A program made the position numbers and the translations under genes. From contig FJUW01000006.1 in assembly GCA_900074885.1 (NCBI GenBank), positions 870,512 to 934,511 on the forward strand: a DNA stretch of 64,000 bases, written 5' to 3'. This document shows, piece after piece, positions 1-64,000 of this stretch. This DNA is from Rhynchosporium graminicola. Taxonomy: Eukaryota; Ascomycota; Leotiomycetes; Helotiales; Ploettnerulaceae. Numbering within the stretch: position 1 is the stretch's first letter; the number at the start of each line of letters is the position of its first letter. The notes beneath the pieces were generated by a model that saw only the letters and a program-made list of their open reading frames with translations, did no database searches and had not been told where the DNA came from.

Positions 1-933
1 TCTAGGTACTAGAACGCGAGGCGTTTGCATATGCGAGGCATTTGCATGTTCCGATATTAAGCGAGTTCCGAGGAAAATTGCAGGTGGACCTGCTAGCATA
101 TTATAAGATCTTCTTCCTACTGCTTTTATACTTTATACTATTATAGTAGATCTTAGCTTAGTCGACTTACTTCCGCAGATCTAGGATTATACTAGGAAGT
201 ATAAGGATAAAGTCTTTCTATGATACTATATAAGTTATATTAATATACTCTAGATAAGTTAGAAAAGTTTTTATCTTATAAATATACGTAAAGTTAAACT
301 TCTCTCTTGGATATTAGAAAAGAGAGTTTAATTAAATATATCTACGAATATGTAGTATATAGTCTATATAATTATGTTAAATCTAAAGAGCTTACTAAAA
401 CTAGTGATATAAAGGACTCCCCTTATTATTCTTACTCGTATAGACTTCTTAGTTTCCGAGAGATTACTTATAATAAGTTTTCTAAGTATCTCTCTAAAGT
501 TAAGTTTTAGGTTCTTTCTATTATAAGGAAGCTTCTTATTATATTCTTAGTATTATAGAGTTACTAATTACTCTAGGAATTTCAACGAATATCTAAGGGA
601 TATCGGCCTATAGTATCCGGGATAGAATTTCCTTCTTCTCCACCTTTTATCTCTTTTCTTCTTTATCTTCCTTGTCATTATTATATGGTCCTAGTCCTCA
701 CTAATGAAAAACTTCTTTTATCTTCTTACTCTGATTTATACTCTATGATAGCTATCTCTCCTCTTTGGGTACTCTAACTAGAGATTAAGAGTACTTTACC
801 TTCTTTAGCTATTGGCCTTTCTTTACTAATAGTGCTAGGATGAAGAATCCTCTTTACTTAAGTAAAGTGATTAGTTAAGTTTAAAGTACAAGATTAAGTA
901 ATCTGGAGTCGTCGTTAGTCTAGCTATTAAATT
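1..933. other. AT-rich RIP-degraded relic sequence, no gene recognised
   Basis: The stretch is AT-rich with the TA-heavy texture of RIP-mutated DNA. Near the left edge (about 14-48) a 17-bp unit beginning gcgaggc is repeated twice in tandem with one or two changes. A 67-codon open frame at 307-510 has no recognisable domain and biased AT-rich composition, so I do not call it a gene. It is probably decayed transposon DNA outside the Y-family element that begins at 934. Confidence 0.5.
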
Positions 934-1128
934 TATCACGGGGCGAGTGCAAAGAATACGTAAGATATAAACGGTATCTTTAATTAATAGGAAGAATTAG
1001 CTAAAGAGCGGAGGAGAATTCTTCCTTAATAGAAAATGAGAAGATACGGTACTACTACTACTAGTGCCTTAGTAGTAATAGTCCGCGAGATACTTAGCGT
1101 CGAGTATTATCCTAGGTATAACTTATTA
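934..1128 (-). repeat. Family Y LTR (3' LTR in minus orientation)
   Basis: This 195-bp unit matches 2259-2453 in the same orientation and 43,675-43,869 in inverse orientation. The shared core includes attagctaaagag and gcgagatacttagcgtcgag. Differences are almost all transitions. Confidence 0.6.
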
Positions 1129-2258
1129 TATTACTTCCCCCTTTAGACTAACTTTCTCTTATAGATTATCTTATAGCTATTATTACGAAGCAGAGGCTTA
1201 CTTAGCTTTACTATACTCGATATTCTTATAGCGCTTACGCGAACTATTACTAAATCCTTCGTATTATCCATCTCTATAGATAAGTCAGAGGAGACTAATA
1301 ATAATCGACTGCGTAAAGCTTAGTAATAGTATTAGCTAACTTAATACTTACTAGAGTTACATCTTACGTATTTCACCATATCTCTCTATACTTAATACTT
1401 CTTTCGGGAGGCTAGCGCTACTTTCGTAGCTACTATACGACCGGTTTCCTAGTCTATTATATTATCCTTTTAATAAGTAGCTTCCTTACTTAGACTATTA
1501 CTATTACTATTATCATACGTATATATAAGGCTGAATTAGTTTCCTAAAGATAAGAGTAATCTTAAAAAACTATTATATATAATAGGAAGAACTATTTATT
1601 TATCGATCTATTATCTAATATTTTAATTTAAACTACTTACTAAGGTAGTTGTCTTTATATTATCCGGCTAGGAATTAGCACTAGCTTAGAAGAGCGCTCG
1701 TTCGAATTATAGTAGATATACTACTATTACTATTATTCCTTATCGGAACTCGATTAGCTTCTATCTTACTTTCTTAACTTTATTTAGATCGTTATAGATC
1801 TTACTTAAGTAGCTAACTAGCTCGAGGAGGTCCTAGTTTCTATTTATTCCTACTTTTTATATAAAGGGTAATACTAACTCTTAGCCCTTAAGAGAAAGAG
1901 ACGAATAGATAAAAAAGATCTAAGCTTTTTTATTACTAATCGTACTCCTATCGAACCGCAGTTTCGATTCTATTACTAATAATTATATATCTTACTCCTT
2001 CGATCGACCGGAGAACCTATTAAGGGCAGGGAGGACTTAATATATCTTTCCTAATACTACTACTAGTATTACTACTTCTAGTTATTTTTAGAGAACCTCT
2101 ATAATCGAGAGTAGCTAAGCTTCGCGTTATATAGCTAACTCGGCTTATTAAGTACGTTATAAATCTATTTTGAAAAAATTTTCATTCATTAGTTACGAGA
2201 CTCTCGATATCGATCCTTTTACTTTGCTTTACTTTACTTTATTTCGAGCTAATTCTAA

Positions 2259-2453
2259 TATTACGAGGCGAGTATAAAGAATATATATAGTATAAAAAGT
2301 ATCTTTAATTAATAAGAAGAATTAGCTAAAGAGCAGAGGAGAATTCTTCCTTAATAGAAAAGGAGAAGACATGATACTACTGCTACTAGTGTTTTAGTAG
2401 TAATAGTTAGCGAGATACTTAGCGTCGAGCATCGTCCTGGGTATAACCCGTCA
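2259..2453 (-). repeat. Family Y LTR (5' LTR in minus orientation)
   Basis: This is the second 195-bp unit of the pair. Its right edge reads aacccgtca, the complement of an LTR start TGACGGGTT. The equivalent LTR at 43,675 begins with the same bases. Confidence 0.6.
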
Positions 2454-4129
2454 TAAAACTGGACCTAGAAGAGCTCTTAGAGTTAGTATTATTAGATATT
2501 CATATTAGTCTATTTTATAATGTAAGTAAGAATTTAAGTATTAATAATTAGAACAGTTAATAGTAGTCTTAGCTCTAAGTCCTTCAGCTATCGACTTATT
2601 GTCTAACTTAGAAGAGACTTCGAAAGAGAATAGAAACCCTTTATTAAGCTCTAGTTCTAAGGTAAATTATTTCTTCTACTATAATATTAGTAACGAAATC
2701 TCCTATAGCTAAAAGAAAGAGTCTTCTTCTTCTTCTTCTTCTTCTTATTAAGGAGTTTATGGTGTTAAATTCTCTTCTAGTAAAGATATAGATACTATAA
2801 GACCTTCTTCTAGAGTAAGTTCCACTATTGAAAAAACAAGTCTTCTGAAGTACTTGTCTAGCTATTATATTACATAATAAATACTAATTTTCTCGCTTTA
2901 TTTATATTCAATAGCATAGTATTTAATAAGAACGTTTTAGAAATTAATAACTATATTTTACTTAAATTATATATCATCTTTCGGAAACTCCTAGCTTCTC
3001 TATAGTTTTGTAACTATTAATTAGTATTAGAATAACTATATTCTTTAGAATCGATTCCGAGATACATATAAACTAGTTCTCATAAGAAGTTATTAAGGTA
3101 TATAAGAGTTAAAGACAGAAGTATCTCGATACTATGAAGCTTTACAAGTATAAGATCTCTTTAAACTCTGCGTGTCTTCTCTCTAAGGGCAGAAGATAAA
3201 TACTACAAACTACTCTACCGGAAGCTACTCTACTATATTCGGTCTAATATCACTAGCTACCAGCTATACCTTACTACTATACTATAGATAGTCCTCCAGG
3301 TACGACTATACTAAATCACATATAGTCTCATGCTTTCGACACTTTCTTATCATTATGAATAAAGTACCTCTCAAGAAACCCTTCGATCTAATTCATAGCC
3401 TTCTTTTAGAGATGAAGTAACTACTTAAAGAACTATCTCAATCTCGTACTAAAAGTAATTATTATTAAATTTAATATAGAGTTAGAGTTAAAGTATAGAT
3501 TCCTAAATCTTATCACGTTCTTTTATATAAGCTTTAATATTCTTATATCGATTATTATTATTAATCTCTCTAACTAAGATAATAGATATATATAATCTTT
3601 TAGATATTAATAATAAAGTAAGTAGTCTATACGAGGGTTTTAAGATACCTATATCTTATTTCATCTAATATATATATCGATATCTCTAAAAGTAGTATTT
3701 AAAGTATAATAAATAATAAAGCGAAGTATTCGTTCTAGAATACGAAAGTTAATAGTTAGATAGATAAGAATACAATTATAAGATTAAATCTGATAATCTT
3801 TTAAAGATACTAAGTATAGATAAGAAACTATATTTAGGATATATATAAAGCTTTTATCTTATTAGATAGACGTATTAATATATATAAGCTTCTCGTTTTA
3901 TGGAATTATTCAAATTATTTAAATTAATTATCTAGTTCAGGAATTATAAACTAATTCAATATATAACTTTCGCCACGTAATCTATAGCTTCTCCGTATAG
4001 TATAAATGTAACCTTTTCAATCTAAAAAGGTTAGTCTATATACCGAGCCTCAGGGCTATATCACCTGTTGCAGCTAAGGGTTGTAATAAGAATCTGCTGA
4101 TGTTATAATATATCTCTTTCATTAGCCTA
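2454..4129. other. AT-rich relic sequence with a TCT microsatellite
   Basis: The region is AT-rich and strongly degraded, with no gene-like frame. A pure (TCT)n run lies at about 2726-2750. It is probably old transposon sequence; I could not assign a family. Confidence 0.4.
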
Positions 4130-4955
4130 ATTAAGATTAGATTCTAATTTAACCTTTGATTCTATAAGCGTATTCTTCAATTTGCAATTTAGTATATCAA
4201 GCCGCGTTAGTACCTCCTCTATATAGCTAGCTTAACACAGCTTCATATAGCCTCTGTCTCTGTTATAGTTAATCTCAATTCCTTAAATAGTCTTTTATTA
4301 GCCTTAAGTCATTGAGTTTAAAGACCTATTTTAACTCTTTAATAAACGATTTAACAGTGTTATAAATCAGGGCGAGCTGGATCGTCTAAGTATATATAGA
4401 ATATAATCTTGAGCTCTTTATTGACTAAGACGTAGTTTCCGGATAACATTAATATAAATCCGAATTTATTAATCAATATATCTGTTAGCATAATAACCTA
4501 TTGTTTAGCTGATTGCTTTAGACTATTTAACGCTTTACAAAGTAAGAGCAATTTATTAGTGTAATTAAATACACTTTTAGAGCGAGTTGTATATAAGGTA
4601 TTAATATCTATATTACTCTGTATTGTAGCGGAGATCATACCAATCTTATACACATATACTACTTATAGAGTACTGCTAGGGCAAATATAAGACGCTAAGC
4701 TATCTGCTTAACGTAGGACTCGCTATCTAGGTCTTTAAGCTTATAAATCTAGCGAGTCTTTAGTAGTTTTATAAGCTTCGCTTTATCGATATTAACTAAC
4801 TTCTATATGTTAATAATGCTGTAAATTTCAAACAGGTGATTTCTTTAATCATAGCTTTTTGAAAATAGTCCTTATAAGGGGCATTTATAGCTTCTTTATA
4901 GCTCTCAGGCTCGTAGATTACTACTTTTGGATCCCTTTTAATAAGGACAGACAAG
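4130..4955 (-). pseudogene. Antisense Copia A pol fragment, heavily mutated
   Basis: Read on the minus strand this stretch aligns by eye with the pol region of Copia A copy 1 (about 21,710-22,560). Shared landmarks include the complements of the 'cctaagagctataaagaag', 'aaaactactaaaaactcgc' and 'gcttagcgtcttatattt' segments, in the expected order. It covers the region before the reverse transcriptase and most of the RT itself. It carries many stops and no LTR, so it is a decayed fragment, more diverged than the copies at 17,780 and 48,393. Confidence 0.65.
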
Positions 4956-6222
4956 AATGAAGAAAATTAAAAATAGACCTCTTCTAGGATACAATATGAT
5001 AAGATATTCAATAGAGCAAGAAGTTCAGAAAAAGTACGCTTCTCCTTATAAGACGCCCTATTATATTTGAGTACTACTTTCAATCAACTTTGATCTTTAT
5101 ATTCTCTTTTATATCTCGATTTTAGTATGCGGATAAAACTATATATCAGAAGGCTGCCACTATCGCGTGAAGAAGCAGATACGCTACGATCGTAGTCGTC
5201 GCTCGCAACTCCTCTTGACCTGACTTTTAAGCATACGCTAAGAGGGTTGAATGATACGGAGTAAAAGAACAAAACACTGGATCGTAGCCGTCGCTCGACG
5301 CCATATAAACCTAGCTCGGACCTGTTTTCGTCTGGCAGGCGGCGTGTTCTTAACGATCCACCGTGTGCCGATTCTGCGCAGGTTCTATAGCATCAGAACC
5401 ATGAGGCATACTCGGCTTGCGTGTGTTATCCGAAAGTCCTACTCAGACACGCGTGGAACTAGGATTAGTTCTGACGCATTGAGGAACTAAAGGTAAGCGG
5501 CGTAGCGATTGCCCGCTAGTAGGGGTCCGTGATAAGTTGCAGCTATCCGCTGCGATGCTATCAGGATTTGGAATAGCCTGCCTGTGTACTGCCAAGGTCG
5601 CTTAAGAGTAGCTAATAACAAAGGGTGGACTCTATAGAGCAAGACTCGATTCTTGTCAGAATGGATGAAAGCTTTATAGAAGTTTCTGTTCAAGACATAA
5701 ATGAACTGACAGATATCAAAAGGTTAAGATATACTTTCTTTACGTATAAAAGTGCCCGGATTTCGATGCCTTACCGGAATAACGAGTTATTTCGGCCTGA
5801 AAACCCTAATCCTGATAGTAGTGTAGCGGATAAGGAATGGAGTCTGAGAGATAGTGCGACTAATACTTTAACGCCGATTACTGGTTTACTCGGGCGGTTG
5901 TCTATCCGCCTGTAATGAATCGGAGTTTCTATACGCATAATTCATTCGAAGATACAGCGGCTCCTGGCGTACGGTATTAACCGCATACCGAATCCCAACA
6001 TAAAAGAGCATATCGACCTCTTTCTAATTATAGGTCAGATTTGATTGGAAATACTACTAGCAGATAGTATAGTGCTTATAATGATATAAGATTGATTTTA
6101 TCTGAATTCTTGCTTTATGGAATATCTCATTGTCCAACATCCAAGAAGAGGTATCCTGTCAATTTTCTTCGTGCTCATCTATCTGGTGAACGGATACTAT
6201 CAGCCACCGGAAGAGCGATAAG

Positions 6223-6393
6223 TGTTGTCATAGAGCTAGCAGGGGCATCGAAGACCTTACTGTATATCGTAATATCTCTATGACGTACTGACTTTTCCTT
6301 TACTACTTAAGTAATTTCCGTCTAGCTCTAAACCTAGTTGACTGCCATATGTAGTCCGTTCATCCGACCCCCTGCTAGCTCCTTGACAACACC
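6223..6393. repeat. Imperfect inverted repeat, about 28-bp arms
   Basis: The left arm at about 6223-6250 contains gtgttgtca and gagctagcaggggc. Its inverted counterpart at about 6366-6393 contains ccccctgctagctc and tgacaacaccc. The arms are separated by roughly 115 bp. Confidence 0.55.
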
Positions 6394-6534
6394 CAGCCGC
6401 TGTGTCATGGTAGAGCAGAGTTATTTCATCTGCAACTTCACGAGCGGACCCCGGCTTATTCGTCATTTAATTAGAAAACACTTTCTAACTTCTTTCATAT
6501 GAAATGACTTTTACTCCCTCCATTACGAAGGTAA

Positions 6535-6620
6535 AGGCCCCAAGTTCAGGCTCACCGCTCTCTTTACGCATACACAATTTGCAGTTGCAGGACCGGGCGG
6601 TGAGCTCGAACTTGGGGCCT
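6535..6620. repeat. Imperfect inverted repeat (hairpin), 26-bp arms
   Basis: The arm at 6535-6560 starts aggccccaagttc. The arm at 6595-6620 ends gaacttggggcct. They are reverse complements with only a few mismatches, and the loop is about 34 bp. The stem is GC-rich compared with its surroundings. Confidence 0.65.
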
Positions 6621-6755
6621 GTGTCTGTGTAATTACTTGTAATTATAGATGCTTTGAAGATAATGTATAGAGACTTCATGGCTAGGATACTAGGGTGCTT
6701 CTCAAATGAAAATACTATATCAAACCACGTTCAGGCTTCCTTACCACGCAATCAA

Positions 6756-6915
6756 CGATTAGGTAATTTATGCCTTGCTTAGGGACCTGGTTACTACCAC
6801 CTACGAAGGTACAGCGGTTTAAGTATTGTTAGTACGATTGGCAGGGGCAAAGAGACTTTCCTACATTTGGCATGTACCCGGCTCGTAGACAGGGCATAAA
6901 TTACTCAATCGGTAA
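6756..6915. repeat. Imperfect inverted repeat around an interval of about 110 bp
   Basis: The left arm near 6756-6780 reads cgattaggtaatttatgcc. It is matched in inverse at about 6893-6913 by gggcataaattactcaatcg. It resembles the terminal inverted repeats of a very short element, but no transposase or target duplication is evident. Confidence 0.5.
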
Positions 6916-7397
6916 TTAAGAGGTCAGTGCCCTATGTGGATTGTACTTTTTTGCGGTCAAGTTATCTAACCCCTGCGAATCGTACTTACAATAGGTACTT
7001 AATCGCTGTATCACTGTACACTAAAGTCCTTTTGACTCTATTAATCGTACTAACAGTACGTGACCGCCAGACTCCGTACGTACTCAAGAGGGTTGACAGT
7101 GGGTCTCGTCCACCGCTATAAGACAGCAAGGTTGTTCTGATCTTCCAATCAGCAATTCACCCTTCCAGAATTCTGTCTACTAACTTCCTCAAATGTTAAA
7201 CCAAAAGACAAGGAAGGCTGGCTAGACAAGACCTACGATTAACCCCCTTTCGTACTTCCGCACCTCCGTAATTCGTAAGGCGTTTGACGGGAAAACGGGT
7301 CATTGATTACGACTAATATACGCAGCCACAACATAAAGTCCCACCGGCCCGCACCCATTGCACGACTCCTTTCGACAACTACCATACTCCACGCAAG

Positions 7398-8965
7398 ATG
7401 AGGATCGAAGAAGACCCGAATATCACACAGATGTCACATCGGCACACGTCAGCCCAGAAACGTCTTCCTTCTGACCCCTTGCCACCGAGCAAAGGGACGA
7501 CGACCTGGGGACGATCTGGCAGCAAGCGGCCATGGCTGCGATCTGCTTTATCAGCCACGCCCGTTCTGCTCGGTCCACTGGCAGCCGTGTCGTTTGAGAT
7601 TGCGCTTCACCACTTCAATGGGTCGCTGGCGATGGTCCTGACGGCGTACCGAGAGCAAGGGATTCTGCCTGTTTTGTATACATACGGCCCACGATGGGAT
7701 TCGAAAGCTCTCGTCGCCTACACCTGCTGGATCGCGTTTCAAGCCCTGCTGTATGTTGGCCTGCCGGGACCAACTCAACAAAGTCAACAGACTCCGGCCG
7801 GACATCTTCTCAGCTACCGAGTCAACGGCCTTCGAGCTTGGATTCTCACCTACTCATTGCTTGCCGTGCTATCGGTCACAGGAGTACTGGATCTGGCGTC
7901 CATAGCAGAAGATTGGAGCGGGTGGTTCATTGCGACGAATCTTTATGGATTTCTTGCCTCAGCGATCGCGTTTGTGAAAGCTCACGTGGCGCCGACCCAT
8001 CCCGGTGATCGCAAGTTTACCGGTAACGTACTCTTTTCTTTCCCAGTGGCTTCTCATTCAAGCGGGCTTCTGGAGAGAGACGATGATGGATGCTAATTGC
8101 TGAAAAGATGTCGCGGCCTATGACTTCTACATGGGCATTGAGCTGAACCCCAGACTCGGCGAGCACTTCGACGTGAAGCTCTTCACCAACGGACGAGCAG
8201 GCATGATGACTTGGACCCTGATGTGCGTAGAGAATTGCCACATGAGAATGAGAACACATGAGAGAATGAACATTTTGCTGACCAAGCCACAGAGATATTG
8301 CCAACCTTGCGTTGCAGTATCGCAACGGGACGCTGTCACCAAGCCTGGTCCTGGTTACGCTTCTACACAGCATCTATGTTCTGGACTTCTTTGCCAACGA
8401 ATCGTGGTACCTCCGGACGATAGACATCACCCATGATCATTATGGTTTCTACCTGGCCTGGGGATGTTTTGCCTGGCTTCCGGCCATGTACACTCTTCAG
8501 GCCCAGTATCTTGGGCGGTATCCGACGAGTCCCTCGCCGGCCTACTTGGCCGTCACCTTCTCACTTGGTCTTTTGGGCTACTACATCTTCAGGCGCGTCA
8601 ACGACCAGAAGGATGTATGTCGCAGAACCAATGGAGACTGTATGATCTGGGGAGAGCCCGCTCGGTTCATCGTGGCGTCGTATACGACTTCAGATGGGAC
8701 GCTGCACAAAAGTCTCCTCCTCTGCAGCGGCTGGTGGGGTGTGTCGCGCCACGCGAATTACACCGGAGACCTGCTGCTGAGTTTCTCCATGTGCGCTGTG
8801 GCTGGTACGACTACGCTGCTGGTGTGGTTTTATGGGATCTTCATGACCGGACTGCTGGTCCACAGATGTCTGAGAGACGAGGAGCGATGTCTGGCAAAAT
8901 ATGGTTCATCCTGGAAAGAGTACTGCCAGAGAGTCCCATGGCGTTTGATTCCGGGTATATGGTAG
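7398..8965 (+). CDS. 7-dehydrocholesterol reductase-like sterol reductase (ERG4/ERG24 family)
   Basis: Proposed exons are 7398-8022, 8108-8222 and 8293-8965, giving 470 residues. The introns are 85 bp (GTAACG...AAAAG) and 70 bp (GTGCGT...CACAG, with a GCTGAC branch-like site), and both splices keep frame. The family reduces sterol double bonds with NADPH in the ER membrane and has many transmembrane helices; the protein is rich in hydrophobic segments. Visible family motifs are GIELNPR in exon 2, WYLRTIDI (285-292), [11 protein letters not shown], the signature [14 protein letters not shown] (393-406), [10 protein letters not shown] and the C-terminal RLIPGIW. The [18 protein letters not shown] and SYTTSDG context resembles DHCR7 (delta-7 reductase) more than ERG24 or ERG4, but the exact substrate is inferred. 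No frame-disrupting mutation is seen although the gene sits among RIPped repeats. The start is the first ATG in frame; the N-terminal 50 residues are poorly conserved in this family, so a later start is possible. Confidence 0.85.
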
Positions 8966-10200
8966 CAATCGACGTTTCTCCTAGGATCGAGTTCACCGCG
9001 AATCAGTGGCTGAATAACTGGAAGAGTCTGTTTTACCTTCTACATGAACTGTGCGTTCGCAGGTGCCATACTAGATGCACGGAGGAGGAATTAGGGTTCC
9101 GGTGCTGTTCCGGGGTGTATCACTTCTATAGCTTTCTTCTGGAGGGTCCTAAACCTTTTCTACAATACATCTACGCTTCTCAAGAGGCCCATATATAACC
9201 TTTCATTTGGCCGGGCGTTCGAAAGCATTATGCTCTTTCCAGGTTAACCACGAATCAGTTCAGTTCCTTGCAAATCTCTCGTAATATTTGGTAATTCATA
9301 TACCTTCCCTGAATCATCTGACATTAAGGAAAGGGAAGAAATCTACGATGAGTATAGTGAAGACGGTTTTGACATAGATGAAAGAGGAATTCTTGCGGTA
9401 GCGAAGATAATGTGTCAAGCTCGTCGGTCTAATATGTGTTGAGGTTTCATTACCCCTCTCGTACCTTATGATCAGGCCACATCTATACCATGACTCTCTA
9501 ACATTGAATCCCAACATAAAGCACGGCAGTATTATACTAGGGGATTACCCAGTCCGACGACTCTTGTACCAATAGCACCAAGTAAAGTATAAGCCCTCTA
9601 GTACATGAGGGTCCTGTGATTTAAAACGTCAGTAAAGATCGGTCGGGATTGCGTCCACTAGATCCTCCGAAGTCTTATAAGAGCAGGAGTATCTTTGCAC
9701 GCTCTTAGGGAAGCACATAGCATAGAACTCGACTAGAGGGTATTGTCATTAAAACAAGGACTAAGCGTTGTACAAGTGCTACTGCTAGAAGAATTGATTA
9801 AAGTGTTACTTCAGATGACGTGGCCATGGAGCCAACCTGTGCCGAAGATTGACAAATACCAATCTTCCTAGAGCACTCCTAGCCACATACGCGAAACCTG
9901 TAGTGTTCACTAGGAGTAGTCTTTCTATTCGTCTTCGTCTTTCTCATTAGTGCTACTAAGATCTTGCTGAAGATGCCTTTTTTTCCCTTTATTAAATACT
10001 TATGCCCCTGACCTCTCTGTTAGTATATTCATAATTTGCAAGGGTTCCAATCCCAGCAACGTAGTATTCGCGATTCGCTCTCGTCTAGACTTCTTCACTT
10101 TTGGGCTATATTGTCGTGCTGAGTACTATTAGAGGGTTCAGAAGATAATCATAAAGTTGAAAGGAAATACAATAGTCTAGCTCAGGTATACTTTTTTCAA
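8966..10200. other. Downstream flank of the sterol reductase, nothing recognised
   Basis: Composition is mixed and becomes AT-rich to the right. Open frames are short, and those overlapping the reductase in other frames are shadows. No RNA gene or repeat could be supported. Confidence 0.4.
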
Positions 10201-11416
10201 AAATTCCCTGTATTTTCTATATCGAGAAACGTATAAATTGAGACCAGTTGTATAAATTAAAGATTCCTATTATTAACAGATCCTAATATTGACTAAGGGA
10301 TCTTAAGTATAAACTAGTATCAGCTAGATAGACGCATGATTAAGTCAGGATTTTATTTATCTGTTTTTTTATAAGTTCACAAGACTAGTCGTACTCGCTA
10401 TTTAATAAGATAGCCTTATCGAGGGGAATACTCAGCTTATGATCAGCCTCTTAGCCTTGAACACTTTGTTTACTGCTTTAATAAGATGATATAATCTAGC
10501 CACTTCTTCGTCTTGAGTTATCGATAGTCTCTAGATAAAGTATTATTTACGAATACTTTAAAATTATAATAAACTTAGCGAGTAATTTAAAGTAGTATTT
10601 ATTAATAAATTCCCTAGGTCTTATCGAGTCTTCTTGATCTTTACCGCTAATTGGATCTAGAGAGCTAGGATTTACTCGAGCAAAACCTTATTATAGTTAT
10701 ATAAGCTTTATAGACTTTAGATATTCTTATTAAAGCTATCATTAGGCTAGGAAAATCCTCGGATGTAAAAAGAAGTCATAATGTATTCCGGGAGGCCTAG
10801 TAAATAGCAATCTATACTAAGACCTTATATAGTTCTTTCTGCTATCTAAAGTCGTATAAGCTATATTATCTAAATCTTCTTCTTATAGCTGCTCGCTAAT
10901 TTGATCCTGACGCTTAAGTATTATCTATAAAACAAATATTAGATTTTGATAAATAGATAAGGCTGCTTCGATATTAATACTACTGAAGAATTAGAAAGCT
11001 ATAACTACAGGATATATAAAGGTCATATGATCAGAAGGATATAGATCACGACCTAGATTACTAGATATCCTAGTATAATTAGCAGCTGACTCGGTATAGA
11101 TATAGACTAGTATTAATGTATAGATATTATTAGAATAGTAAGTATTCAGTGTAGTATCACGTGGTAATCTAATCGGGACTAGAGCTAGTATATAGGCCTC
11201 TGATATTATAGAATATCAGGGATATATCTTAGGTCTATACTTATTATAAGATAAGTAGTTAAGTTACTTAATAAAGTTAATAGTTTAATTTACTAGTATC
11301 TAATCCCTCTATTCATATTGCCTCTATCCTTATATATATATATAAGAATAGGGATATTCCTTTAAATAAGTTATAAGCCCTAGTAAGATATGAATTCGAA
11401 TCGACGAAAGTAAGGC
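10201..11416. other. AT-rich degraded sequence left of family X copy 1
   Basis: The sequence is RIP-textured with no usable reading frame. No terminal repeat was found here, so the family is unknown. A short TA-repeat tract lies near 11,331. Confidence 0.4.
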
Positions 11417-12340
11417 TGTAATGATCACTTGATACGCTGAGGTAAATAGGCATAATGGAATAGTAGAGCAGTCGCTAGAGGTTCGCTAGTAATAATCTGG
11501 TTAATATAGAAACTAATTACTAAGGAGAGAAGGTTCTTCCTTCCTCTCTAATTCTGAAATATAGGAGTAGGAGGCACTAGGCGTATAGACCTATTATAAT
11601 ATCTCTTCTCTTAAATACTTTTATCCTAGAAGTAAAGGTATTAAAATACCCTAGCCGGCGATACTTTAGCGAGGCGCCGGCGAGGCGTTCCTTTCAGGAT
11701 TCACTTTTATTCTGATTCTTCTTTATTATTAATAAAGCTAGAATGCGGGGTATAGCGCTAGGCACTCCCTTATATAACTCTTAACCTTCTCTCTTCTCTC
11801 TCTCTTTGAATAACTAAAGATAATACTACTATACGTAAGTTATAAACCTGATATACTAGATACTACTAACTTAACCTTTTAGCTCCTAAAAAGAACCTTC
11901 GTAAGCGCTCCGCTAGTAGTTCGCTAGATACTATTCCTCTTTTTAGTAATAATTTTACTCCTATTAATAATAAGAGTAAAAATATAGTAGCTAGCGGATT
12001 ATCGACTAAGCGCTAGCGAGCCGAAGATGATAACGAGGATACTAAAGGCAAGTCGAGCTAAGATAATAGCCCTTCTACTTATTATAATAAGACTCTTTAT
12101 ATTAGTCCAAAGAATATGCAAATAAAGTCGAAGGCTCGTGCTAAGGTAAATAAGGAGATACTATATCCGGAGACTTACCTACGATACGCTAGCGAGTATA
12201 CCTTACTCCTTAATTTGAGGTATACCTTAGCTCCTAACTCTATTACTAGTAAGTATATAGACTATATTAAGAAAAGTAAATCTTACGAGGACGTGAGTAT
12301 AAATTTCCTCTCTTTAGCGAATACTTAGCTAATAGCTAGC
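11417..12340 (+). mobile_element. Family X LTR retroelement, 5' part (LTR plus start of internal region)
   Basis: The LTR is 11,417-11,833 (417 bp, beginning TGTAATGATCACTTG). It matches 44,204-44,620 in the same orientation and 37,263-37,680 inverted. The internal sequence that follows contains a short frame (12,116-12,328) also present in the 44 kb copy, which is probably the start of a gag-like protein. The element is cut at 12,340, where the Gypsy A LTR begins. In the other X copy the equivalent sequence (ending aatagctagc) continues as gaggtcctag, which supports Gypsy A having landed in X. Confidence 0.65.
12116..12328 (+). pseudogene. Family X conserved short frame, possible gag N-terminal part
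   Basis: The frame is about 70 codons. A closely similar frame is present at 44,928-45,122. Both contain ETYLRYAS, NLRYTLAPNSITSKYIDY and a Lys-rich KSYED stretch, so the coding content predates both copies. No domain is recognised. Its place behind the LTR suggests part of a gag-like protein. The element around it is RIPped and interrupted, so it is not a functional gene. Confidence 0.45.
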
Positions 12341-12847
12341 TGTCACGAACCCGGTAAGGTTCTTAGCACCAAAAACCGTCTTAGCACCAGAATACTGACG
12401 GTACCACTATATAGTACGTATCAAACGGGTTTTAGTACTAAAGAGAGAGTTAGTACTATTAGGAGAATAGTACTAACACGGTTATAGTACAAATCAGCGA
12501 CTAGTACTATAAGCCCACCTGTATCGTAGTAATAATAATATTATAGTTATAGGTGATCTAGGATTACGTGATAAAGTCTGGCTTAGCGGGAGTCTAGTAA
12601 ATAGAGTCGGACTCTATATAAGGGACTCTCTAAGTAGTAGACTCCTAATAGAGGAGAAGATTCTATATAAGACTAGCACTTCTGCTATTAGTTAGGAGCT
12701 TCGTGCTTAAATTCATATAGTAATTAATACTTACTTATAATATCTTAATTCTAATTAAGAACCGAATTTCTTACTTACTTTACTTTATAGCTAATACTAA
12801 CTGATAAGCTTATATACCGCGTACTAGTTAGAACTAGGAACGTTATA
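12341..12847 (+). repeat. Gypsy A 5' LTR
   Basis: It begins TGTCACGAACC and ends near ggaacgttata, followed by ctttaagcacc, the likely primer-binding region. The same ctttaagcac follows the Gypsy C LTR at 46,067. The unit matches 24,753-25,198 with predominantly transition differences. It shares agtctggcttagcgggagtc with the Gypsy C LTR, so the two families are related. Confidence 0.75.
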
Positions 12848-15800
12848 CTTTAAGCACCTCACTTGAAGTATCGTTAGTAAGAACGAAATAGCTCCTAAAG
12901 AAGGATTAGTTATAAGAGAAGGATCCTAAGTTAATAAGATAAAGAAGACTAATAAAGTTACTCTACCTCGAGTTAACTTACTTAATACTTATTATAGAAA
13001 CTATAATAACTTAGAACAATTTATCCTTTAGTACTAAATATATCTCGCCTTTAATAGAGATAAGTTCGAAGCAGATTCCCTTAAAGTACTATAGATTACT
13101 TCGTTTCTCTGCGATACTACTGCTTACTAGATCGAACCGGCCTTAAGCGATTACTTAGTTAATCGATACTTAACGGGGGCTTATTCTACTACTATAACTG
13201 AAAAGAGTCGAGTTATCTTTCGAACTATCGTAAGCTTTACTACTACTATTAAAGGAGTCTTTAGAGACCCTAACGAGAATGAATAAGCCGAGAAGCACTT
13301 GCTCGGAATTCGATAGCAAGGATCTATTTATAAATATATTATCGAGTTCTACTATTACTCTATATATTCAGACTAGACGGATAGTAGATTAAGAGCCTAA
13401 TACTACCGGGGCCTTAAGGACTATATTAAGGATAAGCTTTCTAGGACTAATAAACTAGATAACTCAGAAGACTTAATTAAATTATCTACTACTATTAATA
13501 AACGAATCTAGGAATAAGTAAAAGAGAAAGGAGGATATTTTACGCTTACTTACTTCCGAAAACCCTAGTTTCTATAGCGACTTAGTAAATATCAGGGAAA
13601 TTTCTAACCTTACCTAAATAATAAACATAACTACTATAATCCGATAGAAATAGATAGAGTAGAAAGAGAATCTAAAGGCTAAGCTAAGAAAGATAAACGC
13701 TAAGAGAAGAGCTTATACTATACGTATAGTAAGCTAAGATATCTCGCTTATAATTATTCTCAGAAGAAGAAATAGAGAGGGAAACCCTAGAATAAACCTA
13801 AGAGAGAATTCGGACTAGTAGAAAGGAAGCTAGATTACTAAGAGGCTTCTAGCGTAGAATGGAGTTCATAGGACTTTATAGCTTATAAATCTAGTAAAGA
13901 ACTCGAAGAGAACTTAATTAAACTTCTAGACGAAGACTAAGAAAGCTAGAATATTATAGATAAAAGAAACTATTTGTATAATAATCTCTTATATAATAAT
14001 GAAAACTAGACTCTTCGAAATTACAATAATAGAAGAAGAATATAGGCTTATAACAGAACTAAGTCCGATTTTATAGAGTATTATCGAACTTATAATATAC
14101 TTAACCCGAGTATAAACTACGTTATTACTTACCGCGATACTACTACTATCGTATTCTAAGAAAACACAAGGGATACTAAGAAACGACTAGATTATTACGT
14201 AGCTAACCTCGAAAGGGAACTAGAACTAAAAGAGTTTAAATAACTAGATTAGTTCCTTCGGATCAAAGATACTTAAGCTATTACCGAGGAAATAAGAAAG
14301 GAACGCTATTAGCAGAGAAGATAGTACTTATTAGAACCGGCTACTTATCAGAGAATAGTACTAGATCTTATTCAGGGATAAGCTAATTTCTACTACTATA
14401 TACCTTATACTTCAATTACTTACGAACCCGGACTCAGGACCTAGTTAGACGAAACGATAGAGAGAATTATTAAAGAAGCACGTGATTACTATATAACTAA
14501 ACTACTATACCTAGAGCTTATAGCTACTAGAGAGTTCGATTAGTTAATCTTACTAGTTATAATAGATAATATTAAGATAAAAGCACTTATTAATTCAGGA
14601 GCTATAAACGCTTTATAAACTTAGCTTTTATCGAGAAATAGAATATTCCTACTACTATTAACTCGAGACTATACTACTTTACCCTATTAGATAGAAAGGG
14701 CGCCGGATTAGATAGATAGGTCCGCAGAAGAATAAGAGGAATAAAGATAGTTATTTATAGATACGAAGAAACGCTTTACTTTAATATTATATCTACTAGA
14801 TAATATGATATTATATTAGGAATATTATAGCTATATAACTATAATCTTAGTATAGACTAGATAACTAAGAGAGTTATATTTAGTAACTATAAATATAAAT
14901 GCAGTTAACTAGCTAGCAAAAGAGAAGCTAGCGCTACCTCTTTAATAATAATACTAATAGACTCTAGCTAGTTAAGTTAGGTTCCTAGTTAGACGGAACC
15001 TAGGAATTATCCTAGTCAGATAGATAATATTCGGGAGTAGCTACCCGAACTATATAAGAAGTTCTCGAAATTATTCGAGGATCCGCAGGATATAAGAGCT
15101 CTACCTAAGTATAAACTCTAAGATTATATAATAAACTTTAAGAATATATTAATACTTATCGCAGAGAAACTTCGCTATTATAATTATAATATTATAAGGA
15201 TAATTAAGAAGTATTAGAAGTTAGATATAAGGAAAGAGTAGATTCGAATAGCTAAGTTATTATATACTATTAATATATTAGTAATTAAGAAAATAAGAGA
15301 TCCTAAGAGAAAAGCCTATAAAGACTATCAGATAATTAATAATAAGACTATAAGGGATATATACCCTTTATCGAATACGTAGTACTTATGAGATAAGCTA
15401 GCTAGAGTAAAAGTATATACTAAGTTAGACTAATAAAACGTATTTAACTTAATCCGAATTAAAAAGGGATATAAGTAGAAGACTACTTTAGTATTACTCT
15501 TAGGGCTATAGGAATATATAGTAATATTATTTAGCTTAACTAATACCTTAGCTATATATTAGAAATAGAATAATAATATTCTTAAGGATTTTATTAGGAA
15601 ATTCGCTATATATTACTTAAATAATATCTTAGTATACTCGGAAACTATTAAAGTATACTAAAGTCATATTACTTAAGTTATAAAAGCTTTATATAAAGTA
15701 GATTCTAGACTAAAGATATCGAAATACGAATTCTTAATTAAATAAGTTACTTTCTTAGGATATATTATCTACTTAAGAGAGATAAGTATTAATCTGGAAA

Positions 15801-17779
15801 AAATTAGAGCTATAAAGGAATAAGAGTCTCTAAAGAATATTAAGAATATATAGTTATAGTTAGGTTTTATTAACTTCTATAATAGTTTATTAGAGATTAC
15901 TCTTAGATCACTAAACTCCTTACGAACTTAATAAGAAAAGGCGTTCCTTTTATATAATCTAATTACTATAAGAAGGCTTTCTAGCGAATTAAGAAAGAAT
16001 TTATAAGAGAATTAATCTTATATAGTTTCGATAAAGAGAAAGAAAGTATAATAGAAATAAATACTTCTAATACTTATACTAGTATAGTCTACCTATAGAG
16101 AGATAATAAGAGATAACTATACTTAGTCGCTTATTTTATTAAAAAAATATCTCTAGCTAAATAGAACTATGATATCTATAAGAAAGAACTTATAGCGATT
16201 ATTAAAGTACTTAAATACTAGAAGATTTACTTATAAGAAGCTAAGTTCCTTATTATTATTTATACTAACTATATAAATCTCCGAACCTTTATAACTATTA
16301 AGATCTTAGATAACTATCGATTAGCTTAATAATCTGAGGAACTCGCTTCTTTTAATCTAGTTATTAGGTATATATAAGGAAAAGATAATACGAGAGTAGA
16401 TACTCCAGGTAGATTACTTAGTTATAAGAATAATAAGGTCTATAATAAGAATACTTTACTCTAATAACTAGATAATAAAGATATAGTTACTAACGTCTAA
16501 GAAGCTATTATAATAAGTAAGAAATTTAAAGTCCTTAGTATAATACTTTAAAGGAAGCTTAGAAGAAAGATAAGCTATCTTTAGATAAGATTAAGGAACT
16601 TATTATAAGGAATATAATTAAAAATAGTATTATACGAGTTAATAGGAAAATTTAGCTTCTACTAAGTTTAGTAGAAATATATATTAAAGAATAATACGAG
16701 CTTCCTGCATATAGACACGAAGGGATATGAATAATATATCTAAGGATTTCAAGAAACTACTAGTCAGAAGGACTCTAACGCGTACTTAAAGAAGTACTTG
16801 CTAACTATAATACTTATATTAGGAATAAGTCTTCTTAATATATATCTTATAAGCAGATAATTATAGTACTAATACTACTAATATCTTGGAAATCGTTTTT
16901 ATAGGACTTTATAAAGCTATTATTACTATCGAAGGTCCCGGTTATAAGAGTTAGCTATAATATAATACTTATTATTATAGAAAGACTTACTAAATATATA
17001 ATCTTAGTATTAGTCTTATCTACTCTTATAGCCGAACACTTAGTATAAGTATACCTTAAGAAGATAATCTCTAAATATAGAGTACCTGAAGAAATAATAT
17101 TAGATCGAGATAAGTTATTTATATTAAAGTTCTAGAACGCTTCAACTAGTTTCCTAGGAACGAAAAGAAAACTATTAATAGCTTTTTACCTTTAGACTAA
17201 TAGAAGGAATAAAAAGATAAATTAAGTAGTTAAAGTATACTTACGCTACTATATAAACTACTAGTAAAATAATTAGATAGAATTACTACTACTTACAGAG
17301 TTCGTATATAATAGCTCGATTATAAAAATAATAAAAGTTATATTATTCTTCGCAAATTATAGTTATAAACTTATTACCTATAGAGAGCCTAATATTACTA
17401 TTAAGGATAATAATATAGCTCGTATCTAAGTTAGGAATATCTAGGACTTATATAAGGAACTTATAGAAGAACTCTAATTTATAATAAAGAAAAATACGTA
17501 TTACTATAATAAGAACTATAGTTAGGAGCTAACGCGATAAGAGAGGGATAAGGTTTACTTTCTAAAAAAAAATATTAATATATAGAGACTAAGTAATAAG
17601 CTAGACTATAAGAAACTAAGATTATTTAAAATTAAATAAGTTAAAGGACCTTTGAATTACGAACTCTAGCTATTAGCTACTATAAAGAACGTATTCTTAA
17701 TATTCTATGTATCCTTATTAGAAAAAGCACTACTAGGAGCGCTACTAGCTCTAAAGATATACGCTAAACTAGTTAACTT
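12848..17779 (+). pseudogene. Gypsy A gag-pol, RIP-inactivated (gag, protease, RT, RNase H, integrase)
   Basis: No long frame survives, but translation with stops ignored gives a recognisable Ty3/Gypsy order. The gag (12,900-13,900) ends in a knuckle whose Cys residues read Tyr. The RT has FLGYI after the YLNNILVYSET catalytic region, where both Asp are Asn (GAT to AAT). The protease motif reads INSGA in place of DTGA or DSGA. These changes are the ones expected when G:C pairs become A:T by RIP, so the element cannot be active. The frame is broken again by Copia insertion at 17,780; its C-terminal chromodomain lies beyond 23,933. Confidence 0.75.
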
Positions 17780-18248
17780 TGTTGGATTTGTAACCAGTAC
17801 CTTGGTCAGTTCTGCCTGCATCGGTATACACACCCTGTACCTTATCAGTACATAGTCTTAGTACCTAGTTCAGTACCTTGCCCATGTACCTTGTTGTACC
17901 TGGCACCTACACCCTGTACCTTGTCAACAGCCTGTACCCTGTATACTCTATTAGAGTTACTATGAAGGTTCTCGATAGAGTTCTACTACTCTCTAGTACG
18001 CATATCGTACTTCTAGAGGTTTCTACTGACGTACTACTGACGTAGTATAATTCTACGGTATACGTGTCTTCTTCTATGGAGTTCTGTATTACGTAGTATA
18101 GAATATTCTAGAGAGCTCACATAGCTATATAAGTAGCTAGAATCTCTCCTGTAGTTAGCTCTCTTTAAGTAAGTAATCAAAGCAAGTCAAATTGATCACT
18201 TATTCTGTTATTCTGACCTTTGGCCGATTTCCACTCTTAATTTTCATA
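17780..18248 (+). repeat. Copia A copy 1 5' LTR
   Basis: It is 469 bp, the same length as the 3' LTR. Its first 170 bp contain many GTACCTTG-like octamers. Related LTRs lie at 36,802-37,262, 48,393-48,850 and, inverted, at 49,415-50,029. Confidence 0.85.
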
Positions 18249-18995
18249 TAGTAGTAACTCACTTAGTGAAATCAGCTAATCAGACGCTTCCTCCTTCGAT
18301 CGATCTCGCCTAAACTCGCTTCCGTTACTCCTTACCGATAAAGGAGCTTTCTGATTAGGTATTACTTAGTTGTTTTCAATAACTCTTTCGCTAGAGCTAG
18401 CTAGTAAGCTAGCCCCTTTGAGCCCTACTAACACAGCTATAGCGAATCAGACTCGTGGCCCTTGACCCTAAGACGAAGTTATAGGGAAATTATAACTTGT
18501 AACCTCTCGAAGCCTTTAGAAGTAGAGACGACCTAGTAACCCTAGGTACGAAGGCCAAGATCTTATTCCGGGGTACCTGTAGCTACTACCGACTTAGTTT
18601 AGAAGCTAGGCCTTATTAAGTAATAGTATATAGCTTCTAATCGCTACTTAGCTTAGTATATACTATAGGGCAGCTAATACAGGCTACTATCAAGTATAAG
18701 AAGCTATCCTCGGAGAGGGTTACTTAATAATAGTACTTAAGGCGCTATAAGGTAAAACTGGGCCTAGTAGTAAGGTCAATTCAATAGTAAATACGACAGA
18801 CGTACTTACCGTATACTACTATTGATTTTAACTAAGCGAAAAACTCGGTAAGATAGTAAGCTCAGCGTAGCTACTGTCTTTTTCAAGGGCAAGATAAGGT
18901 TAGTATCTTTTCAAGCTACTTAGTAGCTTATACGAGTAAAAACTCGAACTTTCAAGACCTCTTAGTACTTAGTACTAAACTGCTTATAAGGAATC

Positions 18996-21900
18996 ATGTC
19001 TTCTTTTAAGGGAGATAAGCTAGTAAGCCGCTCTGACTATATAGAGTAGCTTAATACGGCTAGCCTCTACTTAGAGGTAAACAGCTATATATCATATATA
19101 AAAAGTACAAAGACTAAGCCTAGCCGAGCTCTCTACTTCAAATCAGAAGAACGTATTAACGCGTAAGGCGAAAAGAGAATAGATTATACTTCTTACTCTC
19201 CGGAGCTAGCGATTAAATACTATAAGAGACTAGCTGATTTTAAGCGTGCAAAAAAGAAGGCTTGAGGCGCTATTAAGTCGATTATATCACTTGAAAACCT
19301 CGATAGATTCAAGGATAAGACTAGCGCAAAAGACCTATAGGAAGCTATTATAGCTACCTACGGTTCTACTAGCCTAGAGGAGATCAGTAGGCATATAAAT
19401 CGTATTATCGATAATACCTACTCCTCTTATAAGAATATAGACGAGTATACTAGCGTAATTCAAGCTAGTTCAGTCTACCTAAAGCAGCTCAAGTATGAGA
19501 TTCTAAAGCCTATACTAGCTAGCTTTATATTTAAAGGTTTACCTAGTTCTTTTGATTCTTTTACTTCTAGGAAGTACGAAGAAATCTCTAATAACCTTTC
19601 TTCTATCGATATAGAAGGTTTAATAAGAGATCTTATATCAGAAGAGGCTAGAATAAATACTTCTACAGATTTAAAAGATAATAAGGCTTTTAAGGGGAAG
19701 AATTCGAAAGGCAGTAAGAAGTATAGTAAATATAATAAAACAAACAATATAGAGGCAAATTACTATATAAAGCACACTGAGCTTATACCTAATAAATCGA
19801 CTAAGAAGAAGCCGAAAGGTAAAGGCGCTAAAGAATCAAAAGAGGAGTCTACTAAGGCCCTTATAAGTTCTTTCAGTAGTACTAGCAGTAGTAGTAGTTA
19901 TAGTAGTACAGCAGATCAAGCTTACGCTACTATATATAACTATAGAATAGTACTCGATTCTAGCGCTTCTGAGTATTATATACCGAATAAAAGCTGGTTA
20001 TTAGACTATAAACCTGTATCTAAGAAGTCTATTACTATCGCTAACGGTGATATTTTACTTATAATAGGTAGAGGAGATATCCTATAATCACTAGGGAAGG
20101 CGATAGAGTACTTATTAAAGACGTAAATTACGTACCTAGCATTAAAACTACTCTCCTAAGCTCTAAGGAACTAACTAATAAAGATTAGAAAGTTACCTTT
20201 AATAAAAAGGGTATAAATATATCTAATAGCTCTATTAATATAGAAGCTAGATAGTATTATAATACGTACTACTTAGAAGTAGACGTAAATCATAAGCTAC
20301 TCGAGCCTATATCTTTTAAGGTAGACTCTAATAAAACTAGCAAATTAGACCTATATTATAAGCGTCTATTGCATACTAATAAGGAGTTTATCTATAAGAC
20401 TATAGAAGGATCTAAAGGATTAAAAATCCAAAAGGGGTTAGATTTATCTAACTGTTTTGCCTGTAATAGCGGTAAAATACACGCTATAAGTAGTACTAAG
20501 CCTATATCGGATACCCCTCCGCTTACTATCTTTGATATAGATATAGCAGGCCCTTTTAAGATTAAAGGTCTAAAGGGAGAAAGATTCTTCTTAACTATTA
20601 TATAGAGGCTCTAGAGCTATTTAGGTATACGCTCTAAAACATAAGGCTAATACGTACGATACCTTGATCGAGTAGTATAATATGATAACTACTTAATTTA
20701 AGCAAGGTGTATTAAAAATCGTCGCTAGAATTAGAGCTTTTAAGCTAGATAACGCCGGGGAGTTTAAATCTAATAAATGGACTATCTTTTATAAAGATAA
20801 AGGTATTATTTGTGAATATACTAGTCCTTACTCTCCTGAGTAAAACGGTATAGCAGAGCGTTTAAATCGATATCTTATAGAAAGGCTTATAGCTATCTGT
20901 ATAGATATGAATATACCCTTATTCCTTTGGCCTCAAATAATCTAAGGAATAGCTTATATAAAGAATCGCTCTTATAATTCGGTTATTAAAAAGAGTCCCT
21001 TTGAAGTTCTCTTCGGTAAAAAGCCTACTCTTAATTATATTAGAGTATTAGGCTCTCTTACTTACGTTCTTATTAATAAAAGGACTAATAAGTTTGAAGT
21101 TAAGTCCGATAGAAGTATACTCGTAGGGTATAAGTCTGCAAATAACTTCTTAGTATATATACCTGAGAAGAGAGCTATTATAAGCTCTAAAAACGTCCTA
21201 ATTAAGGAAGATTTAACCTTTAAGGACAAAGTGATATCTAAGGAAGAATTAGAATCCTTTGATAAGACACTTAACGATTACGAGACCTCTGACTGTTCAA
21301 ATCGCGTGATTTCCTCACCTATAGATACTCCTAAATCAGACCTATCTAGAGCTGAAAACTCGGAGAAAATCGACAGTAAAACAGCTGATAATTCATTAAA
21401 TGAAGAAAAAGTCATAGAAGATACAGAACTTGATCTCTTTAACGATATAGCCGAAGAACCTATAGTAGAAATACCTAAACGAGGTATAAAACGTAGAAGG
21501 GACTACTCTAATTAGGTACCTAATATTACTACTAGAAGTCACGCTAAAGACCCTAATATAGCCTTAGCTATTCAGAATAATAAGCGATTAATTCAAGAGC
21601 AGAAAGAAGCTTATAGCGTATATAAAAACGTTATTAACTTAGCTTACTAAGCTTTTATTAGCTCTAAATCAGACGAAGAAATTAAGCTATCACCTGATCC
21701 GGAAAGAATCCTTATTAAAAAGGATCCGGAAGTAGTTATCTACGAGCCTAAGAGCTATAAAGAAGCTATAAATAGTCCTTATAAGGATTATTAGCTAAAA
21801 GCTATAAATAAAGAAATTGCCTCTCTTGAAAATCATAATACGTGGAAAGTAGTCGATAGTAATACTAAGACTATAAAACTACTAAAAACTCGCTGGGTCT

Positions 21901-23280
21901 ATAAGATCAAAGAACTAGAGAGCGAGTACTACGAATTCAAAGCTAGATTCGTAGCTAAGGGGTTTAAGCAATTATATAGTATAAACTACCTAGATATATA
22001 TGCTAGTGTAGTAAAGCAAATAGCTTAGCGTCTTATATTTGCCTTAGCAGTACTCTATAAGTGGTATATATATAAGATCGATATGATCTCCGCTTTTACA
22101 CAGAGTAATATAGATATTAATACCTTATATATTTACCCCCCGGAAAGCGTAGAGAATTACGCCAATAAACTCCTCCTACTCTGGAAAGCGTTATATAGTC
22201 TTAAGTAATCAGCTAGACTATAGTTTATTACGCTAAAGGAGGTATTAGTTAATAAATTCCGATTTAAGTTAATCTTATCCGAAAATTGCATATTAGTCAA
22301 TAAAGAGCTTAAGATTATAATCTGTATATACGTAGATAATCTAGTTCTAATTAGCCCTAATATAAGTACTATCAAGTCCTTAATTGAAGAATTAAAATAC
22401 TTCTTTAAACTCAAGGACTTAGGGGTAATAAAAGACTATTTAGGTATTGAAATTGACTATAATAGAGATCAGGGCTATATGAAGCTCTATCAAGCTAGCT
22501 ATATAGAGAAGGTACTAGCTCGGTTTGACTTATCAGATTATAAACCGAAGAATACGCCTATGGATTCAAAGGTTAAATTAGAACCTAATCCTAATAAGGC
22601 TACTAAGGAAGATATATCATGGTTTCAGCAAGTAATAGGCTGCTTACAATTCCTTACGCTAGCTACTAGGCCTAATATAAGCTACGCTATAATCGAATTA
22701 GCTAGGTTCTCTAGTAACCCTAGCGATACGCATATCTTAGCTGCAAAGAACGTACTTAGATACCTTAAAGGTTCTATTAAACTAGGCTTAGTTTATATTA
22801 ATAGCTCTAGTAAATACGTTAGCGGATACTGCGATTCTGACTATACCGGAGATATTAGTACGGCTAAGTCCACTAGCGGCTATTCCTTCTATATAGGAAG
22901 CTGCTTATTCTCTTGGAAGTCGAAGTTGCAATCGATTATAGCTCAGTCTACTATAGAAGCTGAATATATAGCTATTAATTCGGCAGTTAAAGAAGCGGTC
23001 TATATAAGATAACTTCTTACCGAATTAGGCTATTACTTCTAAGAGAGGTTCCCGGTGTTTACTGATAATAACAGCGCTTTATTACTCTCTAAAAATCCTT
23101 AATTCCATAAGAGAACTAAGCATATAGCCGTAAAGTACCACTTTATAAGGGACCTAATTAATCAAGGTACTATAGATTTGATCTATATTAGTACTTTGAA
23201 GCAAAAGGCAGACGGGTTTACTAAAGCCCTAGATAGGCCTAAATTTAAGGAGTTTATAAAACACCTTGAACTAGCTTATT
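18996..23280 (+). pseudogene. Copia A gag-pol polyprotein, broken by RIP stops and a frameshift
   Basis: The start is the ATG at 18,996 (MSSFKGDKLVSRSDYIE, then a TAG where Trp is expected). The gag runs to about 19,860 and includes a Ser-rich tract. The protease motif near 19,955 reads LDSSASEYY in place of the usual DSGA. A one-base slip near 20,085 shifts frame. The integrase core (20,530-21,000) shows FDIDIAGPFK, then LDNAGEF, then GIAERLNR. The RT (21,800-22,480) has RWVYKIK, ALYSLK and YVDN in place of YVDD. RNase H (22,830-23,260) has CDSDYTGD, EAEYIAI and TDNNSALLL. Stops sit mainly at Trp or Gln codons. It is not functional as it stands. Confidence 0.8.
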
Positions 23281-23464
23281 AGAGCTAGTAATTCAGATTA
23301 TTATAAGAGAATTAGGTTTATTTAACCTAAGAGGGTAGCTACGAGGTAGCATTTCCATTCCTTATTATATTTCTTTTGTAATAATCTAAGGGTAGTCGAT
23401 TAGTAATTTACCCTATATATAGTTCTGTTTTAAAACTGACTATAAGGCTCTGATTAAGGGGGCG

Positions 23465-23933
23465 TGTTGGATTTATAACTAGTACCTTAGTTAGTTCTGC
23501 CTGCATTAGCATACACACGCTGTACCTTATTAGTATATGGTCTTAGTACCTAGTTCAGTACCTTGCCTATGTACCTTGTTATACCTGGCACCTATACCCT
23601 GTACCTTGTTAACAGCCTATACCCTGTATACTCTATTAGAGTTACTATAAAGGTTCTCGATAGAGTTCTACTACTCTCTAGTACGCATATCGTACTTCTA
23701 GAGGTTTCTACTAACGTACTACTGACGTAGTATGATTCTACGGTATACGTGTCTTCTTCTATAGAGTTCTGTATTACGTAGTATAGAATATTCTAGAGAG
23801 CTCATATAGCTATATAAGTAGCTAGAATCTCTCCTATAGTTAGCTCTCTTTAAGCAAGCAATCAAAGCAAGTCAAATTGATCACTTATTCTCTTATTCTG
23901 ACCTTTGGCCGATTCCCACCCTCAATTTTCACA
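23465..23933 (+). repeat. Copia A copy 1 3' LTR
   Basis: It is 469 bp and matches 17,780-18,248. Differences between the pair are mostly C/T and G/A transitions (for example ttgtaaccag versus ttataactag), consistent with RIP after insertion. Confidence 0.85.
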
Positions 23934-23945
23934 AACCTATTCGTA

Positions 23946-24050
23946 GAGTACGATATAGAAGAACCACTAGATTATTAGTATAAAAGAGATATTGTTAGAT
24001 ACTTAGTAAAATAGAAGAACTATTTATATTCGGAAAATATATAAGAACTT
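23946..24050 (+). pseudogene. Gypsy A chromodomain remnant
   Basis: Directly after the Copia 3' LTR the Gypsy A frame resumes as EYDIEEPLDY, then a stop, YKRDIVRYLVK, a stop and KNYLYSEN. Both stops are TAG; the second falls exactly where the chromodomain YLVKWKNY motif has Trp, so TGG to TAG is the likely change. A C-terminal chromodomain defines the chromovirus branch of Ty3/Gypsy and is thought to guide integration into heterochromatin. The remnant proves that the flanks of the Copia belong to one Gypsy element. Confidence 0.75.
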
Positions 24051-24752
24051 AAGTTAAGCTTTTACTACTTAGTATTACTAGCTAATTTCTATTAATAAAA
24101 CTCAGATCTACTTAGAGCAGGTCTGCAGAGTCGAAAGGAAGGTCGACTATCAGGTCGAACGAGAGGCCGATAAGGATGTTAGAACTAGAAGGTTCCGTAC
24201 TTACTAGTTTAGTATCTTTAGGCGCTCTCTCTCTTTTCTATTTCTCTTTTTCTTCTTTCTCTAAAGCCTTAAGAGTATCGAGCTTAGCTATTAAATTTAA
24301 GCTAGTAGTAATTATCTTTTATTACTTCTTATATAAAAAACGTTTCTATTTCTTTAATCTTATAATCCGTATATAAAACTTAATTACTAATAAGTCTTCC
24401 TTATCTTCTAGTTTCTCGATTTAGGAATCTAAACTCTCTTATTTAGAAGCTATAAGTATCTAGTTCCTTATACGAATATTATAGGATTTATTTAGTCGAG
24501 TATAATAATTATATCTAGTTACTTTAGGATCGCGAGGCGATATATACTCTTTATATTCCGCCTTTTCTCATCTAGTATATAGTATTATAATCTTATTACT
24601 TAATTCTATTTATCTTCCGAGCGTAATATAATCGACTTATTCAGTTAAGCGTTCAAGGGGTATAATAAAAGAAAGAGATAGCCGTAAGTAGTCGTCGATA
24701 TTTCCTTAGGTATACTTAAGCGTAGGGACACGCTAAGACAGAAGGGGGATAG
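24051..24752 (+). other. Gypsy A tail between chromodomain and 3' LTR
   Basis: AT-rich, stop-rich sequence with no further domain. A 66-codon frame at 24,176-24,376 is low-complexity (Ser/Phe-rich) and not considered a gene. It ends in a purine run that serves as the element's polypurine tract. Confidence 0.5.
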
Positions 24753-25198
24753 TATTACGAACTAGTATAGTTTCTTAGTACTAAAACTGTCCTAGTACTA
24801 GAAAAGAGTTTGTATTATTAGAAGAAAGGTACTAATACGATTATAGTACGAAACAGCGAGTAATACTATACGTCTACCGGTATTAGAGTAATAATAGTAT
24901 TATAGCTATAGGTAATCCAAGATCACGTGATATACTAGACTACTAGACAGGTTGCGAGAGCTTATACGCTCTATAAGATAGTCTTACGCCTCTAGTATAA
25001 GGGAACGAAAGTTCTATATAAGACTAGCACTTCTACTATTAGATAAGAGCTTCGTACTCAAATTCATATAGTAATTAATACCTGCTATTAACGTCTTAAT
25101 TCTAATTAAGAACCGAACTTCTTATTTACTTTACTTCATAGCTGATACTAACTGACGAGCCTGTATACCGCGTACTAGTCAGAACCAGGAACGTTACA
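24753..25198 (+). repeat. Gypsy A 3' LTR
   Basis: It matches the 5' LTR at 12,341-12,847, starting tattacgaac where the 5' copy has tgtcacgaac, and ending ggaacgttaca. Differences are mostly transitions plus a shorter middle segment. Confidence 0.75.
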
Positions 25199-26322
25199 TC
25201 TATATTAATAATTATTTAGTATCCGCAGATTAAAAGGAATTATTTATAACTTAAGACAAATTTTTCTGTCGTCTATAAATATAGACTTCCGCAGGACTGG
25301 ATTAAGTCACTTATAGTCCCTTAGGATCAGACGTATAATACTCCTCAAATAGCTAGGTATTAATGTTTAGACTAGGTCGTATATTGAAAAATCATATGGA
25401 CTGTGTACTTAATCTGTGTTTTCTATTGACTATTTATATTTGTCTTGAAAAGCAGAGAGAGGTATGAGACATTTCTTCTTGAGGCAGAACAGAGGGCTTG
25501 ATCTGATAGTAATAGTAACGATGGAAATGGTATTGGCGAAGTGAATGGTATATAGTCCAGCTATAGAGGATGGAAAAGGTACCTGAGAGCTACTGAGCAG
25601 TAGTAAGACATTAGGCGATTAACTTTTTTCAAAAGATAAAGTTCGTCGTTAGACGATCGTATTGGTAGCTTTTTTTCAATAGAGTAACTAGATAAAGCTT
25701 TTTTTATATTATTAGAAGGCTATTCTCTGCTTTGGCTTATCTCTCACTAAGTAATTGCAATATTCTACTCATATTACTATGCCCTTAGAACTAACTGTAT
25801 TATAATGCCTCAAAGTCACCCTATATCACTCTGGTCTATCAGGAGCGGGGTATAAGTTCAGATAATAGGCTCTTATCAAATGCCTATGAAAGCGTCTATT
25901 AAGCCGCAGGATCCAATAAGCATATAACAGGAGATCACGGCTAGTAAGGTAGAGGCAATAGTATAGGATATGAAAACGTATATGAGTATTGAAATAATTA
26001 TAGCAACATTTACTGATTATATATATTTAAATTGATAGGGAATTGTAAGCCACTAGGCGGTCTTGACGGGTATGAAAGATATCAGCCTACTATCTAGAAG
26101 ATATATTATCTTTCTTATTACTGGTAAGTTTTAAGTTATAAGAGTAGAAATTATTGTAGCAGGAGAAGGGCATATGGTGGAGGATGAGATGACGATCCAG
26201 CTATAGCCCTTCACAGCTATAGTAATCATAAATCAGGTCCAGAAGCCCTATCTTACGCCATTTACAGCCCTTAGATATTATATACACAAAGGCCACCTTA
26301 AAAAGATTTATGTTCTGGTACT
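25199..26322. other. Transition zone between Gypsy A and the second gene island
   Basis: Composition moves from AT-rich to mixed. No frame longer than about 60 codons looks coding, and no repeat shared with the rest of the window was found. It does not resume family X after Gypsy A, so the host copy is rearranged or truncated here. Confidence 0.4.
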
Positions 26323-26893
26323 CTATCCTTCCTGAAGCTCAATTTCGAGAGGCAGATTCGGTATGAACTCCGGTCCTGGTACATTCCACCCTTCCTGAGC
26401 CTCAAATTCGAGAGGCAAATCCGATATGGTTTCCGTTCCTAGTATGTTCCATCCTTCTTGAACTTCAAATTCAAGAGGCAGATTCGGCATGAACTCCGGT
26501 CCTGAAATGTTCCGTCCTACCTGCCCTGCCAGTCCTGGTATCTGCATTGTCTGATTGTCGAACATAGTGCTGCTAGTTTTATCTTGTGGCAATTTCTTCC
26601 TGTGCCGGAGAAGTGACGAACGGACCTGCTGTAAGTCGAGCCATTCGGGAGGTTCATTCTGTAATAGATATTGAGGATAGCTCGGAAATAAGTGTTGCAA
26701 GCTGTTGGCAGCATCAGCTGGTATATCAGGTAGTGTTAATCGAATTTGGTTACGAAGTGGGTCTTGCGTTGTATGGACTCGCGCGCCAGCTATTCTTCTT
26801 CTTTTGTTGTTTTGGTTGACTTCTGAGGTACCGAGGTCTGTCTCTTCTGGGCTTGAGGATCGCGAATCTTCTGTGGGGGAGATTTTTACTTAA
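26323..26893 (-). CDS. Hypothetical protein exon with three 21-residue repeats
   Basis: On the minus strand a frame is open from about 26,893 to the stop at 26,323-26,325. It has no ATG, so it is probably a 3' exon; a CCCCACAG acceptor-like site lies at its 5' edge. The first half is charged (KRRR, RHRKKLPQDK). The last 63 residues are three near-identical 21-residue units built around GPEF, PNLPLEFE and QEGWN, encoded by a 63-bp DNA repeat at about 26,330-26,520. The upstream minus-strand frame at 27,015-27,521 could be its 5' exon: a splice at a weak GTTCTT donor near 27,020 keeps frame, but that donor is unusual. No function is recognised. Confidence 0.4.
26330..26520. repeat. 63-bp in-frame tandem repeat, three units
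   Basis: Three consecutive units share tcgagaggcagattcgg-like and ttccacccttcctgag-like segments. The period is 63 bp, a multiple of three, so the array keeps the protein frame. Confidence 0.7.
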
Positions 26894-27014
26894 AAAAAAT
26901 TAAGCCTTAAGCGGGATTCATAGTAGATTATTATTGCTGACCTTTTCTTCTTGTCCGTGGTCTTGCTAATTGAGGAGGCGGATTGGATACAAGAGCAACT
27001 GAAAGCTCAATTAG

Positions 27015-27521
27015 CTAAGAACCTGTATGGAAGAAAGGCATACATGGAATCCCCTTGAACTCCTCTATAAAGTCAGCTACAGCGGGTCTCTTCGTGATCT
27101 TCTTCACTTTGTTAACGAGCTTGACGATATCGTCATCTTGCAGTGCGTCGATTTGGCGGAGAAGCGTATGGCCATTAGGTTGCGAGACGAGACAGAGTCC
27201 TACGACTCCATATTCATCTCCGTATTCAAAGAATACCTTTTCTGTACGGCTCGTGACTTTTTGCTGGCGGCAAGCATCGAGTAACTGTCGTATTTTTCTA
27301 GGCTCTTTCCAAGGCTGTTTTAGAACTGATTCAAACTTGATCTGGATCTGGAGAAGGGCGACGTCCGTGTTCTGCGGTTGAACTAAGGAAGTTGCTTCGA
27401 GTAGTGCCTCGCGAACAATATCTGGCTGCTTTGCAAAAGCTGTAAGCACGTCTAGATCTTCACTGGGTGATTCTTGTAATCGAATGATGATTCGAATAGG
27501 TGACTGTACTTGGACTGCCAT
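27015..27521 (-). CDS. Hypothetical protein, 168 residues, helical and charged
   Basis: The frame starts at an ATG (MAVQVQSPIRIII) and ends with a stop at 27,015-27,017. Composition is normal for a gene and unlike the AT-rich repeats around it. The sequence looks alpha-helical with alternating charged and Leu/Val residues (KLVNKVKKITKR, QLLDACRQQKV). No signal peptide, membrane segment or known motif is visible. It may be complete, or the first exon of a gene continuing into 26,323-26,893. A 21-bp tandem repeat lies just upstream at 27,552-27,630. I do not recognise the family. Confidence 0.5.
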   Translation of the reverse strand: MAVQVQSPIRIIIRLQESPSEDLDVLTAFAKQPDIVREALLEATSLVQPQNTDVALLQIQIKFESVLKQPWKEPRKIRQLLDACRQQKVTSRTEKVFFEYGDEYGVVGLCLVSQPNGHTLLRQIDALQDDDIVKLVNKVKKITKRPAVADFIEEFKGIPCMPFFHTGS

Positions 27522-27551
27522 AGTTGTTCACCAATATAATATGGAAGGAGG

Positions 27552-27630
27552 GCAATGACAATTTTCGGAGAAAGCAGTGACAAGTTTCGTGGAGGTAGTG
27601 ACGATGTTCGAGGAGGCAGTGGCATAACAT
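27552..27630. repeat. Imperfect 21-bp tandem repeat, three to four units
   Basis: Successive units read gcaatgacaattttcggag, gcagtgacaagtttcgtgg and gtagtgacgatgttcgagg, with a weaker fourth start gcagtggcataac. The array lies in the 5' flank of the 27,521 start. Confidence 0.55.
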
Positions 27631-27841
27631 GCAGTGGTCTTGGCGAATTCTGCAAGGCAGTGACAAACAAAAACTGGGCATTGACATAGTACGCTAGGCA
27701 CTAAGGCTGAGCCAATAGCATGTAATATAAAGCGGTCATCATGTGCATTACACGGCTTATCTGCCGTGGTCTCATCGCTCTTCTATGAGTATCTCGTGTT
27801 TGGCAGTTAAGTATATAAATTAAAGTCTTTTTCCAGGTGTT

Positions 27842-28141
27842 TCAAGAATGCAAAGCAAAGCAAAGTAGACTCACAAGCTGTTCCCGATCTCCCAATAACT
27901 TATTTGATTTGAATTCCACTGCAGTTAAAAAAACTTCACTGTCATCATGAGCGTCAATGAAAGCCCTGCTACTGCTCTCGTCAACAATTGCGATTGGGAC
28001 TCCTCCGTCGATATAAACGGAACAAGACAGATGACCCGGAAGGATTGCGAGAAAACCGAATGCCCATCGTCCTCTAAGTATACTGGGCCCGCAAAAAAGT
28101 AGAGTCGTTAACGCGATATGGTATGTTTCAATCACTGCCAC
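27842..28141 (-). CDS. Hypothetical frame of about 100 residues, probably an exon
   Basis: The minus-strand frame is open through about 28,180 to 27,842 and has no ATG at its 5' end; an ACACAG acceptor-like site lies upstream at about 28,163, which suggests a downstream exon. It encodes a hydrophobic first half (ALTTLLFCGPSIL, FGFLAILPGHL) followed by a more polar end (ESSSRAFIDAHDDSEVF). No family is recognised. It could equally be a gene remnant; neighbouring frames in the same orientation (27,015-27,521) might belong to one larger multi-exon gene. Confidence 0.35.
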   Translation of the reverse strand: MAVIETYHIALTTLLFCGPSILRGRWAFGFLAILPGHLSCSVYIDGGVPIAIVDESSSRAFIDAHDDSEVFLTAVEFKSNKLLGDREQLVSLLCFALHS

Positions 28142-28548
28142 TAAGGTAGACTTGCATTCTGTGTTCCCCCAACTGATCTACATTATAGGCGCCACGAACT
28201 AGCGATGGAGAGGGCGTCTGAAAATTGAGGGAAAGGTCTATGCGATATTTTTCCAGCCGAGGGGGAAGGGGGTTTTCTCAAGCCAAATAATAATAGAGAG
28301 CATTTAATGAAATCATACTCAAATGAGTGCAAAAGGGTCAATATTATTTATCTGTAGTGATTATCGATGTGATAAGCATAAAGGTGATTTGAAGCAAGAC
28401 CGTACTGCACCGCCACTTACATCGCCACAATAGATGACTATATAAAGCCTCGGTCGTGACCCCCAGCGACATGAAATTCATCGTTCTCATTTTCGCTCCA
28501 ATCCACAAACTTATACTAGGCTGGTTTTCGCTCTATCCTACAGCAGCA

Positions 28549-29497
28549 ATGTCCATCCCGGCCTGTAAGTGATGCTCAACCCCGACTATTGCGTAAAGGA
28601 GTTAAATAAGTCCATATATTAGTCAGCCTAAATTCGCGATCTATTAGCGTCCAAACCCTTTATATCTTCAAAGACGGGCAAGACATCAAAGACATCGACT
28701 GGCAGAAAGATGGTTCTTTAAGCATTGAAGCATTCAAAGGGGTTGATGCTTGGCATGGCCAATTATCACTTCAGGATCACCGCAACGACTGGCCAAAGGA
28801 TGGCCTCCAAACCGACCTCTCCAAGTTCGATGAGCTAGTTAAGCTCCTTCGCAAAATTCCAAGAACCCAAATATACCCTGAGTCCCGGGGTCACGAGCTT
28901 ACCATATTCAAGCTCCAGCAGGGAGGCATCAACGAGGCAGTGTACTTCAAGGCACCTAGGCTGAATCACTGCCGGGACGACGGCAGTAATGATACAGCGA
29001 TACGGCTACTTGATGAAGCCAAGATTAACGAAACGATCCTATACAACCCGCACCCCAATCTTGGAAATTATCTCGGCTGTGTCGAGGAAGAAGGTCGGAT
29101 TGTGCGCCTGGCATTTAAGAGGTATGAGAGGTCGTTATCCGACATTGTAAGAGCTGGGACGCTGGGAGATTTCACAATTCAAGAGTGCCAGAGATGGATG
29201 ATTGGGGTTGAAGAAGGGGCAAATCATCTACACAGGTTAGGGCTTGCACATAACGATATTAGTCCACCTAATATCATGATCGACGATACTAGAGAGGCTA
29301 TACTGATCGACCATGACTCTTGCGCCCCGCTAGGAAGCCCTCTCACTAAAGGCGGATGGGTTACTGGCTGGAAGGGACCTCTCGCTGGCGAGGGACGTCA
29401 CTTCAAAGAGTCTTCAGTTGAGTGCGATAACATGGCTATTAAGGAAATTCGGATGTGGTTGGGGGATCATGGGGCATATAATATCAGACGAAAATAG
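28549..29497 (+). CDS. Fungal protein kinase-like protein, short orphan
   Basis: Proposed exons are 28,549-28,564 and 28,623-29,497, joined across a 58-bp GTAAGT...TTAG intron, giving 296 residues. The second half is a minimal protein-kinase-like domain. Visible parts are VYFKAP (Lys115, candidate ATP-binding lysine), a helix-C-like Glu near 137, the catalytic loop HNDISPPNIM (His215, Asp217, Asn222) and DHDS at 235-238 in place of DFG. It then ends after a truncated C-lobe. The N-terminal 110 residues are unrelated to kinases. Fungi carry many such single-domain kinase-like genes; Ser/Thr activity cannot be assumed given the altered DFG and short C-lobe. The frame is intact and not RIPped. 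The first exon is only 16 bp, so the start is less certain than the rest. Confidence 0.7.
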
Positions 29498-30362
29498 GGG
29501 TTTTTTTTTTGTCGAGATATTTGGATATGATGTTTAAGTAGCGAAATTTTAATTTTCGCACGGTATAAGACAAGTACTTTCAACCTTTTTCTTAATGACC
29601 TCCGCTTGAAAAGTGCAGATGCATGATTAGATTATAAACATTTGGTCATGCCGCGATTTGCCATCGAAAGTGACATGTCCCATGCTTCTTATCCAAGAGA
29701 ACTTCCACTCGTGTGAATAGCTTCCACGAGTTTTTTTATAGGTCGATTTATCTGTTCAAAGTGCGTTTGATATTCCACCTCGAAAAGCCTCATGATATCC
29801 AAAGATTTCAACAACAAAGACAGGTAAAGCCCCAGGGATTTGAGAAATAGCGTATCACTTATATGTGGCCCAATTTCTTGAAGCAAAGTCTTAGTTTTAT
29901 TTTAGCATCAGCATATTCCACTTTTACTTTCATCCAAAACTATATTCTCATCGAATAGCTAGTATATAATAGTACTACTAAAAAATATCCGGGACAGGAT
30001 TTGTAGGTTCTTAAGCAGTTCAGAATGCCTGGATTTGGAAATAACGACCCGCGTTTTCTCAAACAAAGTGCGCGGAGACATAGTCCTCGTCCTTAGCAAT
30101 ATACCAGGGTTGCTATAGCACGCTTTGACAGTTTACTAGTTGATATGTTCGGCACCTAGATTACGCGTAAATGTATAGTCTGTGGAGCGCTCTTAAGATA
30201 GTAGCAGTAGAGCAGAGAGGTTTTTATTAGCACTCCGCAAACTCAAGTAATTAAATCACGATATATATACTGCTGACTACTATGAGTAGGTAGTATTAGA
30301 GATCAAGAAGCTGCCGGGGTATTCACGCGAGTTTTTAGTTAATCAAAGTATCACTTACTATC
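29498..30362. other. 3' flank of the kinase-like gene, no gene recognised
   Basis: Mixed composition becoming AT-rich, with a T-run at 29,503-29,511. A 65-codon minus-strand frame at 29,689-29,886 lacks an ATG and any known motif. Nothing else supportable. Confidence 0.4.
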
Positions 30363-30620
30363 TTATTTACTATCCTTCGCTTGTTGGTTAGTCCCTAGCC
30401 TTGAAGTTAGGAAAAGTATAGTCCGTTTATGAATGAGAACATCTCTATTCTGAATTCTTATGAATAGCTGCAGCGCAGTAAGAGAGGCCGTATTATGAGC
30501 ACGAAGAGAGCGAAAGAACCCTTCGATTGCGGATCTATTAGAAGTAAAAATATGCCGTGGAACTAATGATGCGCAATGTCGATAGCTTGAGACTTGCCGA
30601 AATAGCGGTTTCCAGAACAC
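30363..30620 (-). pseudogene. Short frame, possibly a transposase remnant
   Basis: The 85-codon minus-strand frame contains TSNRSAIEGFFRSLRAH followed by a Leu-rich helix (LTALQLFIRIQNRD). The spacing of the Asn-Arg, Glu and Leu-Arg positions is reminiscent of the C-terminal part of MULE-type transposases, but the match is by memory of the pattern only. There is no ATG and no terminal inverted repeat was found. It may simply be decayed DNA. Confidence 0.25.
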
Positions 30621-31194
30621 TTATTGGATTCTAGACTCTAGGTTTCATTTTCTAGGTTTTCAGATTCTAGATCTAATCTCTAACTCTTAGGTTCTAAGCT
30701 TTAGGCTTTAGATCCTCTTCTCTCTTTATCGCAATAAAGAGCTATCGATTTATATTAACTGACAGCATCTGAAATTATGTCTTAAAAGTATTTATTTCTC
30801 AATCGTACGACTTGTAATTTCTAGAAAAAGTAGAGAAACATCCTTGGGTTATATAGGGGTTTAAAGGTCTGAAATACGAGCATTTAGTTGAGATTCGATA
30901 GTAGTACTAAGATTTAGACACCTTGCTCTCTTCAATTAATAGCTTCTTATCTAGATAGAGATATAGCTTATTTAATAGATATCAATCAACATACGAGTCA
31001 GCTAATAGTATATCTTAATAACTCTACTTTAGAGGCCCTTCTCTAAAGTAGGCGAAACCGGGTTATCCGCGCAAGCGAAAAGTGTCTGTAGAAATTTAAT
31101 ATTATAAAGCTATATCATGATAAAGAGATGAAATTAATATATAATTTTTCCTCGATCTCATGAGTCACGCTATATACACGCTAGTAATAATATT
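30621..31194. other. AT-rich sequence with short repeated 'ttctagg' tracts
   Basis: Around 30,627-30,715 variants of ttctaggt/ttctagac recur every 10-15 bases, an imperfect low-complexity repeat. The remainder is AT-rich with no gene. Confidence 0.4.
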
Positions 31195-31560
31195 AAGAGG
31201 ATATACTAAACATATTAAGTTTAATATTATTAACTTAGATACTTGAAAATTAATACTCGATATACTATAGCTAAAGCTCTTTAACCTTACTATCGATTGA
31301 TAGAAAAAGCAGATTACTCTGAACTATTATTAGTATAAAAGAGACTATATAGAACTTAAATAGAAAGATAACGACCTGAAGCAAGATAAGTCATATATGA
31401 TTCTCTTAATTAATAAGGACTTAGCCTAAGCCCTTATACTAAAGCGAATGCTAATAGTATATAAGGATTATAATTAAGTATTCCGAAAAGGACTTAAGAA
31501 TGAAGCTCTTTATAGTATTAACTATAGGATTAAAAGATATCTTTAGAATTAGAAAAGATA
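31195..31560 (+). pseudogene. Gypsy C-like fragment
   Basis: It matches 48,140-48,390 by eye: gaactattattagtataaaag, gataagtcatatatgattctctt and cctaagcccttatactaaagcgaatgct have counterparts in order. It extends past the point where Copia A copy 2 interrupts Gypsy C (after gaatacta), so it shows the uninterrupted host sequence. Stop-rich and short. Confidence 0.55.
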
Positions 31561-31589
31561 CTTGGCTTTGGATTAATATATTAATAATG

Positions 31590-32775
31590 TATAATAGAGT
31601 TAAAACGTCTGCCTCTTACTTCAAAGTACTAATATAGATTAAATCTATAGTACTTTGATTAATCAGCTCCTTTATAAAGTAGTACTTTATAGCTATATGT
31701 TTAGTTCTCTTGTAGAAGTAAAGGTCCTTAGAGAGTAATAAAGCGCTATTATTATCAGTGAATACCGCGGACCTCTCTAAGAGATAATAGATTAATTCGA
31801 TAAGAAGTTGTCTTATATAAACCGCATCTTTAACCGCCGAATTAATTGCTATATATTTCGCTTCTATAGTAGACTAAGCTATAATCGATTATAAATTCGA
31901 TTTCTAAGAGAATAAGCAGTTTTCTATATAGAAGAAATAGTCGCTAGTTGACTTAGCCGTATCTATATCTCGAGCATAATCAGAATCGCAATATCCGCTA
32001 ACGTGTTTACTAGAGCTATTGATATAAATCAAGCTTGGTTTAATAGAACCTTGAAGGTATCTAAGTACGTTCTTTGCAGCTAAGATATATATATCGCTAG
32101 GGTTACTAGAGAAGCTAGCTAGTTTAATTATCGTATAGTCTATATCAGGTCTAGTAGCTAGCGTAAGGGATAGCAGATAGCCCATAGTTCGCTAAAACTA
32201 TATTATTTCTCCCTTATTAGTCTTGTTAGGATTAGGTTCTAATTTGACCTTTGAATCTATAGGCGTATGCTTCGGCTTATAATGTGATTTGTTAATCCGC
32301 GCTAATATGTTCTTCATATAGCTAGCTTGATAAAGTTTCATATAGCACTTATCTCCATTATAGTTAATTTCAAAACCTAAATAGTCTTTTATTAGCTCTA
32401 AGTCCTTGAGTTTAAAGAATTGTTTTGATTCTTTAATCAAGGACTTAATAGTTCCTATATCAGGGCTAATTAGAGCAAGATCGTCTCCGTATATATAAAC
32501 TATAATCTTAAGCCCTTTATTTACTAATATGCAATTTTCGGATATTGTTGATTTAAATCCGAATTTACTAACTAATACCTCTTTTAGTATAGTAAACTAT
32601 AGTCTAGCTGATTGCTTTAGACTATATAACGCTTTATAAAGTAGAGGGAGTTTATTAGCGTTATTATCTAAGCCTTCAGGGGAGTAATATATAAGATACT
32701 AATATCTATATCACTCTATGCAAAAGCGGAGATCATATCGATTTTATATATATACTACTTATAGAGTACTACTAT
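31590..32775 (-). pseudogene. Antisense Copia A pol fragment (RT and RNase H)
   Basis: Read on the minus strand it follows Copia A copy 1 from about 23,230 back to 22,050. Frames at 32,198-32,440 (KLKDLELIKDYLGFEINY) and 31,904-32,185 (TRPDIDYTIIKLASFSSNPSD, CDSDYARDIDTAKST) are open blocks of the RT end and the RNase H region. No LTR is attached. Stops and transitions indicate RIP, but it is less decayed than the fragment at 4,130-4,955. Confidence 0.75.
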
Positions 32776-35700
32776 GACGACAGCTCACCTGAATATCATA
32801 TGAGTACAAGGATAGATACTGGGGCCTAAGTTCATAAGTATCCCGGCATAACTAGTATCCGACTTAGTATAGTATCGGACTAGTACCGGTATATATATAT
32901 AAGATAACGTATACTCTATCTCTCTTCTTCTACCTTCCTAATCTTTTTGTTTCCTTAGTAGTAAACTATATAAGATCGCTCTTAGCCTCCCTACTTATTT
33001 TATCCTTACTTATATACCGCCTTAAGTCTTATATTATTATATTAAATAAAAAGATTAAGATAGCCGGAGATAGCTTAATATAATATCTTATCTACAAAAT
33101 TAGTTATTCGATAACTACTTATATATAGCCGAGATTCTAGAGATCTCTCGGATAGCTATAAATCAGGGTTTAATTTAGCTTATTATAAATAGTATAATAG
33201 AAGAGGTTTCCGCTAATACTCCTTTAATAACTCCTTTAGTATAAAGGAATTTTAGATAGATTTTAAAGAAAGTATAATAAATACCTAGGAACTTTGACCT
33301 CTATATATCGCTGCCGAAATAGCTCTAATATAATCCTTTTTAAGCTACTATTATAGCTTCTAACTAATAAACTAGAGACTCCTCCGGTTCTAGAGGAACT
33401 TAACGCGATCCCTCCTGCTCTACCTCCGAACCTAATCTATTAGACTCTCTCTTACTCTAAACGTCTCTTATACTAGAGAATATTAATACTTTATTAAGGA
33501 AGTATTAACTAAGAAGGAAAGGAAAATAAAAGCGAAACTTATTAGGAGTATAATCGCTAAGTACTCTTACCTCTATAGATAGCTCGAATCTAATCTATTC
33601 CCTCTTATAACGATTAGCGGACTAGAATAAAAAGAATAACTCTTTAGAAGATACTATAGATAAACTAATCTCCGTATAAGATAGGTTCCTCGCAGGGGTC
33701 CCTCGCTTATCTTCGACTCTTCTACTAGAGCTAGTATTATAATCTCTACGTATTCCGGAGTTTAATAAGTTAATAAACTCTATTTCGATATATAGTACTA
33801 AGAGAGAGGATACTATTCCTAATAAACTATCGCTTTATCCTAGCGCTAAATCAGTAAAGTTACGCCCCGAGAAGTCTTATCTTACTAAGAAGATCTTACC
33901 TTAAGATAATAAATCGGATCCTACTTTCCTTTAAAAGAGAGTATCGATATAAGACTAGCTAGCTATAAACGCTAATTATTATCCTATAGACCTCTCCCGG
34001 CGCGTTCTCGTATAGGGACTAGTTACTAGATTAGCTAAGGAGTATCTTATACTCTAGTATCTCGCTAACGAGTTTAAGATTAGTAATAAAATAATCTGCT
34101 TATTAGAGGAGAACTTTCTTACTAGTTTAGAAGAAGATAACTATTATAATACTTTTTACTACTTAGAAATGTAATAACCCGGTTATACCTGCGAGACTTT
34201 CGCCGAGTTTTATAGTCGATTTTAAAGCGCTATTATCTAAGGTAAAGTTAAAAAAAAGGAGTAATTGTTCTATATATAGAATAAGATTATATTATCCTTA
34301 TATACTTTAACCTTTATTATTAAACTAACATAGAATAAGGATCACGCTTCTATAGTTAGATTCCTACTTTCTTTTGATACCGAGCGTTACTATAACTCAG
34401 AATATACTTATCCTAAGAAAGCTAATACCTACATATAGTACTATAAGCTTACTATTACTACTATAAGCTATTCTAGCTCTACTTCTTACTAGTCCTTAAG
34501 CTTAGCCCCTCGATAAACTACTCCTATACTATATATACATACCTCTGCCCTAGTATAAGCTAGTACTCCTTCCGCGCTATAATGCCTTACTACCTCGACC
34601 GGAGAACCCCTTAGATATTATTGTTATAGATAGCTTAGCTATATTAAGCTAGATTACTCTAACTTACCTAAAGTATAATTAATCGACGAATTACTAGACG
34701 ACTATCAGGGGCCCTCGGTATTAAAATCGAGCTACTACTCTATTCTATTCTAATATATAGATTCTAATAGTCCGTCAGAACTTATATTACTTATTTTATA
34801 TATTTATACTTTTCTATTAGTAGTAAGCGTATTTATAACTATCCTTTTATTCTCCTCGACTTAGGATAATAAGATATAATTATTAGTATTAAATAGATAT
34901 AACGATTTCAAGTTAAGCTCGATACGCTCTACTATAAGCTACTATAGCCGGAATAATAACTAGCTACTTTCCGGTATAATAAGGAGATAATTATAACTCT
35001 ACTGCCTTATAAACTTAGTATTAATCGATCTTACTAAATCGATATTAACGCGCGGGACTTAGCTATAAACTAGCTAGACTAATACTAATTACTTTAAATA
35101 GTAGCGATATAGTATATTAACGTATTATTCCTACTATTTAACTTATTCCCGCTTATCGCTAAGGAATCCGAACCTTCTTCTGCTCCGAAATCATCGAGAA
35201 AGATACTCGCGCTGAAACCCTACTACGAGTATACCTCTTAATCTTCGAGGATCTAGAAACCGATTCTGATTTACTAAATTAATACTATAGCTTTTCACTT
35301 TAATATAAAACGCGAAAGCTCTAAAGTATTTTTTATTAGTATCTATAAGATAGACTATATTTTATAAGACTATCCGGATAGTAATTCTCCTAAGGATCCT
35401 AATATTAAACGACTTATAGCTGAAAAGCTAATAGAATAATATTATACTCTTAAGGAAGCTTTTTCTAAGCGGGACTCTAATATTCTTCTGCCTTATTGCT
35501 TATATAATTATAAAATTATTCTAGAAGAACTATTACTTAATATATATTCGCTCTTATATTAGTAATCTATAGAGGAACTATAAGTAACTAAGGAGTACCT
35601 TATAGAGAACCTGAATAAGGGATTTATCGAATCTAGCTAAAGTCTCTTCGTATTACTTGTACTATTCGTTAAGAAGGCCGATAGAGGATTACGCTTCTAT

Positions 35701-36801
35701 ATCGACTATCGTAAGCTTAATACGATTACTCGAAAGGATTCCTACCTAATACTTAGGATCGATAAGCTCTTAACCCGTATATCTAAAGCGGTAATTTTTA
35801 CTAAACTAGATATCCGGGTAGTATTTAACCGTATCTATATAGACCCCGAATCAGAAGAGTATACTACTTTCCGAACCCGCTTCGGATCTTATAAATATAA
35901 AGTACTACCTTTTAGGCTCTGTAATAGACCTAGTACGTACTAACGATATATGAATAATATACTATTAGACTACCTAGACGACTTCTATATAGCTTACCTA
36001 GATGATATTCTTATATACTCGGAAACGCTCTAGGAATATAAAGAATACGTTAAATTGATATTATAATACTTAATAGATACCGGACTCTAAGTAGATATTA
36101 AGAAAAGCGAATTCTATATTACTTAGACTAAATACCTTAGATATATTATTACTACTAACGGAATCGAGCTAGATCCCGAGAAGGTAGTACTATTAGTGAA
36201 CTAGAAATATTTCGAAATAGTAATAGCTATAAAATCCTTCTTAGGATTCTGTAGTTTTTACTATTAATTTATTCGGAATTTCGGCCTTATCGCTAAACCT
36301 CTCTTAATACTCACTTAGCTTATAGTACTATAGAATTTTACTAACGATTATAAGAAATCCTTCGACGAGCTATAATAATAGCTACTATGAGTACAGAAAC
36401 TATAGTATTTCGATCTAGAATTATAAGCTAAACTAGAAACTAATACCTCCGATAGTATAATAGTTAGAGTTATCTCTTAATCTTATAAAGATAACTAGTA
36501 GTATCTAATTAAATTCTACTCCTATTTTCTTAATAGATACGAACTAAACTAAGAGATCTATAATAAGGAATTATACGCTATTATGAAGTCTTTCTGGAAA
36601 TAGAGACCTGAACTTATATTGCTATATCGCTATACTAGCGTATATATAGACTATCGATCCTTAGAATCCTTTATAACTACTAAGGTCCTAACTAGTAAGT
36701 AAGTTAGATAAATAGAATTCCTATCCGAATTTAACTTTTAAATTATATATATTCTTAGTAAAGATAACACTAAAGCTAATATCCTTAGCTATAGGGAATA
36801 G
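32776..36801 (+). mobile_element. Gypsy B, degraded Ty3/Gypsy retrotransposon
   Basis: The left edge is approximate, probably a partial LTR near 32,776-33,010. Gag-like coding lies at about 33,100-34,700. The RT (about 35,640-36,250) is clear: KLDIRVVFNRIYIDPESEEYTTFRTRFGSY when read through, then AYLDDILIYSE with an intact YLDD. RNase H and its C-terminal NTKANILSY segment run to 36,800. Many in-frame TAG/TAA stops occur at Trp and Gln positions. No 3' LTR is seen: the element ends abruptly at a Copia A solo LTR at 36,802. Confidence 0.7.
35640..36800 (+). pseudogene. Gypsy B reverse transcriptase and RNase H, stop-riddled
   Basis: Reading through stops gives TITRKDSYL, then IDKLLTRISKA, then FTKLDIR (motif A region), GSYKYKVLPF, the catalytic AYLDDILIYS and the FLGFCSFYY thumb region. 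RNase H follows with YNKELYAIMKSFW. The order and spacing fit Ty3/Gypsy pol. Unlike Gypsy A, the catalytic Asp pair is kept. Confidence 0.7.
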
Positions 36802-37262
36802 TGTTGGATTTGTAACCAGTACCTTGGTCAGCTTTGCCTGCATCGGCATACACACCCTGTACCTTGTTAGTACATGGTCTTAGTACCTGGTTCAGTACCT
36901 TGCGCATGTACCTTGTTGTACCTGGTACCTATACCCTGTACCTTGTCAATAGCCTGTACCCTGCATACTCTATTAGAGTTACTATGAAGGTTCTCGATAG
37001 AGTTCTACTACTCTCTAGTACGCATATCGTACTTCTAGAGGTTTCTACTGACGTAGTATGATTCTACGGTATACGTGTCTTCTTCTATGGAGTTCTGTGT
37101 TACGTAGTATAGAATATTCTAGAGAGCTCACATAGCTATATAAGTAGCTAGAATCTCTCCTGTAGTTAGCTCTCTTCAAGCAAGTAAGCAAAGCAAGTCA
37201 AATTGATCACGTATTATTCTGTTATTCTGACCTTTGGCCGATTTCCACCCTCAATTTTCACA
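36802..37262 (+). repeat. Copia A solo LTR at a junction of two relics
   Basis: The 461-bp unit runs from TGTTGGATTTG to TTTTCACA and is a full-length match to the Copia A LTRs, with no internal region on either side. The left flank is Gypsy B (ending gaatag); the right flank is the terminus of an inverted family X LTR (tatagtatt). Five-base flanks aatag and tatag differ by one base. Confidence 0.8.
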
Positions 37263-37680
37263 TATAGTATTATTACTATTAGTTATTTAAAAAGAGAGAG
37301 AAGAGAGAAAGTTAAGAGTTATATAGAGGAGTTACTTAGCGCTATACATTATATTCTAGCCTTACTAATAATAAAGAAGAATCAGAATAAAGGTGAATCC
37401 TGAAAAGAACGCCTCGCTAGCGCCTCGCTGAAGTATTGCTAGCTAAGGTATTTTAATACTTTTACTTCTAAGAAAGAAGTATTTAAGAGGAGAGATATTA
37501 TAATAGATCTATATACTTAGTGCCTCTTACTCTTATATTTTAGAATTAGAGAGGAAGGAAGAAGCTTCTCTCCTTAGTAATTAGTTTCTATATTAACTGT
37601 ATTATTACTAGCGAACTACTAGCGATTATTCTACTATTCTATTATGCTTATTTACCTCAGCGTACTAAGTGATTATTACA
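37263..37680 (-). repeat. Family X LTR, inverted, solo
   Basis: This 418-bp reverse-complement match to the X LTRs at 11,417 and 44,204 ends with attaca (complement of TGTAAT). The first base directly abuts the Copia A solo LTR. No X internal sequence is attached on the right. Confidence 0.65.
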
Positions 37681-39640
37681 GCACTATAAAACGAGTTACT
37701 TAAAAACTCTATATAGCTACTTAATATTAATACTTGTAGCTAGTTGAAGGAGTGCTTCGAGATAGTAAATTAAGAGATCGATTATAATAATATCGAGAAG
37801 GAAAAAAAAGAAAAGAAAAGGAGTCTCTAACTAGATATATCAAGAATATAAGGCAGATCTAATATAAAAGTTTCTTAATATCTTGATAAATAATCTATAT
37901 TCTTAATCTCTAGCTATAAATTATAGTCTTAGTAGTAATATTCTCGATCTAGAAAAATATTACTATATGAAATATAAAGGTAAGATAAAGAGGAATAATT
38001 AGCTTAAGAAAGCAAAAGCGGATTCTAGTAAGAATAAAGTTATATCCATATAGCAGACTCCTAAGTAAGTATATATATAATAGAAGATACTGATATTATT
38101 ATTTCTCTATTTGATACTCCTTCTAATAATCTAGATAATGATAATAACAGCGGTTACTACGAACGAATCCATATTCCCGGCAGTTTCCCTTCTCCATTGT
38201 CGAAACCAATAGTCCTAGCTAAGAACCGATTCTATATATTAGTATAGGAGGAGCAGTATAACTAATAAGCGCGACCTCTTGAACCCTTCTTTCTCCTCAG
38301 CGCTCTTGTCTTGTCTCGGCGCGAAATAGAAGATATATCAGACGCATAAGCTGCTAGGCCTACGCTCGAATTAACAGTAGCAGCTGGATTACTCTTCGAA
38401 GTGATCGTTCACGCAACTAGACGTCTTGCTTCCAAGCAGTATCGAAGCAGGATATCCTCTTTAATAATTTGTAGATTACGTCTTAGAACGAAAGACTATC
38501 TACCCTTTTATCTAACTCTCGGATAGCGCAAAAGGATCTCCAGGATATGAATATAGAGTTGGATCGTATATAGAGAGAGCTTGAAGGCGCGGAAGTGCAA
38601 TATAGTATTGAAGTCGCGCAAGGGTAGGATATCGTTTCTAATAAATCGTGGATCGCCTTTTGAAATAAAACCCTATCTTCTCTGAATATAGAGTTAGATC
38701 GTATATAGAGAGAGGTCGAAGGCTCAGAAGTATAACGTAGTATGAAATAAAGTTGCGTAGAAGTAGGATATTCTCGCTAACGAGTCGTGCATCGCCTCTT
38801 AGAAGAAAATCCTTTCTGCTCTTTCTGGAATATCTTAACTTATGAGTTATAGTATATAAGGAAGGAATCGAGCTGAGGGCCAAAAGAGATATCAGTTATA
38901 GTAGAGAAATTATGATATAAAAAGAAGGAATCACACCTATTATAAAGAGATATATAGGCTGCAAAGTCCAATCTAATATAGCTATATAGAGAATATAAGT
39001 AGCCGCAGAACTAGAAACGAAGAGAGCATAAGGCCTTGAGTTCTGTAATCAGTTTGGGGAGGGGAAGCAGGTTAGCTATAATACTATATTAAATTTATAT
39101 AAGGTAGTTAAGAAACGAAAATAGAGAGTAAGCTAAGGTTTGGACTTATAGTAAAGGTGCCAGTAGTAGGGTAGGAATAGTAAGTGCAGGAATGATGATT
39201 CTGTCTCGGCGATAGAACAGATTACGAAGGAATAAGAATAGCTGGTCAAAGCTACGATTGCCCTTGTACGCAAGCTATCTAGAGATTTCTCGGGATTGAT
39301 TAAGTGATCGATTCCTAGGTATATTTTTCAGAGAGCTAGATAGACCGATACATAAACAGATAAATAGACAGCTAGATAGACAGATAGATAGACATTTAGC
39401 TAGATATATGGAAGTCAGGAATCGAAGGGAATCTTGAATCAAAACTCGTTGGGATCACTATAAATATCTACTTTTCTAGACAGACTAGGATCCCGCTGTC
39501 TATATAGCTTGATTCTGGATTTTCTTCTCTGTAACCTATCAGGAATCCGCGAATTTATCGATTTGCCTCTAATTTCCTCACTACTCTACTCAACCCTATA
39601 AAAACTACTTCTACAACTCACAACACCACAGCTTATGTAC
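37681..39640. other. Degraded sequence with a 135-bp tandem duplication and a TAGACAGA-type microsatellite
   Basis: Two units of 135 bp, 38,551-38,685 and 38,686-38,820, both start atatagagtt and share gatcgtatatagagagag and taggatat segments with many transitions. At 39,345-39,405 there is a tagatagacaga-like simple repeat. No coding frame can be supported. Confidence 0.5.
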
Positions 39641-39945
39641 ACCGCCTGTGATCATGACAACTCCTCTCTACCCAAGCAGCGAATCCGTGTTCAAGAAGCG
39701 ACAACTCTCCCTCAGTCTTACGCTCTTCTTCAGTCTAAAACTTTGTCGGATAGTGGCATTCAATAGACACTTGAACATCTCAAAGCCTTCCATGTTATTC
39801 TCAAATCTTGGCCCGCGGAACTGCCTCTCTTAAAGGACCATTTGGCAGCCGCGCGCTCGGTATATAGCAACTTGAGACCCCGATTTAAAGGAGCGTCTCA
39901 CTCTGGACAAGCTTTCGGCTCCGAAATACAACACATGGAGCCACA

Positions 39946-40497
39946 GTGACTTGCGGCTCCATGGTGTTGAGTATGGCTCTTTCTAGCCAAGATTCGCACT
40001 ATGCTATGAATTCAGCTAACAGTGTTGGCGTGGAGACTCAACAAGACCGAACGAAGGATGAGATGCCAGCTGGTGGTTTAGCAGCAGAATTCATCTCATG
40101 TATATCAGACTTGATGTCTGATCAGACATCAGATGAGACGCGTGTTGAGTTTTACCAGGAACCCAAACATTTCAAGTCGATAGCTGCATGTGGTTTGCAC
40201 TATACGTGTATCGATGATGGGCATATTGTACTACGGGTGGCCTCTCAGGTGACCGGTAAATGGAACACTTCCAAACACTTATATAGCGTAGAAGCCAAGC
40301 CGCAGTATATTGTATATGATGATACTAACAACGGAAAAGGCACTATATCCGACCCTGCTCTCGCGCAACACTTTTGCGAGGTGTTGAACAAGGGTGATGA
40401 TAGATATAGTAGAGGAGGGAAGTGCGCAGATGTCTCCGAGTCCGTCACCCGTAGCAGGGTGCCTACGGCATCATGTATTCGACATGGAAGAAGATGA
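39946..40497 (+). CDS. Hypothetical protein or gene remnant, 183 codons
   Basis: The frame runs from an ATG (MTCGSMVLSM) to a stop. Composition is gene-like, with a middle part HIVLRVASQVTGKWNTS and EAKPQYIVYDD that could be a folded domain. Upstream, 39,654-39,940 contains coding-like stretches in other frames (MTTPLYPSSESVFKKR; LKDHLAAARSVYSNLRPRF), so the true gene may start at 39,654 and be spliced, or may be disrupted. Near the end another frame reads HHVFDMEEDELQ before its stop, which would be a natural acidic C-terminus if an intron were missed. No family is recognised. Confidence 0.4.
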   Translation: MTCGSMVLSMALSSQDSHYAMNSANSVGVETQQDRTKDEMPAGGLAAEFISCISDLMSDQTSDETRVEFYQEPKHFKSIAACGLHYTCIDDGHIVLRVASQVTGKWNTSKHLYSVEAKPQYIVYDDTNNGKGTISDPALAQHFCEVLNKGDDRYSRGGKCADVSESVTRSRVPTASCIRHGRR

Positions 40498-40716
40498 ACT
40501 CCAGTAAGAAGAACCCAGGTATATTTTCATTTCCTGTCATAACCTCCAGCGAACAAATACACACTAGTGTCTTCCTCATCTCAATACCCGGCTCCCTGAT
40601 GACCATCCTTTTATTCATGCCGAATTTTCATTTCACTTACCCCTGCCCTTGCCTCCAAGATACCTTATCTCATCCTCTTCTATCTATCCTACTCCTGGAA
40701 CTTGCTTCACCTACCC

Positions 40717-42543
40717 TTAATCCTCCTTGAACTCCGCACCATAATGGGCCAATAATCTAGCAGCCTCCTCCTGGTTCATTACTTGTCCCTCCTCAGTGAT
40801 TTCCTTGGCCCATTCTTTTTCCTCCTGCCATGTATGCTGTATATCCGAGCGCTGGCGTTCTTTGTCTAGCCATGTTGCTTTGAGCGTATCGAGGGCGTCG
40901 TGGCTCGGGGGGTGACATAGGTTTACCGGAGAGGAAGTCGGGGAGGAAGAATTTTGTAAGGTGGGCAATCGTAACGTATCTAGTGGGGAGTCTGCGTGAG
41001 AACTGCGGCGGGAAGGTGCTGTCGGGTGGGTTTGGCTAGGGGAAAGTAGCAATTCTTGTGGTGATATCGGCTGGTTCTGATCGTGAACATGGGCGTCAGA
41101 GGGAGTTCTGCGGAGCTGTGTAGACTGTGACTGGGCTTGGAGTTGGGATTGGGATTGAGACTGAGATCGGGCTTCTGGGAACATCGAATTGGCCGTAGGC
41201 ACGAGTGAATCGAACGAGAGGGGGGGAGGCGAAGATAAAGGAGTGGTCGGCTTGTAATAGTGACGAGCACGCTTGGGATGTATTGTGCTGCTGAATTTGT
41301 CATATTTGTCTGGATTAGAAAGGGATGCACGGCGCCGGCGCTTTCGCCTTGGAGTATTTTGATACTCTTGCTCTTGATTTTCCAACTGTTCGATACTGAC
41401 ATTCTCACCAGCATCTATGTAAGCTACTCTTGCTCGTTTCTTCCCTCCACGCACACGCTGTGAAGCCGGGCCTATCTCCAGAATTGTATCCCGGTCCATC
41501 CATTTCGTCTCCGGTATGAGATCCGTTCGAAGGATTATGACTCTTCTCCGCCCACCTGATTCCAAGAAGGCTTCGAGGAATGGAAAGATGGTCCAAGCAA
41601 GCCTTGCGAAGAGAAACTCGGGGGCAATATCCTTCAATTCCAGCACAGCCCGATTGTGGTACAGGTATTCGTATTCGATTGATTGCTCCACCAGGTGGAC
41701 AATGACTTGCGGGTCTCCTCCTAAACCAGACTTTGGGAGGAACACAAACTTGGTGCGATCGAAATTGATGTGGAGGTCTGCACGGAGCAGAAGGAGGTTC
41801 GACAAGTCCTCGTCCAGAGACCGGGAGCTGAGGACGTGATATGTATACATGCTATTCCTCTGATGCCAATCACTCTCCGTTCTGGGTATAATATGTGCTA
41901 TTTGGGTGCCTTCGGCGCTCCCACTCATCCTACATGAAGCATCGCGAAGAGTCAAGGTCGTCGAGAGGTTGGAAGCCGATAGTTGTCGACCCCCAGGCAA
42001 ATCCGAAGGGGGAGTCGAGCACGACCTCCAATCGCCCGGAGGCAAGTTGCTGTGGGGAAACTGCCACTGGCGAAAGGACAGGCAGACGGGGTATGGTTCT
42101 TCGAATGTCGAGTGATCGAGGTAGAAGTCGTATTTACCTGCTGGGAGGAGTTCGTGGTGAGGGATGTGAGTGCGCCGACCTCCTGCTCCTTCTCCTCCTC
42201 CTCCTTCTTCTCGTCCTCCTCCGCTTCCAGCACCACCGCTTTCACTTCCACTTCTCACCAACCATCCATCCCATCTGTTGCCCGTGATGATCCCGCAGAC
42301 TGCCAGCAGATATCCGTAGTGTAAGCCACCGTGAGGAGAGTCGGGGGCGAACAATCGGAGGAGGAGGTTGCTCCCGCGGGGATAGTGAGGGTGATGGATA
42401 TCGATGTTGCGGTTGGGACGCCGCTGGAATGTTTCTGGGACAGGTCGAGGTAAGGCTGATTGGATGGGGATATCATTCTCGGGGACATCTTCAGTTCGCA
42501 GACGGGAAGGTGAGGCTGAAGCTACGAACTCGGGTGCCGCCAT
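40717..42543 (-). CDS. HNH endonuclease domain-containing protein (fungal HNH_2 type)
   Basis: A single uninterrupted frame encodes 608 residues from the ATG at 42,543. An HNH nuclease-type core lies at about 200-270: CRMSGS, AHIIPR (His217), DLSNLLLL (Asn249) and DLHINFD (His258), the layout of the HNH_2 family common in filamentous ascomycetes. Before it is a variable N-terminus with a Gly/Glu-rich linker (about 101-122). After it comes an alpha-helical stretch and a long disordered tail with a basic cluster (RRKRRRR, about 400-406, possible nuclear signal) and an SQSQSQ-type tract near 460. The role of this fungal family is not established; nuclease activity is inferred from the motif. No RIP damage is visible. 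Microsatellite-rich DNA lies at 42,635-43,140 upstream. Confidence 0.75.
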   Translation of the reverse strand: MAAPEFVASASPSRLRTEDVPENDIPIQSALPRPVPETFQRRPNRNIDIHHPHYPRGSNLLLRLFAPDSPHGGLHYGYLLAVCGIITGNRWDGWLVRSGSESGGAGSGGGREEGGGGEGAGGRRTHIPHHELLPAGKYDFYLDHSTFEEPYPVCLSFRQWQFPHSNLPPGDWRSCSTPPSDLPGGRQLSASNLSTTLTLRDASCRMSGSAEGTQIAHIIPRTESDWHQRNSMYTYHVLSSRSLDEDLSNLLLLRADLHINFDRTKFVFLPKSGLGGDPQVIVHLVEQSIEYEYLYHNRAVLELKDIAPEFLFARLAWTIFPFLEAFLESGGRRRVIILRTDLIPETKWMDRDTILEIGPASQRVRGGKKRARVAYIDAGENVSIEQLENQEQEYQNTPRRKRRRRASLSNPDKYDKFSSTIHPKRARHYYKPTTPLSSPPPLSFDSLVPTANSMFPEARSQSQSQSQLQAQSQSTQLRRTPSDAHVHDQNQPISPQELLLSPSQTHPTAPSRRSSHADSPLDTLRLPTLQNSSSPTSSPVNLCHPPSHDALDTLKATWLDKERQRSDIQHTWQEEKEWAKEITEEGQVMNQEEAARLLAHYGAEFKED

Positions 42544-43350
42544 GAGTATATCTTTGTCCGTCGGTAGGCCAGCTGTACTGTGATGGGTATAGATGTGGTC
42601 GCTGGTAGCTGGAGATGGTAGCTACTCGTTGTTATCTACCTGCCTGCCTGCCTGCCTGCCTGCCTCCCTCTCTCCTGAGGCCGTGATGATCTGAGTCCGA
42701 GTTTCGTCGCCCACAGAATCGGTCTTAGCCTTGGTCTTGGTCTGGTTGTTTTCCTCTCTCTCCCCGCAGATTTCAAGAGATCTTGGACCACGCACACGCA
42801 CACCGGGTCGTGATGATCTGACCTGGGGTCTTCTGCTGGCTAGGCGTCTGGTCTGGTCTGGTCCTAGGAATCCTTCTGCGCCCAGCAGGATTTGCTTCCA
42901 GGAAATCTAGACATTGAGAGATCTATGGAAGGGGCGAGCGCGTACTGACTGATGGTGAAGGTGAGGGTGAAGGTGAGGGTGAAGGTAAGGTTGGTAATGT
43001 ATGCAAATGCAAACTGAGTGCGTGGTTGTGGTCGTAGAGCTCGAGAGGTAACTGGTGATGGTGATGGTGATAGTGATAGGAGTCGTAATGGGCGGTGGCG
43101 ACAGCGACAGCGACGACGACGGCGACGACGACGACGGCGCCAGTGACGTGATGATAGGATAGAGGGTTGGATGGAGGGGTGAGTTGCCCGTCAAGCCTAG
43201 CTAGACTGGGTCATGACGGAACTATCTCACGTGATTGCGCGAAAGACCTACATGTATGCTCCTAGCGTATCTCACCTCACAGCAGCGCGAATATCCCCTT
43301 GGCTGCTACCAGGCTCACCGCAGGTCCGAGAGGAGATTACATTAGACTGA
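42544..43350. other. 5' flank of the HNH gene, rich in simple repeats
   Basis: It holds a (TGCC)n run at about 42,640-42,665, imperfect ggtgaaggtgaggg hexamer repeats at 42,955-42,992, ggtgatggtgatag repeats near 43,053-43,078 and a gacgacggcgacgac run at 43,100-43,137. A 95-codon frame on the minus strand here is low-complexity (Ser/Pro/Thr, His) and is not called. A CACGTG motif lies near 43,228. Confidence 0.6.
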
Positions 43351-43674
43351 GGGCCGAAGGAACGTTAAACGTATTCCTTATGTTAATAATTTACGGATAA
43401 ATAATTAAATTATATCTATATAAACCTAGAATATTTATAAATTATAATTGTGATATACAAGAATGCAATAGCTGATCGAATTCATCTAGCTACTCGTAGG
43501 CCGGATATCCTCTCTTTGTTGAAGTATATTCGTATAGAGATTTTGTTATTCAAATGAAGCATTATAAGTAGTAGAGTAGCCTAAACCAACTTATAATAAG
43601 CCTACTAATAATGACGAGGATACTTATTATCGTTTAGATATTCTATTCTTAGCTGCATAATACTTATTTATCTG

Positions 43675-44203
43675 TGACGGGTTGCACCTAGGACGATACT
43701 CGACGCTAAGCATCTCGTTGACTATTACTACTAAGGCACTAGTAGCAGTAGTACCGTATCTTCTCCTTTTCTATTAAGGAAGAATTCTCCTCCGCTCTTT
43801 AGCTAATTCTTCTTATTAATTAAAGATACTATTTATACTATACGTATTCTTTATACTCGCCTCGTGATATTAGACTTAGCTCGAAATAAAGTAAAGTAAA
43901 GTAGAGTAAAAGGATCGATGTTAAGAGTCTTATAACTAATTAACGAAAATTTTTTCAAATAGATTTATAATATACTTAATAGGCTAAGTTAGCTATATAA
44001 CGCGAAGCTTAGCTACTATCGATTATAGAGATTCTCTAAAAACAGGTAGAGGACCTCTAAAAATAACTAGAAGTAGTAATACTAGTAGTAGTAGCAGGAA
44101 AGATACATTAAGTCCTTCTTACCTCTGATAGGTTCTCCGGTCGATCGAAGGAGTAGGATATATAGTTAATAGTAATAGAATCGAAACTGTAGATCTATAG
44201 GAG
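43675..44203 (+). mobile_element. Family Y element, left part only
   Basis: The LTR at 43,675-43,869 (195 bp) is the inverse of 934-1128 and 2259-2453. Internal sequence 43,870-44,203 matches the complement of about 1,930-2,258. It stops where family X begins (tataataatc at 44,204), and the right-hand part of Y is not found anywhere to the right in this window. Confidence 0.6.
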
Positions 44204-45661
44204 TATAATAATCACTTGGTACGCTGAGTAAATAAGCATAATGAAATAGTAGAATAGTCGCTGGAAGTTCGCTAGTAATAATCTGGTTAATATAGAGACT
44301 AATTACTAAGGAGAGAAGGTTCTTCCTTCCTTTCTAATTCTGAAATATAGGAATAGGAGGCACTAGGCGTATAGACCTATTATAATATCTCCCCTCTTAA
44401 ATACTTCTATCCTAGAAGTGAAAGTATTAAAATACCCTAGCTAGCGATATTTCAGCGAGGCGCTGGCGAGGCGTTCCTTTCAGGATTCACCTTTATTCTA
44501 ATTCTTCTTTATTATTAGTAAGGCTAGAATATAAGGTATAGCGCTAGGTAACTCCTCTATATAACTCTTAGCCTTCTCTCTTCTCTCTCTCTTTAAATAA
44601 CTAATAATAATAATATTATACGTAAGTTATAAACCTGAGCTTATAAATAGTACTAACTTGATTCTAGCTCTAAAGAAAACCTCCCGTAAGCGTATTACTA
44701 GCGGACCTCTAGTCGATAGCTCTCCTCCTATAAATAGTTTCACTCCTATTAACGAGTAGAGCAAATTATCAGCCGCCGGCGGCTCTTCAGCTAAATACTA
44801 GCGATAGGATAAGAATAAAGATACCGAGGGCGAGCTAAGCTAGAATAATAGTCCTTCTGCGCGGTTTAAGAAGACTCTTTATACTAGTTGAAAAAACACT
44901 TAGATAAAGTTAAAAGCTTATACTAAGGTGAACGAAGAAATATTACGTCCGGAGACTTACTTGCGATACGCTAGTAAGTATACTTTATTCCCTAATTTAA
45001 GGTATACTTTAGCTCCTAACTCTATTACTAGTAAGTATATAGACTATATTAAGAAGGGTAAATCTTACGAGGATATAAGTATAAATTTTCCTCTCTTTAG
45101 CGAATGCTCAGCTAATAGCTAGCGAGGTCCTAGCTACTTTAATCAGTATCCTTAGTTAACTATAAGATGCAGCTATAGTAGTAGCGATAGATGAGGGCAT
45201 ATAAGGAGAGCTGAAGATTACCTGGGCACGATTTAATATAGAGAAAAAGTAAGCTAATCATACTTCTAAAGTTAATAATACTATAGCTATTAAATCTCCT
45301 TAGAAGCTAGTTATTAATTCTAATGCCGAGCTATCCTCTAGTATTACGTCGGCGATCGCTGAGGCATCTGGACATGCGCTACGCGCTATAGCTAAAGTTA
45401 CTATAGCTATTACTAACATAAATACTACACTTCTAGAGGAAATTCGTAGTCTCCGTATAGTATAAATCAGTCTCTCTAACGAGTTCCCTACTAATCTTCA
45501 GCGAAGGACCTTTATACTATTCATACTAGCTTCTTTCCGAAGGCAGCTCTATTAGGTATATAGCTAGAGGATAATAGGGAGGAAGTCGCCGATAGGGTTA
45601 TAGATATTATTACTTACAAGGTTACCGAGTAGACTTTCTTTAGTAATATTTCGGAGTCTAT
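44204..45661 (+). mobile_element. Family X LTR retroelement copy, left part only
   Basis: The LTR is 44,204-44,620 (417 bp). The internal region includes the conserved frame at 44,928-45,122 and continues as stop-rich gag-like sequence to about 45,655. Gypsy C begins at 45,662. X does not resume to the right. Confidence 0.6.
44928..45122 (+). pseudogene. Family X conserved short frame, second copy
   Basis: It reads 64 codons with ETYLRYASKYT, RYTLAPNSITSKYIDY and KSYED matching 12,116-12,328. Downstream the coding sense continues with stops (EASGHALRAIAKVTIAITNIN when read through), suggesting a gag-like protein that was longer. Confidence 0.45.
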
Positions 45662-48392
45662 TGTTACAACATGGTTGCGCAACCCACTTGGGTTGTGCAC
45701 GCCAAGGGATTATACATACCTCAGGCATAGTTTCATAGCATTATTAGTAATCAATAAAGACTAGACATCCAGTTGACCTTAGTCACGTGATAGAGTCTGG
45801 CTTAGCGGGAGTCCCCTAGTTTAGAGGACTCCAGGTTTCGAGGACTCTAGGTTTAGAGGACTCCTTAGTATAGCGAAAGTTCTATATAATACTAGTATAT
45901 CTACCTACTAGATAGAAGCTTCGTGCTTAACTTAAATATAGTATCTTAACTTATACTTAATATCTTATAAAGATTACTAGACTTAATCTAGTTATAGCGT
46001 CCTTACCTACCTAACTAACTAACCTTCGTACTCTCGAACGAACACTACGTTCGACCGTACATTACACTTTAAGCACTATATTAATAGGTACCGGTATATA
46101 CGTTAGATCAAGTAATAATATTAGTCGTAAGAATACCCGCGTTATTATCCGCCTCCGGTATAATAGCCCTTATTAGCGAAATCGATAAGAACCTTAAGTA
46201 TAAATCAATCGATACCTTTAATAGTAAGAGGAACTACCTTCCGGGGTTCTTACTCTAATTTCGACTATATATTAAATTCAATAGAGATCGCTTCAGATCC
46301 GAGACTAAATAAGTACTTTAGGCAGTAATACTACTTAAAAGTAAAGCCCTGAACTAGATCGAAGGATTCCTCGAAGATTACTTTATATAGAGTGATAAAA
46401 ATAGTATTATAAATAAATATAAAGCAGAAGATACTACTATTAAGATCTTCAGCACTTAAGAAGGGTTTATTAAGGAGATTAAGGCTAACTTTAGGGTTAT
46501 AGATAAACGAAGAGAAGCGGAACGAGCAATTGGAGCTCTCCGCCAGAAAGGATTAGTAACCGCTTATACTAAGGATTTCTAACGATACTCTACTTATAGT
46601 AAGTAGAATAATAAGGCACTTAGCTATATCTACTGAAAAGTTCTTAAGGACTTCATTAAAGATAAACTCCTCTGATATAGGAGTACTATAGAGACACTCG
46701 AGCAACTAATCGAGGCCGCTTATAAGATCGATAATAACTAGTATAAGCGTAGTATAGAAAAGAAAGGATAATACGATTCTAACTATAAACAGATAAGTAA
46801 AGGGAAGTTCCGAGGGAACTAGAACTCAAAAATATATAGAGACTCTATAGAACTTAACGCTACTAACTAAAAGGAATTATCGCTATAGTAGCGAACAAAA
46901 CATATATAGGATTGTACTTATTTCAACTATAGAAAACTAAGATACCTCGCGAGGAACTATAAGAGTAATTAAAGCAGAGGAAGAAGGTCCTAAAGTTATC
47001 TACTACATAGAGAACTTAACGCTATAATCTAAGGAAGAGGAGGATATTAAGGGCAAATATCTTTATACGTAACTTATATCTAAGAAGAACTAGAGTTAGC
47101 TAATAATTATATAAATATAATACCTAACGATAAAGAAGAACTCCGCAGTATTATAGACTAACTCGATCTTGAGTAGTCCGGACCGGATTCTAATACCCCC
47201 GACGAGAATAATTCCGATAGATCGGAAATATCGCCTAAAGAGTATATAAAGTATCTCGTAGGAAGTAGTTATAAAAGCCTTAAATAGGCTTATAAAGAAG
47301 TAAACGACCTCTACTAGGATAATTTAGCAGAAGCTACTAGTAATCGACCCGGTGCAAAAGTATACGGGGTCGAGGTTATCTTATATTAGAGTAACTTAGT
47401 AATAGTATATTTAGAGTAAATAATACGAATCTATTATATTCTATAAGAGTATAATAATATAATAAAAGAGACTAACTAAGCGGTTAAACGCAGTTAGCAG
47501 TACAAATATGCCCTTATAGATAACCTAGATTATACCCTAAAAATTGCGAATAATAAGTAATCTATAAGAGAATAAGAGAATAGGTAAAAGACTAAGCTAA
47601 TGAATATATAGAAGCTAACGATATATTAAAGATTAATTACCCGCGATACTTAGTAATAATATAGTCGTCCTATTAGACGAACTCGTGCTAAATCCACTAC
47701 TCCAGTAAAGAAAATAGAAACTATTAGCCCTCAAAACATATCCTAGTATTCTAGCCCGAAGAAGATAGTAACGATATCTACTACTTAGCTGATAAAGCTA
47801 TAGAGATATTAAAAAACTAGGAAAGCTTAGCGATATAAGACTATCGATAAGTGTTTATAAGGAGCCTAGGAACTTATACGATAAAGAACTTTATATAATA
47901 AGAAAGGGATAATAACTATTCCTAACTATCTATATTTAAGGACGAACTTTTAGAGCTATAGTAGACTCTAGAGTAATAAGCAATTTTATAGATTATACGA
48001 TAGCGATAAACCTTAGGTTCAGACAAGTTAAAAAGAAGATTCTATATTATCTATTCGCACTAGATGAGGATATAATCAGAAGTCGAGATAGGATAGTAAC
48101 TCTGTAAACTGATTAGATAAATTTAAGGATATTACGAGGATATAGTAAAGATATCGAGTTCGATATTACTAATATAAGCGCTTATAAGTTAGTACTCGAT
48201 ATACTATAATTAAAACTCTATAACCCTACTATTAATTAGTAGAAGGAGAATATTACTATAAACTATTATTAGTATAAAAGTAACTATAAGATACTTGAAT
48301 AAGAAGACGATAACCCGAAGCGAGATAAGTTATGTGCGACTCTCTTAACTAATAGGAACCTAGCCTAAGCCTCTATACTAAAGTGAATACTA
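45662..48392 (+). mobile_element. Gypsy C, degraded Ty3/Gypsy retrotransposon, left part only
   Basis: The 5' LTR is about 45,662-46,066 (starts TGTTACAACATGG, ends attaca) and is followed by ctttaagcac as in Gypsy A. Gag-like coding with stops covers 46,080-47,100. An aspartic-protease-like segment near 47,935-48,020 reads GRTFRAIVDSRVISNFID, where DSRV stands for the usual DSGA. RT and beyond are absent because Copia A copy 2 enters at 48,393 and the element does not resume. A related fragment without the insertion is at 31,195-31,560. Confidence 0.65.
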
Positions 48393-51300
48393 TGTTGGAT
48401 TTGTAACCAGTACCTTGGTCAGTCTTGCCTGCATCGGCATACACACCCTGTACCTTGTCAGTACATGGTCTTAGTACCTGGTTCAGTACCTTGCGCATGT
48501 ACCCTGTTGTACCTGGTACCTACACCCTGTACCTTGTTAATAGCCTGCAACTTGCATACTCTATTAGAGTTACCATAAAGGTTCTCGATAGAGTTCTACT
48601 ACTCTCTAGTATGTATATCGTACTTCTAGAGGTTTCTACTGACGTAGTATGATTCTACGGAATACGCGTCTTCTTCTATAGAGTTCTATATTACGTAGTA
48701 TAGAATATTCTAGAGAGCTCATATAGCTATATAAGTAGCTAGAATCTCTCCTGTAGTTAGCTCTCTTTAAGCAAGTAAAGTAATTCGTATTAATCACGTA
48801 TCATTCTATTGTTCTGATCTTTCGGCCGATTTCCACCTTTAATTTTCATATAGTAGCAATTCACTTAGTGAAATCAGCTAATCAGACGCTTCCTCCTTCG
48901 ATCGATCTCGCCTAAACTCGCTTCCGTTACTCCTTACTGATAAAGGAGCTTCCTGATTAAGCGTTACTTAGTCGTTTTTCAATGACTCTTTCGCCTAGAG
49001 CTAGCTAGTAAGCTAGCCCCTTTGAGCCCTACTAACACAGCGATAGCGAATCAGACTCGTGGCCCTTGACCCTAAGACGAAGTTACAGGGAAATTATAAC
49101 TTGTAACCTCTCGAAGCCTTTAGAAGTAGAGACGACCTAGTGACCCTAGGTACGAAGGCCAAGATCTTATTCCGGGGTGCCTATAGCTACTACCGACTTA
49201 GTTTAGAAGCTAGGCCTTATTAAGTAATAGTATATAGCTTCTAATCGCTACTTAGCTTGGTATATATCATAGGTCGGCTAATATAGGCTACTATTAAGTA
49301 TAAGAAGCTATCCTCGGAGAGGGTTACTTAATAATAGTACTTAAGGCGCTATAAGGTAAAACTGGGCCTAGTAGTAAGGTCAATTCAATAGTAAATACGA
49401 TAGATATAGTTACCTGTGAAAATTGAGGGTGGAAATCGGCCGAAGGTCAGAATAACAGAATAATAGGTGATCAATTTGACTTGCTTTGTTTGCTTGAATA
49501 GAGCTAACTACAGGAGAGATTCTAGCTACTTATATAGCTATGTGAGCTCTCTAGAATATTCTATACTGTAAAAATTAAAGGTGGAAATCAGCTAAAAGGT
49601 CAGAATAATACGTGATTAATACGAATTGCTTTTTGCTTACTTGAAGAGAGCTAACTACAGGAGAGATTCTAGCTACTTATATAGCTATGTGAGCTCTCTA
49701 GAATATTCTATACTACGTAATACAGAACTCCATAGAAGAGGACACGTATACTGTAGAATCATACTACGTCAGTAGTACGTAAGTAGAAACCTCTAGAAGT
49801 ACGATATACGTAATAGAGAGTAGTAGAACTCTATCGAGAACCTTCATAGTAACTCTAATAGAGTATGCAGGGTACAGGCTAGTGAAAAGGTAAAGGGTGT
49901 AGGTGCAAGGTACAAAAAGGTACATGTGCAGGGTACTGAACCAGGTACTAAAACCATGTATTGACAAGGTACAGGGTGTATATGCCAGTGCAGGCAAAAC
50001 TGACCAAAGTACTGGTTACAAATCCAATATTACCGTATACTACTATTGATTTTGACTAAGCGAAAAACTCGATAAGATAGCAAGCTCGGCTTAGCTACTG
50101 TCTTTTTCAAGGGCAAGATAAGGTTAGTGTCTTTTCAAGCTACTTAGTAGCTTATACGAGTCAAAACTTGTACTTTTAAGACCTCTTAGTACTTAGTACT
50201 ACTAAACTGCTTATACGGAATCATATCTTCCTTCAAGGGAGATAAGCTAGTAGGCTGCTCTAACTATATAGAGTAGCTTAATACGGCTAGCCTCTACTTA
50301 GAGGTAAATAGCTATATGTCTTATATTAATAGTACTGAGACTAAGCCTAGCCGAGCTCTCTACTTCAAATCAGAAGAACGTATTAACGCGCAAGGCGAAA
50401 AGAGAGTAGATTATACTTCTTACTCTCCGGAGCTAGCGATTAAATACTATAAGAGATTAGCTGATTTTGAGCGTGCAAATAAGAAGGCTTTAGGCGCTAT
50501 TAAGTCGATTATATCACTTGAAAACCTCGATAGATTCAAGGATAAGACTAGCGCAAAAGACCTATAGGAAGCTATTATAGCTACCTACGGTTCTACCAGC
50601 CTAGAGGAGATCAGTAGGCATATAAATCGTATTATCGATAATACCTACTCCTCTTATAAGAATATAGACGAGTATACTAGCGTAATTCAAGCTAGTTCAG
50701 TCTACCTAAAGCAGCTCAAGTGTGAGATTCTAAAGCCTATACTAGCTAGCCTTATATTTAAAGGTTTACCTAGTTCTTTTGATTCTTTTGCTTCTAGGAA
50801 GTACGAAGAAATCTCTAATAACTTTTCTTCTATCGATATAGAAGGTTTAATAAGAGATCTTATATCAGAAGAGGCTAGAATGAATACTTCTACCGATTTA
50901 TAAGCTAATAGGGTTTTTAAGGGGAAGAATTCGAAAGGTAGTAAGAAGTATAGTTACTATAATAAAACAAACTATATAGAGATAAATTGCTATATAAAGC
51001 ACCCTGAGCTAATACCTAATAAAACGACTAATAATGAGAAGAAGTCGAAAGGTAAAAGCGCTAAAGAATCAAAAGAGAAGTCTACTAAGGCCCTTATAAG
51101 TTCTTTCAGTAGTAGTAGTACTAGTAGTAGTAGTATAGCAGATCAAGCTTACGCTACTATATATAACTATAGAATAGTACTCGATTCTGGCGCTTCTGAG
51201 TATTATACACCGAATAAGAACTAGTTATTAGACTATAAACCTGTATCTAAGAAGTCTATTACTATCGCTAATAGTGATATTTTGCTTATAATAGATAGAG

Positions 51301-52953
51301 GAGATATCCCTATAATCACTAGGGAAGGCGATAGAGTACTTATTAAAGACGTAAATTACGTACCTAGCCTTAAAACTACTCTGCTAAGCTCTAAGGAACT
51401 GACTAATAAAGATTAGAAAGTTACCTTTAATAAAAAGGGTATAAATATCTCTAATAGCTCTATTAATATAGAAGCTAAATAGTATTATAATACGTACTAC
51501 TTAGAAGTAGACGTAAATCATGAGCTGCTCGAGCCTGTGTCTTTTAAGGTAGACTCTAATAAAAGTAGCAAATTAGACCTATATCATAAGCGTCTATTGC
51601 ATACTAATAAGGATTTTATCTATAAGACTATAGAAGGATCTAAAGGATTAAAAATCCAAAAGGGGTTAGACTTATCTAACTGTTCTACTTATAATAGCAG
51701 TAAAATACACGCTATAAGTAGTACTAAGCTTATATCGGATACCCCTCCGCTTACTGTCTTTAATATAGATATAGCGGGCCCTTTTAAGATTAAAGGTCTA
51801 AAGGGAGAAAGATACTTCTTAACTATTACCTATAGAGGCTCTAGAGCTATTTGGGTATACGCTCTAAAACATAAGGCTGAGGCGTACGATACCTTGATCG
51901 AGTGGTATAATATGATAACTACTTAATTTAAGCGAGGTAAATCAAAAATCGTTACTAAGATTAAAGCCTTTAAGCTAGATAACGCCGGGGAGTTTAAATC
52001 TAATAAATAGACTATCTTTAATAAAGATAAAAGTATTATTTATGAATATACTAGTCTTTACTCTCCTGAGTAAAACAGTATAGCAGAGCGTTTAAATCGA
52101 TATCTCATAGAAAGGCTTATAACTATCTGTATAGATAAGAATATACTCTTATTCCTTTAGCCTTAAATAATCCAAGGAATAGCTCATATGAAGAATCGCT
52201 CATATAAAGAATCGCTCTTATATTCGGTTGTTAAAAAGAGTCCCTTTGAAGTTCTCTTCGGTAAAAAGCCTACTCTTAATTATATTAGAGTATTGGGCTC
52301 TCTTACTTATATTCTTATTAATAAAAGAACTAATAAGTTTGAAAATAAATCCGATAGAGGTATACTCGTAGGGTATAAGTTAGTAAATAACTTCTTAGTA
52401 TATATACCTGAGAAAAGAGCTATTATAAGCTCTAAAAACGTCCTAATTAAGGAAGATTTAACCTTTAAGGACGAAATGATCTCTAAGGAAGAATTAGAAT
52501 CCTTTAAAGAGATACTTAACGACTACGAGACCTCTAACCGTTCAAATCGCGTGATTTCTTCACCTATATATACTCCTAAATCAGACTTATCTAGAGCTGA
52601 AGACTCGGAGAAAAGTAATAGTAAAATAGCTAATAATTCATTAAATAAAGAAAAAGTCATAGAAGATACAGAACTTAATCTCTTTAACGATATAGCCGAA
52701 GAAACACCTATAGTAGAAATACCTTAACGAGGTATAAAACGTAGAAGGGACTACTCTAATTAGGTACCTAACGTTACTACTAGAAGTAACGCTAAAGACA
52801 CTAATATAACATTAGCTATTCAGAATAATAAGCGATTAATTCAAGAGCAGAAAGAGGCTTATAGCGTATATAAAAACGTTATTAACTTAGCTTGCTAAGC
52901 TTTTATTAGCTCTAAATCAGACGAAGAAATTAGGCTATCACCTGATCCGGAAA
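48393..52953 (+). mobile_element. Copia A copy 2, left segment (5' LTR, gag, protease, integrase)
   Basis: The 5' LTR is 48,393-48,850 (458 bp). The rest follows Copia A copy 1 closely, with long open blocks such as 51,537-51,926 (pre-integrase and integrase start) and 52,188-52,727. An inverted compound LTR interrupts it at 49,415-50,029. It is interrupted again by Copia B between cacctgatccggaaa (52,953) and gaatccttatt (58,536); copy 1 has the two halves contiguous. The 3' half, RNase H and 3' LTR are missing. Confidence 0.85.
49415..50029 (-). repeat. Compound inverted Copia A LTR with TTACC target duplication
   Basis: The insert is flanked on both sides by ttacc (49,410-49,414 and 50,030-50,034), absent as a duplicate in copy 1. 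It holds a partial LTR (49,415-49,566, from tgtgaaaattgagg to ctatac) directly followed by a complete one (49,567-50,029, tgtaaaaattaaagg to aatccaata). Both are inverted relative to the host. Confidence 0.8.
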
Positions 52954-53139
52954 TGTTGCGAGGATATGGGTCTTGGCATAGATCAGGTGACTGTAGTCAC
53001 GTGCATGGTCCGTGCGGATATTCCTAGATAATATCTTCTGTCGACTCTCTATAGTAATTAGTACTGCAATATAACTAATAATATTCACACGATTACTACC
53101 CTTATGCTTTACTCTGAAGATTAACGTAACCTTGCGATA
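52954..53139 (+). repeat. Copia B 5' LTR
   Basis: It is 186 bp, begins TGTTGCGAGG and ends TTGCGATA. It is followed by ggttatgagccc, the likely primer-binding site. It contains a gactgtagtcacgtgcatg block with a CACGTG motif. Confidence 0.8.
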
Positions 53140-53599
53140 GGTTATGAGCCCTGATAGCTAGAAGTAGAGTAGTACTCAAAGAAGCAGTAGTACTATGATT
53201 CTTAATAGTAAGCGTCGAACTATTTCTTAGTACTAAGGGTAGAGATTCAAGTTGCGAGCTTCCGATTAAGGTATAGTATACGCGTATAGTCAGTTAAACT
53301 AGCGCGTCTTTCTATAGTAAATATAGTCGCGCAGAGTGCTAGTAGAGAGAGTTCTTCAGCTATTGCACTTACGCTACTATTATTAGAAGAAGTCGAAGAA
53401 GTATACTCTGATAACTCTAGCTCTATTGAAGAGATACTATAAATAAGTCGTACAGTACTTAATACTCGTACTCGTATAGCAGTCAAAGTCGACGATTCCG
53501 AAATTATCGCATCTCGAGGTGCAGAGTCTTCCGCGTTAGCGCCGGAACCTACCTAAGTCCCTAGGACTTAAAATATACCTGATTTACCCCTTGTAGACG

Positions 53600-56500
53600 C
53601 TAATTCGATATCCTAGGACTATCTAGAGGAGGATCCTGAAGACCCGGAATCGGAACTTATTACTGCGATTACGCTAGAGCTATATAAACGTAAGAAGATA
53701 AGTAGCTCTATATCTTTGAACTTAGCAGATAGCTATAAGCTTAAGGGAGGAGAGAACTACACGGAATAGAGAGATAAGGTACTAAATATTACTAAAACTA
53801 ATAGAATTAGTAAGTTTCTTAATATTAAATCTCGTGATTACGTGCCTAAAGAGGTAGACGAATAGGACAACAAGGTCGATGATAAAGCCCTTAAGAAGTA
53901 GCAAGATTAGGAGTCTGAAGAGAGTTAAATAAAGCTAGTAATTACGCTGAATTATAAGGCCGGACCTCTCGCGTATATAACTAGTAAAACTACTGTATTA
54001 GATATATGGGAGGCTTTATAGGCGCAGTACGAAGGAAGTGGTAATATACTAGTGTATAACGCTATACAAGATTATATTAAGCTCTAGTATAACGATTTCA
54101 ACTCCTTAGAGAAGTTTATTATCGCTTTTAAGCTCTTAATTATTAAATTAGAGACTTTAATAATAGCTCTACCTTCGGTATAATATCTAATTATATTTAT
54201 TACTATAGTTTCAGAGAAGTAGCTTATATAGGCTAAAAGATAACGTTCTCTCTTAAGAGTTTCTTCTAGTAATAACTTAGATACGACCGAGAAGGCCAAA
54301 TCAGGAGTGACTTTAGTTAGTTTGATCGAAGATATTACTAACGAGGTAAGAGCGAGTAACTCTACCGGAAAGATAGCAGGTTAAGCTCTATACGGTAATA
54401 AGTCTATACTTAAGAAAGGAAGCGGCGGAGGAGCTACTAAGCTGGCTAGTAAGGATACTAGGCTGACTTATAAGTACTATAAATAGATATCGCTAAAGTA
54501 TACTCTAGAGAACTATTTTATTATTAATAAACAGAAGAAAAAGGAGTTTAAGGAGAAGTCTGGAAAGAAGTAGATCCTGTATACTAAATAGCTAAAGAAG
54601 AAGGAGGGAGAGAGTAAGATTAATAAGACTAATAAGAAGAAGACTAGTAGTAGAAAGAAGAAGGATAATGATTCCGACGATATTAGTATCTTCGGCGTAG
54701 CCCTTTTACCGTGTTTCCTTACTATTATAGCTTCTATAGCTATATTCTCTTATCATAATAAGTCACGATAGCTCTTCGATACCGGCGCTACGGAGCATAT
54801 ATCTAACGACCTTTCCAAATTTACCTTATATACGCTAAAAGACGACTTACCCTATATGCTTACTGTTAATAGGCTATTACGCCCTACCGGGATTGGAAGT
54901 TATATGATTAAGGCGATAAAGACCGACGGTATAGTGCGTATATTAGAGTACTATGATATACTATATATCCCGTAGTCTCTAGTCTGCTTATACTCCGGTT
55001 CTAAATTAAATAAATTAGGAGGTTATTTGCGTAGTTCTGTTCTCTATATATCTAAGGAGAAGGAGATCTATATAATTAATAAGAATCTATTTATTATTAA
55101 AGAAGAGACGACCTCTGGCGTAGGGTACGCTAGCCTTCCGGGTTTAAGCTTACCTGCAGTAGTAGAGCAAGCTATAGTCGATATAGAGCTTTGGTATAGA
55201 CGTATATATTACGCTAGCTTTGACGTAGTACGACGCACTCAATCTATAGTTACTAGTATGAAGTTTATAGAGCTTAAGACTAGTAGAACTCGCCTTTGCG
55301 TACTATATGAGAAAGGCCGACCTATTCGGAAGGTTAATAAGGTGTCGGCACGTGCACGACTTACTAGATCGATAGATGAAATCCATATAGATATAGTACA
55401 CCTTAAACCTAAGGGTCTGAATAGTCACTCTTACGCCTCTATCTTCTTATGCGCTTATTCGACTGGAAAGTGGGCTTTTACTTACGCTAAGAAGTCGGAT
55501 ATATACCTAGCTAATCAAAAGCTAATTAAGTTAGCCGAAATATAGTATTACCGCAAAATTAAGGTATAGAGATATAACGGGAGTAAGGAGTACTCTCCCT
55601 CTCAGATGAAAGAGCTTGCTGACTACCTTAGAATACTACTAGAGGAGTCTACTCTATATACTCTAGAGTAAGATAGAAGAGCTGAACGCTCTATACGTAC
55701 GATTATCGAGAAAGTACGTATAGTTATAGTAGACTAGAATATACCTGACTATATATGGCCGGAAATTCTACTCGCCTATATATATATCGCTAACCTTACC
55801 TCTACTTCTAGAGTAGAAGGGAAGACTCTTTTTGAGTGCTTCTAGGACGATATTAAACTAGGGGTGAACTATACTCCTTCTGTTAAGTATCTCTATATAT
55901 TAGGATATCCTATCTTTATACTAATTAATAAGGAGAAGAGAGTCTAGAGCTATAAGGTAGCTCTTAGAGCTGAAAAGGGTATTCTAGTGGGATATAAAGG
56001 TTATAATATCTATAGATACCTAGTTAATAGAAAGGTAATTCGTACCTCTTATCTACGATTTAATGAAGACGGTTTAGTTATAGAACCTCACGAAGAAGAC
56101 GCTATAATAGTACTTTAAACTAAGGGTAATAATTCTATCGATACTTTAAGTCAAAATCAAGACGTCGAGGTTACTAGCGCTACTACTCCTGATATAGGTA
56201 TTATAAGCTAAGACGAGGATTCCGAAGTCGAAATCGATAGTACGGAAGATACCGAGTCTATAGTTAAGGACGAAGTTCTAGCACTAGAGGTCGATATTCC
56301 GGAGTAAATTACTATATAAAAGAAGCGTAGTAAGCCTCCTAGATCTAAGAACTATATACTAGAGTACGTCCCTAGAGCTATACGCTCTGGCTATAATAAT
56401 CCGACTCTAATTTCGATGCCTAAGGTAACTTCGGAACTAAATAACGGCTACTCCTATGCTGTCTCTCTATTGGAAGAAGTACTAGAGAGTACTAGTTAGT

Positions 56501-58115
56501 ATCGACTCGCTTTTTATACGGCTTAAGAAGAGTCTCTATTCTTAGATAATCCGACTATTTTAGATCAGGCTATAAAGAGAGCTGATTAGCCAGAATAGAA
56601 GAAGGCGATTATTAAGGAATACCGATCTCTTAAAGAGAAGTCGACTTGGAAGACTATAAGTCGCTCTGATATGCTAAAAGGGTATAGAGTACTAGGTTCT
56701 TGTCTAGTTTTTAAGACTAAGAGAGATATGGATAGCAAAATCGATAAATATAAGGTTAGATTTATAGTCTAAGGTTATACGTAACGTTTTAGTTACGATT
56801 ACGATCAGATGTATACCGGAGTCTATAATTCTTCTACTTAGAAGATAAGCTTAGTAGTTACGGCGAAGTACGACTTAGAAGTCGAATAGTTTAATATAGT
56901 AATAGTATTCTTATATAGTGAAGCCGATACCTAGATATATGTTAAATTGCTGCTATTTTATAGATAATTTAGGCGTAGACTTAAAGACGATAAATATATA
57001 CTCTTACTAAAGGCTCTATACGGTCTGAAGTAATCTCTATGTCTCTAGCAAGAGACTTTACGTAAGGAGTTCGGTATTATCGACTTTATACTTTTATAAA
57101 CTGATAATTGCGTATATATTAACTGAGAAACTAGAATAATTATCGTTACTTATGTCGACGATTTTCTAGTTATCTTAAAGGCTAGAATAGCTCTTAAAGA
57201 GCTTAAGAAGAAGATTCTTACTATATTCGATATTCTACTAGCTAGACTAGCTAAATACTTCCTTAGCGTTAGAATTATACGTAACAGAGAGAAGAAGACG
57301 ATTTCTCTTTACTAAGATACGTATATCGATAAGATATTAGATCGATTTAGAATAACTAACTGTAAGAGCGCTAATACGCCCTTTACTACTAGTTCAGAGG
57401 TTTCTATAGTTAAATTCAAGGGAGTAGCTACTCTATAAGAAATCAAGCTATATTAATAGCTTAACGGTAGTTTATAGTACCTAGCTTATACTCGCTGGGA
57501 TATACTATACTACTGCTCTTTACTATTATAATTTCTGATAAATCTATTACCTTAACACCTTACGAGCGCTAAGAGAGTACTTGCGTACCTATAAAGTACG
57601 AAGTATTACGCTACGACTTACAGAGGAGACGTTACCGATAGAGAGAAGATGAAATTAAGAGGTTTCTGCGACTCTAATTAGGCCGGTAACCGAATCGATA
57701 GAGTATCGTATACCGGAGTATATTTCTTCCTTACAGGAGGTGTTTTCTTAGCTATTTCAAAGCGACAGACTACTATAGCTCTTGCCTCTACGGAAGCAGA
57801 GTATATAGCTATATACGCCTTTGCTAGAGAAGTATTATAGATACGCTAAGTACTGAAGGAGCTAGGCTATAATAAGCTAGACTCTAGGAGTATAGAGATA
57901 TAGTGCGATAATCAGGGAGCTTTATCTCTATCGGAGAACTCTGAATTATACTAACGTACTAAGTATATCGATATCAAATTCTACTACTTTCGCTAGGAGG
58001 TCGCCAGAGGTTATTTAGACCTTTAGTATATACTCTCAAAAGAGAACGCGGCAGATAGTTTCACTAAACTACTTAGCTTATAAGACCTTAAGGCCTTTGT
58101 AGTAATACTGAATAT
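53600..58115 (+). pseudogene. Copia B gag-pol, RIP-damaged
   Basis: Read through stops, gag lies at about 53,600-54,650. The protease is near 54,770 (LFDTGATEHIS, intact DTGA). An open block at 55,027-55,545 carries the pre-integrase (LWYRRIYYASFD) and integrase start (DEIHIDIVHLKPKG). The RT (56,600-57,290) has KALYGLK and an intact YVDD. RNase H (57,640-58,100) has GFCDSN, ASTEAEYIAI and CDNQGAL. In-frame TAG and TAA are frequent, mainly at Trp and Gln positions. Its catalytic residues are better kept than in Copia A. Confidence 0.75.
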
Positions 58116-58349
58116 AACTGTTTTATACCTAGAATAAGGGGTATAGATATTAATCGGGAAAGCAGACTATCTTAAAGGAATTACGGAACCTAGGGTTTTA
58201 TCTAGTTCACGTGATATCGAGGCATGGTTCTAGTCTCTAGGGGTGTTACTATACGTACGCATACGATAGTATAATCGACTAATTACAGGAAATTAGATTA
58301 CTCGTACCTGTAGAAGTTACTGACTTTGTGGTATCTCTACAGAGGGGTA

Positions 58350-58535
58350 TATTACGAGGATATGGGTCTTAGTATGGATCAGGTGACTATAGTCACGTGC
58401 ATAGTCCGTGCGGATATTCCTAGATAATATCTTCTGTCGACTCTCTATAGTAATTAGTACTGCAATGCAACTAATAATATTCACATGATTACTATCTCTA
58501 TGCTTTACTCTGAAGATCAACGTAACCTTGCGATA
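58350..58535 (+). repeat. Copia B 3' LTR
   Basis: It is 186 bp and matches 52,954-53,139. It begins TATTACGAGG where the 5' copy has TGTTGCGAGG, two G-to-A changes. All other differences seen are also C/T or G/A. Confidence 0.8.
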
Positions 58536-58728
58536 GAATCCTTATTAAAAAGGACCCGGAAGTAGTTATCTACGAGCCTAAGAGCTATAAAGAAGCTATA
58601 AATAGTCCTTATAAGGATTATTAGCTAAAAGCTATGAATAAAGAAATTACCTCTCTTGAAAATCATAATACGTGGAAAGTAGTAGATAGTAATACTAAGA
58701 CTATAAAACTACTAAAAACTCGCTGGGT
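58536..58728 (+). mobile_element. Copia A copy 2, resumed fragment, truncated at telomere repeat
   Basis: It resumes Copia A at gaatccttattaaaaagg and follows copy 1 (21,707-21,899) up to aactcgctgggt. Copy 1 then continues ctataagatc, but here the sequence becomes a TTAGGG tract. The same fragment from 58,555 is repeated at 60,105-60,278. Confidence 0.85.
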
Positions 58729-58746
58729 TAGGGTTTAAGGGTTAGG
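58725..58746 (+). repeat. Degenerate telomere repeat tract (TTAGGG on plus strand)
   Basis: The tract reads gggttagggtttaaggg followed by ttagg, about three and a half TTAGGG-like units with one extra T and A. It lies exactly between Copia A and the LINE 3' end. The duplicate is at 60,275-60,296. Confidence 0.75.
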
Positions 58747-60103
58747 TGATATTGAATCTAACTACGCTATCTTGCTACAGGCGTTTTTCTAACTATAAGG
58801 AAATATAAGCTATAAGTACAAGGGGTGCGCGCTATAAATACAAGTAAGAAGAGTACTAAATAAAAGAGAGATAAAGAAGCCTAGGGTAGGCGATATGTAC
58901 TACGAGTAGTAGATAGATGATCGAAGCCTTTGATAAAAGAGAAGAGGGTGCTCTATAGCGAGAGAGGGTGCCCTGCGGCGTAGGGGGGGGGTGCCCTGTG
59001 ATATAAGGAGGGTGCTCTCTAGCGTAGAAGAGAGAGGAAGGGAGAGGGGGTGCTTCTTTAGTATAGAAGGGGTGCCCTGTGGCGCGGGGTGATATTCGCT
59101 CTAGGGTAGGCGGGGAGTGGATTCTCAGGGTATTTCAGGCTTACTTATATACTATAATTGACGTAGCTGCGATACCTCGTGCCTAGGTAAAAATAGTAGC
59201 AATAAAGCTATCGAGCCATCTTGCTCTGCTAGGGCCTAGCAGGCCCTGTAGAGCCCTATAGGTCTTCGCTATATCCTTTTCCATTAGGCCACTGGCGGAG
59301 ATAATTAGAGGGTGAAATATAGAGCCTAGGTCCTTATATTTCAGTTGTTTCGCGTTTGCAGCCTCTGTAAGCGTAGCGTAGGCTTCCTCGCGTGCTGAAT
59401 CCTTATTAATTACTACTATCTGAACGTCGTAGTAGTGCCTGGAGGTGCCTATAAGTACTGAAAAATCAGGGCGTTTACTATTTTCGGGCTGTCGACTGCC
59501 TATAGTCGCTGGTGTAGGCTCTGATTCGACTTTTAGATCTTCCCGGCTAGAAAGGGTAGTAATAAATGCACGGGTGACCTGATCGTGGCGTATAATCTAT
59601 CGTCTTTGAGCTCCTCTACAGGTGTCTTTATAGCCTATTTCAGGGTAGGCGCTACAGGCAGTACAGGGAGCAATTGGAGGTTTTATAGGGAGTAAGAGCC
59701 TAGTTCGAAGGGCCTCTGTAACTGTAGAATCCGCTAAAAGGTAGTGCTTTTGCGTCGGTAGGGTTCTAAGCTAGTAGTAGCCGAGGTAGCTAGCGTTCTC
59801 TAGCTTTGTCTTTAGGGCTGGTTTCGGTAGCGTAGGTAGTAGACGACTCTCTAGGCCTTGATTTACGCTTTGAAAGATCTCTCGCGCAGTTGAAATAGAG
59901 CGATAAAGCGATTCCGGGTTTATAGAGTAGATTTTAGGGCATATAGCCTCTAGAATCGGCCTACTCGCTTCTTTCGCGGCCCTATATAGCCCTGGCGCTA
60001 ATAGCGCGTGTATCGGGATCCCTAGGCCCCCTTCGCGTACTGGAAGCGCTATAAGTGCCGATCGAACTAAAGCACTCTGATCCCCTGGCTCTCTAGCGAT
60101 TAG
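58747..60103 (-). mobile_element. Telomere-associated LINE, 3' half (duplicate ending at the N)
   Basis: This is the left, partial copy of the element described at 60,297-63,197. It holds the 3' UTR with G-rich repeats and the endonuclease domain (RPDF at 59,462-59,473; CTAC at 59,654-59,665). Its interruption at 60,103 coincides with the single unknown base, so it is probably the same molecule shown twice. Confidence 0.8.
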
Positions 60104-60104
60104 N
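60104..60104. other. Single unknown base (N) at duplication junction
   Basis: It is the only N seen in the window. It separates two perfect 1,549-bp direct copies, the layout expected when two overlapping contigs are abutted rather than merged. Confidence 0.9.
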
Positions 60105-60274
60105 CCCGGAAGTAGTTATCTACGAGCCTAAGAGCTATAAAGAAGCTATAAATAGTCCTTATAAGGATTATTAGCTAAAAGCTATGAATAAAGAAATTAC
60201 CTCTCTTGAAAATCATAATACGTGGAAAGTAGTAGATAGTAATACTAAGACTATAAAACTACTAAAAACTCGCT

Positions 60275-60296
60275 GGGTTAGGGTTTAAGGGTTAGG
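60275..60296 (+). repeat. Degenerate telomere repeat tract, duplicate copy
   Basis: Identical to 58,725-58,746; it marks the 3' boundary of the complete LINE copy. Confidence 0.75.
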
Positions 60297-60479
60297 TGAT
60301 ATTGAATCTAACTACGCTATCTTGCTACAGGCGTTTTTCTAACTATAAGGAAATATAAGCTATAAGTACAAGGGGTGCGCGCTATAAATACAAGTAAGAA
60401 GAGTACTAAATAAAAGAGAGATAAAGAAGCCTAGGGTAGGCGATATGTACTACGAGTAGTAGATAGATGATCGAAGCCT

Positions 60480-60650
60480 TTGATAAAAGAGAAGAGGGTG
60501 CTCTATAGCGAGAGAGGGTGCCCTGCGGCGTAGGGGGGGGGTGCCCTGTGATATAAGGAGGGTGCTCTCTAGCGTAGAAGAGAGAGGAAGGGAGAGGGGG
60601 TGCTTCTTTAGTATAGAAGGGGTGCCCTGTGGCGCGGGGTGATATTCGCT
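60480..60650. repeat. G-rich imperfect tandem repeat in the LINE 3' UTR
   Basis: On the plus strand five to six units of the form (a)ggGTGCYCTnt...gcg recur every 20-40 bases, with G-runs up to nine. The minus-strand RNA would carry C-rich GAGCACCC units. The duplicate lies at 58,930-59,100. Confidence 0.65.
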
Positions 60651-60732
60651 CTAGGGTAGGCGGGGAGTGGATTCTCAGGGTATTTCAGGCTTACTTATAT
60701 ACTATAATTGACGTAGCTGCGATACCTCGTGC

Positions 60733-63156
60733 CTAGGTAAAAATAGTAGCAATAAAGCTATCGAGCCATCTTGCTCTGCTAGGGCCTAGCAGGCCCTGTA
60801 GAGCCCTATAGGTCTTCGCTATATCCTTTTCCATTAGGCCACTGGCGGAGATAATTAGAGGGTGAAATATAGAGCCTAGGTCCTTATATTTCAGTTGTTT
60901 CGCGTTTGCAGCCTCTGTAAGCGTAGCGTAGGCTTCCTCGCGTGCTGAATCCTTATTAATTACTACTATCTGAACGTCGTAGTAGTGCCTGGAGGTGCCT
61001 ATAAGTACTGAAAAATCAGGGCGTTTACTATTTTCGGGCTGTCGACTGCCTATAGTCGCTGGTGTAGGCTCTGATTCGACTTTTAGATCTTCCCGGCTAG
61101 AAAGGGTAGTAATAAATGCACGGGTGACCTGATCGTGGCGTATAATCTATCGTCTTTGAGCTCCTCTACAGGTGTCTTTATAGCCTATTTCAGGGTAGGC
61201 GCTACAGGCAGTACAGGGAGCAATTGGAGGTTTTATAGGGAGTAAGAGCCTAGTTCGAAGGGCCTCTGTAACTGTAGAATCCGCTAAAAGGTAGTGCTTT
61301 TGCGTCGGTAGGGTTCTAAGCTAGTAGTAGCCGAGGTAGCTAGCGTTCTCTAGCTTTGTCTTTAGGGCTGGTTTCGGTAGCGTAGGTAGTAGACGACTCT
61401 CTAGGCCTTGATTTACGCTTTGAAAGATCTCTCGCGCAGTTGAAATAGAGCGATAAAGCGATTCCGGGTTTATAGAGTAGATTTTAGGGCATATAGCCTC
61501 TAGAATCGGCCTACTCGCTTCTTTCGCGGCCCTATATAGCCCTGGCGCTAATAGCGCGTGTATCGGGATCCCTAGGCCCCCTTCGCGTACTGGAAGCGCT
61601 ATAAGTGCCGATCGAACTAAAGCACTCTGATCCCCTGGCTCTCTAGCGATTAGAGCCTGAATAGCGTGGTGAATTTGGCTATCAGCTTGTTTCCAGAGGA
61701 CCTCTAGGCCTTCAGGGTATAGCTAGCGCTGTAGATACCGTAGAAGTAAGTGAATACTCCCTCTGAGTAGTAGTAGAGCGTGTTGTTTCGGAAGCTGCTT
61801 TAGGGTGTCGAGTGCTATAGCGAGTGTAGTTATCTTGCCTCGTAGAAAGGTCCGGCGCGTTTCTATAGGGCCTATATAGGTCCCTAGAGCCTGAAGACCC
61901 TTCGCTTGTAGCTATACGATAGGGTAGTCGGCACTCTTTCGGCGATTTAGGGCTACTAGAGAGTGCTGAAAGGCCTCTGTAACTACAGGGAGTAGCGCTA
62001 TCGAATCCGGACTACAGATATAGATATCATCCAGGTACGCTATAATAGTCGCTCTCGGTAGGGTTTTTTAAAGGTGCTCTAGTATAGGGCGTATCGCTAG
62101 AGAGAAGAGTAATAGAGCGATCGGGTCTCCTTGGCGTACCCCTTCAGCGCTAGCTAGCGTTTAACCCTTATTTGTCACTAGGATCGAAGGCTAATAATAG
62201 GCCTATTTAGCAGTACGATAGAGCGTCAGGGCGTATTTAGCGACCGCGGACGCTATCGCGCAGCGCCCTATACGATTATAGGCGTTAACGAGATCTAGCG
62301 ACGCTATTTGCTGTGTTTTCAGGCGATTTGGGCCTATAATCGCGTCGTCGAGCAGAAAGATTATAGGCTCTACTCCCCCTATAGAGCCTACCCCTAATTG
62401 GTTCGGTAGTAGTATCGAAGGCCTGAAGGAGGTCGCTAGAATCGCTTTCAGAGCTACCTTATAGATTAGGTCCCCTATCGCGATTAGTCGTATGCCGCCA
62501 TCCGGCTTCTATAGGCCTATAAGTCGAGAGGCGCACAGAAGGTCTACGCCTGGAGCGGTACCCTGTCGGATCATATTCGCTAGGTGTGCTAGCGCTTTTA
62601 CTACAGGGGACGTAGGGCCTATATTTACTGCTATATCTAGTAGCGGGCGGGTCTATCTACTGAGTCCACAGGCCTTCTCTCTATCGATCGATCGAATCGC
62701 CTTCTGTATCGCTTCAGGGCTAATATTCTGCCCTAGGGCGGGATTTGCGTTACTAAAGGGGTTCTCGTGCCCTATAGGGTACTTAGAGAGAAGGGTTTTC
62801 AGGGTCTCTAGCGTATCGGGCGCTAGGGGTATAGGGTCTATCAGAGCCCTTGACGCACGCCCTATAAAGCCTTTTTCCAGAAGCTTAATAGCACGCTTTG
62901 CCGCTGAGTCGTTTGATACTACCGGAGGGTCGGTAGACGTTTCAGGGAGTTCAGGGAGCGTAGTAGGGTAGGCTTTTAGTGTTTTAGCGACGTCGTTCTT
63001 CTGTAATCCGACACATAGTACCCTAGGGAGTAGAAGAAAGTCGAGTAGCTGCTTCTCTCTAGGCTGTTTCAGGAAGGCTGTAGCTGCTCTCTGTGCCGCC
63101 TCTGTAAATAGTATAGCCTGCCTAGCGTGTAGTCGTTTTTCAGGGACCTGTATCAC
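60733..63156 (-). pseudogene. LINE polyprotein: reverse transcriptase plus restriction-like endonuclease, about ten in-frame stops
   Basis: The first 167 residues (63,156-62,656) are open and include LLEKGFIGRASRAL and PEAIQKAIRSIDREKA, typical of the region before a LINE RT. In the same frame follow KPDGGIRLI, LDLVNAYNRIGR (motif A; Asp at 62,293-62,295), GVRQGDPIALLLF (62,119-62,133) and AYLDDI (YLDD at 62,026-62,037). The C-terminal part has a CTAC knuckle (61,204-61,215) and RHDQV, then RPDF (61,012-61,023), YYDVQIV and KQLKY (near 60,885), the PD-(D/E)xK pattern of R2/CRE-type endonucleases. The start is uncertain: GTG at 63,156 is the conventional alternative, but the frame stays open to about 63,203, through the telomere-like repeat. 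About ten stops, with no frameshift, show it is inactive in this copy, by RIP or age. Confidence 0.75.
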
Positions 63157-63184
63157 GCTATAGGCTAGTCTTAGGTAGAAAAAC

Positions 63185-63197
63185 GGGTTAGGGTTAG
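63185..63197 (+). repeat. Telomere repeat tract at the LINE 5' edge
   Basis: The tract reads gggttagggttag, two TTAGGG units in the same orientation as the tract at 60,275. It separates the LINE from the distal AT-rich satellite. Confidence 0.75.
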
Positions 63198-63330
63198 AAA
63201 AATATTAAGGTTATAAGGAAAAAAAAAAAAAAAGAAAATTCCTATATTACTCTTTAGTACTTATTTTTCTATATTATAAAAAAAAAAATCAGAATTTATT
63301 AATAAGAGGTACTATTATACTAGTTTTAAT
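63198..63330. other. AT-rich spacer with A-runs
   Basis: It contains two poly(A) runs (about 63,219-63,237 and 63,279-63,288). No Copia A or other known element resumes here. Confidence 0.5.
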
Positions 63331-64000
63331 ATACTTAATAATCTATAATATGATTCCTATAATTGCACTCTCTCGAAAAATCCTAGAATCTATGATATGA
63401 ATCCTGTTATTATACCGTCTCACGAAATTCTGGAACTTATAATATAGATATTATTATTATACTTTCTTAAGAAATTCTAGATCTATAATACAGATCCTGT
63501 TATTATACCCCCTCATAAAATTCTGGAACCTATAATATAGATATTATTATTACACTCTCTTAAGAAATTATAGTATCTATAACATAGATCCTATTATTGC
63601 ACTCCTTTATAAAATTCTGGAACTTATAATACAGATATTATTATTACACTTTCTTAAGAAATTCTAGATCTATAATACAGATCCTATTATTACACCCCCT
63701 CACAGAATTCTGGAACCCATAATATAGATATTATTATTATACTTTCTTAAGAAATTCTAGATCTATAATATAGATCCTATTATTACACCCCCTTATAAAA
63801 TTCTGGAACCTATAATATAGATATTATTATTATACTTTCTTAAGAAATTCTAGATCTATAATATAGATCCTGTTATTACACCCCCTTATAAAATTCTGGA
63901 ACCTATAATATAGATATTATTATTACACTTTCTTATAAAATCTAATAACTTAGACTAGAAATCTGATCATTTTACCCTCTTAGAAAGTTCTAGGACTAAT
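63331..64000. repeat. AT-rich dimeric satellite, 93-94-bp unit of two 46/47-bp monomers
   Basis: The landmark attctggaac recurs at 63,426, 63,520, 63,614, 63,707, 63,800 and 63,893, a spacing of 93-94 bp. Each unit contains two related monomers, one with attctggaacctataata and tcttaagaa, the other with attctagatctataata and cctgttattacac. A more diverged single monomer precedes the array near 63,379. The array decays after about 63,930 but reaches the window edge. Confidence 0.85.

Follow-up and report, generated by a model that had tools for sequence, protein, structure and literature searches.

Does the minus-strand LINE near one end of this stretch of Rhynchosporium graminicola DNA (hereafter the window, 64,000 nucleotides) belong to a telomere-targeted retrotransposon family, as an earlier note proposed from TTAGGG tracts abutting both of its ends? 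Our answer, to which we assign a probability of about 0.86 together with the stepwise history proposed below, is that it represents the inactive remains, shortened at the 5' end, of a telomere-inserting LINE with a REL endonuclease, of the same kind as MoTeR and FoTeR.

The copy in the window and its flanks

58731..63168, minus strand: LINE as assembled, including the duplicated stretch; 5'-truncated, with in-frame stops
58731..58748, minus strand: CACCTAACCCTTAAACCC, the constant sequence at the 3' end of the LINE; second instance at 60281-60298
58555..61653, strand not applicable: probable assembly join; 58555-60103 is repeated exactly as 60105-61653, with an N at 60104
58532..58728, plus strand: presumed Ty1/copia-like pol fragment that breaks off at CTCGCTGGGT and flanks the LINE proximally; 97% identical to 21702-21898
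58725..58730, minus strand: telomeric remnant (TAACCC) between copia and LINE; the ACCC part occurs in intact copia as well
63169..63300, minus strand: proximal end of repeat B (..CTAACCCTAACCCGTTTTTCTACCTAAGA), subtelomeric; 16 sites, sharp boundary, differing flanks
63343..63941, strand not applicable: AT-rich satellite belonging to repeat B; about 6 copies of a 93-bp unit, at 63378-63935

The window sequence contains an exact duplication of 1,549 bp that flanks the single N at 60104 and is most likely an artefact of an assembly join, so that the real LINE most likely spans 60281-63168, an insert of about 2.9 kb, and the extent originally given (58725..63197) is too long by 1,550 bp. The genome matches an R. 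graminicola protein of 1,244 aa at 95% identity. In the protein match, the window copy begins at about residue 414 of a 1,244-aa relative and is therefore 5'-truncated. The frame in which the motifs had been described is not open, the C19 protein match (931205-933697) containing 9 TAG and 2 TAA codons.

On the proximal side, the LINE adjoins a fragment that we take to be copia-like from its motif ..KLLKTRWV. This fragment breaks at GGGT, and its intact counterpart (21702-21898) continues with CTATAAG.., a continuation that was not found distal to the LINE, either in the window or onward to the contig end. TTAGGG-like DNA is indeed present at both ends of the element in one orientation, as GGGTTA(GGG) at 58725-58733 and GGGTTAGGGTTAG at 63185-63197, but the 5'-side tract lies inside repeat B. 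Because other copies of repeat B contain this tract too, it was rejected as the distal half of a telomere target.

Repeat B carries a LINE piece at its end in 4 of the 16 sites (C19, C85, C24 and C88:611470) and none in the other 12, and the AT-rich satellite is common to other copies. Helitrons end by the rule TC...CTRR, between A and T; a Helitron end was set aside for repeat B, with the expected base seen by eye in 3 of 16 flanks.

Exact TTAGGGTTAGGG is absent from the window, and two exact TTAGGG units occur at neither element end within it. Given this, and its position 13-18 kb from the present-day telomere, the window locus alone shows no telomere insertion. Given that its proximal flank is a broken copia and that the distal tract belongs to another repeat, we regard the copy as an internalised relic. 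The telomere-target remnant is confined to its 3' side, and telomere targeting is borne out not at this locus but across the genome.

The encoded protein and its relatives

61968..62511, minus strand: reverse transcriptase domain (RVT_1); coordinates carried over from the C89 copy
60733..61220, minus strand: restriction-like endonuclease (RLE) region (CxxC..RHD..E..RPD..D..KY), by motif reading in the window and relatives; duplicate at 59183-59670

As a non-LTR retrotransposon, the element carries a reverse transcriptase (RT) and a C-terminal RLE. Both domain assignments made from the sequence alone were upheld: the RT motifs LDLVNAYNR, QGDP and YLDD are present on the minus strand, and the residues of a PD-(D/E)xK-type endonuclease (RHD, E, RPD, D, KQLKY) can be read at 59183-59596, with a CxxC/H/C knuckle in relatives. 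RVT_1 was matched in Pfam at E 1.7e-11 for the C89 copy read through with X at stops, and at only E 0.15 for the window piece; the RLE pieces gave no Pfam match.

The RT and the C-terminal endonuclease, which are broken in the window copy, occupy one uninterrupted ORF in the R. graminicola protein P0002. Zinc-finger-like Cys/His motifs are visible by eye at the N-terminus of this protein, for which Pfam returned no zinc finger at E <= 1. Two other R. graminicola proteins, P0003 and P0004, do not have internal segments present in P0002, and P0005 combines the RLE motif with an R2-like structural model. The endonuclease motif is conserved among relatives, and those with names outside the genus include Fusarium proteins. 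In a tree whose coverage was Fusarium, Filobasidium and the other relatives found, the present family falls within one supported group of 12 rows that also contains F. oxysporum and F. commune proteins; it lies there on a branch neighbouring theirs, the base of the group being drawn without resolution. The Fusarium proteins beside the family are probably FoTeRs.

The named matches of a profile search included Filobasidium, Folsomia, dinoflagellate and plant proteins and none named MoTeR1, Cnl1 or SLACS. A scan of IMG/VR, from which records near the genome of the window were possibly excluded, gave 102 pattern matches and no confirmed relative.

Distribution and 3' junctions across the genome

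The 3' terminus of the element was found, with at most one mismatch, at 35 sites on 20 contigs of the genome, two of the sites being the duplicated window copy. All 35 lie less than 62 kb from a contig end (proven telomeres at some of these ends; for the C95 and C117 sites, the start of the contig was taken as the nearest end), and in every case the 3' end faces inward and the 5' end outward. A search for copies at non-telomeric sites found none, and all 20 protein matches, taken as the best candidates scored and largely representing the same copies, are likewise within about 62 kb of contig ends. Together with the junctions described below, these observations give strong genome-wide support to the telomere targeting and polarity originally proposed.

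Repeats accumulate at the ends of contigs, so that such proximity could carry little information, and the whole pattern might be an assembly artefact; 9 of the 35 sites are indeed less than 500 bp from a contig end, and the window copy itself has a join artefact. However, copies located 13-61 kb inside contigs keep the same orientation, and in C52 a terminal telomere array caps the element directly. The uniform orientation refutes an artefact as the full explanation, and we consider this possibility extremely unlikely.

The junctions share one structure, namely the constant 3' end, followed by 0-16 telomeric bases and then by a flank that differs between copies. Among 32 distinct junctions, 27 begin with the TAA of the telomere repeat; at least 6 telomeric bases are present at 17 and fewer than 3 at 5. 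It might be argued that the telomere-like 3' end is simply a part of the element, which would insert at random into broken or subtelomeric DNA and be clustered because RIP and recombination had removed the internal copies. The telomeric look of the constant end and the variation of flanks beyond the short tract fit such a scheme, but the number of telomeric bases after the constant end varies, and inward orientation at all sites on 20 contigs would be unexpected, making random insertion highly unlikely.

A more serious alternative, albeit still an improbable one, is that the LINE heals broken ends directly in a HeT-A-like manner, the 3' end of its RNA annealing to a GGGT-type end and being reverse transcribed on the spot, with neither a prior telomerase-made telomere nor an endonuclease cut. 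The telomere tracts are in fact short or partial (under 12 nt at 30 of 32 junctions), and the flanks correspond to sequences that occur in other places but are cut short, with an overlap of 2-4 nt in 5 of 7 comparisons (C22 shares no bases and C47 is unreadable; the seven omit C46 and C24:14837, where the alignments stop short of the junction). Nevertheless, the tract ends exactly after TAA at 19 of the 32 junctions, and of 8 junctions between bare telomere and subtelomere, 7 show the same phase when read from the sequences, in-phase ends having been overlooked by the automatic count of 4 of 8; this agreement suggests that telomerase-made repeats came first. The endonuclease motif is, moreover, kept in relatives, and one paper reports a MoTeR1 insertion located a single repeat away from the telomere junction (PMC7367193). 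The constant inward 3' end, the telomeric bases next to it and the telomere-capped C52 copy jointly support priming by the G-rich strand at chromosome ends.

Proposed history and comparison with known systems

Under the relic reading, an active copy would use target-primed reverse transcription to insert at the end of a chromosome, where its endonuclease presumably cuts the telomere. The cDNA would be primed by the 3'-OH of the G-rich strand, at a nick or overhang, on a template RNA with a telomere-like 3' end of its own, which would leave the 3' end of the element always inward with a few telomeric bases after it. At this locus, we infer that the chromosome broke within copia at GGGT, that the end was healed from this telomere-like seed and that the LINE inserted beside the healed end. 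Loss of the 5' portion of the LINE would have followed, and the later additions at the chromosome end, repeat B among other subtelomeric DNA, would have totalled about 13 kb. The C-to-T bias at CpA that is observed in the element is RIP-like, and such mutation probably inactivated it. A broader, quite doubtful extension is that the LINE and the AT-rich repeat B, both polar, are joined to broken or healed ends in the outward direction only and, with composites carrying the LINE 3' end, form a layered end-rebuilding system beside telomerase in Rhynchosporium.

Telomere-inserting REL LINEs are now extended to a Rhynchosporium-like fungus (Leotiomycetes); no paper describing such an element in Rhynchosporium turned up in the open-licence literature searched. 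Relics that retain their junctions record past chromosome breaks and their repair, and since they mark former chromosome ends, they can be used for tracing end turnover in fungal subtelomeres.

The HeT-A, TART and TAHRE elements of Drosophila also face inward with their 3' ends at chromosome ends but are of another LINE type with a different endonuclease; here, TTAGGG telomeres are present in the assembly. Identity with the telomeric Penelope-like elements that lack an endonuclease was excluded by the RLE domain. The rDNA LINE R2 shares the RT and RLE in fold and order, but identity to the best-ranked R2 chains is 17-18%, animal rows are separate in the tree, and the copies here are found at telomere-like junctions near contig ends rather than in 28S rDNA. 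In its spacing, the RLE agrees with the formula published for CRE/SLACS.

The suggestion of a new family of telomere-specific retroelement has to be given up in the sense of a new kind, given that MoTeR1 and FoTeR share the architecture and polarity (PMC7367193, PMC12857005). The likeness to MoTeR1/MoTeR2 of Pyricularia oryzae, drawn from published descriptions, comprises a REL LINE in telomeres whose 3' end faces inward, arrays arranged head to tail, relics that lack the 5' part and sit on a partial telomere repeat, end healing from 1-4 nt seeds, and companion elements with a common end (PMC7367193, PMC8381367). The companions here share roughly 0.7-0.9 kb at the 3' end and have a different body, whereas MoTeR2 shares 860 bp of the 5' and 77 bp of the 3' end. 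As an internalised relic, the window copy resembles the MoTeR relics of Pyricularia.

The FoTeRs, the telomeric retrotransposons of Fusarium oxysporum (PMC12857005), likewise combine, in one ORF, RT, a REL at the C-terminus and Cys/His motifs resembling zinc fingers at the N-terminus (here in P0002, by eye), and have an outward 5' end, TAACCC repeats after the 3' end, and truncated and RIP-mutated copies (PMC12857005). They differ in host class, in having RAD in place of the RPD found here, in their longer 3' telomere tracts (3-8 units, against 0-16 nt here; PMC12857005, Table 3) and in being reported at termini only, whereas many of the Rhynchosporium copies lie 10-61 kb inside contigs.

The LINE copy in the window and its flanks

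The RT motifs and the RLE-type endonuclease that the earlier note placed on the minus strand are indeed present, in the following arrangement.

Proximal flank of the LINE: copia pol fragment, whose match to another copia copy (21702-21898) extends to CTCGCTGGGT
58731-63168, minus strand: LINE with RT motifs and RLE-type endonuclease
63169-63941 (in the window; 16 genome sites): repeat B, a separate subtelomeric repeat with an AT-rich end and, distally, a 93-bp satellite

The genome assembly comprises 55.3 Mb in 121 contigs, and the contig that contains the window (C19, positions 870512-934511) ends in a TTAGGG array ~12.5 kb past it. The segment 58555-60103 recurs with zero differences as 60105-61653, i.e., a 1,549-bp exact repeat lies on either side of a single N at 60104; judging from the sequence, this is most likely an assembly join where two overlapping contig ends were left unmerged, and therefore the real LINE would be ~2.9 kb long (60281-63168). 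This copy starts at about residue 414 of a related R. graminicola protein, P0002 (1,244 aa), and the P0002-matched stretch contains 9 TAG and 2 TAA codons. In P0002, the RT and RLE are uninterrupted, and it includes internal segments that are absent from two other related proteins of this fungus, P0003 and P0004.

The distal TTAGGG tract (63185-63197) is located within repeat B, and therefore the claim that telomeric repeats flank the LINE on both sides fails at the 5' side, leaving only its 3' part. The proximal end of repeat B, CTAACCCGTTTTTCTACCTAAGA, was identified at 16 sites on 12 contigs (≤2 mismatches) and points inward at 16/16; this end is sharp (CTACCTAAGA), and the adjoining DNA varies by site. 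No more LINE 3' termini were found in the ~13 kb from C19:933680 to the telomere.

Genome-wide copies, orientation and decay

The constant LINE 3' terminus, CACCTAACCCTTAAACCC, occurs at 35 genome sites with ≤1 mismatch, two of which represent the duplicated window copy; the reversed pattern yielded one match. None of the 35 termini, which are distributed over 20 contigs, is more than 62 kb from a contig end (median distance, 5.1 kb), many such ends being assembly breaks rather than proven telomeres, and for C95 and C117 the distance was counted from the contig start, the assumed nearest end. A whole-genome protein search returned 20 matches (best candidates only), every one near a contig end, with no full-length open frame among them. 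On C52, the terminal telomere directly abuts a 5'-truncated copy. Truncated LINE 3' ends also form head-to-tail runs (L012, L033 and L058 on C89, L022 on C85, L051 on C17), with units of ~190-260 bp, several of which share the start point CTACGCCGCAGGG.

In the telomere, the G strand has its 3' end at the chromosome terminus. cDNA primed from a 3'-OH of this strand, provided by an RLE-made nick or by a natural overhang, would extend outward, so that the LINE 3' end would stay inside; an inward 3' end, which the earlier note described for the window copy, was seen at 35/35 sites. Priming on the C strand would yield the reverse polarity. The telomere-like 3' end of the LINE RNA could pair with the G strand.

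Because the differences between copies are mostly transitions concentrated at CpA, the LINE copies show RIP-like decay. Variable versus invariant positions number 56/57 at CpA, 28/170 at CpG, 10/174 at CpC and 17/268 at CpT in the 5' piece (four copies), and 76/30, 33/115, 48/145 and 48/210, respectively, in the 3' piece (five copies).

LINE 3' junctions and the probable history of the window locus

Among the loci examined, there are 32 distinct LINE 3' junctions, in which the constant end is followed by 0-16 telomeric bases and then by other DNA. TAA opens 27/32; at least 6 telomeric bases are present in 17/32, and fewer than 3 in 5/32. The telomeric bases stop exactly after TAA in 19/32, compared with 1 in 6 expected (p 6e-8, assuming independence, which is untrue of tandem copies). 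Of the bare telomere/subtelomere junctions, 7/8 end after TAA by manual reading of the sequences and 4/8 by the automated count.

Past CTCGCTGGGT, the copia at 21702-21898 continues with CTATAAG, and at the LINE locus telomeric bases and the LINE follow instead; this continuation was not found distal to the LINE, searched through to the contig end. A longer copia-like element occupies 21702-24500, and related pieces occur in several places elsewhere in the window. For seven flanks, counterparts that extend to the junction were found, and 5/7 have 2-4 telomeric bases in common with the counterpart (copia 4, C2 2, C82 4, C7 2, C24 3); the C22 flank has none, and C47 is unreadable. These overlaps would mostly be the expected trace of healing from a short telomere seed. 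In Pyricularia, 1-4 nt seeds are reported at 19/24 new telomeres (PMC7367193).

The most likely reading of the window locus is that of a relic left by a break in the copia, healing, LINE insertion, 5' loss and later extension by repeat B; we infer the order of the last steps.

Relationship to known telomeric elements

The C89 copy has a 5' part that was found once in the genome. The part of this copy used for searching (with X at stops) shows 95, 91 and 87% identity over that part to three predicted R. graminicola proteins (P0002-P0004), and a partial Cadophora protein is 67% identical over 52%. These matches assign the genome to Rhynchosporium or a near relative. In composite elements (L036-L041, L043, L045, L047, on C88, C17, C82, C22, C91 and C24), other DNA precedes a LINE 3' end of ~0.7-0.9 kb, and in most of them this DNA includes a satellite made up of TTAGGGTCAGGC-like units. 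Between L036-L041, 0.7-1.1 kb of body is shared (82-99% identity). With a common LINE 3' end and a different body, the composites recall MoTeR2 of Pyricularia. For Rhynchosporium, no report of such an element was found in the open-licence literature searched. Compared with FoTeR of Fusarium oxysporum (PMC12857005) and MoTeR of Pyricularia (PMC8381367), the LINE belongs to an already known kind of element, here in a different host group; R. graminicola is a member of Helotiales (Leotiomycetes).
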